This document shows positions 1 to 53,432 of a DNA stretch of 53,432 nucleotides, one piece after another. Source of the stretch: Alphaproteobacteria bacterium. GTDB taxonomy: Bacteria; Pseudomonadota; Alphaproteobacteria; Bin95. Numbering within the stretch: the first letter of the stretch is position 1; each line of letters opens with the position of its first letter. The stretch lies in NCBI GenBank assembly GCA_026710105.1, contig JAPORR010000112.1, positions 1 to 53,432 on the forward strand, written 5' to 3'. The position numbers and the translations under genes were made by a program. The notes below the pieces were generated by a model. The model was not told the DNA's origin, did no database searches, and worked only from the letters and a program-made list of their open reading frames with translations.

Positions 1-208
1 CTTGAATCAGAAATCGGGCCGGCAGGGAATCCCCCTCATGAGTCAGTGGCAGCCACCGCTGGTATAAGTCTCTCGCTCACGCCCATACGCAAATGTGGGC
101 AGGAAAATGACCAAGACTTTCAAACAGGTCTCTGCATGGTGGTAGTTGAAGAGGGCTGTGCTGGATTTCCTAGACGCGTCTGCCGCATAGCAGCTGCATG
201 TTGCTGCC

Positions 209-583
209 CTATTCATTCCGTCCTTCAGGCGATGAGGATAGATCGTGGACCGCGCCGCCATATTCAATAAGTCCTTCGGAGCCAAGCAAAAAAATGACGC
301 CGGCCCGTTTCCAGCCAGCGGCGATGCGGCGCGCCCGAATGGTGCAGCCGAGATAGCGCCCAAGCGCCGCCAGCAGACAGAGTGCCAACCCTGCCGCATT
401 GGCATAGATCATCCATGCTGCGGCCCCGTCCGGCTCGAAGAACAGCAGAAAGGTGAGGGCCAACCCCCCGATTGCCGCTAGCCAGACCGCGCAGATTGAG
501 TCGTCCGCCTTGCGCACAAGGCGCACCATCATGCGCGCATCGCACCCGATAGTCGGCTGGAACTCGACGGGTAGGCTGGCCAT
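209..583 (-). CDS. small membrane protein, unknown function
   Basis: ORF 209..697 (-); in-frame ATG at 583 (MASLPVEF...). Two hydrophobic stretches (AVWLAAIGGLALTFLLFF, ANAAGLALCLLAAL). Confidence 0.45.
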   Translation of the reverse strand: MASLPVEFQPTIGCDARMMVRLVRKADDSICAVWLAAIGGLALTFLLFFEPDGAAAWMIYANAAGLALCLLAALGRYLGCTIRARRIAAGWKRAGVIFLLGSEGLIEYGGAVHDLSSSPEGRNE

Positions 584-704
584 GGACGACACCTCCGCAA
601 TCCGATCGAAGGAACCACACAGTCTTCGCAGCAGCACACACCCATTGCAACAGGACTGGGAGGGCAGGCTGCATGACAGCGCCGCCATGCTTGGCAAAGG
701 ATAT

Positions 705-1280
705 CTACTTGTCCTCGACGCCGAGCGCAGCGCGGCGGAAGCGGCGCTTGAGATGCGGGCCGTCCTGCGGCGGCAGGGCGCCAGGCTGGCTCTCGGGCGC
801 CACCTTGAGGACTACAACCAGCGGGCCTGCGCCGGAGCGAAGCGCGTCGAGGGCGTCCACCAAACCGGCTTCTGTGTGTACGGTTTGCGCGCGCGGGATG
901 CCGGCGGCAGCTGTCATCGCCGCCAGATCGGCACCGCGCGCGGTATGCGTCACCTGTCCACCGGTTTCGCCATAGCGTTCATTGTCGAGGATATAGATCG
1001 CAAGGTTCTCCGGCGCCTCGGCGCCGACGGTCGCGAAGGCACCGGCACTCATCAATGCCTCGCCATCGCCCGTGACCACCAGCACACGGCGCTCCGGCTG
1101 CGCAAGCGCCAGCCCGAGCCCCATCGGCACGGCCCCACCCATCGCGCCCCAGAGATAGAAGCTGCACGGATCGTCCCCAGCTGCGAAGCAGTCGTAGCAG
1201 GGTTGACCAAGCCCGGCGACGACCAGCATGCCGCCCCGGTCTGCCAGCAGCCGACGCACGGCATCCCTGCGGTTCAGCAT
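705..1280 (-). CDS. thiamine-pyrophosphate-dependent decarboxylase, C-terminal/beta-type subunit (sulfopyruvate/phosphonopyruvate decarboxylase-like)
   Basis: TPP-binding GDG...N type motif (VVTGDGEALMSAGAFATVGAEAPENLAIYILDNERYGETGGQ); overlaps the 1274..1804 ORF, as in two-subunit ComD/ComE-type enzymes. Confidence 0.75.
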   Translation of the reverse strand: MLNRRDAVRRLLADRGGMLVVAGLGQPCYDCFAAGDDPCSFYLWGAMGGAVPMGLGLALAQPERRVLVVTGDGEALMSAGAFATVGAEAPENLAIYILDNERYGETGGQVTHTARGADLAAMTAAAGIPRAQTVHTEAGLVDALDALRSGAGPLVVVLKVAPESQPGALPPQDGPHLKRRFRRAALGVEDK

Positions 1281-1804
1281 GAGAGGGGGGCCTCGAACGA
1301 CTTGGCGCCGATCAGTCGCTGCCCGAGCAGCACCGCAACGATGGAATTCGTGTAATGGGCGAGGCGGAACGCCATCTCGACGGTCTCGCGCACATCTTCA
1401 GCGCGGTCGCAGCGGTAACAAGCAGCGCCGCAGAGTTCGAGATGCGCCTGCGTCGTTATGCCCATGGGCTTCTGCCAACTATTGAACTCGCCCCATTCGC
1501 CGCGCATGGTCACCAGCATTACCAGCGGGAAGGCACAGGTTCTGGCGAGGGAAAGCATGTTGACGCAATTGCCGACGCCTGAGGATTGCAGCAGCAACAC
1601 ACCCTTTGCGCCACCAAGCCAGGCACCTGCGAGCAGCGCCACGCCCTCTTCTTCCGTGGTGAGCGACACCGCACGCAGATCGTTGTCCTCTATCGACCGC
1701 TCTATCAGCCGACTGTGTCCGACGTCCGGCACATAGGCGACCTGCGTCACACCCGCCGCCTTGATGGCTTCGAAAATCCCATCCCGCCAATCTTCCATGT
1801 CCAA
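1274..1804 (-). CDS. thiamine-pyrophosphate-dependent decarboxylase, N-terminal/alpha-type subunit (sulfopyruvate/phosphonopyruvate decarboxylase-like)
   Basis: AGVTQVAYVPDVGHSRLIE...TTEEEGVALLAGAWLGGAKGVLLLQSSGVGNCVNML resembles the ComD-type PYR domain. Confidence 0.75.
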   Translation of the reverse strand: MDMEDWRDGIFEAIKAAGVTQVAYVPDVGHSRLIERSIEDNDLRAVSLTTEEEGVALLAGAWLGGAKGVLLLQSSGVGNCVNMLSLARTCAFPLVMLVTMRGEWGEFNSWQKPMGITTQAHLELCGAACYRCDRAEDVRETVEMAFRLAHYTNSIVAVLLGQRLIGAKSFEAPLSC

Positions 1805-1849
1805 CCCAGCCCCTCCTGTCCAAGCGTCTCCATACCAGAGGCCAGCGGG

Positions 1850-3043
1850 GTGAGCACCTCTCGGATCCGGCTGGCGGAGACCACGCGCCCGGCGCTCCGC
1901 ATTTCGCTCTTCTATACCGCCTATTTCGCCATGATTGGCGTCTACCAGCCATTTTTCCCCCTCTGGCTGGAGTCGCGGGAGCTTGATGCACCCGACATTG
2001 CCTGGGTCATGGCGGCCAGCATGTGGCTCCGCGTGGCCGTCAATCCAGCCGTGATGCGTTTCGCCGACTGGCGGGGCGAACGGCGGCGCTATGCGGTTGG
2101 CTCCGCCATCGCTTCCGTTTTGGTGGCAGCCTGCCTGCCTCTGGCGGAGGGTTTCTGGCCAATTCTTGGCCTTGTTCTACTATTCGCGCTAGTACACGGG
2201 CCGACCCTACCGCTCTCCGACAATATCGCGCTTCTGACGGCGCGCGCCCGCAAGCTCGACTACGGTAGGATGCGCGTCTGGGGCTCGGTCGCCTTCATTC
2301 TAGCCTCGACGACAGGCGGATGGGCACTGGCCGGGCGCGGCGACGAAGCCATCGTCGTAGCCTTGGTCGCCGGGCTGCTGTCGGTGGCGCTGGCGACCAC
2401 AGCCTTACCTGACGCTCGTCCAGAGGCACGGCACGGTGCGCGCAGGGCGGTTGCCCGCCTGCTGCACGACAGCGGCTTCCTGCTCTGCGCTACTGCTATC
2501 GGCCTCAATATGGCGAGCCATGCCGTGCTGATGGGGTTCGGCACGATCCACTGGAATGCCGCCGGGCACGGCAAAGAGGTCGTCGGCCCGCTCTGGGCGA
2601 TCGGCGTCGTATCGGAAGTTGCATTGTTCGCGCTCGGCAACCGGGTCGTGAATCGGCTCGGCATCGCCGGCCTGATCGCGCTTGGCGCCACGGCCGCCAT
2701 GCTGCGTTGGGCGGGAACCGCGCTTACCACCGACCTCTGGCTGCTTGTACCTATCCAGATGCTGCACGGCTTCACTTTCGCGGCCACGCATCTGGGTGGC
2801 ATGACCTGGCTTCAGCGCCATGTCGCGCCAGAAATCTCGGCGACGGCGCAGGGTCTTTATTCTTCCATTGCCATGGGTGGCGCCATCGGTCTCATGCTCG
2901 TGTTTTCCGGGCCACTCTATGAGCGCTTCGGCGGCGGGGCATTCTGGTTCATGGTCGCACTCTCGGCCTGCAGCCTGCTGCTGGCGGTCGTCCTTGCGCG
3001 TCGGCGCGGCACGCCTAACGGTCCTGGAGGACAGCGCGCATAG
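1850..3043 (+). CDS. MFS transporter (phenylpropionate-permease-like)
   Basis: Multi-TM ORF; probable GTG start at 1850 (VSTSRIRLAETTRPALRISLFYTAYFAMIGVYQPFFPLWLESR), divergent from the decarboxylase genes. The listed ORF start (1586) lies inside the antisense gene. Confidence 0.8.
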   Translation: MSTSRIRLAETTRPALRISLFYTAYFAMIGVYQPFFPLWLESRELDAPDIAWVMAASMWLRVAVNPAVMRFADWRGERRRYAVGSAIASVLVAACLPLAEGFWPILGLVLLFALVHGPTLPLSDNIALLTARARKLDYGRMRVWGSVAFILASTTGGWALAGRGDEAIVVALVAGLLSVALATTALPDARPEARHGARRAVARLLHDSGFLLCATAIGLNMASHAVLMGFGTIHWNAAGHGKEVVGPLWAIGVVSEVALFALGNRVVNRLGIAGLIALGATAAMLRWAGTALTTDLWLLVPIQMLHGFTFAATHLGGMTWLQRHVAPEISATAQGLYSSIAMGGAIGLMLVFSGPLYERFGGGAFWFMVALSACSLLLAVVLARRRGTPNGPGGQRA

Positions 3044-3461
3044 CAGCAGCACCGGTGGCCTCGCGCAAGGCCTTGACGGTGTCCCGGTCGCGGAGCGCAC
3101 GTGAGACCCGCGCTAAGGCTTTCAGATGCTCCGCGCCTGCGCTCTCAGGCGCGAGCAGCAGGAAAAAGAGATCGACCGGCTGGTCATCCATCGCTTCGAA
3201 CGGCACGGCCTCCTGCGAGCGGATAAGGAAACCGTGAATGCCTTCCAGACCGGCTATCTTGGCATGTGGAATGGCGATACCGCGCCCGACGCCCGTGCTG
3301 CCGAGCTTCTCCCGGTCCACCAGCACGGTGAACACCGCCTTGGAACACAGACCAAGGCTCTTCGCAGCGAGGGATGCCATCTGCTCAAGCGCCTGTTTCT
3401 TGCTGGATGCCTCCAGATCGGCGATCACGCCTTCTGAGCCAACCAGTTCTAAAACGCCCAT
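3015..3461 (-). CDS. ptsN: PTS IIA-like nitrogen-regulatory protein
   Basis: EIIA-Ntr-like sequence with active-site context GRGIAIPHAKIAG; located next to hpf and rpoN. Confidence 0.88.
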   Translation of the reverse strand: MGVLELVGSEGVIADLEASSKKQALEQMASLAAKSLGLCSKAVFTVLVDREKLGSTGVGRGIAIPHAKIAGLEGIHGFLIRSQEAVPFEAMDDQPVDLFFLLLAPESAGAEHLKALARVSRALRDRDTVKALREATGAAAMRAVLQDR

Positions 3462-3467
3462 CGGCGA

Positions 3468-4097
3468 TCAGCCGCCGCGGCCAGGTTGGCCGTCGGGATC
3501 GACCCAGCCGACATTGCCGTCGGCGCGCCGGTAGATCATGTTTAGCCCCCCATGTGCGGCATTGCGGAAGAGCAGAGCCGGCTGGCCGCTGAAGTCCATG
3601 CGCATCACCGCCTCGCCGACGCTGAGCGTGAGCACGTCCTCGGTCATTTCCGCGATGATCGCGGGCGCATCCTCTGCCGCCTCTCCCCCGATGTCTTCCG
3701 GTTCGTCGAGGATGCGGTGGACGACGGTCCGGCGATCGAACTCGTCCTCATCGCGGCGATGGTGGTTGCGCAGCCGGCGCTTGTGGCGGCGCAGGCGTTT
3801 CGTCACTTTCCCCTCCGCCTCGCCGAAGGCCAGCCAAAGGTCCGCCGCTTGGCCGTGAGTCTGCACTGTCAGCCCGCGCCCAGCATGGACCGAGACATCC
3901 GCTCGGACATCCGCCCCCTGTTTCGAAAACGCGACTTGGGCGTCGATCGCCCGGTCGAAATACCGGGCCACGGACTGTTCGAGCGACGCCCTGACCCTGT
4001 CGGCGAGTTTGTGGCCCACCTCCAACTGCTTGCCGCTTACGGAAATCCGCACCTGCCGCTCCCCGTTGTCTCCGGACCGGGCGGTTCTGGAGACCAA
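3468..4097 (-). CDS. hpf: ribosome hibernation-promoting factor, long form
   Basis: VRISVSGKQLEVGHKLADRVRASLEQSVARYFDRAIDAQVAFSK N-terminal domain plus C-terminal VVHRILDEPED...MDFSGQPALLFRNAAHGGLNMIYRRADGNVGWVDP. Confidence 0.9.
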   Translation of the reverse strand: MVSRTARSGDNGERQVRISVSGKQLEVGHKLADRVRASLEQSVARYFDRAIDAQVAFSKQGADVRADVSVHAGRGLTVQTHGQAADLWLAFGEAEGKVTKRLRRHKRRLRNHHRRDEDEFDRRTVVHRILDEPEDIGGEAAEDAPAIIAEMTEDVLTLSVGEAVMRMDFSGQPALLFRNAAHGGLNMIYRRADGNVGWVDPDGQPGRGG

Positions 4098-4120
4098 TTA
4101 GAAGCGGGCGTCGGCTGCGG

Positions 4121-5569
4121 TCAATGGCCTTTTCCAATAACGCCCACCAATTTGCGCCGCCGGCGCTGTGCGGAGGACGCAATACCCATTGCCTCTCGGT
4201 ATTTAGCGACTGTGCGGCGCGCAATGTCGATACCCTCGACGCGCATCGCGTCTGCCAGCTTGTCGTCCGAGAGTGTCTTGCCAGGCTCTTCGGCGTCGAT
4301 CAGCGTCTTCAGCCGGTGCCGAACCGCTTCGGCTGAATAGACCTCGCCGCCGCCCGTCCCGGCGATCGCGGCGGTAAAGAAGTATTTGAGATCGAAGAGA
4401 CCAAGAGGCGTGGCCATGGTCTTGTTCGCCGTCACGCGGCTGACCGTGCTCTCATGGATGCCGACTGCCTCCGCAATGTCCCGGAGCGTTAGCGGACGCA
4501 GATACCGCACCCCGTGTGCGAAGAAAACCCGCTGCCGGCGCACGAGTTCGACGGCGACCTTGAGCATGGTTTCCGCCCGCTGGCCGAGCGCCTTCACCAG
4601 CCAGTTCGCGCTGCTCAGCCGGTCGGCGAGGAACGCGCGATCGGCGTCCGAGGACGTATCCCCCTCCACTCGCGCATAATATTCGCGGTCCACCAGCACG
4701 CGCGGCAATGCCTCGTCATTGAGCTCGACCGCCCAGCCGCCGCCAGCATGGGCGCGCACCAGAATATCCGGAATGATAGGGCCGACGGCGGCATCACCCT
4801 CCAGGGTTGAAGCGGGCTTGGGGTCGAGCGAGCGCAATTCGCGCACCATCCGCGCCAGCTCTGCCTGATCGACGCCACAGATCCTGGCGAGCGCTTCGAG
4901 GCGCCCAGCGGCCAGCAGGTCCAGATTGTCGAGCAGCGCCGCCATGGCCGTTCCATAGCGGCCCCGGTCGCGCAATTGCAGCGCCAAGCACTCAGCGAGC
5001 GAGCGGGCGAACAGGCCTGCGGGCTCGAATTGCTGCAGGCTGAGTAGCACCCGCTCGACATCCTCCGGCAAAGCACCCAGGCCGCAGGCAAAGCGCTCTA
5101 GATCGGCGGTGAACCAGCCGGAAGGATCAAGCGCGTCTATCACCGCGCGCCCAATCAACCGGTCGCGGGGGTCGGTGATATCAAGCATCAGCTGCTGTTC
5201 GAGGCGGTCGCGTAGGCTGGGTTCGTCTGCCAGGCGCTCCTCCGGGCCCGGCAGGTCGCCATCCAAGCCGGCAATACTGCGGGGAAAGGCCGCAAACCCG
5301 TCTGCGGCAAGGAGGCGGTCGCCTGCGGCTTGGGCGGCGAAGGGCGGGTCGGCGGGCAGGTCAGTGGCAGTATCTTCGCTGTCTGGTTCGCCGCGCTTCA
5401 ACAGCGGGTTCTCCTCAAGCTGGGCCTCAACAAACGCCTCCAGTTCGAAATTGCCCATCTGCAGCAGCCTAATCGACTGCTGCAATCTGGGCGTCATCGC
5501 CAAACCCTGGGCCTGACGTTGCCCCAATCCAAGCGTCATCGTCCTCATGCGGGCGTTTACCGCTCCCAT
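4121..5569 (-). CDS. rpoN: RNA polymerase sigma-54 factor
   Basis: N-terminal LGLGQRQAQGLAMTPRLQQSIRLLQM; HTH HESTVSRVTANK; RpoN box ARRTVAKYREAMGI. Confidence 0.95.
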   Translation of the reverse strand: MGAVNARMRTMTLGLGQRQAQGLAMTPRLQQSIRLLQMGNFELEAFVEAQLEENPLLKRGEPDSEDTATDLPADPPFAAQAAGDRLLAADGFAAFPRSIAGLDGDLPGPEERLADEPSLRDRLEQQLMLDITDPRDRLIGRAVIDALDPSGWFTADLERFACGLGALPEDVERVLLSLQQFEPAGLFARSLAECLALQLRDRGRYGTAMAALLDNLDLLAAGRLEALARICGVDQAELARMVRELRSLDPKPASTLEGDAAVGPIIPDILVRAHAGGGWAVELNDEALPRVLVDREYYARVEGDTSSDADRAFLADRLSSANWLVKALGQRAETMLKVAVELVRRQRVFFAHGVRYLRPLTLRDIAEAVGIHESTVSRVTANKTMATPLGLFDLKYFFTAAIAGTGGGEVYSAEAVRHRLKTLIDAEEPGKTLSDDKLADAMRVEGIDIARRTVAKYREAMGIASSAQRRRRKLVGVIGKGH

Positions 5570-5604
5570 ACTCTAACGGAGGAGCGTTATAGCCGAAATC
5601 GGCA

Positions 5605-6392
5605 CTACAGGCTGAAACTGTCGCCTAGATAGACGCGGCGGACATGCTCGTCGGCGATGATTTCCGCCGGTGCACCCTCCTTGAGAATGACCCCGCCCGC
5701 GAGGATATAAGCACGATCCACAATCTCCAGCGTCTCGCGGACATTGTGGTCGGTAATCAGCACTCCGATACCGCGGTCCTTGAGATGGGAGACCAGGTCG
5801 CGGATTTCACCGACGGCGATGGGATCGATGCCGGCCAGCGGCTCATCTAGCAGGATGTAGTTCGGGCCGGCAGCGAGTGCGCGCGCGATCTCGACGCGCC
5901 GCCGCTCGCCGCCGGACAGCGCCAGCGCGGCCGAACGGCGCAGATGGCTGATGGCGAACTCCTCTAGCAGGTCCTCAAGCACCTCGGCACGCAAGGCGCG
6001 GTGGCTTTCGACGACTTCCAGTACAGCGCGTATGTTTGCCTCGACTGTCAGGCCACGAAATATAGACGGCTCCTGCGGTAGATAGCCGAGCCCGAGCCGC
6101 GCGCGGCGATAGAGTGGCAAGCTGGTTACATCCTGTCCGTCGATGCTGACATCCCCGCTGTCAGGCGCCGTCAGGCCGGTAAGGATGTAGAAACAGGTGG
6201 TCTTGCCAGCGCCATTGGGTCAGGCGCCGTCAGGCCGGTAAGGATGTAGAAACAGGTGGTCTTGCCAGCGCCATTGGGTCCGAGCAGACCCACGGCCTCG
6301 CCCCGGCCTACGGAAAGCGAGACATCGCGCAGCACTGTGCGCCTGCGATATCGTTTGGCAAGGCGGGAGGCGACAAGGCCAGGAGCCGTCAT
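5605..6392 (-). pseudogene. lptB: LPS export ABC transporter ATP-binding protein LptB, frameshifted by a 59-bp tandem duplication
   Basis: N-terminal part (6171..6392) carries Walker [11 protein letters not shown]-terminal part (5605..6120) carries [15 protein letters not shown] and [12 protein letters not shown]. The two lie in different frames, separated by a 59-bp tandem repeat. Removing one copy gives a continuous 242-aa ORF (...[40 protein letters not shown]...). Confidence 0.9.
6160..6280. repeat. 59-bp tandem direct duplication (62 bp of identity between offset copies) inside lptB
   Basis: 6160-6221 and 6219-6280 are identical (gtcaggcgccgtcaggccggtaaggatgtagaaacaggtggtcttgccagcgccattgggtc); period 59, 3-bp GTC microhomology at the edges. 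Confidence 0.97.
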
Positions 6393-7186
6393 TGTGCCGG
6401 CGCGAGGTCCGTTTCGCCGGGCTCGAACAGGCCACTAACACGCTGGCCGGCGCCTGCGACCAGACGGCTGCGGCCCTTTGCAAGGTCTAGCTCGGCGCAT
6501 TCACCAGCCATCCGGTTGGGGCCTTGCTGCAAGCGGACATTGCCGCAGATCTCGGCCGTCAGCGCTTTGGTGTCGTAAAAGCCGCGCTCGCCAGTTACGA
6601 TGTTCTCACCGCTGCGGACCTCGACTTGGCCGAACACTTCCAGACGCCGGGCAGCGAGCCCGCCTTCGTCCGTGTCCTCAAACCGCAAGACCATGGTTTC
6701 CGCCGAGACCGACTCCTCCGCCCGCACCGCCCGCGCGGCGCCGCGCGCCACGGCGTAGTTTTCGTTCTGATGCAGTTCGAGGCTGCCGCGAGCCGTGATC
6801 CGGTATTCGGCGGTCCTGAGCGCTAGATCACCGCCGCGCATCACGATGAGCGATCGGTTGAGATCGTAGGTTGCTTCCCCGCCGTTTGCGGTTCCGTCCG
6901 GTGAGCTGATGGTTACTCCACCCAGCGCCTCGATCCGATCAACCTGAGTCTTGCCTTCCTCATCCGGCCGGTAATGGGCCCGCACCATCTCTGCCTCCAG
7001 CACGAGGCCGCCACGCTCGGCGCGGACATTGCCGTCCGCAATATAGACATTCTCGTCGCGCCGCCACTCAATGCTTCGGGACGCTTGGATTTGGAGCGGG
7101 CCGCCGGCCCCCGCAAGGTCGAGTTCGAACCCCCAAGCCGCCGCCGAGGCCAGCACCGGCAAGATGGCAAGCGCTGCCCTATTCAT
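6389..7186 (-). CDS. lptA: LPS transport periplasmic protein LptA (OstA-like)
   Basis: Signal peptide [19 protein letters not shown]; OstA-like repeats ([36 protein letters not shown]...); adjacent to lptB and lptC. Confidence 0.85.
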
Positions 7187-7472
7187 TGGGGACTTATACA
7201 CGGAGGTTGGCATCAGCCTTCCCCCGCATTGATTTCACGGCTCGTGACTTCTGCCAACGCCCCTCCCCGTGTAGCAGCCCCAATCCCGGAGGCCGGTATG
7301 TGCGCCGCGTTGATGGCGGCATTTCCCGGGCGAGCGTAACAGTCACACGAATGATACCTGCGTTATGCGGGAGACAGCGCGACCGGCCGCACATATGGCA
7401 TGCCTGAGCATGTCTTGCCACGAAACCTGCCCCGGAAGGGCAAGCTCGTCAACTCGCCTATGTAAGCCCCTT

Positions 7473-8105
7473 TCATTGCGACGTCGCCTTGGGATCAAGG
7501 CTCAAGGAGGCATGGCCAAGCAGGCGGATCCTGTTGCCGCCGTCCAGCACACGGAAGCCCTCGGCTCGAAACCGGCCCTCGGCGGCCTCGCCTTCCACCG
7601 GACTATCGCCCGACGCCGTCTTGTCGATCAGGTTCACGAACGCCTCCCGGGTGTTGATGGCGAAGCCAGACTCGTGCTCGAGCCGAACCTCACCCTGAAG
7701 GCGTACAGTCCGCTCTGTCCAGTCCACGACACCGCTCTCGCCCGTGCCGGAGAGCCACGCCCCGTCCGGAAGGACGATCCAGGCTTTCGGACGATCCATG
7801 AGAAAGCGCTGGCCTTCGGCGCCGAGCCGGCGCACACCGACGGAGCGGATCGAATAGGGCCGATCCTCGTCCCAGCCGAAGGCCTCCATATTGGCTATAG
7901 TGAGCGTCGCCGGTATCTCGTCCTTCAAATTCGGCGCCAGAATATCGTCAGTCTCCGGCCAAGCGAAGACCATGAGCAGCAGCGCCGCAGCTCCGGCCGG
8001 CAACGCCACCTTCGTCGTCCGCACGAAGAACGAATAGATGCCCGGTCCCCTGGACCGTCGGCGCATACCGGCGAATGCAAGATATGCCCCGCTGCGGGCC
8101 AACAT
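7473..8105 (-). CDS. lptC: LPS export protein LptC
   Basis: Single N-terminal TM (VALPAGAAALLLMVFAWP) then an OstA/LptC-like domain; position between kdsD and lptA. Confidence 0.75.
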   Translation of the reverse strand: MLARSGAYLAFAGMRRRSRGPGIYSFFVRTTKVALPAGAAALLLMVFAWPETDDILAPNLKDEIPATLTIANMEAFGWDEDRPYSIRSVGVRRLGAEGQRFLMDRPKAWIVLPDGAWLSGTGESGVVDWTERTVRLQGEVRLEHESGFAINTREAFVNLIDKTASGDSPVEGEAAEGRFRAEGFRVLDGGNRIRLLGHASLSLDPKATSQ

Positions 8106-8108
8106 AGC

Positions 8109-9065
8109 TTAGACAATCCCGGCGCGGAGGCAGTCATGGACATGGATGATGCCGACTGGCAGGCCGTCTTCAACGACAAACAGTGCGGTGATCTGAGACT
8201 CATTCATCACCGCTACTGCCTCCGCCACCAGCGCCCGCGGGCGGATAGTCTTAGGCGACGCGGTCATAATCGCCGAGACAGGGCGCTGCAGCAAGTCGAT
8301 GCTCATCGAGCGGCGCAGGTCGCCATCGGTCACGATGCCGAGTAGCGCGCCCGCCCCATCCGCCACGCCGACGCAGCCGAACGCCTTGGACGAGATCTCG
8401 ATCAGCGCCTCAGCCATCAACGTGTCGGGGCGGACGAGCGGCATGCTGTCACCAGCATGCATGATGTCAGAGACAAGCTTCAGGCTTGCGCCAAGCGATC
8501 CGCCAGGATGCAGGATACGGAAATCGTCAGCGGAGAATCCCTTCCGCTCCAACAGCGCCACCGCCAACGCATCGCCAAGCGCCAGCATCATGGTGGTGGA
8601 GGTGGTAGGCGCCAGGCCCATCGGGCAGGCCTCGCAGACCGTCGGCAGCACAACCGCAAGCGCGGCCGCCTCCGCAAGCGGACTGTCGGCATTGGCCGTC
8701 ACGGCGACCAGCGGCACCGAGTAACGCGCCGCATGGGCGATAACGGGAGCGAGCTCCACCGTGCCACCGGAATTCGACAGCGCGAGCAGCGCATCGCCCC
8801 GCGCGATCATACCGAGGTCACCATGGGCTGCCTCGCCGGGATGGACGAAATGTGCGGGCGTGCCCGTCGACGCTAGCGTGGAGGCGATCTTGATGGCGAC
8901 ATGCCCACTTTTGCCCATTCCGGTCACGATCACCCGCCCGCTGGCGCCGGCCAGGATATCGACCGCCTCGTCGAAGGCGCTATCCAGGCTGCCGGCGAGA
9001 GTCAGCAGCGCGTCAGCCTCCATCGTCAGAACCCGACGTCCGGCCTCGCGCACCACATTATCCAC
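8109..9065 (-). CDS. kdsD: arabinose-5-phosphate isomerase (KdsD/KpsF family), SIS + CBS domains
   Basis: SIS domain GRVIVTGMGKSGHVAIKIASTLASTGTPAHFVHPGEAAHGDLGMI; CBS pair. GTG start at 9065 inferred. Confidence 0.9.
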   Translation of the reverse strand: MDNVVREAGRRVLTMEADALLTLAGSLDSAFDEAVDILAGASGRVIVTGMGKSGHVAIKIASTLASTGTPAHFVHPGEAAHGDLGMIARGDALLALSNSGGTVELAPVIAHAARYSVPLVAVTANADSPLAEAAALAVVLPTVCEACPMGLAPTTSTTMMLALGDALAVALLERKGFSADDFRILHPGGSLGASLKLVSDIMHAGDSMPLVRPDTLMAEALIEISSKAFGCVGVADGAGALLGIVTDGDLRRSMSIDLLQRPVSAIMTASPKTIRPRALVAEAVAVMNESQITALFVVEDGLPVGIIHVHDCLRAGIV

Positions 9066-9069
9066 TGAT

Positions 9070-9681
9070 TCAGTGGGCAAAAATGTCCTCCTCGGCCCAG
9101 CCTTCAAGGTCGAGGCGTGCGCGGACCGGCAAGAAATCGAAACAGGCGACCGCCAGTGCCATCCGGCCTTCTCTTGCAAGCATCGAGTCAAGGCATTCTT
9201 TCAGGCGGTGAAGGTGCAGCACATCGGCGGCGGCGTAGCCCCGCTGCGGCCCGGACAATTCGGCACTTCCCCAGTCCGACGACTGCTGTGCCTTGGACAG
9301 TTCAACGCCGAGCAGTTCCTTGCAGAGATCTTTCAGGCCATGCTGGTCGGTATAGGTGCGCGCTAGCCGGGAGGCAGTGCGGGTGCAATAGACGGGTCGG
9401 GCTACCGTACCGAGGTAATACTCCAACACGGCGAGGTCGAAGCGCGCGAAATGAAACAATTTGGTCACGTCCGGATCCGTTAACAATGCTTTCAGGCGCA
9501 GCGCGGCATAATCGCCGTCTGGAAACTGGACCAGATGCGCATTGCCGTCGCCAGCGGACAATTGCACCACACAGAGCCGGTCCCGGGACGGTTTCAGTCC
9601 CATGGTCTCGGTATCGACAGCCACCATCTTGCCGAAGCCCAAGCCTTCGGGAATGTCGTTGTGGTGGAGATGGACGGCCAT
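9070..9681 (-). CDS. rnd: ribonuclease D
   Basis: 3'-5' exonuclease motifs VAVDTETMGLKPSRDRLCVVQLS, LFHFARFDLAVLEYYLG, YAAADVLHLHRL. Confidence 0.9.
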   Translation of the reverse strand: MAVHLHHNDIPEGLGFGKMVAVDTETMGLKPSRDRLCVVQLSAGDGNAHLVQFPDGDYAALRLKALLTDPDVTKLFHFARFDLAVLEYYLGTVARPVYCTRTASRLARTYTDQHGLKDLCKELLGVELSKAQQSSDWGSAELSGPQRGYAAADVLHLHRLKECLDSMLAREGRMALAVACFDFLPVRARLDLEGWAEEDIFAH

Positions 9682-9746
9682 TGCGCGCGAACCCTAGCAC
9701 AACCTTCCGGAGAGGGGGAGGGACGAGCGACGCCGGCAGCGTGTTG

Positions 9747-11486
9747 TCAGCGTCGCCCGAACAGGCGTTCAATGTCCGCGAGCTTGAGCTCGATATAGGT
9801 CGGGCGTCCATGATTGCACTGGCCGGAGCGTGGCGTGGCCTCCATTTCGCGCAAGAGCGCGTTCATCTCCGCCGCGCCGAGGCGCCGGCCGGCACGTACC
9901 GAGCCGTGGCAGGCCATGGTCGCCGCTATATCCTCGAGCCTCTCCTTCAAGGCAAGCGCGACTCCGTGCTCAGCAAAGTCGTCGGCGAGGTCGCGCACAA
10001 GCCCCTTCGCATCCGCCTCGCCCAGCGCCGCCGGTGTCTCACGCACCAGCACGGCCTGCGGGCCGAAGCGCTCCAGAACCAGGCCGAGTTCGGCGAGTTC
10101 ATCTGCCTTGGCCGCGAGTCGGTCGGCGCCCGCCTCGTCCAACTCCACCACCTCCGGCAATAGCAGCGCCTGACGCGGCGGGCGTCCGTCGGCAAGGGCC
10201 CGGCGCACCCGCTCCAGCACGAGCCTCTCATGCGCGGCATGCTGGTCCACTAGCACGACGCCGTCGCTAGTCTGAGCAAGGATATAAGTGTCGTGGAGTT
10301 GCGCCCGCGCCGCACCGAGCGGCAGGCAAAGGGTCTCTAGCGCTTCAGGGCTGGGTGGCGGAGCAGCAGGCGGCAGATCGGGATCGAGCAGCGGTGCTTG
10401 CCATGCGGCTGCGCGCTCTGCAAGCTCCAGTGGCGGCGCAAGGGAACCGCCAGGATGGAGGCGCCCGACCAGCGGTGTTACAGCGGCAGGAGTGGCGGCA
10501 CGGTGTCCTTCTTCTGCAAGCGCCCGGCGCAGCGCGGAAACGATAAGCGAACGCACCCGGCCCGCATCTCGGAAACGGATCTCGGTCTTTGCCGGATGCA
10601 CATTCACATCCACCTGGTCCGGCACAAGTTCGAGGAACAGCGCCAGCACCGGGAAGCGACCGCGCGGCACCAATTCCTCATAGCCCGCGCGCACGGCGCC
10701 TTGGAGCAACCGATCGCGCACTGGGCGGCCATTGACGAACAGGTATTGTGCCTGCGCCGTACCACGATGCCAGGTCGGCAGGCCGGCATGGCCGGTGAGG
10801 CGAAGTCCGTCTGCTTCCAGCGCGACGGGGATAGAGTTCTGCGCAAATTCCTCTCCCAGTACGTCCGCGAGCCGGGCGAGCTGATTGAGGGCTGTGGGTG
10901 TGGCCCAGACCCGCCGCCCATCATGCTCTAGCGAGAAAGCAATCGCCGGGCGCGCCATAGCAAGGCGCTTCAGCATATCGGCCGCGGCCAGATATTCCGC
11001 ACGCGCGGATTTTAGAAATTTGAGCCGGGCGGGCACGGCGCGGAACAGGCCGGCAGCCTCAACCCGTGTACCTATCGCCCGCGCCGCCGGCTCCGGCGCG
11101 CCGACGCCGCCATTGTCGACAGCAATGCGCCATGCCTCGGCCGCGCCCGCAGCCCGGCTGGTGATCGTCAGCCGCGAGACGGCGCTGATGGCCGGCAGCG
11201 CCTCGCCACGAAAACCGAGCGTGCGGATCTCCACGAGATCATCGCCAGAGAGCTTCGAGGTCGCGTGCCGTTCAAGCGCGAGCGTGAGTTCATCCCGGAC
11301 AATACCGGCACCATCATCATCTACAGACATCCAGGCGGCCCCGCCCGCACGGAGCGCGCAGTCGATCCGCCTTGCACCCGCATCAACGGCATTCTCGATC
11401 AGTTCCTTGAGCGCGGAGGCTGGGCGCTCGACCACCTCGCCTGCCGCTATGCGGTTCACCACCGCTTCCGGCAAGCGGCGCAGCAT
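9747..11486 (-). CDS. mutL: DNA mismatch repair endonuclease/ATPase MutL
   Basis: GHKL motifs [50 protein letters not shown]-terminal [18 protein letters not shown]...[11 protein letters not shown]. Confidence 0.95.
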
Positions 11487-12781
11487 CAGTGCCGGTCCAT
11501 CGCCGCGAGATAGGCGCGGGCCAGCACCTTGCTGCGCTCCACCGCTGGCTGGTCGAAAGGATCAACGCCCAGCACATGCGCAGCGAGGATTGTTTCCAGC
11601 ATGAAATGCATCATGAGCGCGCCCGCTGTCGTCTCATCAATACGTTCCAGGTGCAATTGCCTGACCGGCCGGCCACACTCCGCCAGCGTCTCGATCGTGG
11701 CGCGCGCCTCAGCATCTAGCAGGTCGCCCATGCTGCGCCCAGCGAGCCATGCGAGGCGGTCATCCTCCACCAGCTCCGACGACACGATCCGCCCGTGCCC
11801 GACTGTCTCCGCCGTCACCACTGTGAAGAGCTTGTCGTCCGGCCCATCTAGCCAGAGCTGGAGCTGGCTGTGCTGGTCCACCGCACCGAGTGCCGGCGCG
11901 GGCAGTGTGCCCTGGCCGTCCTTACCAAGGCTCTCCGCCCAGAGCTGGCGGAACCACATGGCGAAGGGCGCAAGCCGGTCAGCATAGACCGCGAGTACCG
12001 CACTCCACCGGGCGCCAGGCGCCGTATTCAATGCCGCGCCGAGCGCCGGTTCGCTCGTGTCCAGGCCAATAGCAGTATTGAGGCTCAGATGCAGCACCTG
12101 CTGCGCGCCTTCCCTGAGCGCGGCCGGGTTAAGGCCAGCGATGACGGCCGGCAGCAAACCCACGGACGTCAGCGCCGCATAGCGCCCGCCTATGCCAGGG
12201 TCGTGGTCGATGACAGTAATCCCCCAGGCTTCCGCCAAGTGTCGAAGCGGGTTGCTACCGGGCTCAACGATGACCGTGACATGTGACGCGGCATTTTCGC
12301 GCCCAACAGCATCTACCAATGCTTCCAAGCAGATCAGGCATTGCAGCAGCGTTTCGGCCGTGCCGCCTGATTTGGAAATGACGAGGAAGTCGGTTCGCGC
12401 CAGGTCGAGGCTACGGAACATGTGGTCGAAGGTATGGGAGTCGATATTGTCGAGGAAGCGCAGCCGGGGCGCATTGCCGCTCGGCCCAAAGCCGGAATCG
12501 GCAAGCGCGTAGAGCGCCTGCCCACCGAGGCTGGACCCGCCAGTGCCGAGTATGACGACATCGTCGGCATGCTCGCGGTGGTGCGCGGCCCGGGCCTCGA
12601 TCATGGCTAGGTCACCGCGCGCCTCCGGCAGCGTGAGCAATGGCAGGCGGCCGTCGTCGCGGGCGCGGCGGAGCGCCGCCAGCCCGTCGCCCGCCGCTGC
12701 AAGCGCGCGCTCGAAACCGGCACTCTCAGTAATCACGGCGGCGCGCGAAAGATCTTGGCGGTAAGGAAGGACACCCGGCAC
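11486..12781 (-). CDS. pgi: glucose-6-phosphate isomerase family protein
   Basis: [50 protein letters not shown]; overlaps mutL start. Confidence 0.85.
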
Positions 12782-12796
12782 CGTCCGCGCCCTCTA

Positions 12797-13318
12797 CTAC
12801 CGGCGCTGGACGGTCGGGGTCTCACCCTCCGTCAGCGGCTTGCCGAGTGCAGCGTTTTCGCGGAGTCGCTTGCTCTCCGCCTCGGCGTCAACGACGCTTG
12901 CGTGCGTCTTGCGGTCTTCCCAGAAAATCAGGTCATCGAGCAGCCGACGGTTCTTTTCAGCGATCTCAGCGGTCTCCTGGTCGATGCGCCGGCGGAAATT
13001 GCTATCGACCTTGGCGCCGCCCGTCTTGGAGACCAGCGCGGACTCGCCTGCGGACCGCCCCGTCGCACCGCCACCAGCACTTCCTGTCAACGCCTGGCGC
13101 GCATTGTCGCGCGGTGCAACCTGTTGCGGGCGCACCGCTCCCGGATCGGGTGGACGCAGGCGATAGTCGGGTGGCAGAGTGAGGGGCGCATGGCTCAGCA
13201 CCTGGAATTCGTCCGGCCCTTCGCGGTTAAGGCCGAGCGTGTTCGCTATATCGCAGGCACTGAGCGCGAATGCGGCGCCTGCGAGCAATGCTGTTGACCG
13301 GATCTTCATCGGGTTCAT
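12797..13318 (-). CDS. DUF3035 family lipoprotein (BamF-like)
   Basis: Lipobox-like MKIRSTALLAGAAFALSAC; GPDEFQVLSHAPLTLPPDYRLRPP; overlaps lspA stop. Confidence 0.75.
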   Translation of the reverse strand: MNPMKIRSTALLAGAAFALSACDIANTLGLNREGPDEFQVLSHAPLTLPPDYRLRPPDPGAVRPQQVAPRDNARQALTGSAGGGATGRSAGESALVSKTGGAKVDSNFRRRIDQETAEIAEKNRRLLDDLIFWEDRKTHASVVDAEAESKRLRENAALGKPLTEGETPTVQRR

Positions 13319-13848
13319 TCCTTCCCGCTGCCGGCCTCCTCAGCCCGCCGGCGGCGCCCGAATACGGCGTCGAACAACAGTATGGCGACGCCGACGGTGA
13401 TGGCGGAATCGGCCAGATTGAAGGCATACCAGTGCCAGCCGCCGATATGGAAGTCAAGAAAGTCTACTACTGCGCCGCGCGCCAGCCGGTCGAAGATGTT
13501 GCCCGCTGCTCCACCCGCCACGACGCCGAGCGTAAGTGCCTCGAATCGACGGGGTGTGCGCCACATCCAGATGACCAGGACGAACGCCACTGCCGCAGCA
13601 ATAGCCGACAGCACCAGGGGGCCGGCGGTACCGAACAGGCCGAAGCTGACCCCCCGGTTCCAGACCAACACGATGTTGAAAAACGGCAATACCTCGATCG
13701 GCAGGCTCGCCTGAGCCGCCAGCACCCAGGCTTTGGTCGCCTGGTCTGCGGCAAAGACGGCCATGGCCACGCCAAGCCCATATCGACGGGACGCGCGCAG
13801 GACGTCAGGCGGCCGCTTCCGGCGGCAGCAGGTCGACTGCATCCGCAC
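13315..13848 (-). CDS. lspA: lipoprotein signal peptidase (start uncertain; overlaps ileS end)
   Basis: VFAADQATKAWVL...FFNIVLVWNRGVSFGLFG...GGAAGNIFDRLARGAVVDFLDFHIGGWHWYAFNLADSAITVG. Confidence 0.92.
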   Translation of the reverse strand: MRMQSTCCRRKRPPDVLRASRRYGLGVAMAVFAADQATKAWVLAAQASLPIEVLPFFNIVLVWNRGVSFGLFGTAGPLVLSAIAAAVAFVLVIWMWRTPRRFEALTLGVVAGGAAGNIFDRLARGAVVDFLDFHIGGWHWYAFNLADSAITVGVAILLFDAVFGRRRRAEEAGSGKE

Positions 13849-16612
13849 AGCGCCTGCAGATATCTAGGCCGGCCCGGCCCACATCCGGCAGGCGACGCCA
13901 ACAGCGCGCGCAGCGCTCATCCCTCGAGGCGTTCGGCAGCACTGCCACGCCCTCTACATCCTCCAGCCGGAAGGCGTCGGCAGGCGGTTTACCCTCGCCG
14001 AAGGATAGCGTCGAGACGATGGAGATCTCAGCCAAGTCCAGGCCTTCCAGAACGGCCCGACGCTCCGGAGCAAGCCAGACCACCGGCGCGGCATCGAGGC
14101 CGGAGCGCATGCGTTTGGCGGCCCGCTCGCGCTCGACGGCCCCGGTCACCACCCGGCGCACAGTGCGGACCTCCACCCAGCGCGCCGCCAGTTCATCGTC
14201 CTGCCAGCTTTCCGGCACATCGGGGAATTGGCGCAGATGCACGGATTCACCCTCGGCGTCGCCGTGGCGCGCAAGCCAAGCCTCCTCAGCCGTGAAGCAG
14301 AGTATGGGGGCGATCCAGGCAGTGAGACAATCGAAGAGGATATCCAGCACGGTCCGGGCCGAGCGGCGGGTCCAGCTCGCCGCCGGATCGCAATAAAGTA
14401 CATCCTTGCGGATATCCAGATAGAAGGCCGAGAGGTCCACGGCACAGAAATTGTGCAGCGCCGTCCACATGGCGTGGAAATCGTAGTTCTCGATGGCGCG
14501 ACGCACCAGGAAGTCAAGCTCCCAGAGCCTGTGCAACACCCAGCGTTCCAGCTCAGGCATATCGGCGGGTGCGACACGCCCGGCCGCATTGAAGCCAGCG
14601 AGATTGCCAAGCAGATAACGCAGCGTGTTGCGGATACGCCGATAGAGTTCTGCCTGGTGCTTCAGGATATTGTCGCCGATACGCAGGTCTTCGGAATAGT
14701 CGGCGGACACTGTCCAGACGCGCAGGATATCGGCACCGTAATGGTCGATAACCTCCCGCGGAGCGGTCACATTGCCGAGCGATTTGGACATTTTGCGCCC
14801 GTCCTCGTCGAGGACGAAGCCGTGCGTCAGCACAGCGTCAAAGGGCGCACGGCCACGCGTGCCGGCGGCTTCAAGCAGCGAGGAATGGAACCAGCCCCGG
14901 TGCTGGTCGGAGCCTTCCAGATAGAGCGAAGCCGGCCAGTGCTGGGTCTCGTTACCCTCCAGCACGAAGGCGTGGGTCGAGCCCGAGTCGAACCAAACCT
15001 CCACGATATCCTGCACCTGCTCCCAGTCCTCCGGGTCGCGGTCGGGGCCGAGGAAATGCGCGGCCGGCAGTTCGAACCAGGCATCCCCCCCGCGCTCGCG
15101 GAACGCCGCAGCCACGCGCTCGTTGACAGCCTGGTCGCGCAACAGGTCGCCGGTTCGGCGATGGGTGAATACTGGAATCGGCACGCCCCAAGCGCGCTGA
15201 CGCGAGACACACCAGTCCGGCCGGTTCTCGATCATAGAGCCAAGCCGGCGGCGTCCGCTCTCGGGCACGAAGCGGGTCGCCGCCACCGCTTCCAGCGCCT
15301 TTTCGCGCAGCCCGTTGGTCTCCATCGAGATGAACCATTGCGTCGTGGCACGGAAGATAAGCGGCGCGCGCGAACGCCAAGAATGCGGATAGCTGTGCCG
15401 CAAACTGCCCTTGCCGAGCAGTGCGCCTGCCTCTTCTAACGCAGCGATGACCGCGCCATCGGCATTGCCCGGCCGGCCGTCTTCCGCCAGCACACGTGCA
15501 CCTGCGAAATGTGGTACATGCGGGCGGTAGACGCTGTCGCCGTCCAGATAATCGGTGACCTCAAGCCCGTGTGCCACGCCGAGGCCGAAGTCGTCCGCGC
15601 CGTGGCCGGGCGCGATATGCACGACACCGGTGCCCTGGTCCATGGTGACGAAATCGGCAGCCATTACTGGCGCTTCGGTTTTGTATCCAAGGTCGGCGAG
15701 TGGATGCGCGGCGACCGCGCCCACAAGCGCCACCCCCTTGCAGCGCGCCAGCACTTCATGGTCCTCAAAGCCGCATTCGGCGAGGAAAGCTTCCAGTCGC
15801 GCCTCCGCGACAATCAGGGCCTCTGCCCGACCCGGCACGGCGACACGCACATAGTCCGCCCCGGCTGCGATTGCGAGGCCGCGATTGCCAGGAATAGTCC
15901 AGGGCGTCGTCGTCCAGATGACGAAAGCGGCTGGCTTCTCCGGCCCGTGCAGCACCGGCAGGGCGACATGGATCCAGGGCGAGACATGGTCATGATACTC
16001 GACTTCGGCATCGGCAAGCGCGGTCTTCTCGGCCACCGACCAGAGCACAGGTTTCACACCACGGTAGAGGCCACCGTTCATCGCGTAACGGCAGATCTCA
16101 GCCGCGATCGCCGCCTCGGCTTCATTCGACATGGTGGTGTAGTAATTGTCCCAGTCGCCGAGCACGCCGAGGCGCTTGAACTCCTCACGCTGGGTGTCGA
16201 TCCAGAGCGCGGCGAACTCCCGGCATTCGCGGCGGAATTCGAGGATTGGGACCGCGTCCTTGTCCCGTCCGCCGGCGCGATAGTCCTCCTCGACCTTCCA
16301 TTCGATGGGCAGGCCATGGCAGTCCCAGCCAGGGATGTAATGAGCGTCCATGCCCGTCATCTGCCGGCTGCGATTGATGACATCCTTCAGGATCTTGTTG
16401 AGCGCATGGCCAATATGCAGATGGCCGTTCGCGTAGGGCGGGCCGTCATGCAAGATAAACTTCTCGCGCCCCCGCGCCGCCTCGCGCTGTCGTGCAAACA
16501 GATCCTCGGCCTCCCAGCGGGCCAGAATTTGCGGCTCACGCTTTGCAAGGCCAGCACGCATCGGAAATTCCGTCTTCGGCAGGAAGACGGTATTGCGGTA
16601 ATCCTGAGTCAT
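13805..16612 (-). CDS. ileS: isoleucyl-tRNA synthetase
   Basis: HIGH-type PYANGHLHIGHALNKILKD, KMSKS in DGRKMSKSLGN, C-terminal Cys4 zinc site CARCW...CRRCADAV. Confidence 0.97.
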   Translation of the reverse strand: MTQDYRNTVFLPKTEFPMRAGLAKREPQILARWEAEDLFARQREAARGREKFILHDGPPYANGHLHIGHALNKILKDVINRSRQMTGMDAHYIPGWDCHGLPIEWKVEEDYRAGGRDKDAVPILEFRRECREFAALWIDTQREEFKRLGVLGDWDNYYTTMSNEAEAAIAAEICRYAMNGGLYRGVKPVLWSVAEKTALADAEVEYHDHVSPWIHVALPVLHGPEKPAAFVIWTTTPWTIPGNRGLAIAAGADYVRVAVPGRAEALIVAEARLEAFLAECGFEDHEVLARCKGVALVGAVAAHPLADLGYKTEAPVMAADFVTMDQGTGVVHIAPGHGADDFGLGVAHGLEVTDYLDGDSVYRPHVPHFAGARVLAEDGRPGNADGAVIAALEEAGALLGKGSLRHSYPHSWRSRAPLIFRATTQWFISMETNGLREKALEAVAATRFVPESGRRRLGSMIENRPDWCVSRQRAWGVPIPVFTHRRTGDLLRDQAVNERVAAAFRERGGDAWFELPAAHFLGPDRDPEDWEQVQDIVEVWFDSGSTHAFVLEGNETQHWPASLYLEGSDQHRGWFHSSLLEAAGTRGRAPFDAVLTHGFVLDEDGRKMSKSLGNVTAPREVIDHYGADILRVWTVSADYSEDLRIGDNILKHQAELYRRIRNTLRYLLGNLAGFNAAGRVAPADMPELERWVLHRLWELDFLVRRAIENYDFHAMWTALHNFCAVDLSAFYLDIRKDVLYCDPAASWTRRSARTVLDILFDCLTAWIAPILCFTAEEAWLARHGDAEGESVHLRQFPDVPESWQDDELAARWVEVRTVRRVVTGAVERERAAKRMRSGLDAAPVVWLAPERRAVLEGLDLAEISIVSTLSFGEGKPPADAFRLEDVEGVAVLPNASRDERCARCWRRLPDVGRAGLDICRRCADAVDLLPPEAAA

Positions 16613-16674
16613 CGGGGTTCGCCGTTCGCCGGGTCGCTACAGGAGAGGGCCCCACCGGATTGCGGGTGCCCAGG

Positions 16675-16702
16675 AAGCCTCAATCCGAAAGCCTCAATCT
16701 GA
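16675..16702. repeat. 14-bp imperfect tandem duplication at the dksA 3' end
   Basis: aagcctcaatccga aagcctcaatctga (1 mismatch), spanning the dksA stop codon region. Confidence 0.8.
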
Positions 16703-17110
16703 CCGATGCATGCGCTCCAGCCGCTCATGGCGCTCCTGCGCCTGGATGGAGAGCGTTGCGATCGGCCGGGCTTCCAGCCGACAAAGATCTATAGGTTCGT
16801 CGGTCTGTTCGCAATAGCCGTATGTGCCGTCATCGATCCGTTTTAACGCCTGGTCGATCTTGGCAATGAGCTTGCGCGCCCGGTCCCGCGTGCGCAGTGC
16901 TAGGCGCTTGTCGGTCTCCAGAGAGGCGCGCTCGCCGTCATCGGCGACCCGGAGGCTCTCACTTTGCAATTGGTAAACGGCCTCGGAGGAATCCCTTACC
17001 AGCCGCCCCTTCCAGTCGAGCAGCTTGAGACGGAAATATTCTTTCTGCTGCGCGTTCATGAATTCTTCGCTCATGGAAGGCTTATAGTCGGGAGGCAGAG
17101 AAACCCCCAT
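16694..17110 (-). CDS. dksA: RNA polymerase-binding transcription factor DksA
   Basis: YFRLKLLDWKGRLV...DRARKLIAKIDQALKRIDDGTYGYCEQTDEPIDLCRLEARPIATLSIQAQERHE. Confidence 0.92.
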   Translation of the reverse strand: MGVSLPPDYKPSMSEEFMNAQQKEYFRLKLLDWKGRLVRDSSEAVYQLQSESLRVADDGERASLETDKRLALRTRDRARKLIAKIDQALKRIDDGTYGYCEQTDEPIDLCRLEARPIATLSIQAQERHERLERMHRSD

Positions 17111-17328
17111 GGAACAATCCCCTCATCTCCGCCAGCGGACGGCAAGCTATCCAACGGGCTCCGGCGAGTCAACGCCGTAGACAGCCGGCTTTCCCTCTCC
17201 AAGGGCCTGGCATCCTGGAAAAATGCATGGAGAGGAAGAACGCGGAAACCGGATCAGGGATCAAGCACATGGGCACGCCGTCCCGATAGAAACGTCAGAG
17301 CGTCCTGGCTCGCTGTGATTTTCCGGCC

Positions 17329-18624
17329 TTAAGCACGTGCTGCAAGGGGGACGTAATCGCGCTGGGGCGGGCCGGTATAGAGCTGGCGGGGGCGGTTGAT
17401 CTTCTGCGAGGTGTCCTCAATCAGCTCATTCCACTGCGCGATCCAGCCGACAGTCCGGCCAACCGCAAACAGCGCCGTGAACATGGACACCGGGAAGCCC
17501 ATCGCTTTCAGGATGATGCCCGAATAGAAATCTACATTCGGGTAAAGCCGCCGCTTGACGAAAAAATCGTCCTCCAACGCCACCTTCTCCAAAGCAAGCG
17601 CGACCTCCAGCAGCGGGTCGTGCAGGCCGAGTTCGTTCAGCACATCGTGGCAGGCCTTTTGGATCACCCGCGCACGGGGATCGTGATTCTTGTAGACCCG
17701 GTGCCCGAAGCCGAACAGCCGGAAGGGGTCATCAGGGTCCTTCGCCTTCAGCACCCAGTCGCCCACCTTGTCGGCAGAGCCGACCTGGGCCAGCATCTTC
17801 AGCACTTCCTCATTCGCCCCGCCGTGGCTCGGCCCCCATAGCGCGGCACAGCCAGCCGCGATGCAGGCGAAGGGATTGGCGCCAGTGGAGCCTGCCAGCC
17901 GTACCGTCGAGGCAGAGGCGTTCTGTTCATGGTCGGCATGAAGAATGAAGATTAGGTCCATCGCCTTGGCGACCACCGGGTTGATCTCATAGTCCTCCGT
18001 CGGCACGGCAAAGCAGAGGCGTAGGAAATTCGAGGCGTAGTCAAGGTTGTTGCGCGGATAGATAAAGGGCTGACCGAGCGAGTATTTATAAGCCCAGCTG
18101 GCGATGGTCGGCATCTTGGCGATCATCCGGTAGGACGCGACAGTTCGGTGCCACGGGTCTTCGATGTCGATGCTGTCATGGTAGAAGGCTGACAGGGCTC
18201 CGACCACACCGCACATCACCGCCATTGGATGCGCATCGCGCCGGAAGCCGCGGAAAAAATTGGTGATCTGGTCGTGCAGCATCGAGTGATGCGTGATGTC
18301 ATGGACGAACTTCACCTTCTGCTCAGCGTTCGGAAGCTCGCCGAACAGGATGAGGTAGCAGGTTTCCATATAGTCGGAATGCTCGGCAAGCTGCTCGATG
18401 GGGTAGCCCCGATACAGCAGCACACCTTCGTCACCATCGATATAAGTGACCTTGGACTGGCAGCTGCCGGTGGCCGTATAACCGGGATCGAAGGTGAAAT
18501 AGCCGAGTTCCTTGTGCAGGGCGCGGATGTCGATGACATCCGTTCCCAAGGTTCCACTCATGATCGGCAGCTCAACGGTTCTGTTGCTCGCCCGATCCAC
18601 AATAGAGACGCTGCGGCTGGTCAT
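17329..18624 (-). CDS. gltA: citrate synthase
   Basis: [36 protein letters not shown]...[45 protein letters not shown]...[14 protein letters not shown]. Confidence 0.97.
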
Positions 18625-20075
18625 CGCGCCTTTGTCCTCTCACTCGCTCCGGACGGCACAATATGGCGGCGGGGTCCGGTTGGCAATGAATCTGCCGCGT
18701 CGCGCAGGCGCCCCAGTGCTTCCTCCCGGCCGAGCGCCGCCAGCACCTCGAAGAGCCCCGGCGAAGCCGTGCGTCCGGTCAGCGCGGCACGCGCCGGCTG
18801 AGCGACTCGGCCGAGACCGATGTCCTCCGAGGTGGCAAAAGCCCTTGTCGCCGCCTCGAGCGCGGCTTCTGCCCAGGCCGTGTCCTCCAGCGCTGTCGCA
18901 TAGCGAGCAAGCAGCGCGCGGGCGCCCTTGGCGTCCAGCAGGCGGGCGGCCTTGGCGTCGGGCACGACGGGGCGGGAGGCAGCGTAGAAGGCGGCTAGCT
19001 CGGCGAATTCGACCAGCGTCTTCGCACGCGGGCGTAGTGCCGGCAGGCCAGCCCGCAGGCGCGCTCGCCCGGCTTCGTCCGGTGGCCGGGCGAGGAACGG
19101 CTCCAGCAGAGCTAACAGCCTGTCATCGTCCACAGCGCGCAGGTAATGGGCGTTCACGCTCTCCAGCTTCTCCCGGTCGAAGCGCGCTGGCGATCGGCCG
19201 ACTGCCTCCAGCCCAAACCAAGTGATGGCCTCCTCGGTGGAGATGATCTCGGCGTCGCCATGACTCCAGCCGAGACGCAGCAGGTAGTTGCAGACTGCCT
19301 CCGGTAACAGCCCCATCTCGCGATAGGCGGCGACGCCGAGCGCACCGTGGCGCTTCGACAGCTTAGCACCGTCCGGTCCATGGATCAGCGGGATATGAGC
19401 AAAGGCCGGCAGCGGCCAGTCCATTGCCTCGAACACCAGGGCCTGGCGAAAGGCATTGTTAAGGTGGTCGTCTCCGCGGATTACATGGGTGACACCCATA
19501 TCATGGTCGTCCACTACCACAGAGAGCATGTAGGTGGGCGTCCCGTCGGCACGCAGCAGGACCATGTCGTCGAGTTCGGTATTGGCGACACACACATCGC
19601 CTTGCACAAGGTCGTGGATGATGGTCTCGCCTGCGCGCGGCGCCTTCAGGCGGATTGCGAAGGCTGCGCCTACCGGCGCTTCTGCCGGGTCCCGGTCGCG
19701 CCAGAGACCGTCATAGCGGAAGCGCTCGCCGCGTGAGGTGGCCGCGGTGCGCATCGCCTCCAATTCCTTCGGTCCAGCATAGCAGCGATAGGCCGCGCCG
19801 GCCTCCAGCATTGCGTTTGCAACCTCTGCATGGCGCGCGCGGCGCTCGAACTGATAGCTTGGCGGCTCGTCGGGATCAAGGCCGAGCCAAGCGAGCCCGT
19901 CTAGGATCGCGGCGACTGCCTCCTCCGTCGAGCGTCGGCGGTCGGTATCCTCTATGCGCAAAAGGAACCGCCCGCCATAGCGGCGTGCGAACAGCCAGTT
20001 GAACAGGGCCGTGCGCGCGCCCCCGATATGCAGGAGGCCGGTCGGCGAGGGAGCAAACCGGGTAACGGCGGTCAT
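18621..20075 (-). CDS. gltX: glutamyl-tRNA synthetase
   Basis: [43 protein letters not shown] at 20075. Confidence 0.96.
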
Positions 20076-20094
20076 GGGTGGAGGTGCTTTCAGA

Positions 20095-20545
20095 AACGGG
20101 CCGGCGTTTATCGAAAGCCTGCGGCAAGGCGTCAAGACCGCTGCCGCTCTCGACGAATGCGACCGGTGGGCGCTCTAGCTGCCGGTCTTCTTCGCGCTCG
20201 GCATCGGCGTCTCGCCCATTTCGAGCCCCCGGTTGCCCTATCAGCCGCAGGGGCAGGCGTATCTGCTCCGCTGGCCGCCTGCTACGCCGGACGGTCTGTT
20301 TCGCGTCGTGCTGGAAAATGTTGCGGTCGAGCGGGCCTTCTTCGCAGGCATCGGGGCTACGGGATTCACGCTCGGCGCGCCTGCTGGCGGCCGCCGAGGC
20401 TCCCGGCATCAAGCGTCTGCGTCACAGCATTGCCGTGCGCCTTGGCGCAGCCATCGAAGACCCGGTCGGCATCGCTCATTACGGGCCTGCGCGGCAGGCG
20501 CACCTGGGTCGCCCTCGCCGCCCCCCGGCACGCAACTCAATAGTG
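20095..20545 (+). pseudogene. comEC: decayed N-terminal remnant of a ComEC-type competence/DNA-uptake channel gene
   Basis: Fragments in shifting + frames resemble a ComEC N-terminus: DRWAL*LPVFFALGIGV (amber stop replacing Trp), HFEPPVALSAAGAGV, FFAGIGATGFTLGA, APGIKRLRHSIAVRLGAAIEDPVGIA, then SLITGLRGR; no channel domain follows before lexA. Confidence 0.68.
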
Positions 20546-20558
20546 CGGCTCAAACGCC

Positions 20559-21236
20559 TCAATAAGCGCGGACCAGTCCGATTAGCCGACCCTGAACCTG
20601 TACCCGATCCGGCTCGTAGTCCTGCGCCGGATAGGCGTCGTTCGCGGCTTCTAGCACGATGCGGCCGTCCGCCGGGCGCCAGATCTTCAGGGTGGCTTCC
20701 TCGGAATCGACCAGCGCAACTACGATAGCACCGTTTTCGGCCGCCTCGCATTCCTGGATGATGACCGTGTCACCATCCATGATGCCGGCATTCACCATCG
20801 AGTCGCCGGCGATTTCGAGCGCATAATGGCGCCCGCCACCGATCATACTCTGCGGTACGGCGACCGTGCTGTCGGGATCACGCAACGCCTCGATCGGTGT
20901 GCCGGCGGCAATGCGCCCGTAGAGCGGGAGTTCATTTTGCACCGTATCGACAGGGTCCAGCCGCCGGCGAAAGCCGCGAAAAGCCGACCGCCCGATCCAG
21001 TTCCGGTCGTCATAGGCCTCTGCCTCCGGCAAACGAGCGATTTCGAGCGCCCGGGCACGGTTCGGAAACCGGCGGATGAACCCTCGCTCCTCCAGCGCCA
21101 TTACCAGGCGGTGAACGCCCGATTTGGACTTGAGCCCGAGCGCATCCTTCATTTCGTCGAAGGAAGGCGACACACCGTCCTTAGAGATCTGCTGCGAGAT
21201 GAACAGCAGCAATTGGTTCTGTTTTTTCGTCAGCAT
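20559..21236 (-). CDS. lexA: LexA repressor
   Basis: MLTKKQNQLLLFISQQISKDGVSPSFDEMKDALGLKSKSGVHRLVMALEERGFIRR; peptidase part with IAGDSMVNAGIMDGDTVIIQ. Confidence 0.96.
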   Translation of the reverse strand: MLTKKQNQLLLFISQQISKDGVSPSFDEMKDALGLKSKSGVHRLVMALEERGFIRRFPNRARALEIARLPEAEAYDDRNWIGRSAFRGFRRRLDPVDTVQNELPLYGRIAAGTPIEALRDPDSTVAVPQSMIGGGRHYALEIAGDSMVNAGIMDGDTVIIQECEAAENGAIVVALVDSEEATLKIWRPADGRIVLEAANDAYPAQDYEPDRVQVQGRLIGLVRAY

Positions 21237-21289
21237 GCCACTATTCTCTCCCACAATGTTCCTTATACGAACCAGGTTTTCACTTTCTT

Positions 21290-21304
21290 GTTCTATATTA
21301 GTTC
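21290..21304 (+). promoter_or_regulatory. alphaproteobacterial SOS/LexA box GTTC-N7-GTTC
   Basis: gttc tatatta gttc, exact match to the direct-repeat consensus, 54 bp upstream of the lexA ATG (21236). Confidence 0.8.
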
Positions 21305-21459
21305 GAAATCTGCGTCAAGCAGAATTGCAGGCACCGGCGGCAGGCAGTGCAAAGCGCGAAGGCCTGGCAAAACCGTTGCATAGGTTCGGATACCTTTACG
21401 GCGAGGGGGAGGGGGTGCCGGCTTGTTCGCGAACGCTTATCCCACTATAGGCAAGGCTT

Positions 21460-21960
21460 ATGGCGATCTACTATTACCGGCCCGCCTATGTGGCGCTGGC
21501 CTTGGCCACCGGGCTGGCCCTGTCGGCCCTGCTGGCGCTGCTCGTCGACGGCTTGGCGGCGGGCAAGTCGGGGCCACCACTGGCAATGGCGGCGCTGCTG
21601 GCGGTAGTCCTCGGCGGTATCGCCTGCTATGCGGTCTGGATCATATGCCACGCGCATCTGCCAGCGGTCGTGTTCGACAAGACCGGTATCGCCTTCCCGA
21701 TCTTCGGCATCGCACAGCGCGACTGGTCCGCGATCCGCGCGATCCGCCAACAATCGCTGCTCAGCCGCAACGAACTGATTGTCTATTTCGAGCCACCGGC
21801 CCCTGTCTTCCCCTGGGTCGTGGCCGCGTTCGGCGGATTCTGGCGCAGCCGCAAGGCAAGCCATCTCCGCTTCAACATGAAACGGATGAATTGCGGCCGT
21901 GACAGCCTCGACTACGCACTTCGGGAATACCCGCCGCTGGAATTGCGCAGCAGCAGATAA
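21460..21960 (+). CDS. membrane protein of unknown function
   Basis: Two N-terminal TM segments (YVALALATGLALSALLALLVDG; MAALLAVVLGGIACYAVWIIC) followed by a PH-like soluble region. Confidence 0.65.
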   Translation: MAIYYYRPAYVALALATGLALSALLALLVDGLAAGKSGPPLAMAALLAVVLGGIACYAVWIICHAHLPAVVFDKTGIAFPIFGIAQRDWSAIRAIRQQSLLSRNELIVYFEPPAPVFPWVVAAFGGFWRSRKASHLRFNMKRMNCGRDSLDYALREYPPLELRSSR

Positions 21961-22047
21961 CATCGGCTGTTCGCTGACAAGGAGCGCCGGTATGGGGTCT
22001 GTCGGCCCAGGGCCCTCATGCGTCAATCCTTCGCCGGGTGCTGGAAG

Positions 22048-23007
22048 CTACCCTGCCGCAAGCTGTCTCTCGCGCAGATAGACATAAATGCCGGAGCCGG
22101 CGATGAGCGCGCAGCCGAGCAGCACCCAACGGTCCGGCAAGTGGTCGAACACCAGCCAGCCGAGCACGATGGCGGAAGGAAGTGCAACATATTCAAAGGG
22201 CGCCAGTGTCGCGGCGTTGGCTAGCCTGTAGGCCTGGGTCAACGCATAGGCGATAAAGCCGGAAAGGCCACCCAAAAGCACCAAGAGCAACCAGTGCCCC
22301 AGCGTTGGCCACACCCAGGCACGAAACAGAAACAACCAAGTCTTGTTTTCCGTGTCTGCCGCGAAGCGGCCATCACCGGCGGCGATGAAGAAACCGAGGC
22401 TGACAAGAATGAACATGCCTTGGATATAAGCTGCCATGGCCGAGGCTGGCGCGCTCGCCCGGAGCTTTCGGGTCAGGATCTGCATAGTGGCATAGGCCAG
22501 CGCCGCCACAACGGGCAGCAGCAGGGTCAGCCGGTCAGGGGCATGTTCGAGCTCGCCCGTTCCGGGCCGGAGCATGATCAAAACGCCGACGAACCCGACC
22601 GCAACAGCGGAAAACCGCCTGATGCCTACCTTCTCGCCGAGAAAGGGGATGGAGAGCAAGGTGATGAGCAACGGGGCAACAAAGAAAAGCGCCGTTGCGT
22701 CGGCGAGCGGAATCGCCGCAATGGCACCGAAGAAGGCTAGGTTCGCCACGACCATGCAGAGCCCCCGCGCGATATGGGCGGCCGGGCGCCCCGTGCGAAG
22801 CGCCCGCAAGCCGCCTTCAAAGCGCAGCACCGTGAGGCTAAATAACAGTGCCACTACTGCGCGTACGAACACGATCTCATGCAGCGGGTAACAGTCCGAC
22901 AGCGCCTTGACGATGGAGTCGTTGACGGTGATAACGATCATGCCAAGGCAGACAAGGGCAATACCCCGGCGGGGATGATTCGCCGGTCGAAACGCGCTGC
23001 CTGCCAT
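22048..23007 (-). CDS. DMT-family (EamA) transporter
   Basis: About ten TM segments; EamA-like KALSDCYPLHEIVFVRAVVALLFSL, PFLGEKVGIRRFSAVAVGFVGVLIMLRPG, APFEYVALPSAIVLGWLVF. Confidence 0.85.
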   Translation of the reverse strand: MAGSAFRPANHPRRGIALVCLGMIVITVNDSIVKALSDCYPLHEIVFVRAVVALLFSLTVLRFEGGLRALRTGRPAAHIARGLCMVVANLAFFGAIAAIPLADATALFFVAPLLITLLSIPFLGEKVGIRRFSAVAVGFVGVLIMLRPGTGELEHAPDRLTLLLPVVAALAYATMQILTRKLRASAPASAMAAYIQGMFILVSLGFFIAAGDGRFAADTENKTWLFLFRAWVWPTLGHWLLLVLLGGLSGFIAYALTQAYRLANAATLAPFEYVALPSAIVLGWLVFDHLPDRWVLLGCALIAGSGIYVYLRERQLAAG

Positions 23008-23123
23008 TGGGAAGTCCTCGAATCCCGAGCGGAGGCCACCGTCCGGTGGAGAGAAGCTTAAGAATATCCGGCCACGGGCGGCAACAGAGAAATTGACTAG
23101 CGTGCGCTTCCGGTCGCGGCAGT

Positions 23124-24107
23124 CTAGTCGATATGCAGCACGACCTTGCCCCAGGTCCGGCGCGAGGCAAGGGCGCGCAATGCGGCCGGCAGGTCGTCGA
23201 GTGCGTAGCGAGCCGAGATGGCGGGTTCAATCTCGCCGCGTGCCAGCATGGCGTAGCATTCCGCCACGACTTCACGGGTATATTCGGGGTGGCTCCTGAA
23301 ATAGCCGCCCCAGATGGCGCCGACGGCCGAAGCGTTTTTCAGCAGCAGGCGATTGGCCGCGATCTCTTGGATAGAGCCGCCAGCGAAGCCGATGATGAGC
23401 GCGCGACCCTCGACCGCAATGACCTTGAGAGCCAGATTGAAGACCTCACCGCCGACAGGATCAAAGATGACATCGGCGCCGCGTCCACCGGTCGCCTCGC
23501 GCACGGCCTCGACCCAGTCCTGCCCGGTGTAGTCGAAGGCAAATTCGGCCCCGTGCCTGCGGCAGACAGCGAGCTTCTCCGCACTACCTGCAAGCGCGAT
23601 GACGCGCGCCCCCCAGGCCTTGCCGATCTGGATCGCCGCAAGTCCGACTCCGCCCGCTCCGGCCGTGACCAGCAGCCACTCCCCAGCTTTGAGACCGCCG
23701 CGCCGGCCGAGCGCGATATGGCCGGTCGGATAGACCACCGGAACACAGGCGGCGAGGTCCATCGCCACACCGTCCGGCACCGGGTTGGCATTCAGGTCGT
23801 TCACCAGCGCATAGTCGGCGAAAGCACCCCAATTGGGTTGCGCGGCGACATGCTGGCCAACCTCCCAGCCAGAGCCAGGTCCTGCCGCCACGACCTCGCC
23901 CGAGAACTCACAGCCGGGTGTGAAGGGAATGGCAGGCTTCACCTGGTATTTGCCCTGGATCATAAGGATGTCGAAGAAGTTGAGCGCGGCTGTATGCACC
24001 TTGACCAGCGCCTCGCCTGGCCCCGGCTCCGGGCGGGCCACAGTTCCAAACACCATATCTTCCGGCTCGCAGAATGTGCTCACCCGCCATGCCCGCATCT
24101 CACCCAT
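23124..24107 (-). CDS. NADPH:quinone oxidoreductase family protein (MDR superfamily)
   Basis: GCEFSGEVVAAG; GEWLLVTAGAGGVGLAAIQIGKAWGARVIALAGS; GADVIFDPVGG. Confidence 0.88.
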   Translation of the reverse strand: MGEMRAWRVSTFCEPEDMVFGTVARPEPGPGEALVKVHTAALNFFDILMIQGKYQVKPAIPFTPGCEFSGEVVAAGPGSGWEVGQHVAAQPNWGAFADYALVNDLNANPVPDGVAMDLAACVPVVYPTGHIALGRRGGLKAGEWLLVTAGAGGVGLAAIQIGKAWGARVIALAGSAEKLAVCRRHGAEFAFDYTGQDWVEAVREATGGRGADVIFDPVGGEVFNLALKVIAVEGRALIIGFAGGSIQEIAANRLLLKNASAVGAIWGGYFRSHPEYTREVVAECYAMLARGEIEPAISARYALDDLPAALRALASRRTWGKVVLHID

Positions 24108-24208
24108 GCATTTAGCTCCCGAGATGTTCCGAAATAATGGGGAATCGATAGCGTCTTTGCGCTCGGCGCGCCAGTTCGGCCGGCGCGGCTTCCAACGGCG
24201 GGGTGAAG

Positions 24209-25564
24209 CTAGCGTGGCCCGCCCTCATCATAAGGATTGGCGGCCGCGCGCAGCAGGATACGGATAGGCACACCCGGCAGGTCGAAATCGCGCCGGAGGC
24301 CGTTGGCAAGATAGCGGACATAAGACTCCGGCACAGCCGAGGGGCGTGAGCCGAAAATTGCCACAGTAGGCGGCCGGCGTTTGATCTGCGCGGCATAGCG
24401 TAGCTTGAGGCGCCTACCCTTAACGATGGGCGGCGGATGCGCCTCCATTGCGTCCCGAAGCCAGCGGTTGAGGGCGCCGGTCGGGATGCGCCGACTCCAG
24501 ATCTCGCGACTCTTGAACGCCGTGCGCATCAGCCGGTCGATGCCCTGCCCGGTAGCCGCAGAAACGGTCAACAGCGGCACATGACGTACTTGCGGTAGGG
24601 AGGCTTCGATCCGGTCCCGTAAGGCACCTAGCGTCTCTGAAGGATCGCGAACGAGGTCCCACTTGTTCGCCGCGATTGCGAGCGCCCTACCCTCCTCTAT
24701 CGTCCGGGCGGCGATGGCAAGGTCCTGACGCTCCAACCCGTCCTTGGCGTCGAGCAGTAGCACGACCGTTTCGGCGAAGCGGATCGCTCGGTCGGTATCC
24801 GCCGCCGAGAGCCGTTCGATCCGGTCCTGCACGCGGGCACGGCGACGCAACCCGGCCGTATCCACCAGGCGCACAGGCCGACCCTTCCAGGTCCAATCAA
24901 CGGCAATGGCATCGCGGGTCACGCCTGGCTCGGGCCCGGTCAATAGGCGGTCCTCACCGAGCAGGCGATTGATGAGCGTCGATTTGCCCACATTTGGCCG
25001 ACCAACAATTGCGAGCCGGAGCAGGCCGTCCGTTTCGTTCCTGTCCCTTTCATCTTTCGCGGCGGATGCGTCGATGAAGGCGGCGAGCGCCTCGTAGAGG
25101 TCTGCCAAACCCTCACCATGCTCCGCCGAAATGGCGACCGGCGCGCCGAAGCCGAGCTCATAGGCCTCGAGTGCCCCTTCCGTGCCGCGCCCGGACTCGG
25201 CCTTGTTAGCCACGAGCACGACCGGCGCGGCGCCCCGCCGCAACCAGGCAGCGAAATGCCGGTCGAGGGCTGTCACGCCGGCCCGCGCATCGACCAGGAA
25301 GAGTGCGGCATCGGCCCCGGCCAGCGCGGCCTCGGTCTGGCGGCGCATGGCCGCCTCAAGGGCGCCGGGCGGCGCATCCTCCAGTCCGGCGGTATCCACG
25401 ACCGTGAATTCCGCACCAGCCAGCGATGCAGCACCCTCACGACGATCACGGGTCACACCCGGTCGGTCGTCGACGATCGCCTCACGTCGGCCGACGAGCC
25501 GGTTGAACAGCGTCGATTTGCCGACATTAGGCCGTCCGACAATGGCGATAACGGCGCCTGTCAT
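24209..25564 (-). CDS. der: ribosome-associated GTPase Der (EngA)
   Basis: Two GTPase domains ([16 protein letters not shown] and [16 protein letters not shown]), C-terminal KH-like domain. Confidence 0.96.
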
Positions 25565-25570
25565 GGGCGG

Positions 25571-26890
25571 TCAGCGATAGGCAGTCAGCACGCCGTCGTC
25601 ATCGAGCAACAGCAGCGTCCCCGATGCGACGATGGGCGCCTGGCGGTGGGGCCGACCGGAGTCAAGTGCCCCGGTCTGCCTGCCCGTCCCGGGATCGAGG
25701 AAGACGATCTCGCCATGCGAGCCCGCCAGCACCAGCCGCCCACCGGCCAGTACTGGGCCTGCCCAGTCGATGCGGCCTGTGCGATCCTCCTCGTCCTCAT
25801 AGCGCGCCAGTGGCATGACCCAGCGCACCGCACCAGTCGCGGCCTCCGCCGCCAGAACCTCGCCCCGTTCCGTTAACGCGAACAGATGGGTACCAGCGAG
25901 CCAGGGCATGTGCAGGCCACCGAACTCCCTGCTCCAGATACGCCTACCGGTCCGCATGTCTATAGCGCCGGCGCGCCCGGAATTGCTGAGCGCGAACAAC
26001 CGCCCGTCATGAACGACCGGAGAGGCCTGGACATCAGCCAGCGCAGCGATGAAGTCTGCCCGGCGGGCCGCCGTTAGGTTGTCGGACCAGAGCTCCCGCC
26101 CGTTCTCCACCTTTAGCGCCACAATCTCGCCCGAGGAGTAGGCCGTGACGACTGCGCCCTGCGCGACTGCCGGGCTCGCGCCGCCAAGAAGTGCCGTCTG
26201 CTCCTCGATGGAATCATGCGTCCAAAGAATGCTTCCATCCGCGGCGTCGAGTGCATGGGTCTTATTGTCGAGCGTGGTAACATAGATCCGGTTGTCCCCC
26301 ACTGTCGGCGTGCCGCGAGCCGGGGCCGACAGAGCCTGGCGCCATGCAATGGCCCCAGAGGCGGCATCTATCGCTAGCACTTGGGCATAGCCTGTCGCTG
26401 CGAACACGCGGCCGCCTGCGAAGGCGATACCACCGCCGGAGGCACTTTCCTCGTCCTCGGGCTGGGTCTCCATCGACCATAATTCGCTACCGTCCTGCAA
26501 GCCGAAGGCGCTGACAGTGCCGATAGCGTCCATCGCGTAAACCCGGTCTCCGGCGATGATTGGTTGCGCCGTCGCGCGCTGGCCGTCGCTGGCACCGGCA
26601 CCAATGGTGCGCGACCAGGCAGCCCCGGAAACGGGGCCGAGCGCGAGGTGGCCAGGCGCATGGAAGGGAGCGCCACCGGCCTGCGGCCAGTTCGCATTGG
26701 CGACCGGCCCGGGCAGCGTCATCGGGCGCGCGGCGGCTTCCGGATCACCCCGCAACGCACGATCAAGCGCCAGCACAGCGATGCGCTCACCGGGCAGAGC
26801 CGGGTCTTCGGATTCGCCGAACCAGCCGTCCGATCCGCAGCCCGCCAGCAGGACGGCACCCCCGGCCGCCAGAAGCAGCACCTGTCTCAT
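25571..26890 (-). CDS. bamB: outer-membrane assembly lipoprotein BamB-like (PQQ-type beta-propeller)
   Basis: Lipobox AGGAVLLAGCGSDG; propeller repeats (GDRVYAMDAIGTVSAFGLQDGSELWS..., RVFAATGYAQVLAIDAASGAIAWR...); upstream of der. Confidence 0.85.
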   Translation of the reverse strand: MRQVLLLAAGGAVLLAGCGSDGWFGESEDPALPGERIAVLALDRALRGDPEAAARPMTLPGPVANANWPQAGGAPFHAPGHLALGPVSGAAWSRTIGAGASDGQRATAQPIIAGDRVYAMDAIGTVSAFGLQDGSELWSMETQPEDEESASGGGIAFAGGRVFAATGYAQVLAIDAASGAIAWRQALSAPARGTPTVGDNRIYVTTLDNKTHALDAADGSILWTHDSIEEQTALLGGASPAVAQGAVVTAYSSGEIVALKVENGRELWSDNLTAARRADFIAALADVQASPVVHDGRLFALSNSGRAGAIDMRTGRRIWSREFGGLHMPWLAGTHLFALTERGEVLAAEAATGAVRWVMPLARYEDEEDRTGRIDWAGPVLAGGRLVLAGSHGEIVFLDPGTGRQTGALDSGRPHRQAPIVASGTLLLLDDDGVLTAYR

Positions 26891-27525
26891 GACGCGTCTC
26901 CCAACGCAGCCAGCATTTCTGACGAACGCCGGCGCACGCCGGCAGGGGCATCCGGGTCATCAGCCAACGCCTTGAAGCCTGCGACGGCCGCCGTCGTTTC
27001 GCCGAGGGTGGCCCGCGCCGCCGCAACCGTCTCAGCTGCGGAATAACGCAATGGGCCCGAGAGGCTTTCCAGCACTGTTATCGCCGCCTCCGGGCGGCCG
27101 GCATCCAGCTCGGTCATGCCCTGGAACAGCCGCGCCAGATCGCGATAAACAGGTGCGGCATCTTCATCGGCCGCAAGCGCCGCATAGCCCGCAAGCGCCG
27201 CGCCAGCGTCGCCCTGGCGGGCCAGCATGGCCGCTTCGCCGAACCGCGCCAGCAGCCCAGCCCCGCCGCCCTCGGCGGCCAGCGCGGCGAAGGCCGCCGC
27301 AGCGTCGGCAGGTTCATCCCCGCCCGCCAGCGCCAGCGCTTCTTCCAGGCGCAGGCTCGCCTCAGCGGCAGCCTCCGCTTGCATATGCTTCCAGAGCTGG
27401 AAACCGCCCACCGCCAACACAGCCAGCACCGCTGCCCCGACGACCAGAACGCCATATTTTCGCCAGAGTGCCCTGGCGCGTTCGGCGCGGACTTCCTCGT
27501 CCACTTCACGAAAGATATCGGCCAC
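26887..27525 (-). CDS. tetratricopeptide-repeat membrane protein (YfgM-like)
   Basis: GTG start at 27525 (VADIFREVDEEVRAERARALWRKYGVLVVGAAVLAVLAVGGFQLW); precedes bamB-der. Confidence 0.8.
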   Translation of the reverse strand: MADIFREVDEEVRAERARALWRKYGVLVVGAAVLAVLAVGGFQLWKHMQAEAAAEASLRLEEALALAGGDEPADAAAAFAALAAEGGGAGLLARFGEAAMLARQGDAGAALAGYAALAADEDAAPVYRDLARLFQGMTELDAGRPEAAITVLESLSGPLRYSAAETVAAARATLGETTAAVAGFKALADDPDAPAGVRRRSSEMLAALGDAS

Positions 27526-27682
27526 ACTGCCTCTCCTGGACCGCCGCCGCCTTATAGCTTTCACCTGCCCCTCTGCGCAAACGCCATCAGTTGTCATGGG
27601 TCCGATATATTTCGTCTGGACGCCACCCGGAGTTTCAGGGCAGCATGGCCGCTGCCGTCCAGCAAGGAGGACAGAGGAGACC

Positions 27683-28018
27683 ATGGGAGAGGTCGTCGCG
27701 CTTGAAACCCAACCTCGTCCGGCGAAGCCGGTCTTTTTCGACAAGAGAGAGCTTCGCCATCTGATGAATGTCTACAGCCGACGCGTATCGGCGGGGGACT
27801 GGCGGGATTACGCGATAGACTTCCAGCGAGGCCAGGCGGTGTTTTCGATTTTCCGGCATAGCTCAGAGGCGCCCCTCTACAGGGTGTCCAAGACCGGACG
27901 CAAGGGGCGCTCGGCGACAGAATACTCGGTCAGCGAAGGGCCCCGGCTGCTGAAACGGGGTCAGAATATCCGCGATGTGCTGTCCGTGATCGAACGTCGG
28001 CTCGAACTGGTCACCTGA
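27683..28018 (+). CDS. DUF2794 family protein
   Basis: FDKRELRHLMNVYSRRVSAGDWRDYAIDFQRGQAVFSIFRHSSEAPLYRVSK...; ATG 27683 with AGGAGG-type RBS. Confidence 0.8.
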   Translation: MGEVVALETQPRPAKPVFFDKRELRHLMNVYSRRVSAGDWRDYAIDFQRGQAVFSIFRHSSEAPLYRVSKTGRKGRSATEYSVSEGPRLLKRGQNIRDVLSVIERRLELVT

Positions 28019-28238
28019 CAGTGCACCTGTCGGTCGACTCCCGCGCGATGACAAGGTGCCGGCGTCATGCTTTTATTGTGCAATGGCAGCTGGCGGCACG
28101 GCTAAGGCAGGGATGTGGACGGATAGGCCAGGGCAGCCGCATATCTCGACTGACCGACCATATTTCCACCGGCGCGGCCCGCTTGCGTCGGGCCGTTCTC
28201 AAATGGAAGCTGCAAGGATCTGAAGAGGAGGCCACCCC

Positions 28239-29084
28239 ATGACCGATGCGATCCGGGGGATCGACCACGCCATTATCGGCGTCTGCGATCTAGACGCGGC
28301 GCGTGACCGATTCGAACGCCTCGGCTTCGCCACCGCTCCGCTCGGCAACCATGTCGGCAAGGCTACAGCGAATCACTGCATCATGTTCGCAGACAGTTAT
28401 CTCGAGCTGCTTGGAATCAACGAGCCCGAATATCCCGACACGCTAGGCCTCGACGCATTCCTTGACGCGCGTGGCGAAGGGCTGGTGAAAATTGCCCTCG
28501 GCACGCCAGACGCAGACGCCGCCCGCGCCGCTGTCGAGGCTGGGGGCTTTTCCCCAACTGGCCCGGAAGATCTTGCCCGACCGTTGACCGACCAGCCCGA
28601 TGCGATCGTGCGGTTCCGCAACCTGCAGATCCCGGAAGCGGAGACAGGTGATCTTGGCGTTTTCCTCTGCAGCCACAAGACGCCTGAGCTCATGCGTCCG
28701 CCAGGCTCAACGGATCATGTGAACAGCGCGCGCAATCTTGTCGCGGCCGCGGCCGTCGTTGACGATGTCGAGGCAGTGGCTGGCCCCTGGGCGCGGCTGC
28801 TCGGGCGCCCGGCGGCGCGCGGCGCGCTCGATCTCGGGCGCGGCCATGTTTATCTAGCGACGCCCTCGGGCGCAGCCGGCAGTCCCGGCCCCTATGGACC
28901 ACTGCCGGACCCGATGCCCAAGCGGCCCTTCTATCTAGGCCTCAGAATCCAGGTCGCATCACTCGCAGCGCTAAAAGAGGCGCTTAGCCGCAACGCCGTC
29001 GCATCCGTTGCCGAAACCCCCGGGCGCGTTCTGATCACGCCGGATGACGCCTGCGGTGTACCACTCGAATTCGTGGAAGGTTAG
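28239..29084 (+). CDS. VOC (glyoxalase-like) family protein
   Basis: IRGIDHAIIGVCDLDAARDRFERLGFATAPLGNHVGKATANHCIMFADSYLELLGI typical VOC N-terminal module. Confidence 0.85.
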   Translation: MTDAIRGIDHAIIGVCDLDAARDRFERLGFATAPLGNHVGKATANHCIMFADSYLELLGINEPEYPDTLGLDAFLDARGEGLVKIALGTPDADAARAAVEAGGFSPTGPEDLARPLTDQPDAIVRFRNLQIPEAETGDLGVFLCSHKTPELMRPPGSTDHVNSARNLVAAAAVVDDVEAVAGPWARLLGRPAARGALDLGRGHVYLATPSGAAGSPGPYGPLPDPMPKRPFYLGLRIQVASLAALKEALSRNAVASVAETPGRVLITPDDACGVPLEFVEG

Positions 29085-29391
29085 CTGAAATGCGGCAAGC
29101 TATTCGGGAAATCGGTCTTCGGGGAACTCCTTTGCAAAGGGGCTGGAGGATCTTCGCGAACAGGGCAGGCAGGTCGAAGCCCAGGCTCGCCACGTCCGGA
29201 TACCGCGACACACACACCGAGTCCCGGGACGCGATCTCCCAGTCCGTGAGCCTGCGGATGTGGTTGTGAGACTACATCAGAAGGCCTGGACCGCTCGTGC
29301 GAAGTATAGTCGTGGGCGTAGCGCTTCGAGAGCGATTTGACGGATACGGAAGAGGGCCGGCCGCTGCTTCCGGTGGTTAGGCAGGCTCTGG

Positions 29392-30000
29392 TCAGGCGGA
29401 AGTGGGGCGCGCCTTCATGCGTTCGAACCATGCGGCTACATTCGCGTTTTCCGGCGCGATGTCCTGACCAACCTGCTTGCCGAAGGCGAGGAAACAATAA
29501 AGCAGGATGTCGGCGAGGCTGATTCGGTCGCCGCATAGGAATTGCTTGCCGTCCATAAGACCGTCGAGCCAGGCGATCTTGTCCTGCGCGATCGCCTTGA
29601 GCCCGTCCGAGGCCTCTGGAAGGCAGCGCATACGGCCCTGAAACATCTTCAGCCCCTCGCCGAAGCGGAAGCCGCTGGCGAGCGGCTCGCAGATATTGAG
29701 ATCGACGCGGCGCGTCCACATACGGGTTTCGGCACGCTCTTCCGGCGTCGAGCCGATCAAAGACGAGCCACCCTGTCGGTCTGCCAGATATTCACAGATC
29801 GCGGTGATTTCAGCGATATGGCTGCCGTCGTCGAGCTGCAGGCAGGGGCTCTGGCCGGCCGGGTTTATGGCGAGATAATTGGCCTCCCGGTTGGCACCCT
29901 TGCGGATATCCACCGTCTCCTCAGGCAGTTCGATGCCGGCTTCTGCCATGAACATGCGCACGACATGCGGGTTCGGTCCGATGGATGTGTAGAGTTTCAT
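29392..30000 (-). CDS. glutathione S-transferase family protein
   Basis: MKLYTSIGPNPHVVRMFMAEAGIELPEETVDIRKGANREANYLAINPAGQSPCLQLDDGSHIAEITAICEYLAD. Confidence 0.9.
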   Translation of the reverse strand: MKLYTSIGPNPHVVRMFMAEAGIELPEETVDIRKGANREANYLAINPAGQSPCLQLDDGSHIAEITAICEYLADRQGGSSLIGSTPEERAETRMWTRRVDLNICEPLASGFRFGEGLKMFQGRMRCLPEASDGLKAIAQDKIAWLDGLMDGKQFLCGDRISLADILLYCFLAFGKQVGQDIAPENANVAAWFERMKARPTSA

Positions 30001-30035
30001 GGTGCGTTATCTTCCCTTCCGGTGTCGGATGTCGT

Positions 30036-31445
30036 TCAGACATGGATCGGGCGGCCGTCAACGGCGAGCGCCGCTTCCTTGACCGCCTCGCTGAGCGTTG
30101 GATGGGCATGGCAGGTGCGCGCAATGTCTTCGGCGGATGCGCCGAATTCCATCGCCAGCGCCGCCTCGGCGATCATCGTGCCCGCATCCGCGCCCAGGAT
30201 ATGCACGCCCAGCACCCGGTCGGTGCGCTTGTCGGCCAGAATCTTGACGAAACCCTGGGTCTCGCCGCTGCATCGGGCGCGGCTGTTGGCCTGGAACGGG
30301 AAGCGTCCGACGGCATATTCGATGCCTGCTTCCTTCAGTGCCTCTTCCGTTCGGCCTACTGCTGCCGCTTCGGGCCATGTATAGACCACGCCCGGAATCG
30401 CATTGTAGTCGATATGGCCGGACTGGCCGGCGACGATCTCCGCGCAGACCGCACCTTCGTCCTCCGCCTTGTGTGCCAGCATCGGCCCGCGCACGACATC
30501 GCCGATGGCGTAGATGCCCGCCGCGTCGGTGCGGAAACAGTCGTTCACACTGATCCGACCCTGGGTATCGGTCTCAATGCCGACATTTTCGAGGCCGAGC
30601 CCCGCTGTGTAGGGACGCCGCCCGACCGCGACCAGAACCGCATCTGCCTCAACCGTGGTGATCTCGCCTGAGGCACGCTTCTCAACCGACAGCGTGACGC
30701 TTCCTTCGCCTGCTTCCACACCCGCCACTTTGTGCCCGAGCATGAAGGCGAGGCCCTTCTTGGCGAGGATACGTTGCATGTCCCTGGCAATATCACTGTC
30801 CATATTGGAAAGGAGGCGATCAAGGAACTCGATCACCGTCACCTTCGCGCCGAGACGGCTCCAGACGACCGCCATCTCCAGTCCGATATAGCCGCCGCCG
30901 ATAACGGCCAGGTGCTTTGGTACAGCGTCGAGGGCCAATGCGCCTGTAGAGGACAGGATACGCGTCTCATCGATCTCAATGTCCGGCAGGCTCGCTGGCT
31001 CGGACCCCGTGGCGATGATGATATTACGGGCCTGGAGCGTGCGGGTTTCTCCCTCCTCGGAAGTGACCTCGACACGGCCCAGTCCCGCGATTTGTCCTAC
31101 GCCTGGAACATGTTCTACCCCATTCTTGCGGAACAGGAAGCCGATGCCGCGCGTCAGATCCCGCACCACCTTGTCCTTGCCGGCCATCATCGTTGCCAGA
31201 TCGACCTCGATGCCGCCGGGAACCCTGATGCCGCGTTCGGCGAATCCATGCTGCGCCTGCTCGAAGAGATGCGTGCTGTGCAGCAGCTCCTTGGACGGAA
31301 TGCAGCCGACATTCAGGCAGGTACCGCCCAGCGTTCCGCGTTTTTCGACGCAGGCGGTGCTGAGACCGAGCTGTGCGGCCCGGATTGCCGCCACATAGCC
31401 ACCTGGTCCGCCGCCGATAACAACGACATCGAAGCTGTCGGTCAT
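30036..31445 (-). CDS. lpdA: dihydrolipoyl dehydrogenase
   Basis: VVVIGGGPGGYVAAIRAAQLGLSTACVEKRGTLGGTCLNVGCIPSKELL; C-terminal CHAHPTLSEAVKEAAL. Confidence 0.96.
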   Translation of the reverse strand: MTDSFDVVVIGGGPGGYVAAIRAAQLGLSTACVEKRGTLGGTCLNVGCIPSKELLHSTHLFEQAQHGFAERGIRVPGGIEVDLATMMAGKDKVVRDLTRGIGFLFRKNGVEHVPGVGQIAGLGRVEVTSEEGETRTLQARNIIIATGSEPASLPDIEIDETRILSSTGALALDAVPKHLAVIGGGYIGLEMAVVWSRLGAKVTVIEFLDRLLSNMDSDIARDMQRILAKKGLAFMLGHKVAGVEAGEGSVTLSVEKRASGEITTVEADAVLVAVGRRPYTAGLGLENVGIETDTQGRISVNDCFRTDAAGIYAIGDVVRGPMLAHKAEDEGAVCAEIVAGQSGHIDYNAIPGVVYTWPEAAAVGRTEEALKEAGIEYAVGRFPFQANSRARCSGETQGFVKILADKRTDRVLGVHILGADAGTMIAEAALAMEFGASAEDIARTCHAHPTLSEAVKEAALAVDGRPIHV

Positions 31446-31460
31446 GGAGGTCCCCGTTTC

Positions 31461-32648
31461 TCAGACGTCGAGCAGCAGCCGCTCGGGATTCTCGATCGCG
31501 TCCTTGACGCGCACCAGAAAGGTAACCGACTCGGACCCGTCGATGATCCGGTGGTCGTAGGAGAGTGCCAGATACATCATCGGGCGGATCTCTACCTTGC
31601 CGTCCACTGCCACAGGCCGGTCTTCGATCTTGTGCATGCCGAGAATGCCGGATTGCGGCGGATTGAGGATCGGCGCTGACATGAGGGAGCCGTAAACGCC
31701 GCCATTGGAAATCGTGAAGGTACCACCGGTGAGGTCGGCCATGGAGAGTTTGCCGTCCCGCGCCCTTGCGCCCAGGTCGGCGATGCTACGCTCGACCTGG
31801 GCGAAACTCATCTGGTCGGCGTCCTTCAGCACCGGGACCACAAGGCCCTGCGCCGTACCGACCGCCACGCCGATATCGTAGTGGTTCTTGTAGATGATGT
31901 CGTCACCATCGATCTCGGCGTTCACCGCCGGGATTTCTTTGAGTGCGCCTATGCAGGCCTTGACGAAGAAGGACATGAAGCCGAGCCGCACACCGTGGCG
32001 TGTCTCGAACAGGTCGCGATAGCGCCGGCGAAGCGCCATCACGCCGCTCATGTCTGCCTCGTTATAAGTGGTGAGCATGGCAGCAGTGTTCTGGGCGTCC
32101 TTGAGACGCTCGGCGACGCGCCGACGCAGGCGAGACATCCGCACCCGCTCTTGACGCGGATGGTCTGGCCGTGGCGTCGCGGGAGCAGCCGGCGTAGCCG
32201 GAGGAAGTGGTGCAGCGGCGGCCTCCAGATGGGCGAGTACATCGGCCTTAGTGATCCGCCCGTCCTTGCCGGTGCCGGTGATGGCCTCCGGCGCGAGCGC
32301 CTTGTCTGCCAGCAGTTTGCGCGCCGCCGGGGACAAGGGCGGGGCATCGGAGACCGCAGGCGCAAGCTCCTCTGCCTTTGACGCTGACACAACGGCCTTG
32401 GCGAGTGCGGCGCCACCCGCCATGCGGCCCAGAACGGCGCCCACTTCCACTTCCTCACCTTCGCCTGCGAGAATCTCCTCCAACACACCATTCCGGGGCG
32501 CCGGCACCTCGACTGTCACCTTGTCGGTTTCGAGCTCGACCAGCGGCTCATCCGCTTCCACCGCGTCGCCCGGCGCCTTCATCCAGCGGGCGACCGTCGC
32601 CTCGCTGATACTCTCGCCGAGCTGCGGCACCTGGATCTCGATCGCCAT
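31461..32648 (-). CDS. odhB: 2-oxoglutarate dehydrogenase E2 (dihydrolipoyllysine succinyltransferase)
   Basis: [44 protein letters not shown] lipoyl domain; catalytic [20 protein letters not shown]. Confidence 0.96.
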
Positions 32649-32667
32649 TCTTTTGCGTCTCCTCCGG

Positions 32668-35520
32668 TCAGCCGGCGGCAAGCGCCTCGGCGACCAGCGC
32701 CTTTTGTTCAAAGTTGTGCCGGGTCAACAGGCCTGTCGCCGGGGACGCCGCTTCCCGCCGCCCGACATACTGGGGCCGCCGCGCCTTGCCGCCGACCTCT
32801 TCCAGCACTGCCTCGATGCGCCGGTCCACGAAGGTCCACGCCCCCATATTGCGCGGCTCCTCCTGGCACCAAAAGATCTCGGCTTCGGGATAACGGGCCA
32901 ACTCCTGGCCGAGCGTGCACTCGGGGAAGGGATAGAGCTGCTCGACGCGCAGCAGTGCGACATCACGAATCCCTTCCTCGCGACGCTGCTGTAGAAGGTC
33001 ATAATAGACCTTGCCTGTGCAGAGCACGACCCGGCGCACCGTTTTGCCCGACTCGATCGTGTCAACCTCAGGAACCACTCGGTGGAAGGAGCTGCCGTCG
33101 GCAAGCTCGTCGAGGCTGGAGACACAGAGCTTGTGCCGCAGCAGCGATTTCGGCGTCATCACGATAAGTGGTTTGCGGAACTCGCGCCTCACTTGCCGGC
33201 GTAGCGCATGGAAATAATTGGCCGGCGTCGTCGGATAGACGACCTGCATGTTGTCCTCGCCACAAAGCTGGAGGTAGCGCTCCAACCTGGCGGAAGAGTG
33301 CTCCGGCCCTTGGCCCTCGTAACCGTGCGGCAGCAACATGACCAGGCCTGACATGCGCAGCCATTTCGACTCGCCAGAGGAGATGAACTGATCCATCACC
33401 ACTTGCGCGCCATTGGCGAAATCGCCGAACTGCGCCTCCCACATAACCAGCGCATGCGGCTCGCTCTGGGAATAGCCGTATTCAAAGCCAAGTACAGATG
33501 CTTCCGCGAGCGGGCTATCGATGATTTCGACCCGGCCTTGGTCCGGCCCGATGTGCTGGAGCGGAACATATCGGTCCTCATCCGTCTGGTCACGCAGCAC
33601 GGCATGGCGTTGCGAGAAGGTGCCGCGCCCGCAATCCTGGCCGGACAAGCGCACGGGAATTCCTTCCTCCGCGAGTGTGCCAAACGCCAACGCCTCCGCT
33701 GTCGCCCAGTCGAGCCCCTCGCCAGTCTCAAAGATCTTTGCCCTCTGTCGGAACTGGCGGGCAATCTTGGCATTGAGGTCGAAGTCTTGCGGCACAGCCG
33801 TCAGCCGGCGGCCCACCGCCTTCAACCGGTCGAGGGGCACGGCCGTCGAGCCGCGCCGGTCACCTTCGCTCGCCACCTCAATGCCGCTCCACGCCCCTTC
33901 CAGCCAGTCGGCCTTGTTGGGCTTGTAGCTGTTCGCGGCTTCAAAATCGCGGTCTAGCTGGGCACGGAAACTTTCGACGATGCCGTCTGTCTCCTCTTGA
34001 GTCAGCAGTCCCTCCGCGACTAGTCGGTCGGCGTAGATATCTCTTGTGGTCGTATGTTTGTCGATGGCTTCATACATGAGCGGCTGAGTGAAAGCCGGCT
34101 CGTCCGCCTCGTTATGCCCCTGGCGGCGGTAGCAATACATGTCGATGACGACATCGCGCTTGAAGCGGAAGCGGAACTCGGTGGCAATCCGCGCGACATG
34201 CACCACCGCCTCGGGGTCGTCGCCATTCACATGGAAGACCGGCGCCTGGACGATCTGTGCCATGCCGGAACAGTAGGGGCTGGAGCGCGAATCCGTCGGC
34301 GAGGTGGTGAAGCCGATCTGGTTGTTGATGACAACATGGATAGTACCGCCGACGCGATAACCCTTGAGCTCTGACAACTCGAAGGTCTCCGCAACAAGGC
34401 CCTGTCCGATAAACGCTGCATCGCCATGCAGCAGGATTGGCATGACCTTATTGCGCTGATGGTCGCCGCGTTGCTCTTGTTTGGCCCGCGCGCGCCCGAT
34501 GACGACAGGGTTGACGACCTCGAGATGGCTGGGATTGGGGCATAGCGAGAGGTGGATGACAGTGCCATCGAATTCGCGGTCCGATGACGTGCCGAGATGG
34601 TATTTTACATCGCCTGAGCCCTGCACATCCTCGGGATTCGCGGGCTGGCCTTGGAATTCGGAAAAGATGGCCTGGAACGGCTTGCCCATGAAATTAGCGA
34701 GTACGTTCAGGCGCCCCCGATGCGCCATGCCGATTACCGCTTCTTCCAGTCCCATCTCGCCGCCGCGCTTGATAATCTGCTCCAGCGCCGGGATCAGAGC
34801 CTCGCCGCCTTCCAGCCCGAAGCGCTTAGTGCCGATATATTTGCGGTCGAGGAATCGTTCGAAGACTTCGGCCTCCGTCAGCCGCTCCAGAATCGCGCGG
34901 CGGCCGCGCTCGGTAAACTCGGTGCGGTTAAGCGGCTGCTCGATACGCTTTTGGATCCATGCTTTCTGGTCGGGATCCTGGATGTGCATGAACTCGACGC
35001 CAATGCTCGAACAGTAAATGTCATGTACAGCCGCCATGATTTCGCGCATTGTGGCCTGCTCACGGCCCAGCACGCCGTCAATAAAGATCGGGTGGTCCCA
35101 GTTGTCCTCGCTGAACCCGTAGGTCGCGGGATCAAGCTCGGGATGATATTCCGGTTCGTGGAGGCCCAGCGGGTCAAGCTTGGCATAGAGATGGCCGCGC
35201 ACCCGATAGGCGCGGATCAGCATCAAGGCACGAATCGAGTCGAGCGTCGCCTGCCGCCCGCCCTCGGTGAGTACCCCGACGGCCTTGTTACATGCCGCCC
35301 CCTGCTCCTGGCCGTTGCCGATCACCTGTGGGCGCATCCGGCCCCAGGCAGCAGGCGCGGAGGCCTCGGACACATGTCCATTCGATTTCAGCTCGGCGAA
35401 AAATACCGTCCAGCTTTCGTCTACCGAGCTCGGATCACGTAGATATTGCTCGTAAAGCTCCGCGATGAAGACGGCGTTGCCGCCATGCAGAAAATCGTCC
35501 GCCGCAGAAGATACCGCCAT
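32668..35520 (-). CDS. sucA: 2-oxoglutarate dehydrogenase E1
   Basis: [71 protein letters not shown]. Confidence 0.97.
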
Positions 35521-35560
35521 TGCCTTGTCACCTCCCTTGCCGCCACCCCGCCCGGGCACG

Positions 35561-36436
<876 letters not shown>

Positions 36437-36440
36437 AGCC

Positions 36441-37607
36441 TCAACCCTCTCCGACTGCGGCAACGACCCTGGCTGCAGCCTCGCCCAGGTTGCCAGCGGC
36501 GGTGATCGGCAGTCCCGACCGAGCAAGGATGCGCTTGCCCTGATCGACATTGGTGCCTTCGAGGCGCACCACCAGCGGCACATCAAGACTCACCTCCCGC
36601 GCGGCCTCGACGACGCCGGCCGCAATCACGTCGCACTGCATGATGCCGCCGAAGATATTCACCAGGATCGCCTCGACATTGGGATCGGATAGGATGATCT
36701 TGAACGCGCTGACGACGCGCTCCTTGTCTGCGCCGCCGCCGACATCGAGGAAATTGGCGGGCTCCTCGCCGTGCAGCTTGATGATGTCCATCGTCGCCAT
36801 GGCGAGGCCGGCGCCGTTCACCATGCAGCCAATATTTCCGTCGAGCTTGACATAGCTAAAGCCGAGAGCTTCCGCCTTTCGTTCCACCGGCGTTTCTTCA
36901 TCACCGTCGCGCAGCTCTTCTATGCCCGGTTGGCGGAAAAGCGCGTTATCATCGAAGCTCATCTTGGCATCGAGAGCGAGAAGCTCGCCGCTTTCAGTCA
37001 CGACAAGTGGGTTGATTTCGATCAGCTCAGCGTCGAGTTCCATGAACGCCCTGTAGAGATTGGCCAGCAATGTCGCCGCTCCCCGAGCCTCCGCTGCTAC
37101 GAGGTCGAATGCGACGGCGAGGCGGCGACCGTGATGCGGCTGTACTCCGGTCGCCGGGTCGATCGAAAAGCTTGTTATCCTCTCTGGCGTCGCGTCGGCT
37201 ACCTCTTCGATATTCATGCCGCCCTCGGTGGACGCAACGACCGTGATACGTCCGACGGTCCTGTCCACGAGCATGGAAAGATAGAGCTCGCGAGCGATAT
37301 CGCAGCCCATCTCGACATAGATGCGCTTGACTGTCTGCCCCTCCGGTCCCGTCTGGTGGGTCACGAGTGTGCCGCCCAGGAGACCTGTCGCCGCGTCGCG
37401 CACGTCCTGGATAGAGCGCACGACCTTAACGCCGCCGGCCTTACCGCGCCCGCCTGCGTGGATCTGCGCCTTGACGACCCAGACCGGGCCGCCGAGCTTT
37501 TCTGCACCCTCGACGGCCTCGTCCACGGTGTAGGCGACATTACCGCGCGGCACCGGCACATCGAAGCGCGCCAGCACGCCCTTCGCCTGGTATTCGTGAA
37601 CATTCAT
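36441..37607 (-). CDS. sucC: succinyl-CoA synthetase beta subunit
   Basis: [57 protein letters not shown]. Confidence 0.97.
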
Positions 37608-37721
37608 CCGGCGCTGCGCCTCGCACGCGCTATTGCCATAGGACCCGCTCCGTCTTTCCTTCATGCTGCCGGAGCGGCGGGACTGCTGCCCGGATCGGGC
37701 AAACTGGCCCCATCGCCCGCG

Positions 37722-38693
<972 letters not shown>

Positions 38694-38730
38694 TCACCCC
38701 AATCGTCGCGACGCCGCTGCGTAGCGCAAC

Positions 38731-39999
38731 CTAATTGCTTTCATCGTCCCCGACAAGCGGTTCACCAGCAGGTTCATCGCCGGACCAGGGGTCCATTTCA
38801 TATGCGGCAGGCGAGGTACGTGGCAGCACCACAAAGGTGCCTTTTTCGTCTTCCTCCGCATCCGCCCGTTGCGTGCGGCGATAGAGGGCGAACGCGCCTA
38901 GCCCCGCCGCAATGCAGGCCACGCTGTCGAATAGCGCCCCTGGCCCGGCTAGGTCCATGGCGAGCGCGGCGACTGGCGGGCCCACCACTGCGCCGCTCCC
39001 GAAGGCGATCAGCAGCCCAGCCGCGGCCGGCACGCTGTCTTCGGGAGGCAGGCGATCATTGGTATGGGCAGCCGCGAGCGGATAGATGGCGAAAATCAAC
39101 CCACCAAACGCCGCGCCAAACGCTGACAGCACTTCAAGCGAACCGTCTCCGAGCAGACGGAAAAGCAGCGCCGCCAAGAGCGAGGTGAAGCAGACCCCCG
39201 CCATGACCAGCCGCCGCTCGATACGGTCTGACAGCCGGCCGAGTGGAAAAGAGAATGCGAAACCACCGCCGATAAGAGCGAAGGAAAGAACCGCCGCGCC
39301 GGATACGCCATGTCCGGCTGCCACGGCATAGACCGTAGCCAGTCCGTGTATTGGCCCGATCATGGCGCCGGCAAGCACTGCGGCAACGATACCGAGTGGC
39401 GAGATACGGAACAAGTCGCGGAAGCGCAACCGCGACGGCTCGGCTACCCAAGGCTGCGCGCGGTTGGAGAGCGACATCGGCAGGAGCGATAGGCTAAGCA
39501 ATATGGATGCGACGCTGAACAACGCGAACCCTGTCGTGTCCGCAACCGTCATCAGTAATGGTCCGGTGCCGAGCGCTGCATAGCAGGCCATCATGTAGGC
39601 GGACAGGGCGGCGCCCCGACGGGCATTGCCGGACACATGGTTCAGCCAGCTTTCCATAGCCAGCAGCACCCCTGCCATCGCAAAGCCGTTGGCGAACCTA
39701 ACCGCCGCCCAGACGAATGGTCCGCCTACAAGCGCATAGATCAGGGCCGCCGCCGACAGCACCGTCGCGAAGCTGGCGAAAGCGCGGATATGGCCGACGC
39801 GATTTATGACCCCGCCGCACAAACTCGATCCGCTGAGCTGACCGGCGAAATAGGCCATCGTGACCAGTCCTGCCACCGAGGCCGCAAAGTCGGCGCTTCC
39901 CAGCCTCACGCCGATCAGCGCGGTGAGCAATCCATTGCCAACCTGGATCAATATCGCCGCCGCCAGAATCGGCAGGATAGGCCCCAGGTAAACGGGCAT
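38731..39999 (-). CDS. MFS transporter (YcaD-like)
   Basis: Twelve-TM-type ORF; GSADFAASVAGLVTMAYFAGQLSGSSLCGGVINRVGHIRAFASFATVLSAA; acidic C-terminal tail. Confidence 0.85.
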   Translation of the reverse strand: MPVYLGPILPILAAAILIQVGNGLLTALIGVRLGSADFAASVAGLVTMAYFAGQLSGSSLCGGVINRVGHIRAFASFATVLSAAALIYALVGGPFVWAAVRFANGFAMAGVLLAMESWLNHVSGNARRGAALSAYMMACYAALGTGPLLMTVADTTGFALFSVASILLSLSLLPMSLSNRAQPWVAEPSRLRFRDLFRISPLGIVAAVLAGAMIGPIHGLATVYAVAAGHGVSGAAVLSFALIGGGFAFSFPLGRLSDRIERRLVMAGVCFTSLLAALLFRLLGDGSLEVLSAFGAAFGGLIFAIYPLAAAHTNDRLPPEDSVPAAAGLLIAFGSGAVVGPPVAALAMDLAGPGALFDSVACIAAGLGAFALYRRTQRADAEEDEKGTFVVLPRTSPAAYEMDPWSGDEPAGEPLVGDDESN

Positions 40000-40037
40000 G
40001 GGGATACCTCGCGGGGAGGATGGCGACAGCGCGTGGT

Positions 40038-41174
40038 TCAGGCAGCCATGTGGCGGCGCGCGATATAGTCCTCCGCCTGCATCTCGATCAAGCGCGATGT
40101 TGTGCGGCGAAACATGTCGGCCCCAGGCCCCTGGGGATAGAGCCTGTCTGGATGGGTGGCAGCTGACAGCACAAGGTTGCAGCGCGCCTCGTAGAGGGCG
40201 TCGATCAGGTTGATGAAACGGCGGGCCTCATTGCGGTCTTGCGGGCGCATCGTGGGCACACCGGCGAGAATGATGGTATGAAAACGAGCTGCCAGCATGA
40301 GATAGTCGCCGACGCCGAGCGGCTGACGGCAAAGATCATCGAAATGGAAGCGCGCCACGCCACGTGCGGCTTCCGGCACGCAGATCTCGCGCCCGCGGAT
40401 CGGGACGGTGTCCGGCGCGCCGCGCTCCATGTCGGTGAGGTCGCGGAAGGCCCGGTCGAGCTCGGCGGCCGCCTTGGCGTCGAGTGATGCGTGATAGACC
40501 TGCCGCCCCCTCAGCCGTGCTAGCCGGTGGTCACCGTCGCCAGCTAGTTCGAGCACGCGCAGGCGCCGTTGCAGCATGTCGATGAACGGCAGGAAACGCT
40601 CGCGCTGCAGGCCGTTGCGGTAGAGGTCCGCCGGCGGCGTGTTGGAGGTTACAACTACGATGACTCTCTGCGCCAGCAGCGCCTCGAACAAGCGGCCGAG
40701 AATCATCGCATCGGCGATATTGTCCACCTGGAATTCATCGAAGCACAGCAGGGAGGCGTTTTCAGCGATGGCTTTGGCAAGTGCTGGAATCAGGTCGCCG
40801 GAACGCTTTCGCATCTGGTGGGCATGGTCGTGGACCTCCGTCATGAAGGCGTGGAAATGCACTCGGCGTTTGCGGGCAACCGGCGCAGTCTCGAAAAAGA
40901 GGTCCATCAGCATGGACTTGCCGCGCCCAACCGCTCCGTGGATATAGATGCCCTTGGGAGTCTCCGCCCCCGGTCGGCGCCACAGACCGATCCGGGCGAG
41001 AAGGCCGCCTACCTTGGGCGCTCCTGTCGTCATCGCTTCCAGGGCGTCATGCAGATCCTGAAGCGCTTGCGCGCAAACCTCCTGATCCAGATCGCGGATC
41101 AGCGCCTGCGCCGCCACCTGCGCGCGCCAGGCCGACAGCGGACCTCCGGCATGTCCCCGGGCAGGCTGTCCCAT
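40038..41174 (-). CDS. zapE: cell division protein ZapE (AFG1-like ATPase)
   Basis: KGIYIHGAVGRGKSMLMDLFFETAPVARKRRVHFHAFMTEVH; LLCFDEFQVDNIADAMILGRLFEALL. Confidence 0.92.
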   Translation of the reverse strand: MGQPARGHAGGPLSAWRAQVAAQALIRDLDQEVCAQALQDLHDALEAMTTGAPKVGGLLARIGLWRRPGAETPKGIYIHGAVGRGKSMLMDLFFETAPVARKRRVHFHAFMTEVHDHAHQMRKRSGDLIPALAKAIAENASLLCFDEFQVDNIADAMILGRLFEALLAQRVIVVVTSNTPPADLYRNGLQRERFLPFIDMLQRRLRVLELAGDGDHRLARLRGRQVYHASLDAKAAAELDRAFRDLTDMERGAPDTVPIRGREICVPEAARGVARFHFDDLCRQPLGVGDYLMLAARFHTIILAGVPTMRPQDRNEARRFINLIDALYEARCNLVLSAATHPDRLYPQGPGADMFRRTTSRLIEMQAEDYIARRHMAA

Positions 41175-42427
41175 CAGGCGAAGGCGCGCTCCATCTCGCG
41201 CCGGAAGGCGATGGCCTGGTTCTCTGAATCAATCTCGACATCGTCCCAGGTCACCGGCTTGCCGAAGGGGATGGTGTTGCGCAGCCGCACGCCGTGGGCA
41301 AGGCCGATCGGCAGGCCGCCGAACGCGAGCGAGTCGGCCGCTGGCATCAGCTTGCCCCAGACGCAGTAGCCACCTTCACCGTCCAGCATCTCCCCAGCCC
41401 GGAGGTCGCGTTTCGCCGTCGCAACAACATCGCCCGCCCAATCTTCCGCATGGCCTGTCGATTCGCCGCGCAGTGCGGCCGTTGCCACCGACACGCCGAG
41501 TTCAAGTCCGATCAGATGCGAGGGCCGCCAGAGCGCTGCATATTCGCCGCTCTCATCTGTCGAGAGATGGTACTCGGCAAAGCAACGCCGGACATATTCG
41601 TCTGCTCCGGCGAAGGTAACATAGACGCCCTGGCGCAAATGATTCGCCACTTCCTGTCCGTTCGCGCCGAAGCAGGAGACCACTTCCACATAACCGCCAC
41701 GCCCCTCCAGGGTACCTCCATCGGCCCCGGGCTTCAGCAGGCCGGCAAGTTCGTAGACGGAGGCCGGGGCGAAGGATAGACCTTTGTGGGGCACATTGAG
41801 CCCGGTTGCGTTGGCAACGGCAGCCATCTCTATGCCTGATTTGGTGCCGTCGATGAAGGAGTTGAACATCTGCGCGTTCATGCCGCCGAGCACCGCGCGT
41901 TCGACATCAATGCCGTAATACTCCCACACAGTCTCCGGCGTGGATTGGTGATAATGCGCCATATGCTTGGTGTCCTTGCCGGCCGCCACCACTTCCAACC
42001 CGCAAGTGCGGGCCCAGTCCACCATTTCGTAGATCAGCGCCGGTTGGTCGCCATAGGCCATGGAGTGGACGACGCCCGCCTCGGCCGCCTTGCGCGCAAG
42101 CAGTGGCCCGGCGAGCGCATCGGCCTCGACATTCACCATGACAACATGGCGTCCAGCCTTGAAACAGGCGAGGGCATGGCGGATGCCTGCCGGCGGGTTT
42201 CCCGTCGCTTCCACGACCACCTCGATGCCGTCGGCCTGGATAAGCGCGTCGGCGTTCTCGGTGAGGACTGTCATGCCGTTCCTGAAGGCTTCGGCGAAGG
42301 ATACGGCACCATAGCGTTCCGCCGGCCAACCGATGCGCGCCAATTGCGCCCGCACCCGCTCCAGATCGAGGTCTGCCACGCCCACTACATGCATGCCCGT
42401 CGTCCGCTCGGCCTGGGAAAGGAACAT
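41174..42427 (-). CDS. COG4091-type predicted homoserine dehydrogenase / SAF-domain oxidoreductase, apparently N-terminally truncated
   Basis: VEATGNPPAGIRHALACFKAGRHVVMVNVEADALAGPLL...YGDQPALIYEMVDWAR; C-terminal SAF-like KRDLRAGEMLDGEGGYCVWGKLMPA. ORF begins inside the expected GAGKFGxMFLSQ motif (TAA GTC CCC AAG TTT GGG GCC ATG TTC). Confidence 0.75.
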   Translation of the reverse strand: MFLSQAERTTGMHVVGVADLDLERVRAQLARIGWPAERYGAVSFAEAFRNGMTVLTENADALIQADGIEVVVEATGNPPAGIRHALACFKAGRHVVMVNVEADALAGPLLARKAAEAGVVHSMAYGDQPALIYEMVDWARTCGLEVVAAGKDTKHMAHYHQSTPETVWEYYGIDVERAVLGGMNAQMFNSFIDGTKSGIEMAAVANATGLNVPHKGLSFAPASVYELAGLLKPGADGGTLEGRGGYVEVVSCFGANGQEVANHLRQGVYVTFAGADEYVRRCFAEYHLSTDESGEYAALWRPSHLIGLELGVSVATAALRGESTGHAEDWAGDVVATAKRDLRAGEMLDGEGGYCVWGKLMPAADSLAFGGLPIGLAHGVRLRNTIPFGKPVTWDDVEIDSENQAIAFRREMERAFA

Positions 42428-42591
42428 GGCCCCAAACTTGGGGACTTATATCCCAAAGTGCCATAGCGGCAGAAGCATTCAGGCTTCTGGGTCTCCCATA
42501 AGTAAGACCCGATGAAACAGAGCTCGTGCGGCTTCGTCTATCGTATAGAGGCGTCCCGTCTGGTTTGAGGCGCCGAGGAGTCGTTTCTGCC

Positions 42592-42608
42592 CCTGTCGTT
42601 TCGACAGG
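42592..42608. other. perfect 7-bp inverted repeat, 3-nt loop (hairpin)
   Basis: CCTGTCG-TTT-CGACAGG; downstream of the livK-type gene on the minus strand. Confidence 0.45.
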
Positions 42609-42634
42609 AATCGGGAATTCCAGTTGCCGGCTTG

Positions 42635-42670
42635 CGCCGTCGCCGTGTCATGGTGCACCCGGCGACGGCG
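42635..42670. terminator. candidate transcription terminator hairpin (11-bp inverted repeat) 3' of the livK-type gene
   Basis: cgccgtcgccg ... cggcgacggcg, 14-nt loop; no obvious U-tract, so function is uncertain. Confidence 0.4.
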
Positions 42671-42713
42671 ACCGAAGGGGAATGCCGCGCCTAGATATTC
42701 GAAAACCGGGACA

Positions 42714-43916
42714 TCAGCGGCTGCCTGCGTGGATCACTTCGCCGAAGGTCACCCAGCGCTCGCCATCGAAGCGGGCGAGCTGCTCGGACTGGATCGGATA
42801 GAAATCCTCCGGAGAAGTATTGACAGTAATGCCTGGCATGATCATCGGCAGTTCGATGTCCTTGAGATTGGCCGCGCAACCCATAATGCCCTCTCGGGAC
42901 AGGTCCTCGCAGGTGTCGAGCACATGGTGCATGAGCCGGGAAACATTGTAACCGAAGGCGTAATTGACATCCGTCATGTCGGCGTCCGGCATGTTCTTTT
43001 CCATGAAGCCGACCCATTCCTTGTAGCCGGGATCGTCGTGCCACTGCGGGTCTACAGGATCCTTGATATACAGTGCTGTAATGAGGCCCGTGGAGCATTC
43101 GAGGCCCGCCGGCGTCAGTGTCGCGCCCACCGAGGAGGACACATTGTTCAGCAGATGCACCGGTTTCCAGCCGATCTCGCAGGACTTGCGAATGGCCTGG
43201 GCGGCGAATTTCGGGATGGTGATGTTGAAGAAGACATTGGCTCCACTCTCCTGCATCTTCAGGATCTGGCTATCCACTGTCGGGTCGGTGACCTCATAGG
43301 GCAGCATGGAGACCACGAGTTCATCCGCCTTGTCGCCAAGGCCGTGCAGAAAGCCGTCGCGGTAGTCCTTTCCGTAGTCGTCGTTCTGGAACAGGATTGC
43401 GATTTTCGGATCCTCGATATTCTCGAGCACGTATTTTGCGTAGATCTCGCCCTCGACGTCATAAGTGGGTTGGAATCCCATGGTCCAGGGATATTTGTCC
43501 GGCTGGCCCCATTTGCTGGCGCCGGTCGCGAGGAACAGATGTGGGACCTTCTTCGCGTTCACATAGCGGTGGATGGCTGAATTAGTCGGCGTGCCGAGCG
43601 TGTTGAACAAGAAAGCGACCTGCTCCTGTTCGACTAGCTTGCGGACCTGCTCGACTGTGCGCGGCGGGCTGTAACCGTCGTCCAACGAGATGAAGTCGAT
43701 CTGGCGCCCCTGGATACCACCCATCTCGTTCACCATCTCGAAATAGGCAGTGATCGTCTTGCCTATGACGCTATAGACCGAGGCCGGCCCCGAATAGGGG
43801 TTGGTGTTGCCAATCTTGATCGTGGTGTCGGTGATGCCGGTCATATCCGCGGCCTGAGCCGTTCCGGCAAGCAAGGCGATGGCTGCGCCGGCGGCGAGTA
43901 GGTTCTTGATGCGCAT
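42714..43916 (-). CDS. branched-chain amino-acid-type ABC transporter substrate-binding protein
   Basis: Signal peptide LLAAGAAIALLAGTAQA; Peripla_BP_6-like ITDTTIKIGNTNPYSGPASVYSVIGKTITAYFEMVNEMGGIQGRQIDFISLDDGYSPPRTVEQVRKLVE. Confidence 0.92.
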   Translation of the reverse strand: MRIKNLLAAGAAIALLAGTAQAADMTGITDTTIKIGNTNPYSGPASVYSVIGKTITAYFEMVNEMGGIQGRQIDFISLDDGYSPPRTVEQVRKLVEQEQVAFLFNTLGTPTNSAIHRYVNAKKVPHLFLATGASKWGQPDKYPWTMGFQPTYDVEGEIYAKYVLENIEDPKIAILFQNDDYGKDYRDGFLHGLGDKADELVVSMLPYEVTDPTVDSQILKMQESGANVFFNITIPKFAAQAIRKSCEIGWKPVHLLNNVSSSVGATLTPAGLECSTGLITALYIKDPVDPQWHDDPGYKEWVGFMEKNMPDADMTDVNYAFGYNVSRLMHHVLDTCEDLSREGIMGCAANLKDIELPMIMPGITVNTSPEDFYPIQSEQLARFDGERWVTFGEVIHAGSR

Positions 43917-43951
43917 GGAGTTGGTCCCTCCCTTTCGGTTGACTCCTGTTG

Positions 43952-44956
43952 CTATCGGCCGCTGCCGGCCGGTCTACGTTTCCACCAGGCGAATGCCCGT
44001 TCCACCGCGCCCCAGACCCCGAACGGCACGAAATATATCACAAGGATCAGGAAAATACCGAAAATCGCCCAGGGCGGCGGCACGAACGGATAGGTGCGGC
44101 TAATATCCTGCGCGAAATTGGGGAGGAAGACAAGGAACAAGCCACCGAAGATCACGCCCGGAATCGATACGATGCCCCCGACCACGGATCCGATCAGAAG
44201 ATTGACGGCGAGGAAGAAATTGAAGGCATCGGGCGCCACGAACTCGGTGACGAAGACGCTGAGGGCTCCGGCGATGCCGGTATACATGGCGCTGATGCCG
44301 AAGGTTGTCGTCTTGTAGAGAGCCGTATTGATGCCCATGGTGCGGGCCGCGATCGGGTTGTCGCGGATTGCCATCATCGCCCGGCCCGAGCGGCTGTGCA
44401 GCAGGCACCAGGCCAGCGCCATCAGTAGAACCATCACCGCAAGCGTCACATAGTAGAGCGATTGGTCGGCGCTGAGCCCCTCGATCAGCGGCTCCGGCTT
44501 CGGCACGAACAGCCCCTGAACGCCACCTGTCCAATGTTCGAAGGCATCGAATTTGAGCAATTGCGGCGTCGCCACAGCGAAAGCAAAGGTGGCAAGCGCG
44601 AGATACAATCCTTCCAACCGCAGCGCCGGCAGACCGAATAGGAAGCCGACCGCGAACGCAACCAGTGCCGCGACTGGCAGGGTGGCATAGTGATTCCACT
44701 CGAAATGATAGAGCAGGATCGCGGCGGTATAGGCACCAACAGCATAGAACGCGCTGTGCCCGATGGAGAATTGCCCATTATATCCGGTCAGGATATTGAG
44801 CCCGAGCAGTGCGACCCCGTAGGCCATCGCCTGGGTGAACTGGAAACTGGTGAAGTCTGACACGAGGTGCGGCAGAAAGCCCGCGAACAGGAGGGCGACG
44901 GCAACAGCAGCCAGCAATTGCGGTGTGACGGGGTTCGGGCGGTCCATGGCGGTCAA
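43952..44956 (-). CDS. livM: branched-chain amino-acid-type ABC transporter permease (LivM)
   Basis: GLNILTGYNGQFSIGHSAFYAVGAYTAAIL; FGLPALRLEGLYLALATFAFA. Confidence 0.92.
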   Translation of the reverse strand: MTAMDRPNPVTPQLLAAVAVALLFAGFLPHLVSDFTSFQFTQAMAYGVALLGLNILTGYNGQFSIGHSAFYAVGAYTAAILLYHFEWNHYATLPVAALVAFAVGFLFGLPALRLEGLYLALATFAFAVATPQLLKFDAFEHWTGGVQGLFVPKPEPLIEGLSADQSLYYVTLAVMVLLMALAWCLLHSRSGRAMMAIRDNPIAARTMGINTALYKTTTFGISAMYTGIAGALSVFVTEFVAPDAFNFFLAVNLLIGSVVGGIVSIPGVIFGGLFLVFLPNFAQDISRTYPFVPPPWAIFGIFLILVIYFVPFGVWGAVERAFAWWKRRPAGSGR

Positions 44957-45828
44957 ACCCTCCGCACCACGACGCGGCCGAACAGCCCAGCCGGCTTGAA
45001 GACGAGCACGCCCACAATCAAGATCAACGCGAAGGTGAGCTTGAGCTCGGAGCCGCCTGGCACATATTGACCGACCCAGTTCTCCAGCACGCCGACGACG
45101 AGTCCGCCCAGCACCGCGCCGCCCGGGCTGGACACGCCGCCAAGGAGAGCACCAGCAAAGCCGTAGAGTAGCACGCCCGCCATCATGTTTGGCTCCAGGA
45201 AGACAATCGGCGCGACTAGTATGCCGCCGACAGCACCGATGGCCGCTGCGAGCCCCCAGCCCAGTGCCAACATCCAGCCGACCGAAACGCCGACCAGCCT
45301 GGCCGAGTCTGGGTTGGCGGCGGCAGCGCGCATGGCGAGCCCGACGCGCGTGAAGCGGAAGAAGGCGAAGACCAGCGCCAGCACGCCAAGCGTGAGTGCG
45401 ATGACACCGATATGATGTGGGCCGATCAGGGTTGATTTGAAGCCGAGATCCGCTGGGAAGAGGCTCGGAAACGGCTTGATGGTGAACTCCCAGATCCAGC
45501 CTGCCACGGCGTTGAAGATGACCAGTAGACCGATGAACACGATGATCTGGTTGAGCACCGGGGCATTCTCCACGGGCTTCACGATCACCCGCTCAATCGC
45601 CACCCCAGCCAGGAAAGACAGGCCCACCGCGAGCAGGAAGGCCAGCCAGACCGGCGCGCCGAGGCCCACCAACGTCCAGGCTATATAGGTCGAGAACATC
45701 GCCATTTCGCCTTGGGCGAAATTGAAATGGTCGGTGGCCTGGTAGATCATCACCACCGCCAGCGCTACGCAGGAATAGATCGACCCGATCGCGAGGCCGG
45801 CGAACGTCAATTGCAAGAACAGATCCAT
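44953..45828 (-). CDS. livH: branched-chain amino-acid-type ABC transporter permease (LivH)
   Basis: MDLFLQLTFAGLAIGSIYSCVALAVVMIYQATDHFNFAQGEMAMFSTYIAW; ATG at 45828. Confidence 0.92.
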   Translation of the reverse strand: MDLFLQLTFAGLAIGSIYSCVALAVVMIYQATDHFNFAQGEMAMFSTYIAWTLVGLGAPVWLAFLLAVGLSFLAGVAIERVIVKPVENAPVLNQIIVFIGLLVIFNAVAGWIWEFTIKPFPSLFPADLGFKSTLIGPHHIGVIALTLGVLALVFAFFRFTRVGLAMRAAAANPDSARLVGVSVGWMLALGWGLAAAIGAVGGILVAPIVFLEPNMMAGVLLYGFAGALLGGVSSPGGAVLGGLVVGVLENWVGQYVPGGSELKLTFALILIVGVLVFKPAGLFGRVVVRRV

Positions 45829-45844
45829 CTTCAGGCGCCCGCTT

Positions 45845-46555
45845 TCAGTAACCGAGATAGATGCGGCGGATGTTTTCGTCGTTGCGCAGCAGCTCAGACT
45901 CGCCACCCATCACCACCTTGCCCGTCTCCAGCAGATAGGCGTGATCGGCGAATGCAAGCGCGAGGCTCGCATTCTGCTCCACCAGCAGCATGGACGTACC
46001 CTCGCGCTCGCGGATGCGTGCCATGATCTCATAGATCTCCTGCACGATCAGCGGCGCAAGGCCGAAAGAGGGCTCGTCGAGCAGCATGAGCTTCGGGCGT
46101 AGCATTAGCGCGCGGCCGATGGCGAGCATCTGCTGTTCGCCGCCAGAAAGCGTTCCCGCCTGCTGGCGGCGGCGGTCGCCAAGCCTCGGGAAATAGCCGT
46201 AAACGCTCTCCATGTCGGCGGCGATCCCGGCCTTGTCCTTGCGCGTATAGGCGCCAAGGACAAGGTTCTCTTCGACCGACTGGCGCACGAAAGTACCACG
46301 GCCTTCCGGCACATGCGCGATGCCGAGCCGGACAACGCGCTCGGTCGAGAGGCCGGAGAGATCCTGCCCGTCGAACACGACCTCGCCATCCGTGCGCACC
46401 ATGCGGCAGATGGCCCTCAGTGTCGTTGTTTTGCCCGCACCATTCGCGCCGAGAATCGCTGTGATTGACCCTTCGTCGAGCCGGAAATCCACCCCGAACA
46501 ACGCCTGCGTCTGGCGGTAATAGGCTTCCAGCGCCCGGACCTCGAGAAACGCCAT
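45845..46555 (-). CDS. livF: branched-chain amino-acid-type ABC transporter ATP-binding protein (LivF)
   Basis: ILGANGAGKTTTLRAICRMV; LSGGEQQMLAIGRALMLRPKLMLLDEPSFGLAP. Confidence 0.93.
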   Translation of the reverse strand: MAFLEVRALEAYYRQTQALFGVDFRLDEGSITAILGANGAGKTTTLRAICRMVRTDGEVVFDGQDLSGLSTERVVRLGIAHVPEGRGTFVRQSVEENLVLGAYTRKDKAGIAADMESVYGYFPRLGDRRRQQAGTLSGGEQQMLAIGRALMLRPKLMLLDEPSFGLAPLIVQEIYEIMARIREREGTSMLLVEQNASLALAFADHAYLLETGKVVMGGESELLRNDENIRRIYLGY

Positions 46556-47325
46556 CAGTGCGCGGTCCCGAGATAGGCTTCGATGACCTTGGGGTCGCGC
46601 TGCACCTCTTCCGGCGTCCCATCCGCGATCTTGCGGCCGAAATCGATCGCTACCACTTTATCAGACACCTGCATGACCAGGCTCATATGATGCTCGACCA
46701 AAAGCACGGTGATGCCGCGCTCGTCCCGTATCTGCCTGATCTGCTGCATCAGATGGTCGAGCTCCTCGTGGTTGAGGCCGCCCGCTGGCTCGTCCAGCAA
46801 CAGCAATTCCGGCTCACTGGCGAGCGCACGCGCCAATTCGACCCGCTTCTGATAGCCGAAGGGCAAGCCACCGACTGGCGCATGCGTCACTTCGGTCAGG
46901 TCCGTGAACGCGATCAACTCCATCGCGCGGGCCATCAGCCCGGCTTCTTCCCGACGGACCCAAGGCAGGCGCAAGGCATTGGACACATAATCGCTATCAG
47001 TGCGCGCATGGCCGCCAATCATCACATTGTCGAGCACGGAGAGCGTAGGGAAGAGTGCGAGGTTCTGGAACGTGCGGCCGATACCGAGCGAGGCGATCCT
47101 GTTAGGCGGCAGGTCCAGCAGTGAGCGGCCCTTGAACAGGATCTCCCCTGCATTCGGCGTATAGAGCCGCGAGAGACAGTTGAAGAGGGTTGTCTTTCCC
47201 GCGCCGTTCGGGCCTATCAGCCCGACAATCCAGTCCTTCGGAATATCGAAGGACACGCCGTCCAGCGCTACAATGCCGCCGAAATGCACTGCGACATCGC
47301 GGACTTCGAGAACCGTCTGGTTCAA
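46555..47325 (-). CDS. livG: branched-chain amino-acid-type ABC transporter ATP-binding protein (LivG)
   Basis: [53 protein letters not shown]. Confidence 0.93.
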   Translation of the reverse strand: MNQTVLEVRDVAVHFGGIVALDGVSFDIPKDWIVGLIGPNGAGKTTLFNCLSRLYTPNAGEILFKGRSLLDLPPNRIASLGIGRTFQNLALFPTLSVLDNVMIGGHARTDSDYVSNALRLPWVRREEAGLMARAMELIAFTDLTEVTHAPVGGLPFGYQKRVELARALASEPELLLLDEPAGGLNHEELDHLMQQIRQIRDERGITVLLVEHHMSLVMQVSDKVVAIDFGRKIADGTPEEVQRDPKVIEAYLGTAH

Positions 47326-47484
47326 TTCCCTCCTCCGAGATGCGCGCCCTCGCGGCCGCTCTTGACCAAACCTTTAGCAGATGGCCTGCATGGCGACAAC
47401 GTCCGGCAGAAGCCGTACCCCTCGAGCCTTTGCGGATCTGTCATAAGCCGTATTAGGTGAACCGAACCGACAGGCATCCTGATA

Positions 47485-49308
47485 TCAAAATGTCCCCTCC
47501 AGGAATTCCGCCTCACTGCGGTGGCATTCTATGGCATGCCGTCCGCCGAGATGCCGAACGGGTGGTGTTTCCTGGTCGCAAAGTCCTTTGACTCCTATAG
47601 AACAGCGGTCGAAGAAGGGGCAACCCGTATCGGTCATAGTGACGATGCGGTCGAGGCCAGCCTGCGCCACTCTGCTCTCCATCGTCTCTTCCAGCCAGCC
47701 GATGCGTAACTCCGGAACAGAGGCGATCAGCAGCCGAGTATAGGGATGATAAGGCGGCGAAAGCACGCGGTCAGTCGGCCCTTGCTCGACCACCCGCCCG
47801 GCATAGAGCACGACGATGTCGTCGGCGAAGGATGCGACAGTGGACAGGTCGTGGCTGATGAAGACGAAGGACACGCCGCTCTGCCGCCTGAGCCGCTTGA
47901 GGAGCTCGATGATATTGGCGCCGACGATAGTGTCGAGTGCGGAGATCACCTCGTCGCAGAGCAGCACTTCTGGCGATGCGGCTAGTGCGCGGGCTAGATT
48001 GACGCGCTGCTTCTGCCCACCGGAAAGCTCTTCGGGATAGCGTCCGGCAAATTCCGCCGGCAGCTCGACCATCTCCAACAGCGCGCTGACCCGCCGGCGC
48101 TTCTCCTTCCCGCGCAAGCCGAAGTAGAATTCCAATGGGCGGCCGAGAATGCCATCGATCCTCTGGCGCGGATTGAGCGCGACATCTGCCATCTGGAACA
48201 CGAACTGGATCCTCTGGAGCTCGCTACGGTTCCGTTGCCGGAGGCTGGGTCGGAGCGGCGCGCCGTCCAGCAGGATCTCTCCTTCGGTCGCCGGCAGCAG
48301 GCCGGACATGACCCGCGCGAGGGTGGATTTGCCGCAACCCGATTCGCCGATAATCCCTACCGTGTGCCCACGCTGCACCACCAGATTGACATCGCGCAGC
48401 ACCTTGACGACCGCGGAACCGTCCCTTTGCCGGCCGTAACCCGCGCTTACACCCTTTACTTCAATCGCCGGACTCTCACGCACATGGTCTGCCAGCGCCG
48501 TATCACCCTGGCCCGCCGCCGGCGGCGGGCGCACCGCTGCCATCAGGCGGCGCGTATAGTCGTGAGAAGGGTTGTTGATGACCTGATCTGCTTCCCCGTG
48601 CTCAAGGACCTCGCCCGCATAGAGAACGACGATGCGGTCCGCGATCTGGGCGACGACCGACAGATCATGAGTGACATAGAGCGCCGCCGCTCCTTCGTGC
48701 TTGATGACGGACTTGAACGCCTTGAGCACCTCGATCTGGGTTGTCACATCGAGGGCGGTGGTAGGCTCGTCTAGAATCAGCAGGTCCGGTTTGCCGCAGA
48801 GCGCCATCGCCGCCATCAGCCGTTGCAGCTGACCACCGGATACCTGGTGAGGATAGCGCCTGCCGAGGCGGTCTGGATCAGGCAATTCCAGCGCCCGGTA
48901 GAGCGCTTTGGCTCGCTCTTGCGATTCTTCGCGCGTCATCTGGCCATGGAGCACGGGCGATTCCGTCACCTGTTCGCCGATGGTGAGTGCCGGATTGAAG
49001 GTAGCGGCCGCGCTCTGGGCCAGATAGGCAACGTGCCGGCCGCGCATGGCGCGCTTGTCGTCCGGTGGTATGGAGAGGACGTCCCGGCCTTCCAGCCGCA
49101 CCTCGCCGCCGGTGAATGCCAGGCCGGGCTTGGAATATCCGAGCGCCGAGAGGGCGATGGTGGTTTTGCCGGAACCGGATTCGCCGATAAGCGCGACCAC
49201 TTCGCCCCGCTCGATAGTGAAGCTCACGCCCTTGACGATGGGCACGAGCCCACCGTTATCCTTATGTGCCTTGATCGTTAGGCCGTCTACTTCGAGGAGC
49301 GCTGGCAT
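47485..49308 (-). CDS. dipeptide/oligopeptide ABC transporter, fused two-domain ATP-binding protein (DppD-DppF type)
   Basis: Two ATPase modules: ALIGESGSGKTTIALSAL...VSGGQLQRLMAAMALCGKPDLLILDEPTTALD and GIIGESGCGKSTLARVMSG...LSGGQKQRVNLARALAASPEVLLCDEVISALD; ATG at 49308. Confidence 0.94.
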   Translation of the reverse strand: MPALLEVDGLTIKAHKDNGGLVPIVKGVSFTIERGEVVALIGESGSGKTTIALSALGYSKPGLAFTGGEVRLEGRDVLSIPPDDKRAMRGRHVAYLAQSAAATFNPALTIGEQVTESPVLHGQMTREESQERAKALYRALELPDPDRLGRRYPHQVSGGQLQRLMAAMALCGKPDLLILDEPTTALDVTTQIEVLKAFKSVIKHEGAAALYVTHDLSVVAQIADRIVVLYAGEVLEHGEADQVINNPSHDYTRRLMAAVRPPPAAGQGDTALADHVRESPAIEVKGVSAGYGRQRDGSAVVKVLRDVNLVVQRGHTVGIIGESGCGKSTLARVMSGLLPATEGEILLDGAPLRPSLRQRNRSELQRIQFVFQMADVALNPRQRIDGILGRPLEFYFGLRGKEKRRRVSALLEMVELPAEFAGRYPEELSGGQKQRVNLARALAASPEVLLCDEVISALDTIVGANIIELLKRLRRQSGVSFVFISHDLSTVASFADDIVVLYAGRVVEQGPTDRVLSPPYHPYTRLLIASVPELRIGWLEETMESRVAQAGLDRIVTMTDTGCPFFDRCSIGVKGLCDQETPPVRHLGGRHAIECHRSEAEFLEGTF

Positions 49309-50243
49309 CAGATCATTCTCTTTGCCAGCCGCCCGCCGGCATGGGCGGAGACATCGTCCACGACGAGGTTGACGGCGATGGTAAGTGTAGCGATCGCGAG
49401 AGCTGGCACCAGCGGCGCGATCGCGCCATAGGGCAAGCCGGAGAGGTTTTCGCGCACCATGCCGCCCCAGTCGGACTGGGGCGGCTGCACCCCAAGGCCC
49501 AGGAAGCTCAGGCTCGAGATGAACAGGATGACATAGACGAAGCGCAGACCGAAATCGGTCGCCATCGGCATGGCGACATTGGGCAAGATTTCGCGGGTAA
49601 CGATCCACCACAGCCCCTCGCCGCGGACCCGCGCCGCCTCGACGAAATCGCTGACCTTGACATCCAGCCCGAGCGACCGGGCGATCCGGAACACGCTGGA
49701 GGCATAGATCAAACCTGTCAGCACAATCAGTATGGGGATGGTGCTGCCTATGGCGGCGATCATCACGAGCGCCAGCATGATGCTCGGAATCGACAGGATG
49801 GCGTCGTTGAAGCGGCTCAGCACGGAGTCTGTCATGCCCCCACCAACCGCTGCCGCAATGCCGAGCGTAACGCCCACGAGATAGGCGAGCAGCGTCGAGG
49901 CGAGCGAGATGCCGATGGTCATGCGCGCGCCGAACAAGGTGCGTGAGAGCGTGTCGCGGCCAAGATAATCGGTGCCGAGCCAGGCGACCGAACCCGGCGG
50001 CTGGTAATCCGTCTCGGGATAGGGATTGTCGCTGCCTGGCACGATGAACAGCGCCTCGTCCAGGATGTCGGCCTCGTGATAGGGCGAGATCGACGGTCCG
50101 ATGAAAACGATGGCCATCCAGAACGCAACAATGCAGACCCCGAGCTTTCCACTCCAGGAGAGTCTCAGCCGGCGCCGCGGCGGAGCGTCCGGCAACTCCT
50201 CGAAGGTCGTTGCGGTATCGGTCCTGTCGATGGGTTCGGCCAT
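49308..50243 (-). CDS. dipeptide-type ABC transporter permease (DppC-like)
   Basis: WLGTDYLGRDTLSRTLFGARMTIGISLASTLLAYLVGVTLGIAAA...RVRGEGLWWIVTREILPN. Confidence 0.92.
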   Translation of the reverse strand: MAEPIDRTDTATTFEELPDAPPRRRLRLSWSGKLGVCIVAFWMAIVFIGPSISPYHEADILDEALFIVPGSDNPYPETDYQPPGSVAWLGTDYLGRDTLSRTLFGARMTIGISLASTLLAYLVGVTLGIAAAVGGGMTDSVLSRFNDAILSIPSIMLALVMIAAIGSTIPILIVLTGLIYASSVFRIARSLGLDVKVSDFVEAARVRGEGLWWIVTREILPNVAMPMATDFGLRFVYVILFISSLSFLGLGVQPPQSDWGGMVRENLSGLPYGAIAPLVPALAIATLTIAVNLVVDDVSAHAGGRLAKRMI

Positions 50244-50254
50244 GGGCGATCTCT

Positions 50255-51262
50255 CTATTTCGGATGCCGGAGTCTCGGGTTCGACAGGATCGACACCATG
50301 TCAGCGACGAAGATCAGCACGACATAGGTAGCGCAGAAGATCATCGCGCAGGCCTGTACCAGCGGCAGGTCGCGTGTCTGCACGGCGTCGATCATCAGCT
50401 TGGCCAGTCCCGGATAGGCGAATATCGTCTCGACGATGACGACCCCGCTCACGAGATAGGCGAGGTTGAGTGCGATGACATTGGCGATGGGCCCGATGGT
50501 GTTGAACAGCGCATGGCGGAGAATGATCCGCCTGCGCGGCACACCCTTCAGGATCGCCATTTCTATATAGGGCGAGCTCATGACATTGAGCACAGTGGCC
50601 CTGGTCATGCGCATGATCTGTGCGGAGGCGACGATAATCAGCGTGAGTGCGGGCATAGCGAGCGCGCGCACCAGTTTCATACCGGTCTCCTGCCCGCTGA
50701 TATAGGCCGTGGCAGGTAGCCAGCCGAGCTGGACCGCCACCACCAGCACCAGCAGGGTGGCGACCAGGAATTCGGGTACCGAGATAAGCCCTAGCGTGGT
50801 AAAGGTGACCGCTCGGTCGAGCTTCGTGCCGGGATACATGGCGGCCAGCAGCCCTACAGTCACCGCGAAGGGCACAGCGACGACCGCTACCGCGCCGGCG
50901 AGCTGCAAGGTATTAGCGAGGCGGGGTATGAGCATTTCGGAAATCGGCGTGCCGACGGTGCCGGCTCCAGCACCTGCCTTGGAGACGCCAAGATCCCCAG
51001 ACAATAGGTCGCTCAGCCAGATAAAATAACGGATATGCGCCGGCTCATCTAGGCCAAGCTTGGCGCGCAGCGCCGCCAAGGAGTCCGGCGTCGCCATCTG
51101 ACCAAGGATGATGTTGGCTACATCGCCCGGCAGGATGCTTGTGCCGATGAAGATCAGCACCGACACAATGAACAGTGTCATGATGCCGAGCGCCGTCCGG
51201 CGCAGCATTGCGGTCAGCAGCGTCATTCTATAGGCGATCCGGAGCGGTCCGCCATGCGTCAT
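50255..51262 (-). CDS. dipeptide-type ABC transporter permease (DppB-like)
   Basis: MLRRTALGIMTLFIVSVLIFIGTSILPGD...MRMTRATVLNVMSSPYIEMAILKGVPRRRIILRHALFN. Confidence 0.92.
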   Translation of the reverse strand: MTHGGPLRIAYRMTLLTAMLRRTALGIMTLFIVSVLIFIGTSILPGDVANIILGQMATPDSLAALRAKLGLDEPAHIRYFIWLSDLLSGDLGVSKAGAGAGTVGTPISEMLIPRLANTLQLAGAVAVVAVPFAVTVGLLAAMYPGTKLDRAVTFTTLGLISVPEFLVATLLVLVVAVQLGWLPATAYISGQETGMKLVRALAMPALTLIIVASAQIMRMTRATVLNVMSSPYIEMAILKGVPRRRIILRHALFNTIGPIANVIALNLAYLVSGVVIVETIFAYPGLAKLMIDAVQTRDLPLVQACAMIFCATYVVLIFVADMVSILSNPRLRHPK

Positions 51263-51342
51263 CCGGAAAGCGGTCGGGGCGAAGGACCCGCGTGGTGAAA
51301 GCCCCGCGGGTCCATGTCATCCAGACGACGTCACGGGCGGGC

Positions 51343-52923
51343 TTACTCCGCCATCCACGCGAACTCGGGCCACTCATAGGCGCCGACTGCACCGAACGGC
51401 GCATTCGGGATCCCCTGGATCTTGTTGCTGGCGCCGTCGACCTCGTTCACATGGCAGGGAATCACCATACCGCTGCCATTGTGGATCAGGGTCTGCATTT
51501 CACAGAGCATAGCATGGCGCATGGCGGGATCGGTTTCGGCGAGCTGGAGCTGCAGCAATTCGCCCATCCGCTCATTGTTCCAGAACGTGTCGTTCCAGGC
51601 CGCATTCGGTGCGAACTGAATGGCCATCTGCGCATTTGCGGTCGGACGCATGTTCCAGGAAACGACATTAATCGGCTCCTTCATCCACACCGCGCCCCAG
51701 TAACCGTCCGCCGGCACTTTCTTGACCTTGAGGTCGAAACCAATCTTCTTGAGGTTCGCCTGCATCAGAAGGCAGATTTCTTCGATGCCATGGCGCACCG
51801 GCGCGACATACAGTTCAGCGGACGTGACGCCCGACTTCTCGAGATGGAACTTGGCCTTGTCCGGGTCGAACATGCGCACCGCCAACTCATCACAATGGTC
51901 TGGACCGAAGGCGGGCCCAATCGGGTGGTCATTGCCGACAGTCCCGTGGCCCTTGAGGATAGACCGCACGATGCGCTCGCGATCCTGGATATATTGCATC
52001 GCCTTGACGAAATCATCGTTTTCGCCCGGTGCCGTGTTCTTCAGGATGCAGATGCCGGTATAGCTGCTGCTCGGCGTTGAGATGACACGCACCCCCCCGG
52101 CCTGCTCGATCCGTGCAATCGCCTTGGGGTCAACGCCCGCGATCAGGTCTACATCGCCGGCGATCAAGGCATTAGCCCGAGACTGCGGGTCGGTGATGGC
52201 GGTGATCTCGACCGCATCGAAATTCGCCCCGTCGCGCCAGTAATTGGGGTTGCGCGAATGGAGGGACCTCACACCGGGTTCAAAGGAGTCGAGCACAAAC
52301 GGCCCGGTACCGTTGCCCTTACGGAAGTCCTGCGTGTCCATCTTGACGACCTTGGCCTGCTTCTCGGTCAGCTTGGCTGGAAGGTCGGAATCCGGAGACA
52401 TGAGGATGGCCTTCACGGTGTAGTTGTCTACCCGTTTCCATTCCTGGACCGAGGCAAACAGCGCCTTGGCCGTGGAGGGGGAGTCTGGCCCGATATGGCG
52501 GTTCATGCTCCAGACGATGTCGTCGGCTGTCAGCGGCGAGCCGTCATGAAATTCCACACCCTTGCGAATCTTGAAAGTGTATTCGGTCGCATTCTTGTTG
52601 GCCGACCATTCCTCGGCCAGCTCGGGTGCGAGCATGACGTTGTCGCGCATCTGTACGAGGCCGTTATAGGTGGCCCTGCCGCGCGTATAGTCGATGCCTG
52701 AGGTAAAGACGATCGGGTCCATCTGATCGTCAGGCCCGTGGATATTGTTGGCGTAGCGCGCTGTGCCGCCCTTGCGCGGCGTGGCCGCGAGCGCGCTGGA
52801 CGCATTCAGGAACCCAGTAGCAGCCGTGCCTGTAACGCCGAGAGCGCCTAGGGCGGTGAGGAAGTCGCGGCGGCCCATCTTGCCGTCCCGAACCATCTGC
52901 TGGAACTTCAGGATATCTTTCAT
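51343..52923 (-). CDS. dipeptide-type ABC transporter substrate-binding protein (SBP_bac_5), Tat-like signal
   Basis: GRRDFLTALGALGVTGTAATG Tat-like leader; ELAEEWSANKNATEYTFKIRKGVEFHDGSPLTADDIVWSMNR. Confidence 0.94.
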   Translation of the reverse strand: MKDILKFQQMVRDGKMGRRDFLTALGALGVTGTAATGFLNASSALAATPRKGGTARYANNIHGPDDQMDPIVFTSGIDYTRGRATYNGLVQMRDNVMLAPELAEEWSANKNATEYTFKIRKGVEFHDGSPLTADDIVWSMNRHIGPDSPSTAKALFASVQEWKRVDNYTVKAILMSPDSDLPAKLTEKQAKVVKMDTQDFRKGNGTGPFVLDSFEPGVRSLHSRNPNYWRDGANFDAVEITAITDPQSRANALIAGDVDLIAGVDPKAIARIEQAGGVRVISTPSSSYTGICILKNTAPGENDDFVKAMQYIQDRERIVRSILKGHGTVGNDHPIGPAFGPDHCDELAVRMFDPDKAKFHLEKSGVTSAELYVAPVRHGIEEICLLMQANLKKIGFDLKVKKVPADGYWGAVWMKEPINVVSWNMRPTANAQMAIQFAPNAAWNDTFWNNERMGELLQLQLAETDPAMRHAMLCEMQTLIHNGSGMVIPCHVNEVDGASNKIQGIPNAPFGAVGAYEWPEFAWMAE

Positions 52924-53364
52924 GGTCGTGCTCTCCTTGCTGTCTGCCCCGGCTCCGTTATGGGCTACGATGTCCGATAGAGATGTCTTCCATCGGGCAG
53001 ACAGACAATTTGTCGAATTCCCTGCGATGGCATTCGCGAGACGCCGCCGCAGCGCAGCGCAGGAGCATTGATAGTCAAGACAGCCCCGGTCCTGCAGCCG
53101 CTATGCTGATACCCGGCGCACCGCCAGGCTCCGCCGGCTGGGCGCGCCGGCAGCGGGTTTATGGCAGTATCGGGCACTCCCGTCAAATCGCTGGCCTGTT
53201 CCGGCAGTGCCACCAGGGCCGCAAGCCCAGTAAACACAGGTGGAAGCGGTGGTTGACCTGTGGTTCGAACGCCTGCAAGCGGATCCGGCGTCGCTGTGCC
53301 CTGCGGTGCTCGCTCATTCGTCCGCGACGCTTTATGCTGGCGATGATCGAGACTGGGGGGTCGT

Positions 53365-53432
53365 ATGGGCGTATTAGCAGGCAAGGTTGTTCTGGTAACG
53401 GGTGCGGGCCGCGGTATTGGGCGCGAGGTGGC
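53365..53432 (+). CDS. short-chain dehydrogenase/reductase (SDR), truncated by window end
   Basis: MGVLAGKVVLVTGAGRGIGREV: TGxxxGIG Rossmann motif; continues beyond 53432. Confidence 0.85.
   Translation, partial: MGVLAGKVVLVTGAGRGIGREV

Follow-up and report, generated by a model that had tools for sequence, protein, structure and literature searches.

A 59-base tandem duplication interrupting the only lptB of a draft alphaproteobacterial genome is probably an assembly artefact or a minority allele

We analyzed a window of 53,432 nucleotides (contig JAPORR010000112.1 of the alphaproteobacterial assembly GCA_026710105.1), to which all window coordinates below refer. The gene for LptB, the ATPase of the LPS export ABC transporter, lies on its minus strand at 5605 to 6392 and is frameshifted by a duplication, being otherwise open from the Walker A motif to the stop codon. 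The LptB profile TIGR04406 matches both of the resulting fragments, and the downstream fragment alone scores 315 bits (314.7 bits in the genome search) against a curated cut-off of 240, which upholds the gene identity proposed in an earlier reading made from the sequence only. The upstream fragment (6171 to 6392, minus strand, 73 amino acids) contains Walker A, after which it continues out of frame until a stop codon. The downstream open frame (5605 to 6219, minus strand, 204 amino acids, stop at 5605) begins PNGAGKTT; it is immediately preceded by an in-frame TGA, and its first usable start, a TTG at 6120, falls after Walker A. With no start before Walker A, this frame is not expected to give a functional product. 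Thus, the single uninterrupted frame that should lead from the start through Walker A and the signature to the H-loop is broken by the duplication. The sequence-only reading had already described a frameshift of lptB, which we find on the minus strand, and had placed the break just after Walker A with resumption in another frame; the break stands, with the refinement that Walker A residues occur in both fragments, being encoded within the repeat (in a stretch of 20 residues). It had also predicted an LptB of 242 amino acids once one copy is removed, and the gene counted with one repeat copy indeed has 242 codons.

The order of lptA, lptC, kdsD and rpoN around lptB is familiar from other proteobacteria, and the window has the same neighbors, but its lptB frame is interrupted by the 59-base duplication in this assembly. 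The genes lptA (6389 to 7213, 274 amino acids), which adjoins lptB, and lptC (7473 to 8105, 210 amino acids), which is also placed by its position, are intact open reading frames on the minus strand and provide the genomic context of an lptB gene, both with profile scores below the curated cut-offs (TIGR03002, E = 1e-11, for lptA; TIGR04409, E = 4e-8, just below the cut-off, for lptC). The arabinose-5-phosphate isomerase gene kdsD (8109 to 9191, minus strand; TIGR00393, 277 bits against a cut-off of 203.7) and the sigma-54 gene rpoN (4121 to 5569, minus strand; TIGR02395, 406 bits) are likewise intact, so that lptA, lptC and kdsD, which had been described as intact, do lie in open frames beside lptB. 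LptD, LpxC, LptF and LptG are all encoded in open frames in the assembly. Because the frames for these four proteins and for LptA, LptC and KdsD are open, the cell apparently makes and exports LPS.

The duplication itself is exact. Positions 6160 to 6221 (copy 1, the downstream copy in the direction of the gene) and 6219 to 6280 (copy 2, the upstream copy), both read on the minus strand, are identical at 62 of 62 bases with a period of 59, the identity extending no further than these 62 bases. Tandem Repeats Finder returned the same element (6160 to 6280, period 59, 100% match), in agreement with the repeat noticed in the sequence-only reading, and with base composition taken into account such identity would arise at random with a probability of ∼10^-35 per position. 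The two copies overlap by the three bases GTC (6219 to 6221), the microhomology that the sequence-only reading had reported. A 3-base match at a junction is a common leftover of replication slippage or template switching, and the GTC is compatible with a slippage junction, but as evidence it is weak: microhomology of at least three bases is expected at 6.3% of random breakpoints. A polymerase-stalling hairpin was also considered. A small hairpin, TGGGTC-CGAGCA-GACCCA, does sit at the copy boundary, yet shuffled sequence folds equally well (z of -0.2 to -0.6), and neither a simple-sequence tract nor an unusual DNA structure was seen at the duplication.

The gene was then compared with its counterparts in relatives. 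Over the downstream 204 codons, six congeners gave dN values of 0.036 to 0.067 and dS values of 0.54 to 0.87 (dN/dS of ∼0.05 to 0.1). By this measure lptB is under strong purifying selection and without decay; relaxed selection and an old pseudogene are ruled out. Both window copies align to one place in each of the six congeners, which therefore have one copy each. The lptB frame was uninterrupted at all 110 related loci, the six congeners included, in two sets (30 loci from genomes of the same genus, family and class, and 80 from a genome contig collection) that were chosen by LptB match, so that badly broken copies might escape while a break of the window's type would be retained. At 104 of these loci this was established by a pattern search, which found an open frame extending from Walker A through the H-loop to the stop over 204 to 207 codons; the remaining 6 were translated individually. 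No tandem duplication was found inside lptB at any of the 110 loci, the two tandem-repeat matches falling outside the gene, and an apparent stop in the lptB of one relative (G021, locus L040) proved to lie outside the conserved gene, whose own frame is unbroken. As lptB shows no decay and its two repeat copies are identical, the two-copy allele would on sequence grounds be either very recent or absent from the organism altogether.

A seventh congener, G007, was left out of the copy-number comparison as its contigs break at the site. The end of its contig C298 (L044, L200) and the start of C233 (L140, L201) fall inside lptB, a few bases from the window's copy boundary, without overlap and with ∼2 bases missing; by a rough estimate the chance of such a coincidence in one genome is ∼0.2%. 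Assembly may be difficult at this site.

Searching the whole assembly with the LptB profile gave 84 matches, of which only the window locus exceeds the 240-bit cut-off. The runner-up scored 157 bits, which rules out a second lptB elsewhere in this assembly, an option that the sequence-only reading had offered together with this genome search as its check. The scores of the other ABC ATPases lie in the same range as those of the best non-LptB ABC ATPases in relatives with an intact LptB.

The assembly amounts to 3.35 Mb in 246 contigs (completeness 100, contamination 0.91). Contigs printed by de Bruijn assemblers overlap at their ends by k, and the default k of metaSPAdes is 55. Among 113 contig ends sampled, the ends of six contig pairs had exactly 55 bases in common, pointing to a de Bruijn assembly with k = 55. 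A 16S rRNA gene was looked for in the assembly and not found, and one sampled scaffold contains an 82-base N gap. These two features and the 55-base end overlaps suggest a metagenome bin built from short reads. When k is 55, a tandem repeat of 62 bases becomes a loop in the graph, and the number of passes around it is set from coverage or paired reads. As the repeat, at 62 bases, is longer than k, the graph leaves its copy number unfixed. Conversely, one-copy reads alone cannot yield a loop in such a graph, so some molecules bearing the junction probably existed. The bin contains no separate one-copy lptB contig; the two-copy allele is the only one in the assembly.

In the 1.29 Mb of the assembly that we sampled, the window's duplication was the only perfect non-array tandem duplication with a period of at least 22. 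On this sample, the assembly is not generally prone to such duplications; rather than a systematic fault of the assembler, the finding favors one local event, be it a rare but real mutation or a chimera formed in the library. A scaffolder that joined k-overlapping contig ends unmerged was rejected as stated, the overlaps being of 55 and not 59 bases; by reasoning, moreover, a common stretch of 62 bases would already have been merged in a k = 55 graph. The other tandem repeats with a period of at least 22 in the sampled sequence were arrays: one of 54-base units (L192, positions 40001 to 60000 of contig C3, from 16934 within that segment), which may be a repetitive protein-coding array, one of 33-base units (L228, contig C50, from 245) and one built of 10-base units (L141). 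The 54- and 33-base units are multiples of 3.

Bacteria with this type of outer membrane normally cannot dispense with lptB. A cell line fixed for the two-copy allele should thus not be viable, and the population most likely does not normally carry this form. Indeed, in the alphaproteobacterium Brucella abortus LptB is essential (PMC9938171). Taking together the draft nature of the k = 55, 246-contig assembly, the constraint seen on lptB across all relatives and the absence of decay, with a sole lptB among open LPS genes, we consider the two-copy lptB to be probably an assembly artefact or a minority allele rather than the organism's normal state. The contig break of G007 near the same boundary is a further hint of locally difficult assembly. 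We envisage that a few molecules carried the 59-base tandem duplication, either as a library chimera or from a rare or dying mutant, which could have arisen by ordinary replication slippage at the 3-base GTC match. Such molecules would add one edge to the k = 55 graph, closing a loop on the 62-base segment, and an assembler that went round this loop once would write the segment twice, while the living population would have an ordinary uninterrupted lptB. We infer that the junction reads were few and that the graph loop was the route by which the extra copy entered the contig. Several findings pull the other way: the graph needs junction-bearing sequence in the data, perfect out-of-frame duplications are no general habit of this assembly, the microhomology fits genuine slippage, and a one-copy contig is missing from the bin. 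For now, the duplication serves mainly as a warning: when a draft genome shows an essential gene broken, this tells more of the assembly, or of a rare molecule, than of the organism. Spurious frameshift pseudogenes are documented to arise from short-read assembly (PMC11017572), and another report describes metagenome assembly graphs as riddled with spurious cycles (PMC9104695). As in the former cases, a conserved gene looks broken in a draft assembly; at 59 bases, however, the window's duplication is longer than the small indels typical of such cases and implies that the graph contained a loop.

The sequence-only reading had listed an artefact and a recent mutation among its explanations; the evidence favors the artefact, or else a minority allele, and leaves the mutation unlikely. 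On the latter account, slippage at GTC recently produced a genuine 59-base duplication, now frequent in the population sampled, which abolishes or impairs lptB function; the cells would survive either through residual activity (low-level frameshifting, or reversion in some cells) or through an unusual tolerance of defective LPS export. An exact duplication with a 3-base microhomology is what such an event would leave, the repeat exceeds k so that junction reads must have existed, and identical copies with a low dN/dS fit a very recent origin. Against this, the gene affected is the sole lptB beside an intact LPS pathway, its counterpart is essential in Brucella (PMC9938171), all 110 related loci are uninterrupted, and no functional product is expected from a downstream frame that lacks a start before Walker A. 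A literature search on short microhomology-mediated tandem duplications in bacteria returned nothing usable.

A reversible ON/OFF switch had also been put forward, in which LPS export would phase-vary through frequent gain and loss of the 59-base direct repeat. Such a switch requires that the two alleles coexist in a population and that the switch is retained for some reason. Loss of one copy from adjacent perfect repeats can be frequent enough to be useful, and a parallel is known in Streptococcus pneumoniae, where spontaneous tandem duplications in the type 3 capsule gene, cap8E and tts are reported to control capsule phase variation (Waite 2001, 2003, cited in PMC4022640). The likeness is that of a tandem duplication inside an open frame inactivating a surface-polysaccharide gene. 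However, the capsule is dispensable and its switching was observed, whereas LPS export is normally not dispensable and the window's gene is present in the assembly only as the two-copy allele. The repeat is also not kept in relatives, neither in the six one-copy congeners nor at any of the 110 loci, the boundary hairpin is no better than shuffled sequence, and a duplication that arose once does not amount to an evolved switch. Nothing points to a reason for keeping a switch at lptB, and with no relative carrying the duplication in the comparison of related strains, no unusual structure at the site and LptB essential in Brucella, we regard the proposal as very improbable. If it were true that reads carry the two-copy allele at high frequency, this would be a rare natural reversible knock-out of an essential envelope gene; that a large share of cells in a natural alphaproteobacterial population should have a self-reverting duplication in their only lptB, with LPS export off in a subpopulation, strikes us as highly implausible. 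It is scarcely credible, finally, that a divergent second ATPase elsewhere serves LptFG and leaves the window's lptB a true pseudogene, for although ABC ATPases are numerous in this genome, none reaches the LptB cut-off, their scores are those of non-LptB ATPases in LptB-intact relatives, and the lptB frame is without decay.

Further genes were noted in the window. On the minus strand, 42714 to 47325 holds a gene for a Peripla_BP_6 periplasmic binding protein and two ABC ATPase genes, an arrangement like that of branched-chain amino acid type importers, and a family 5 solute-binding protein gene and a permease gene lie at 49308 to 52923. The adjacent minus-strand open reading frames 1274 to 1804, which has a TPP-binding N domain, and 705 to 1280 appear to encode two distinct subunits of a single thiamine-diphosphate enzyme.
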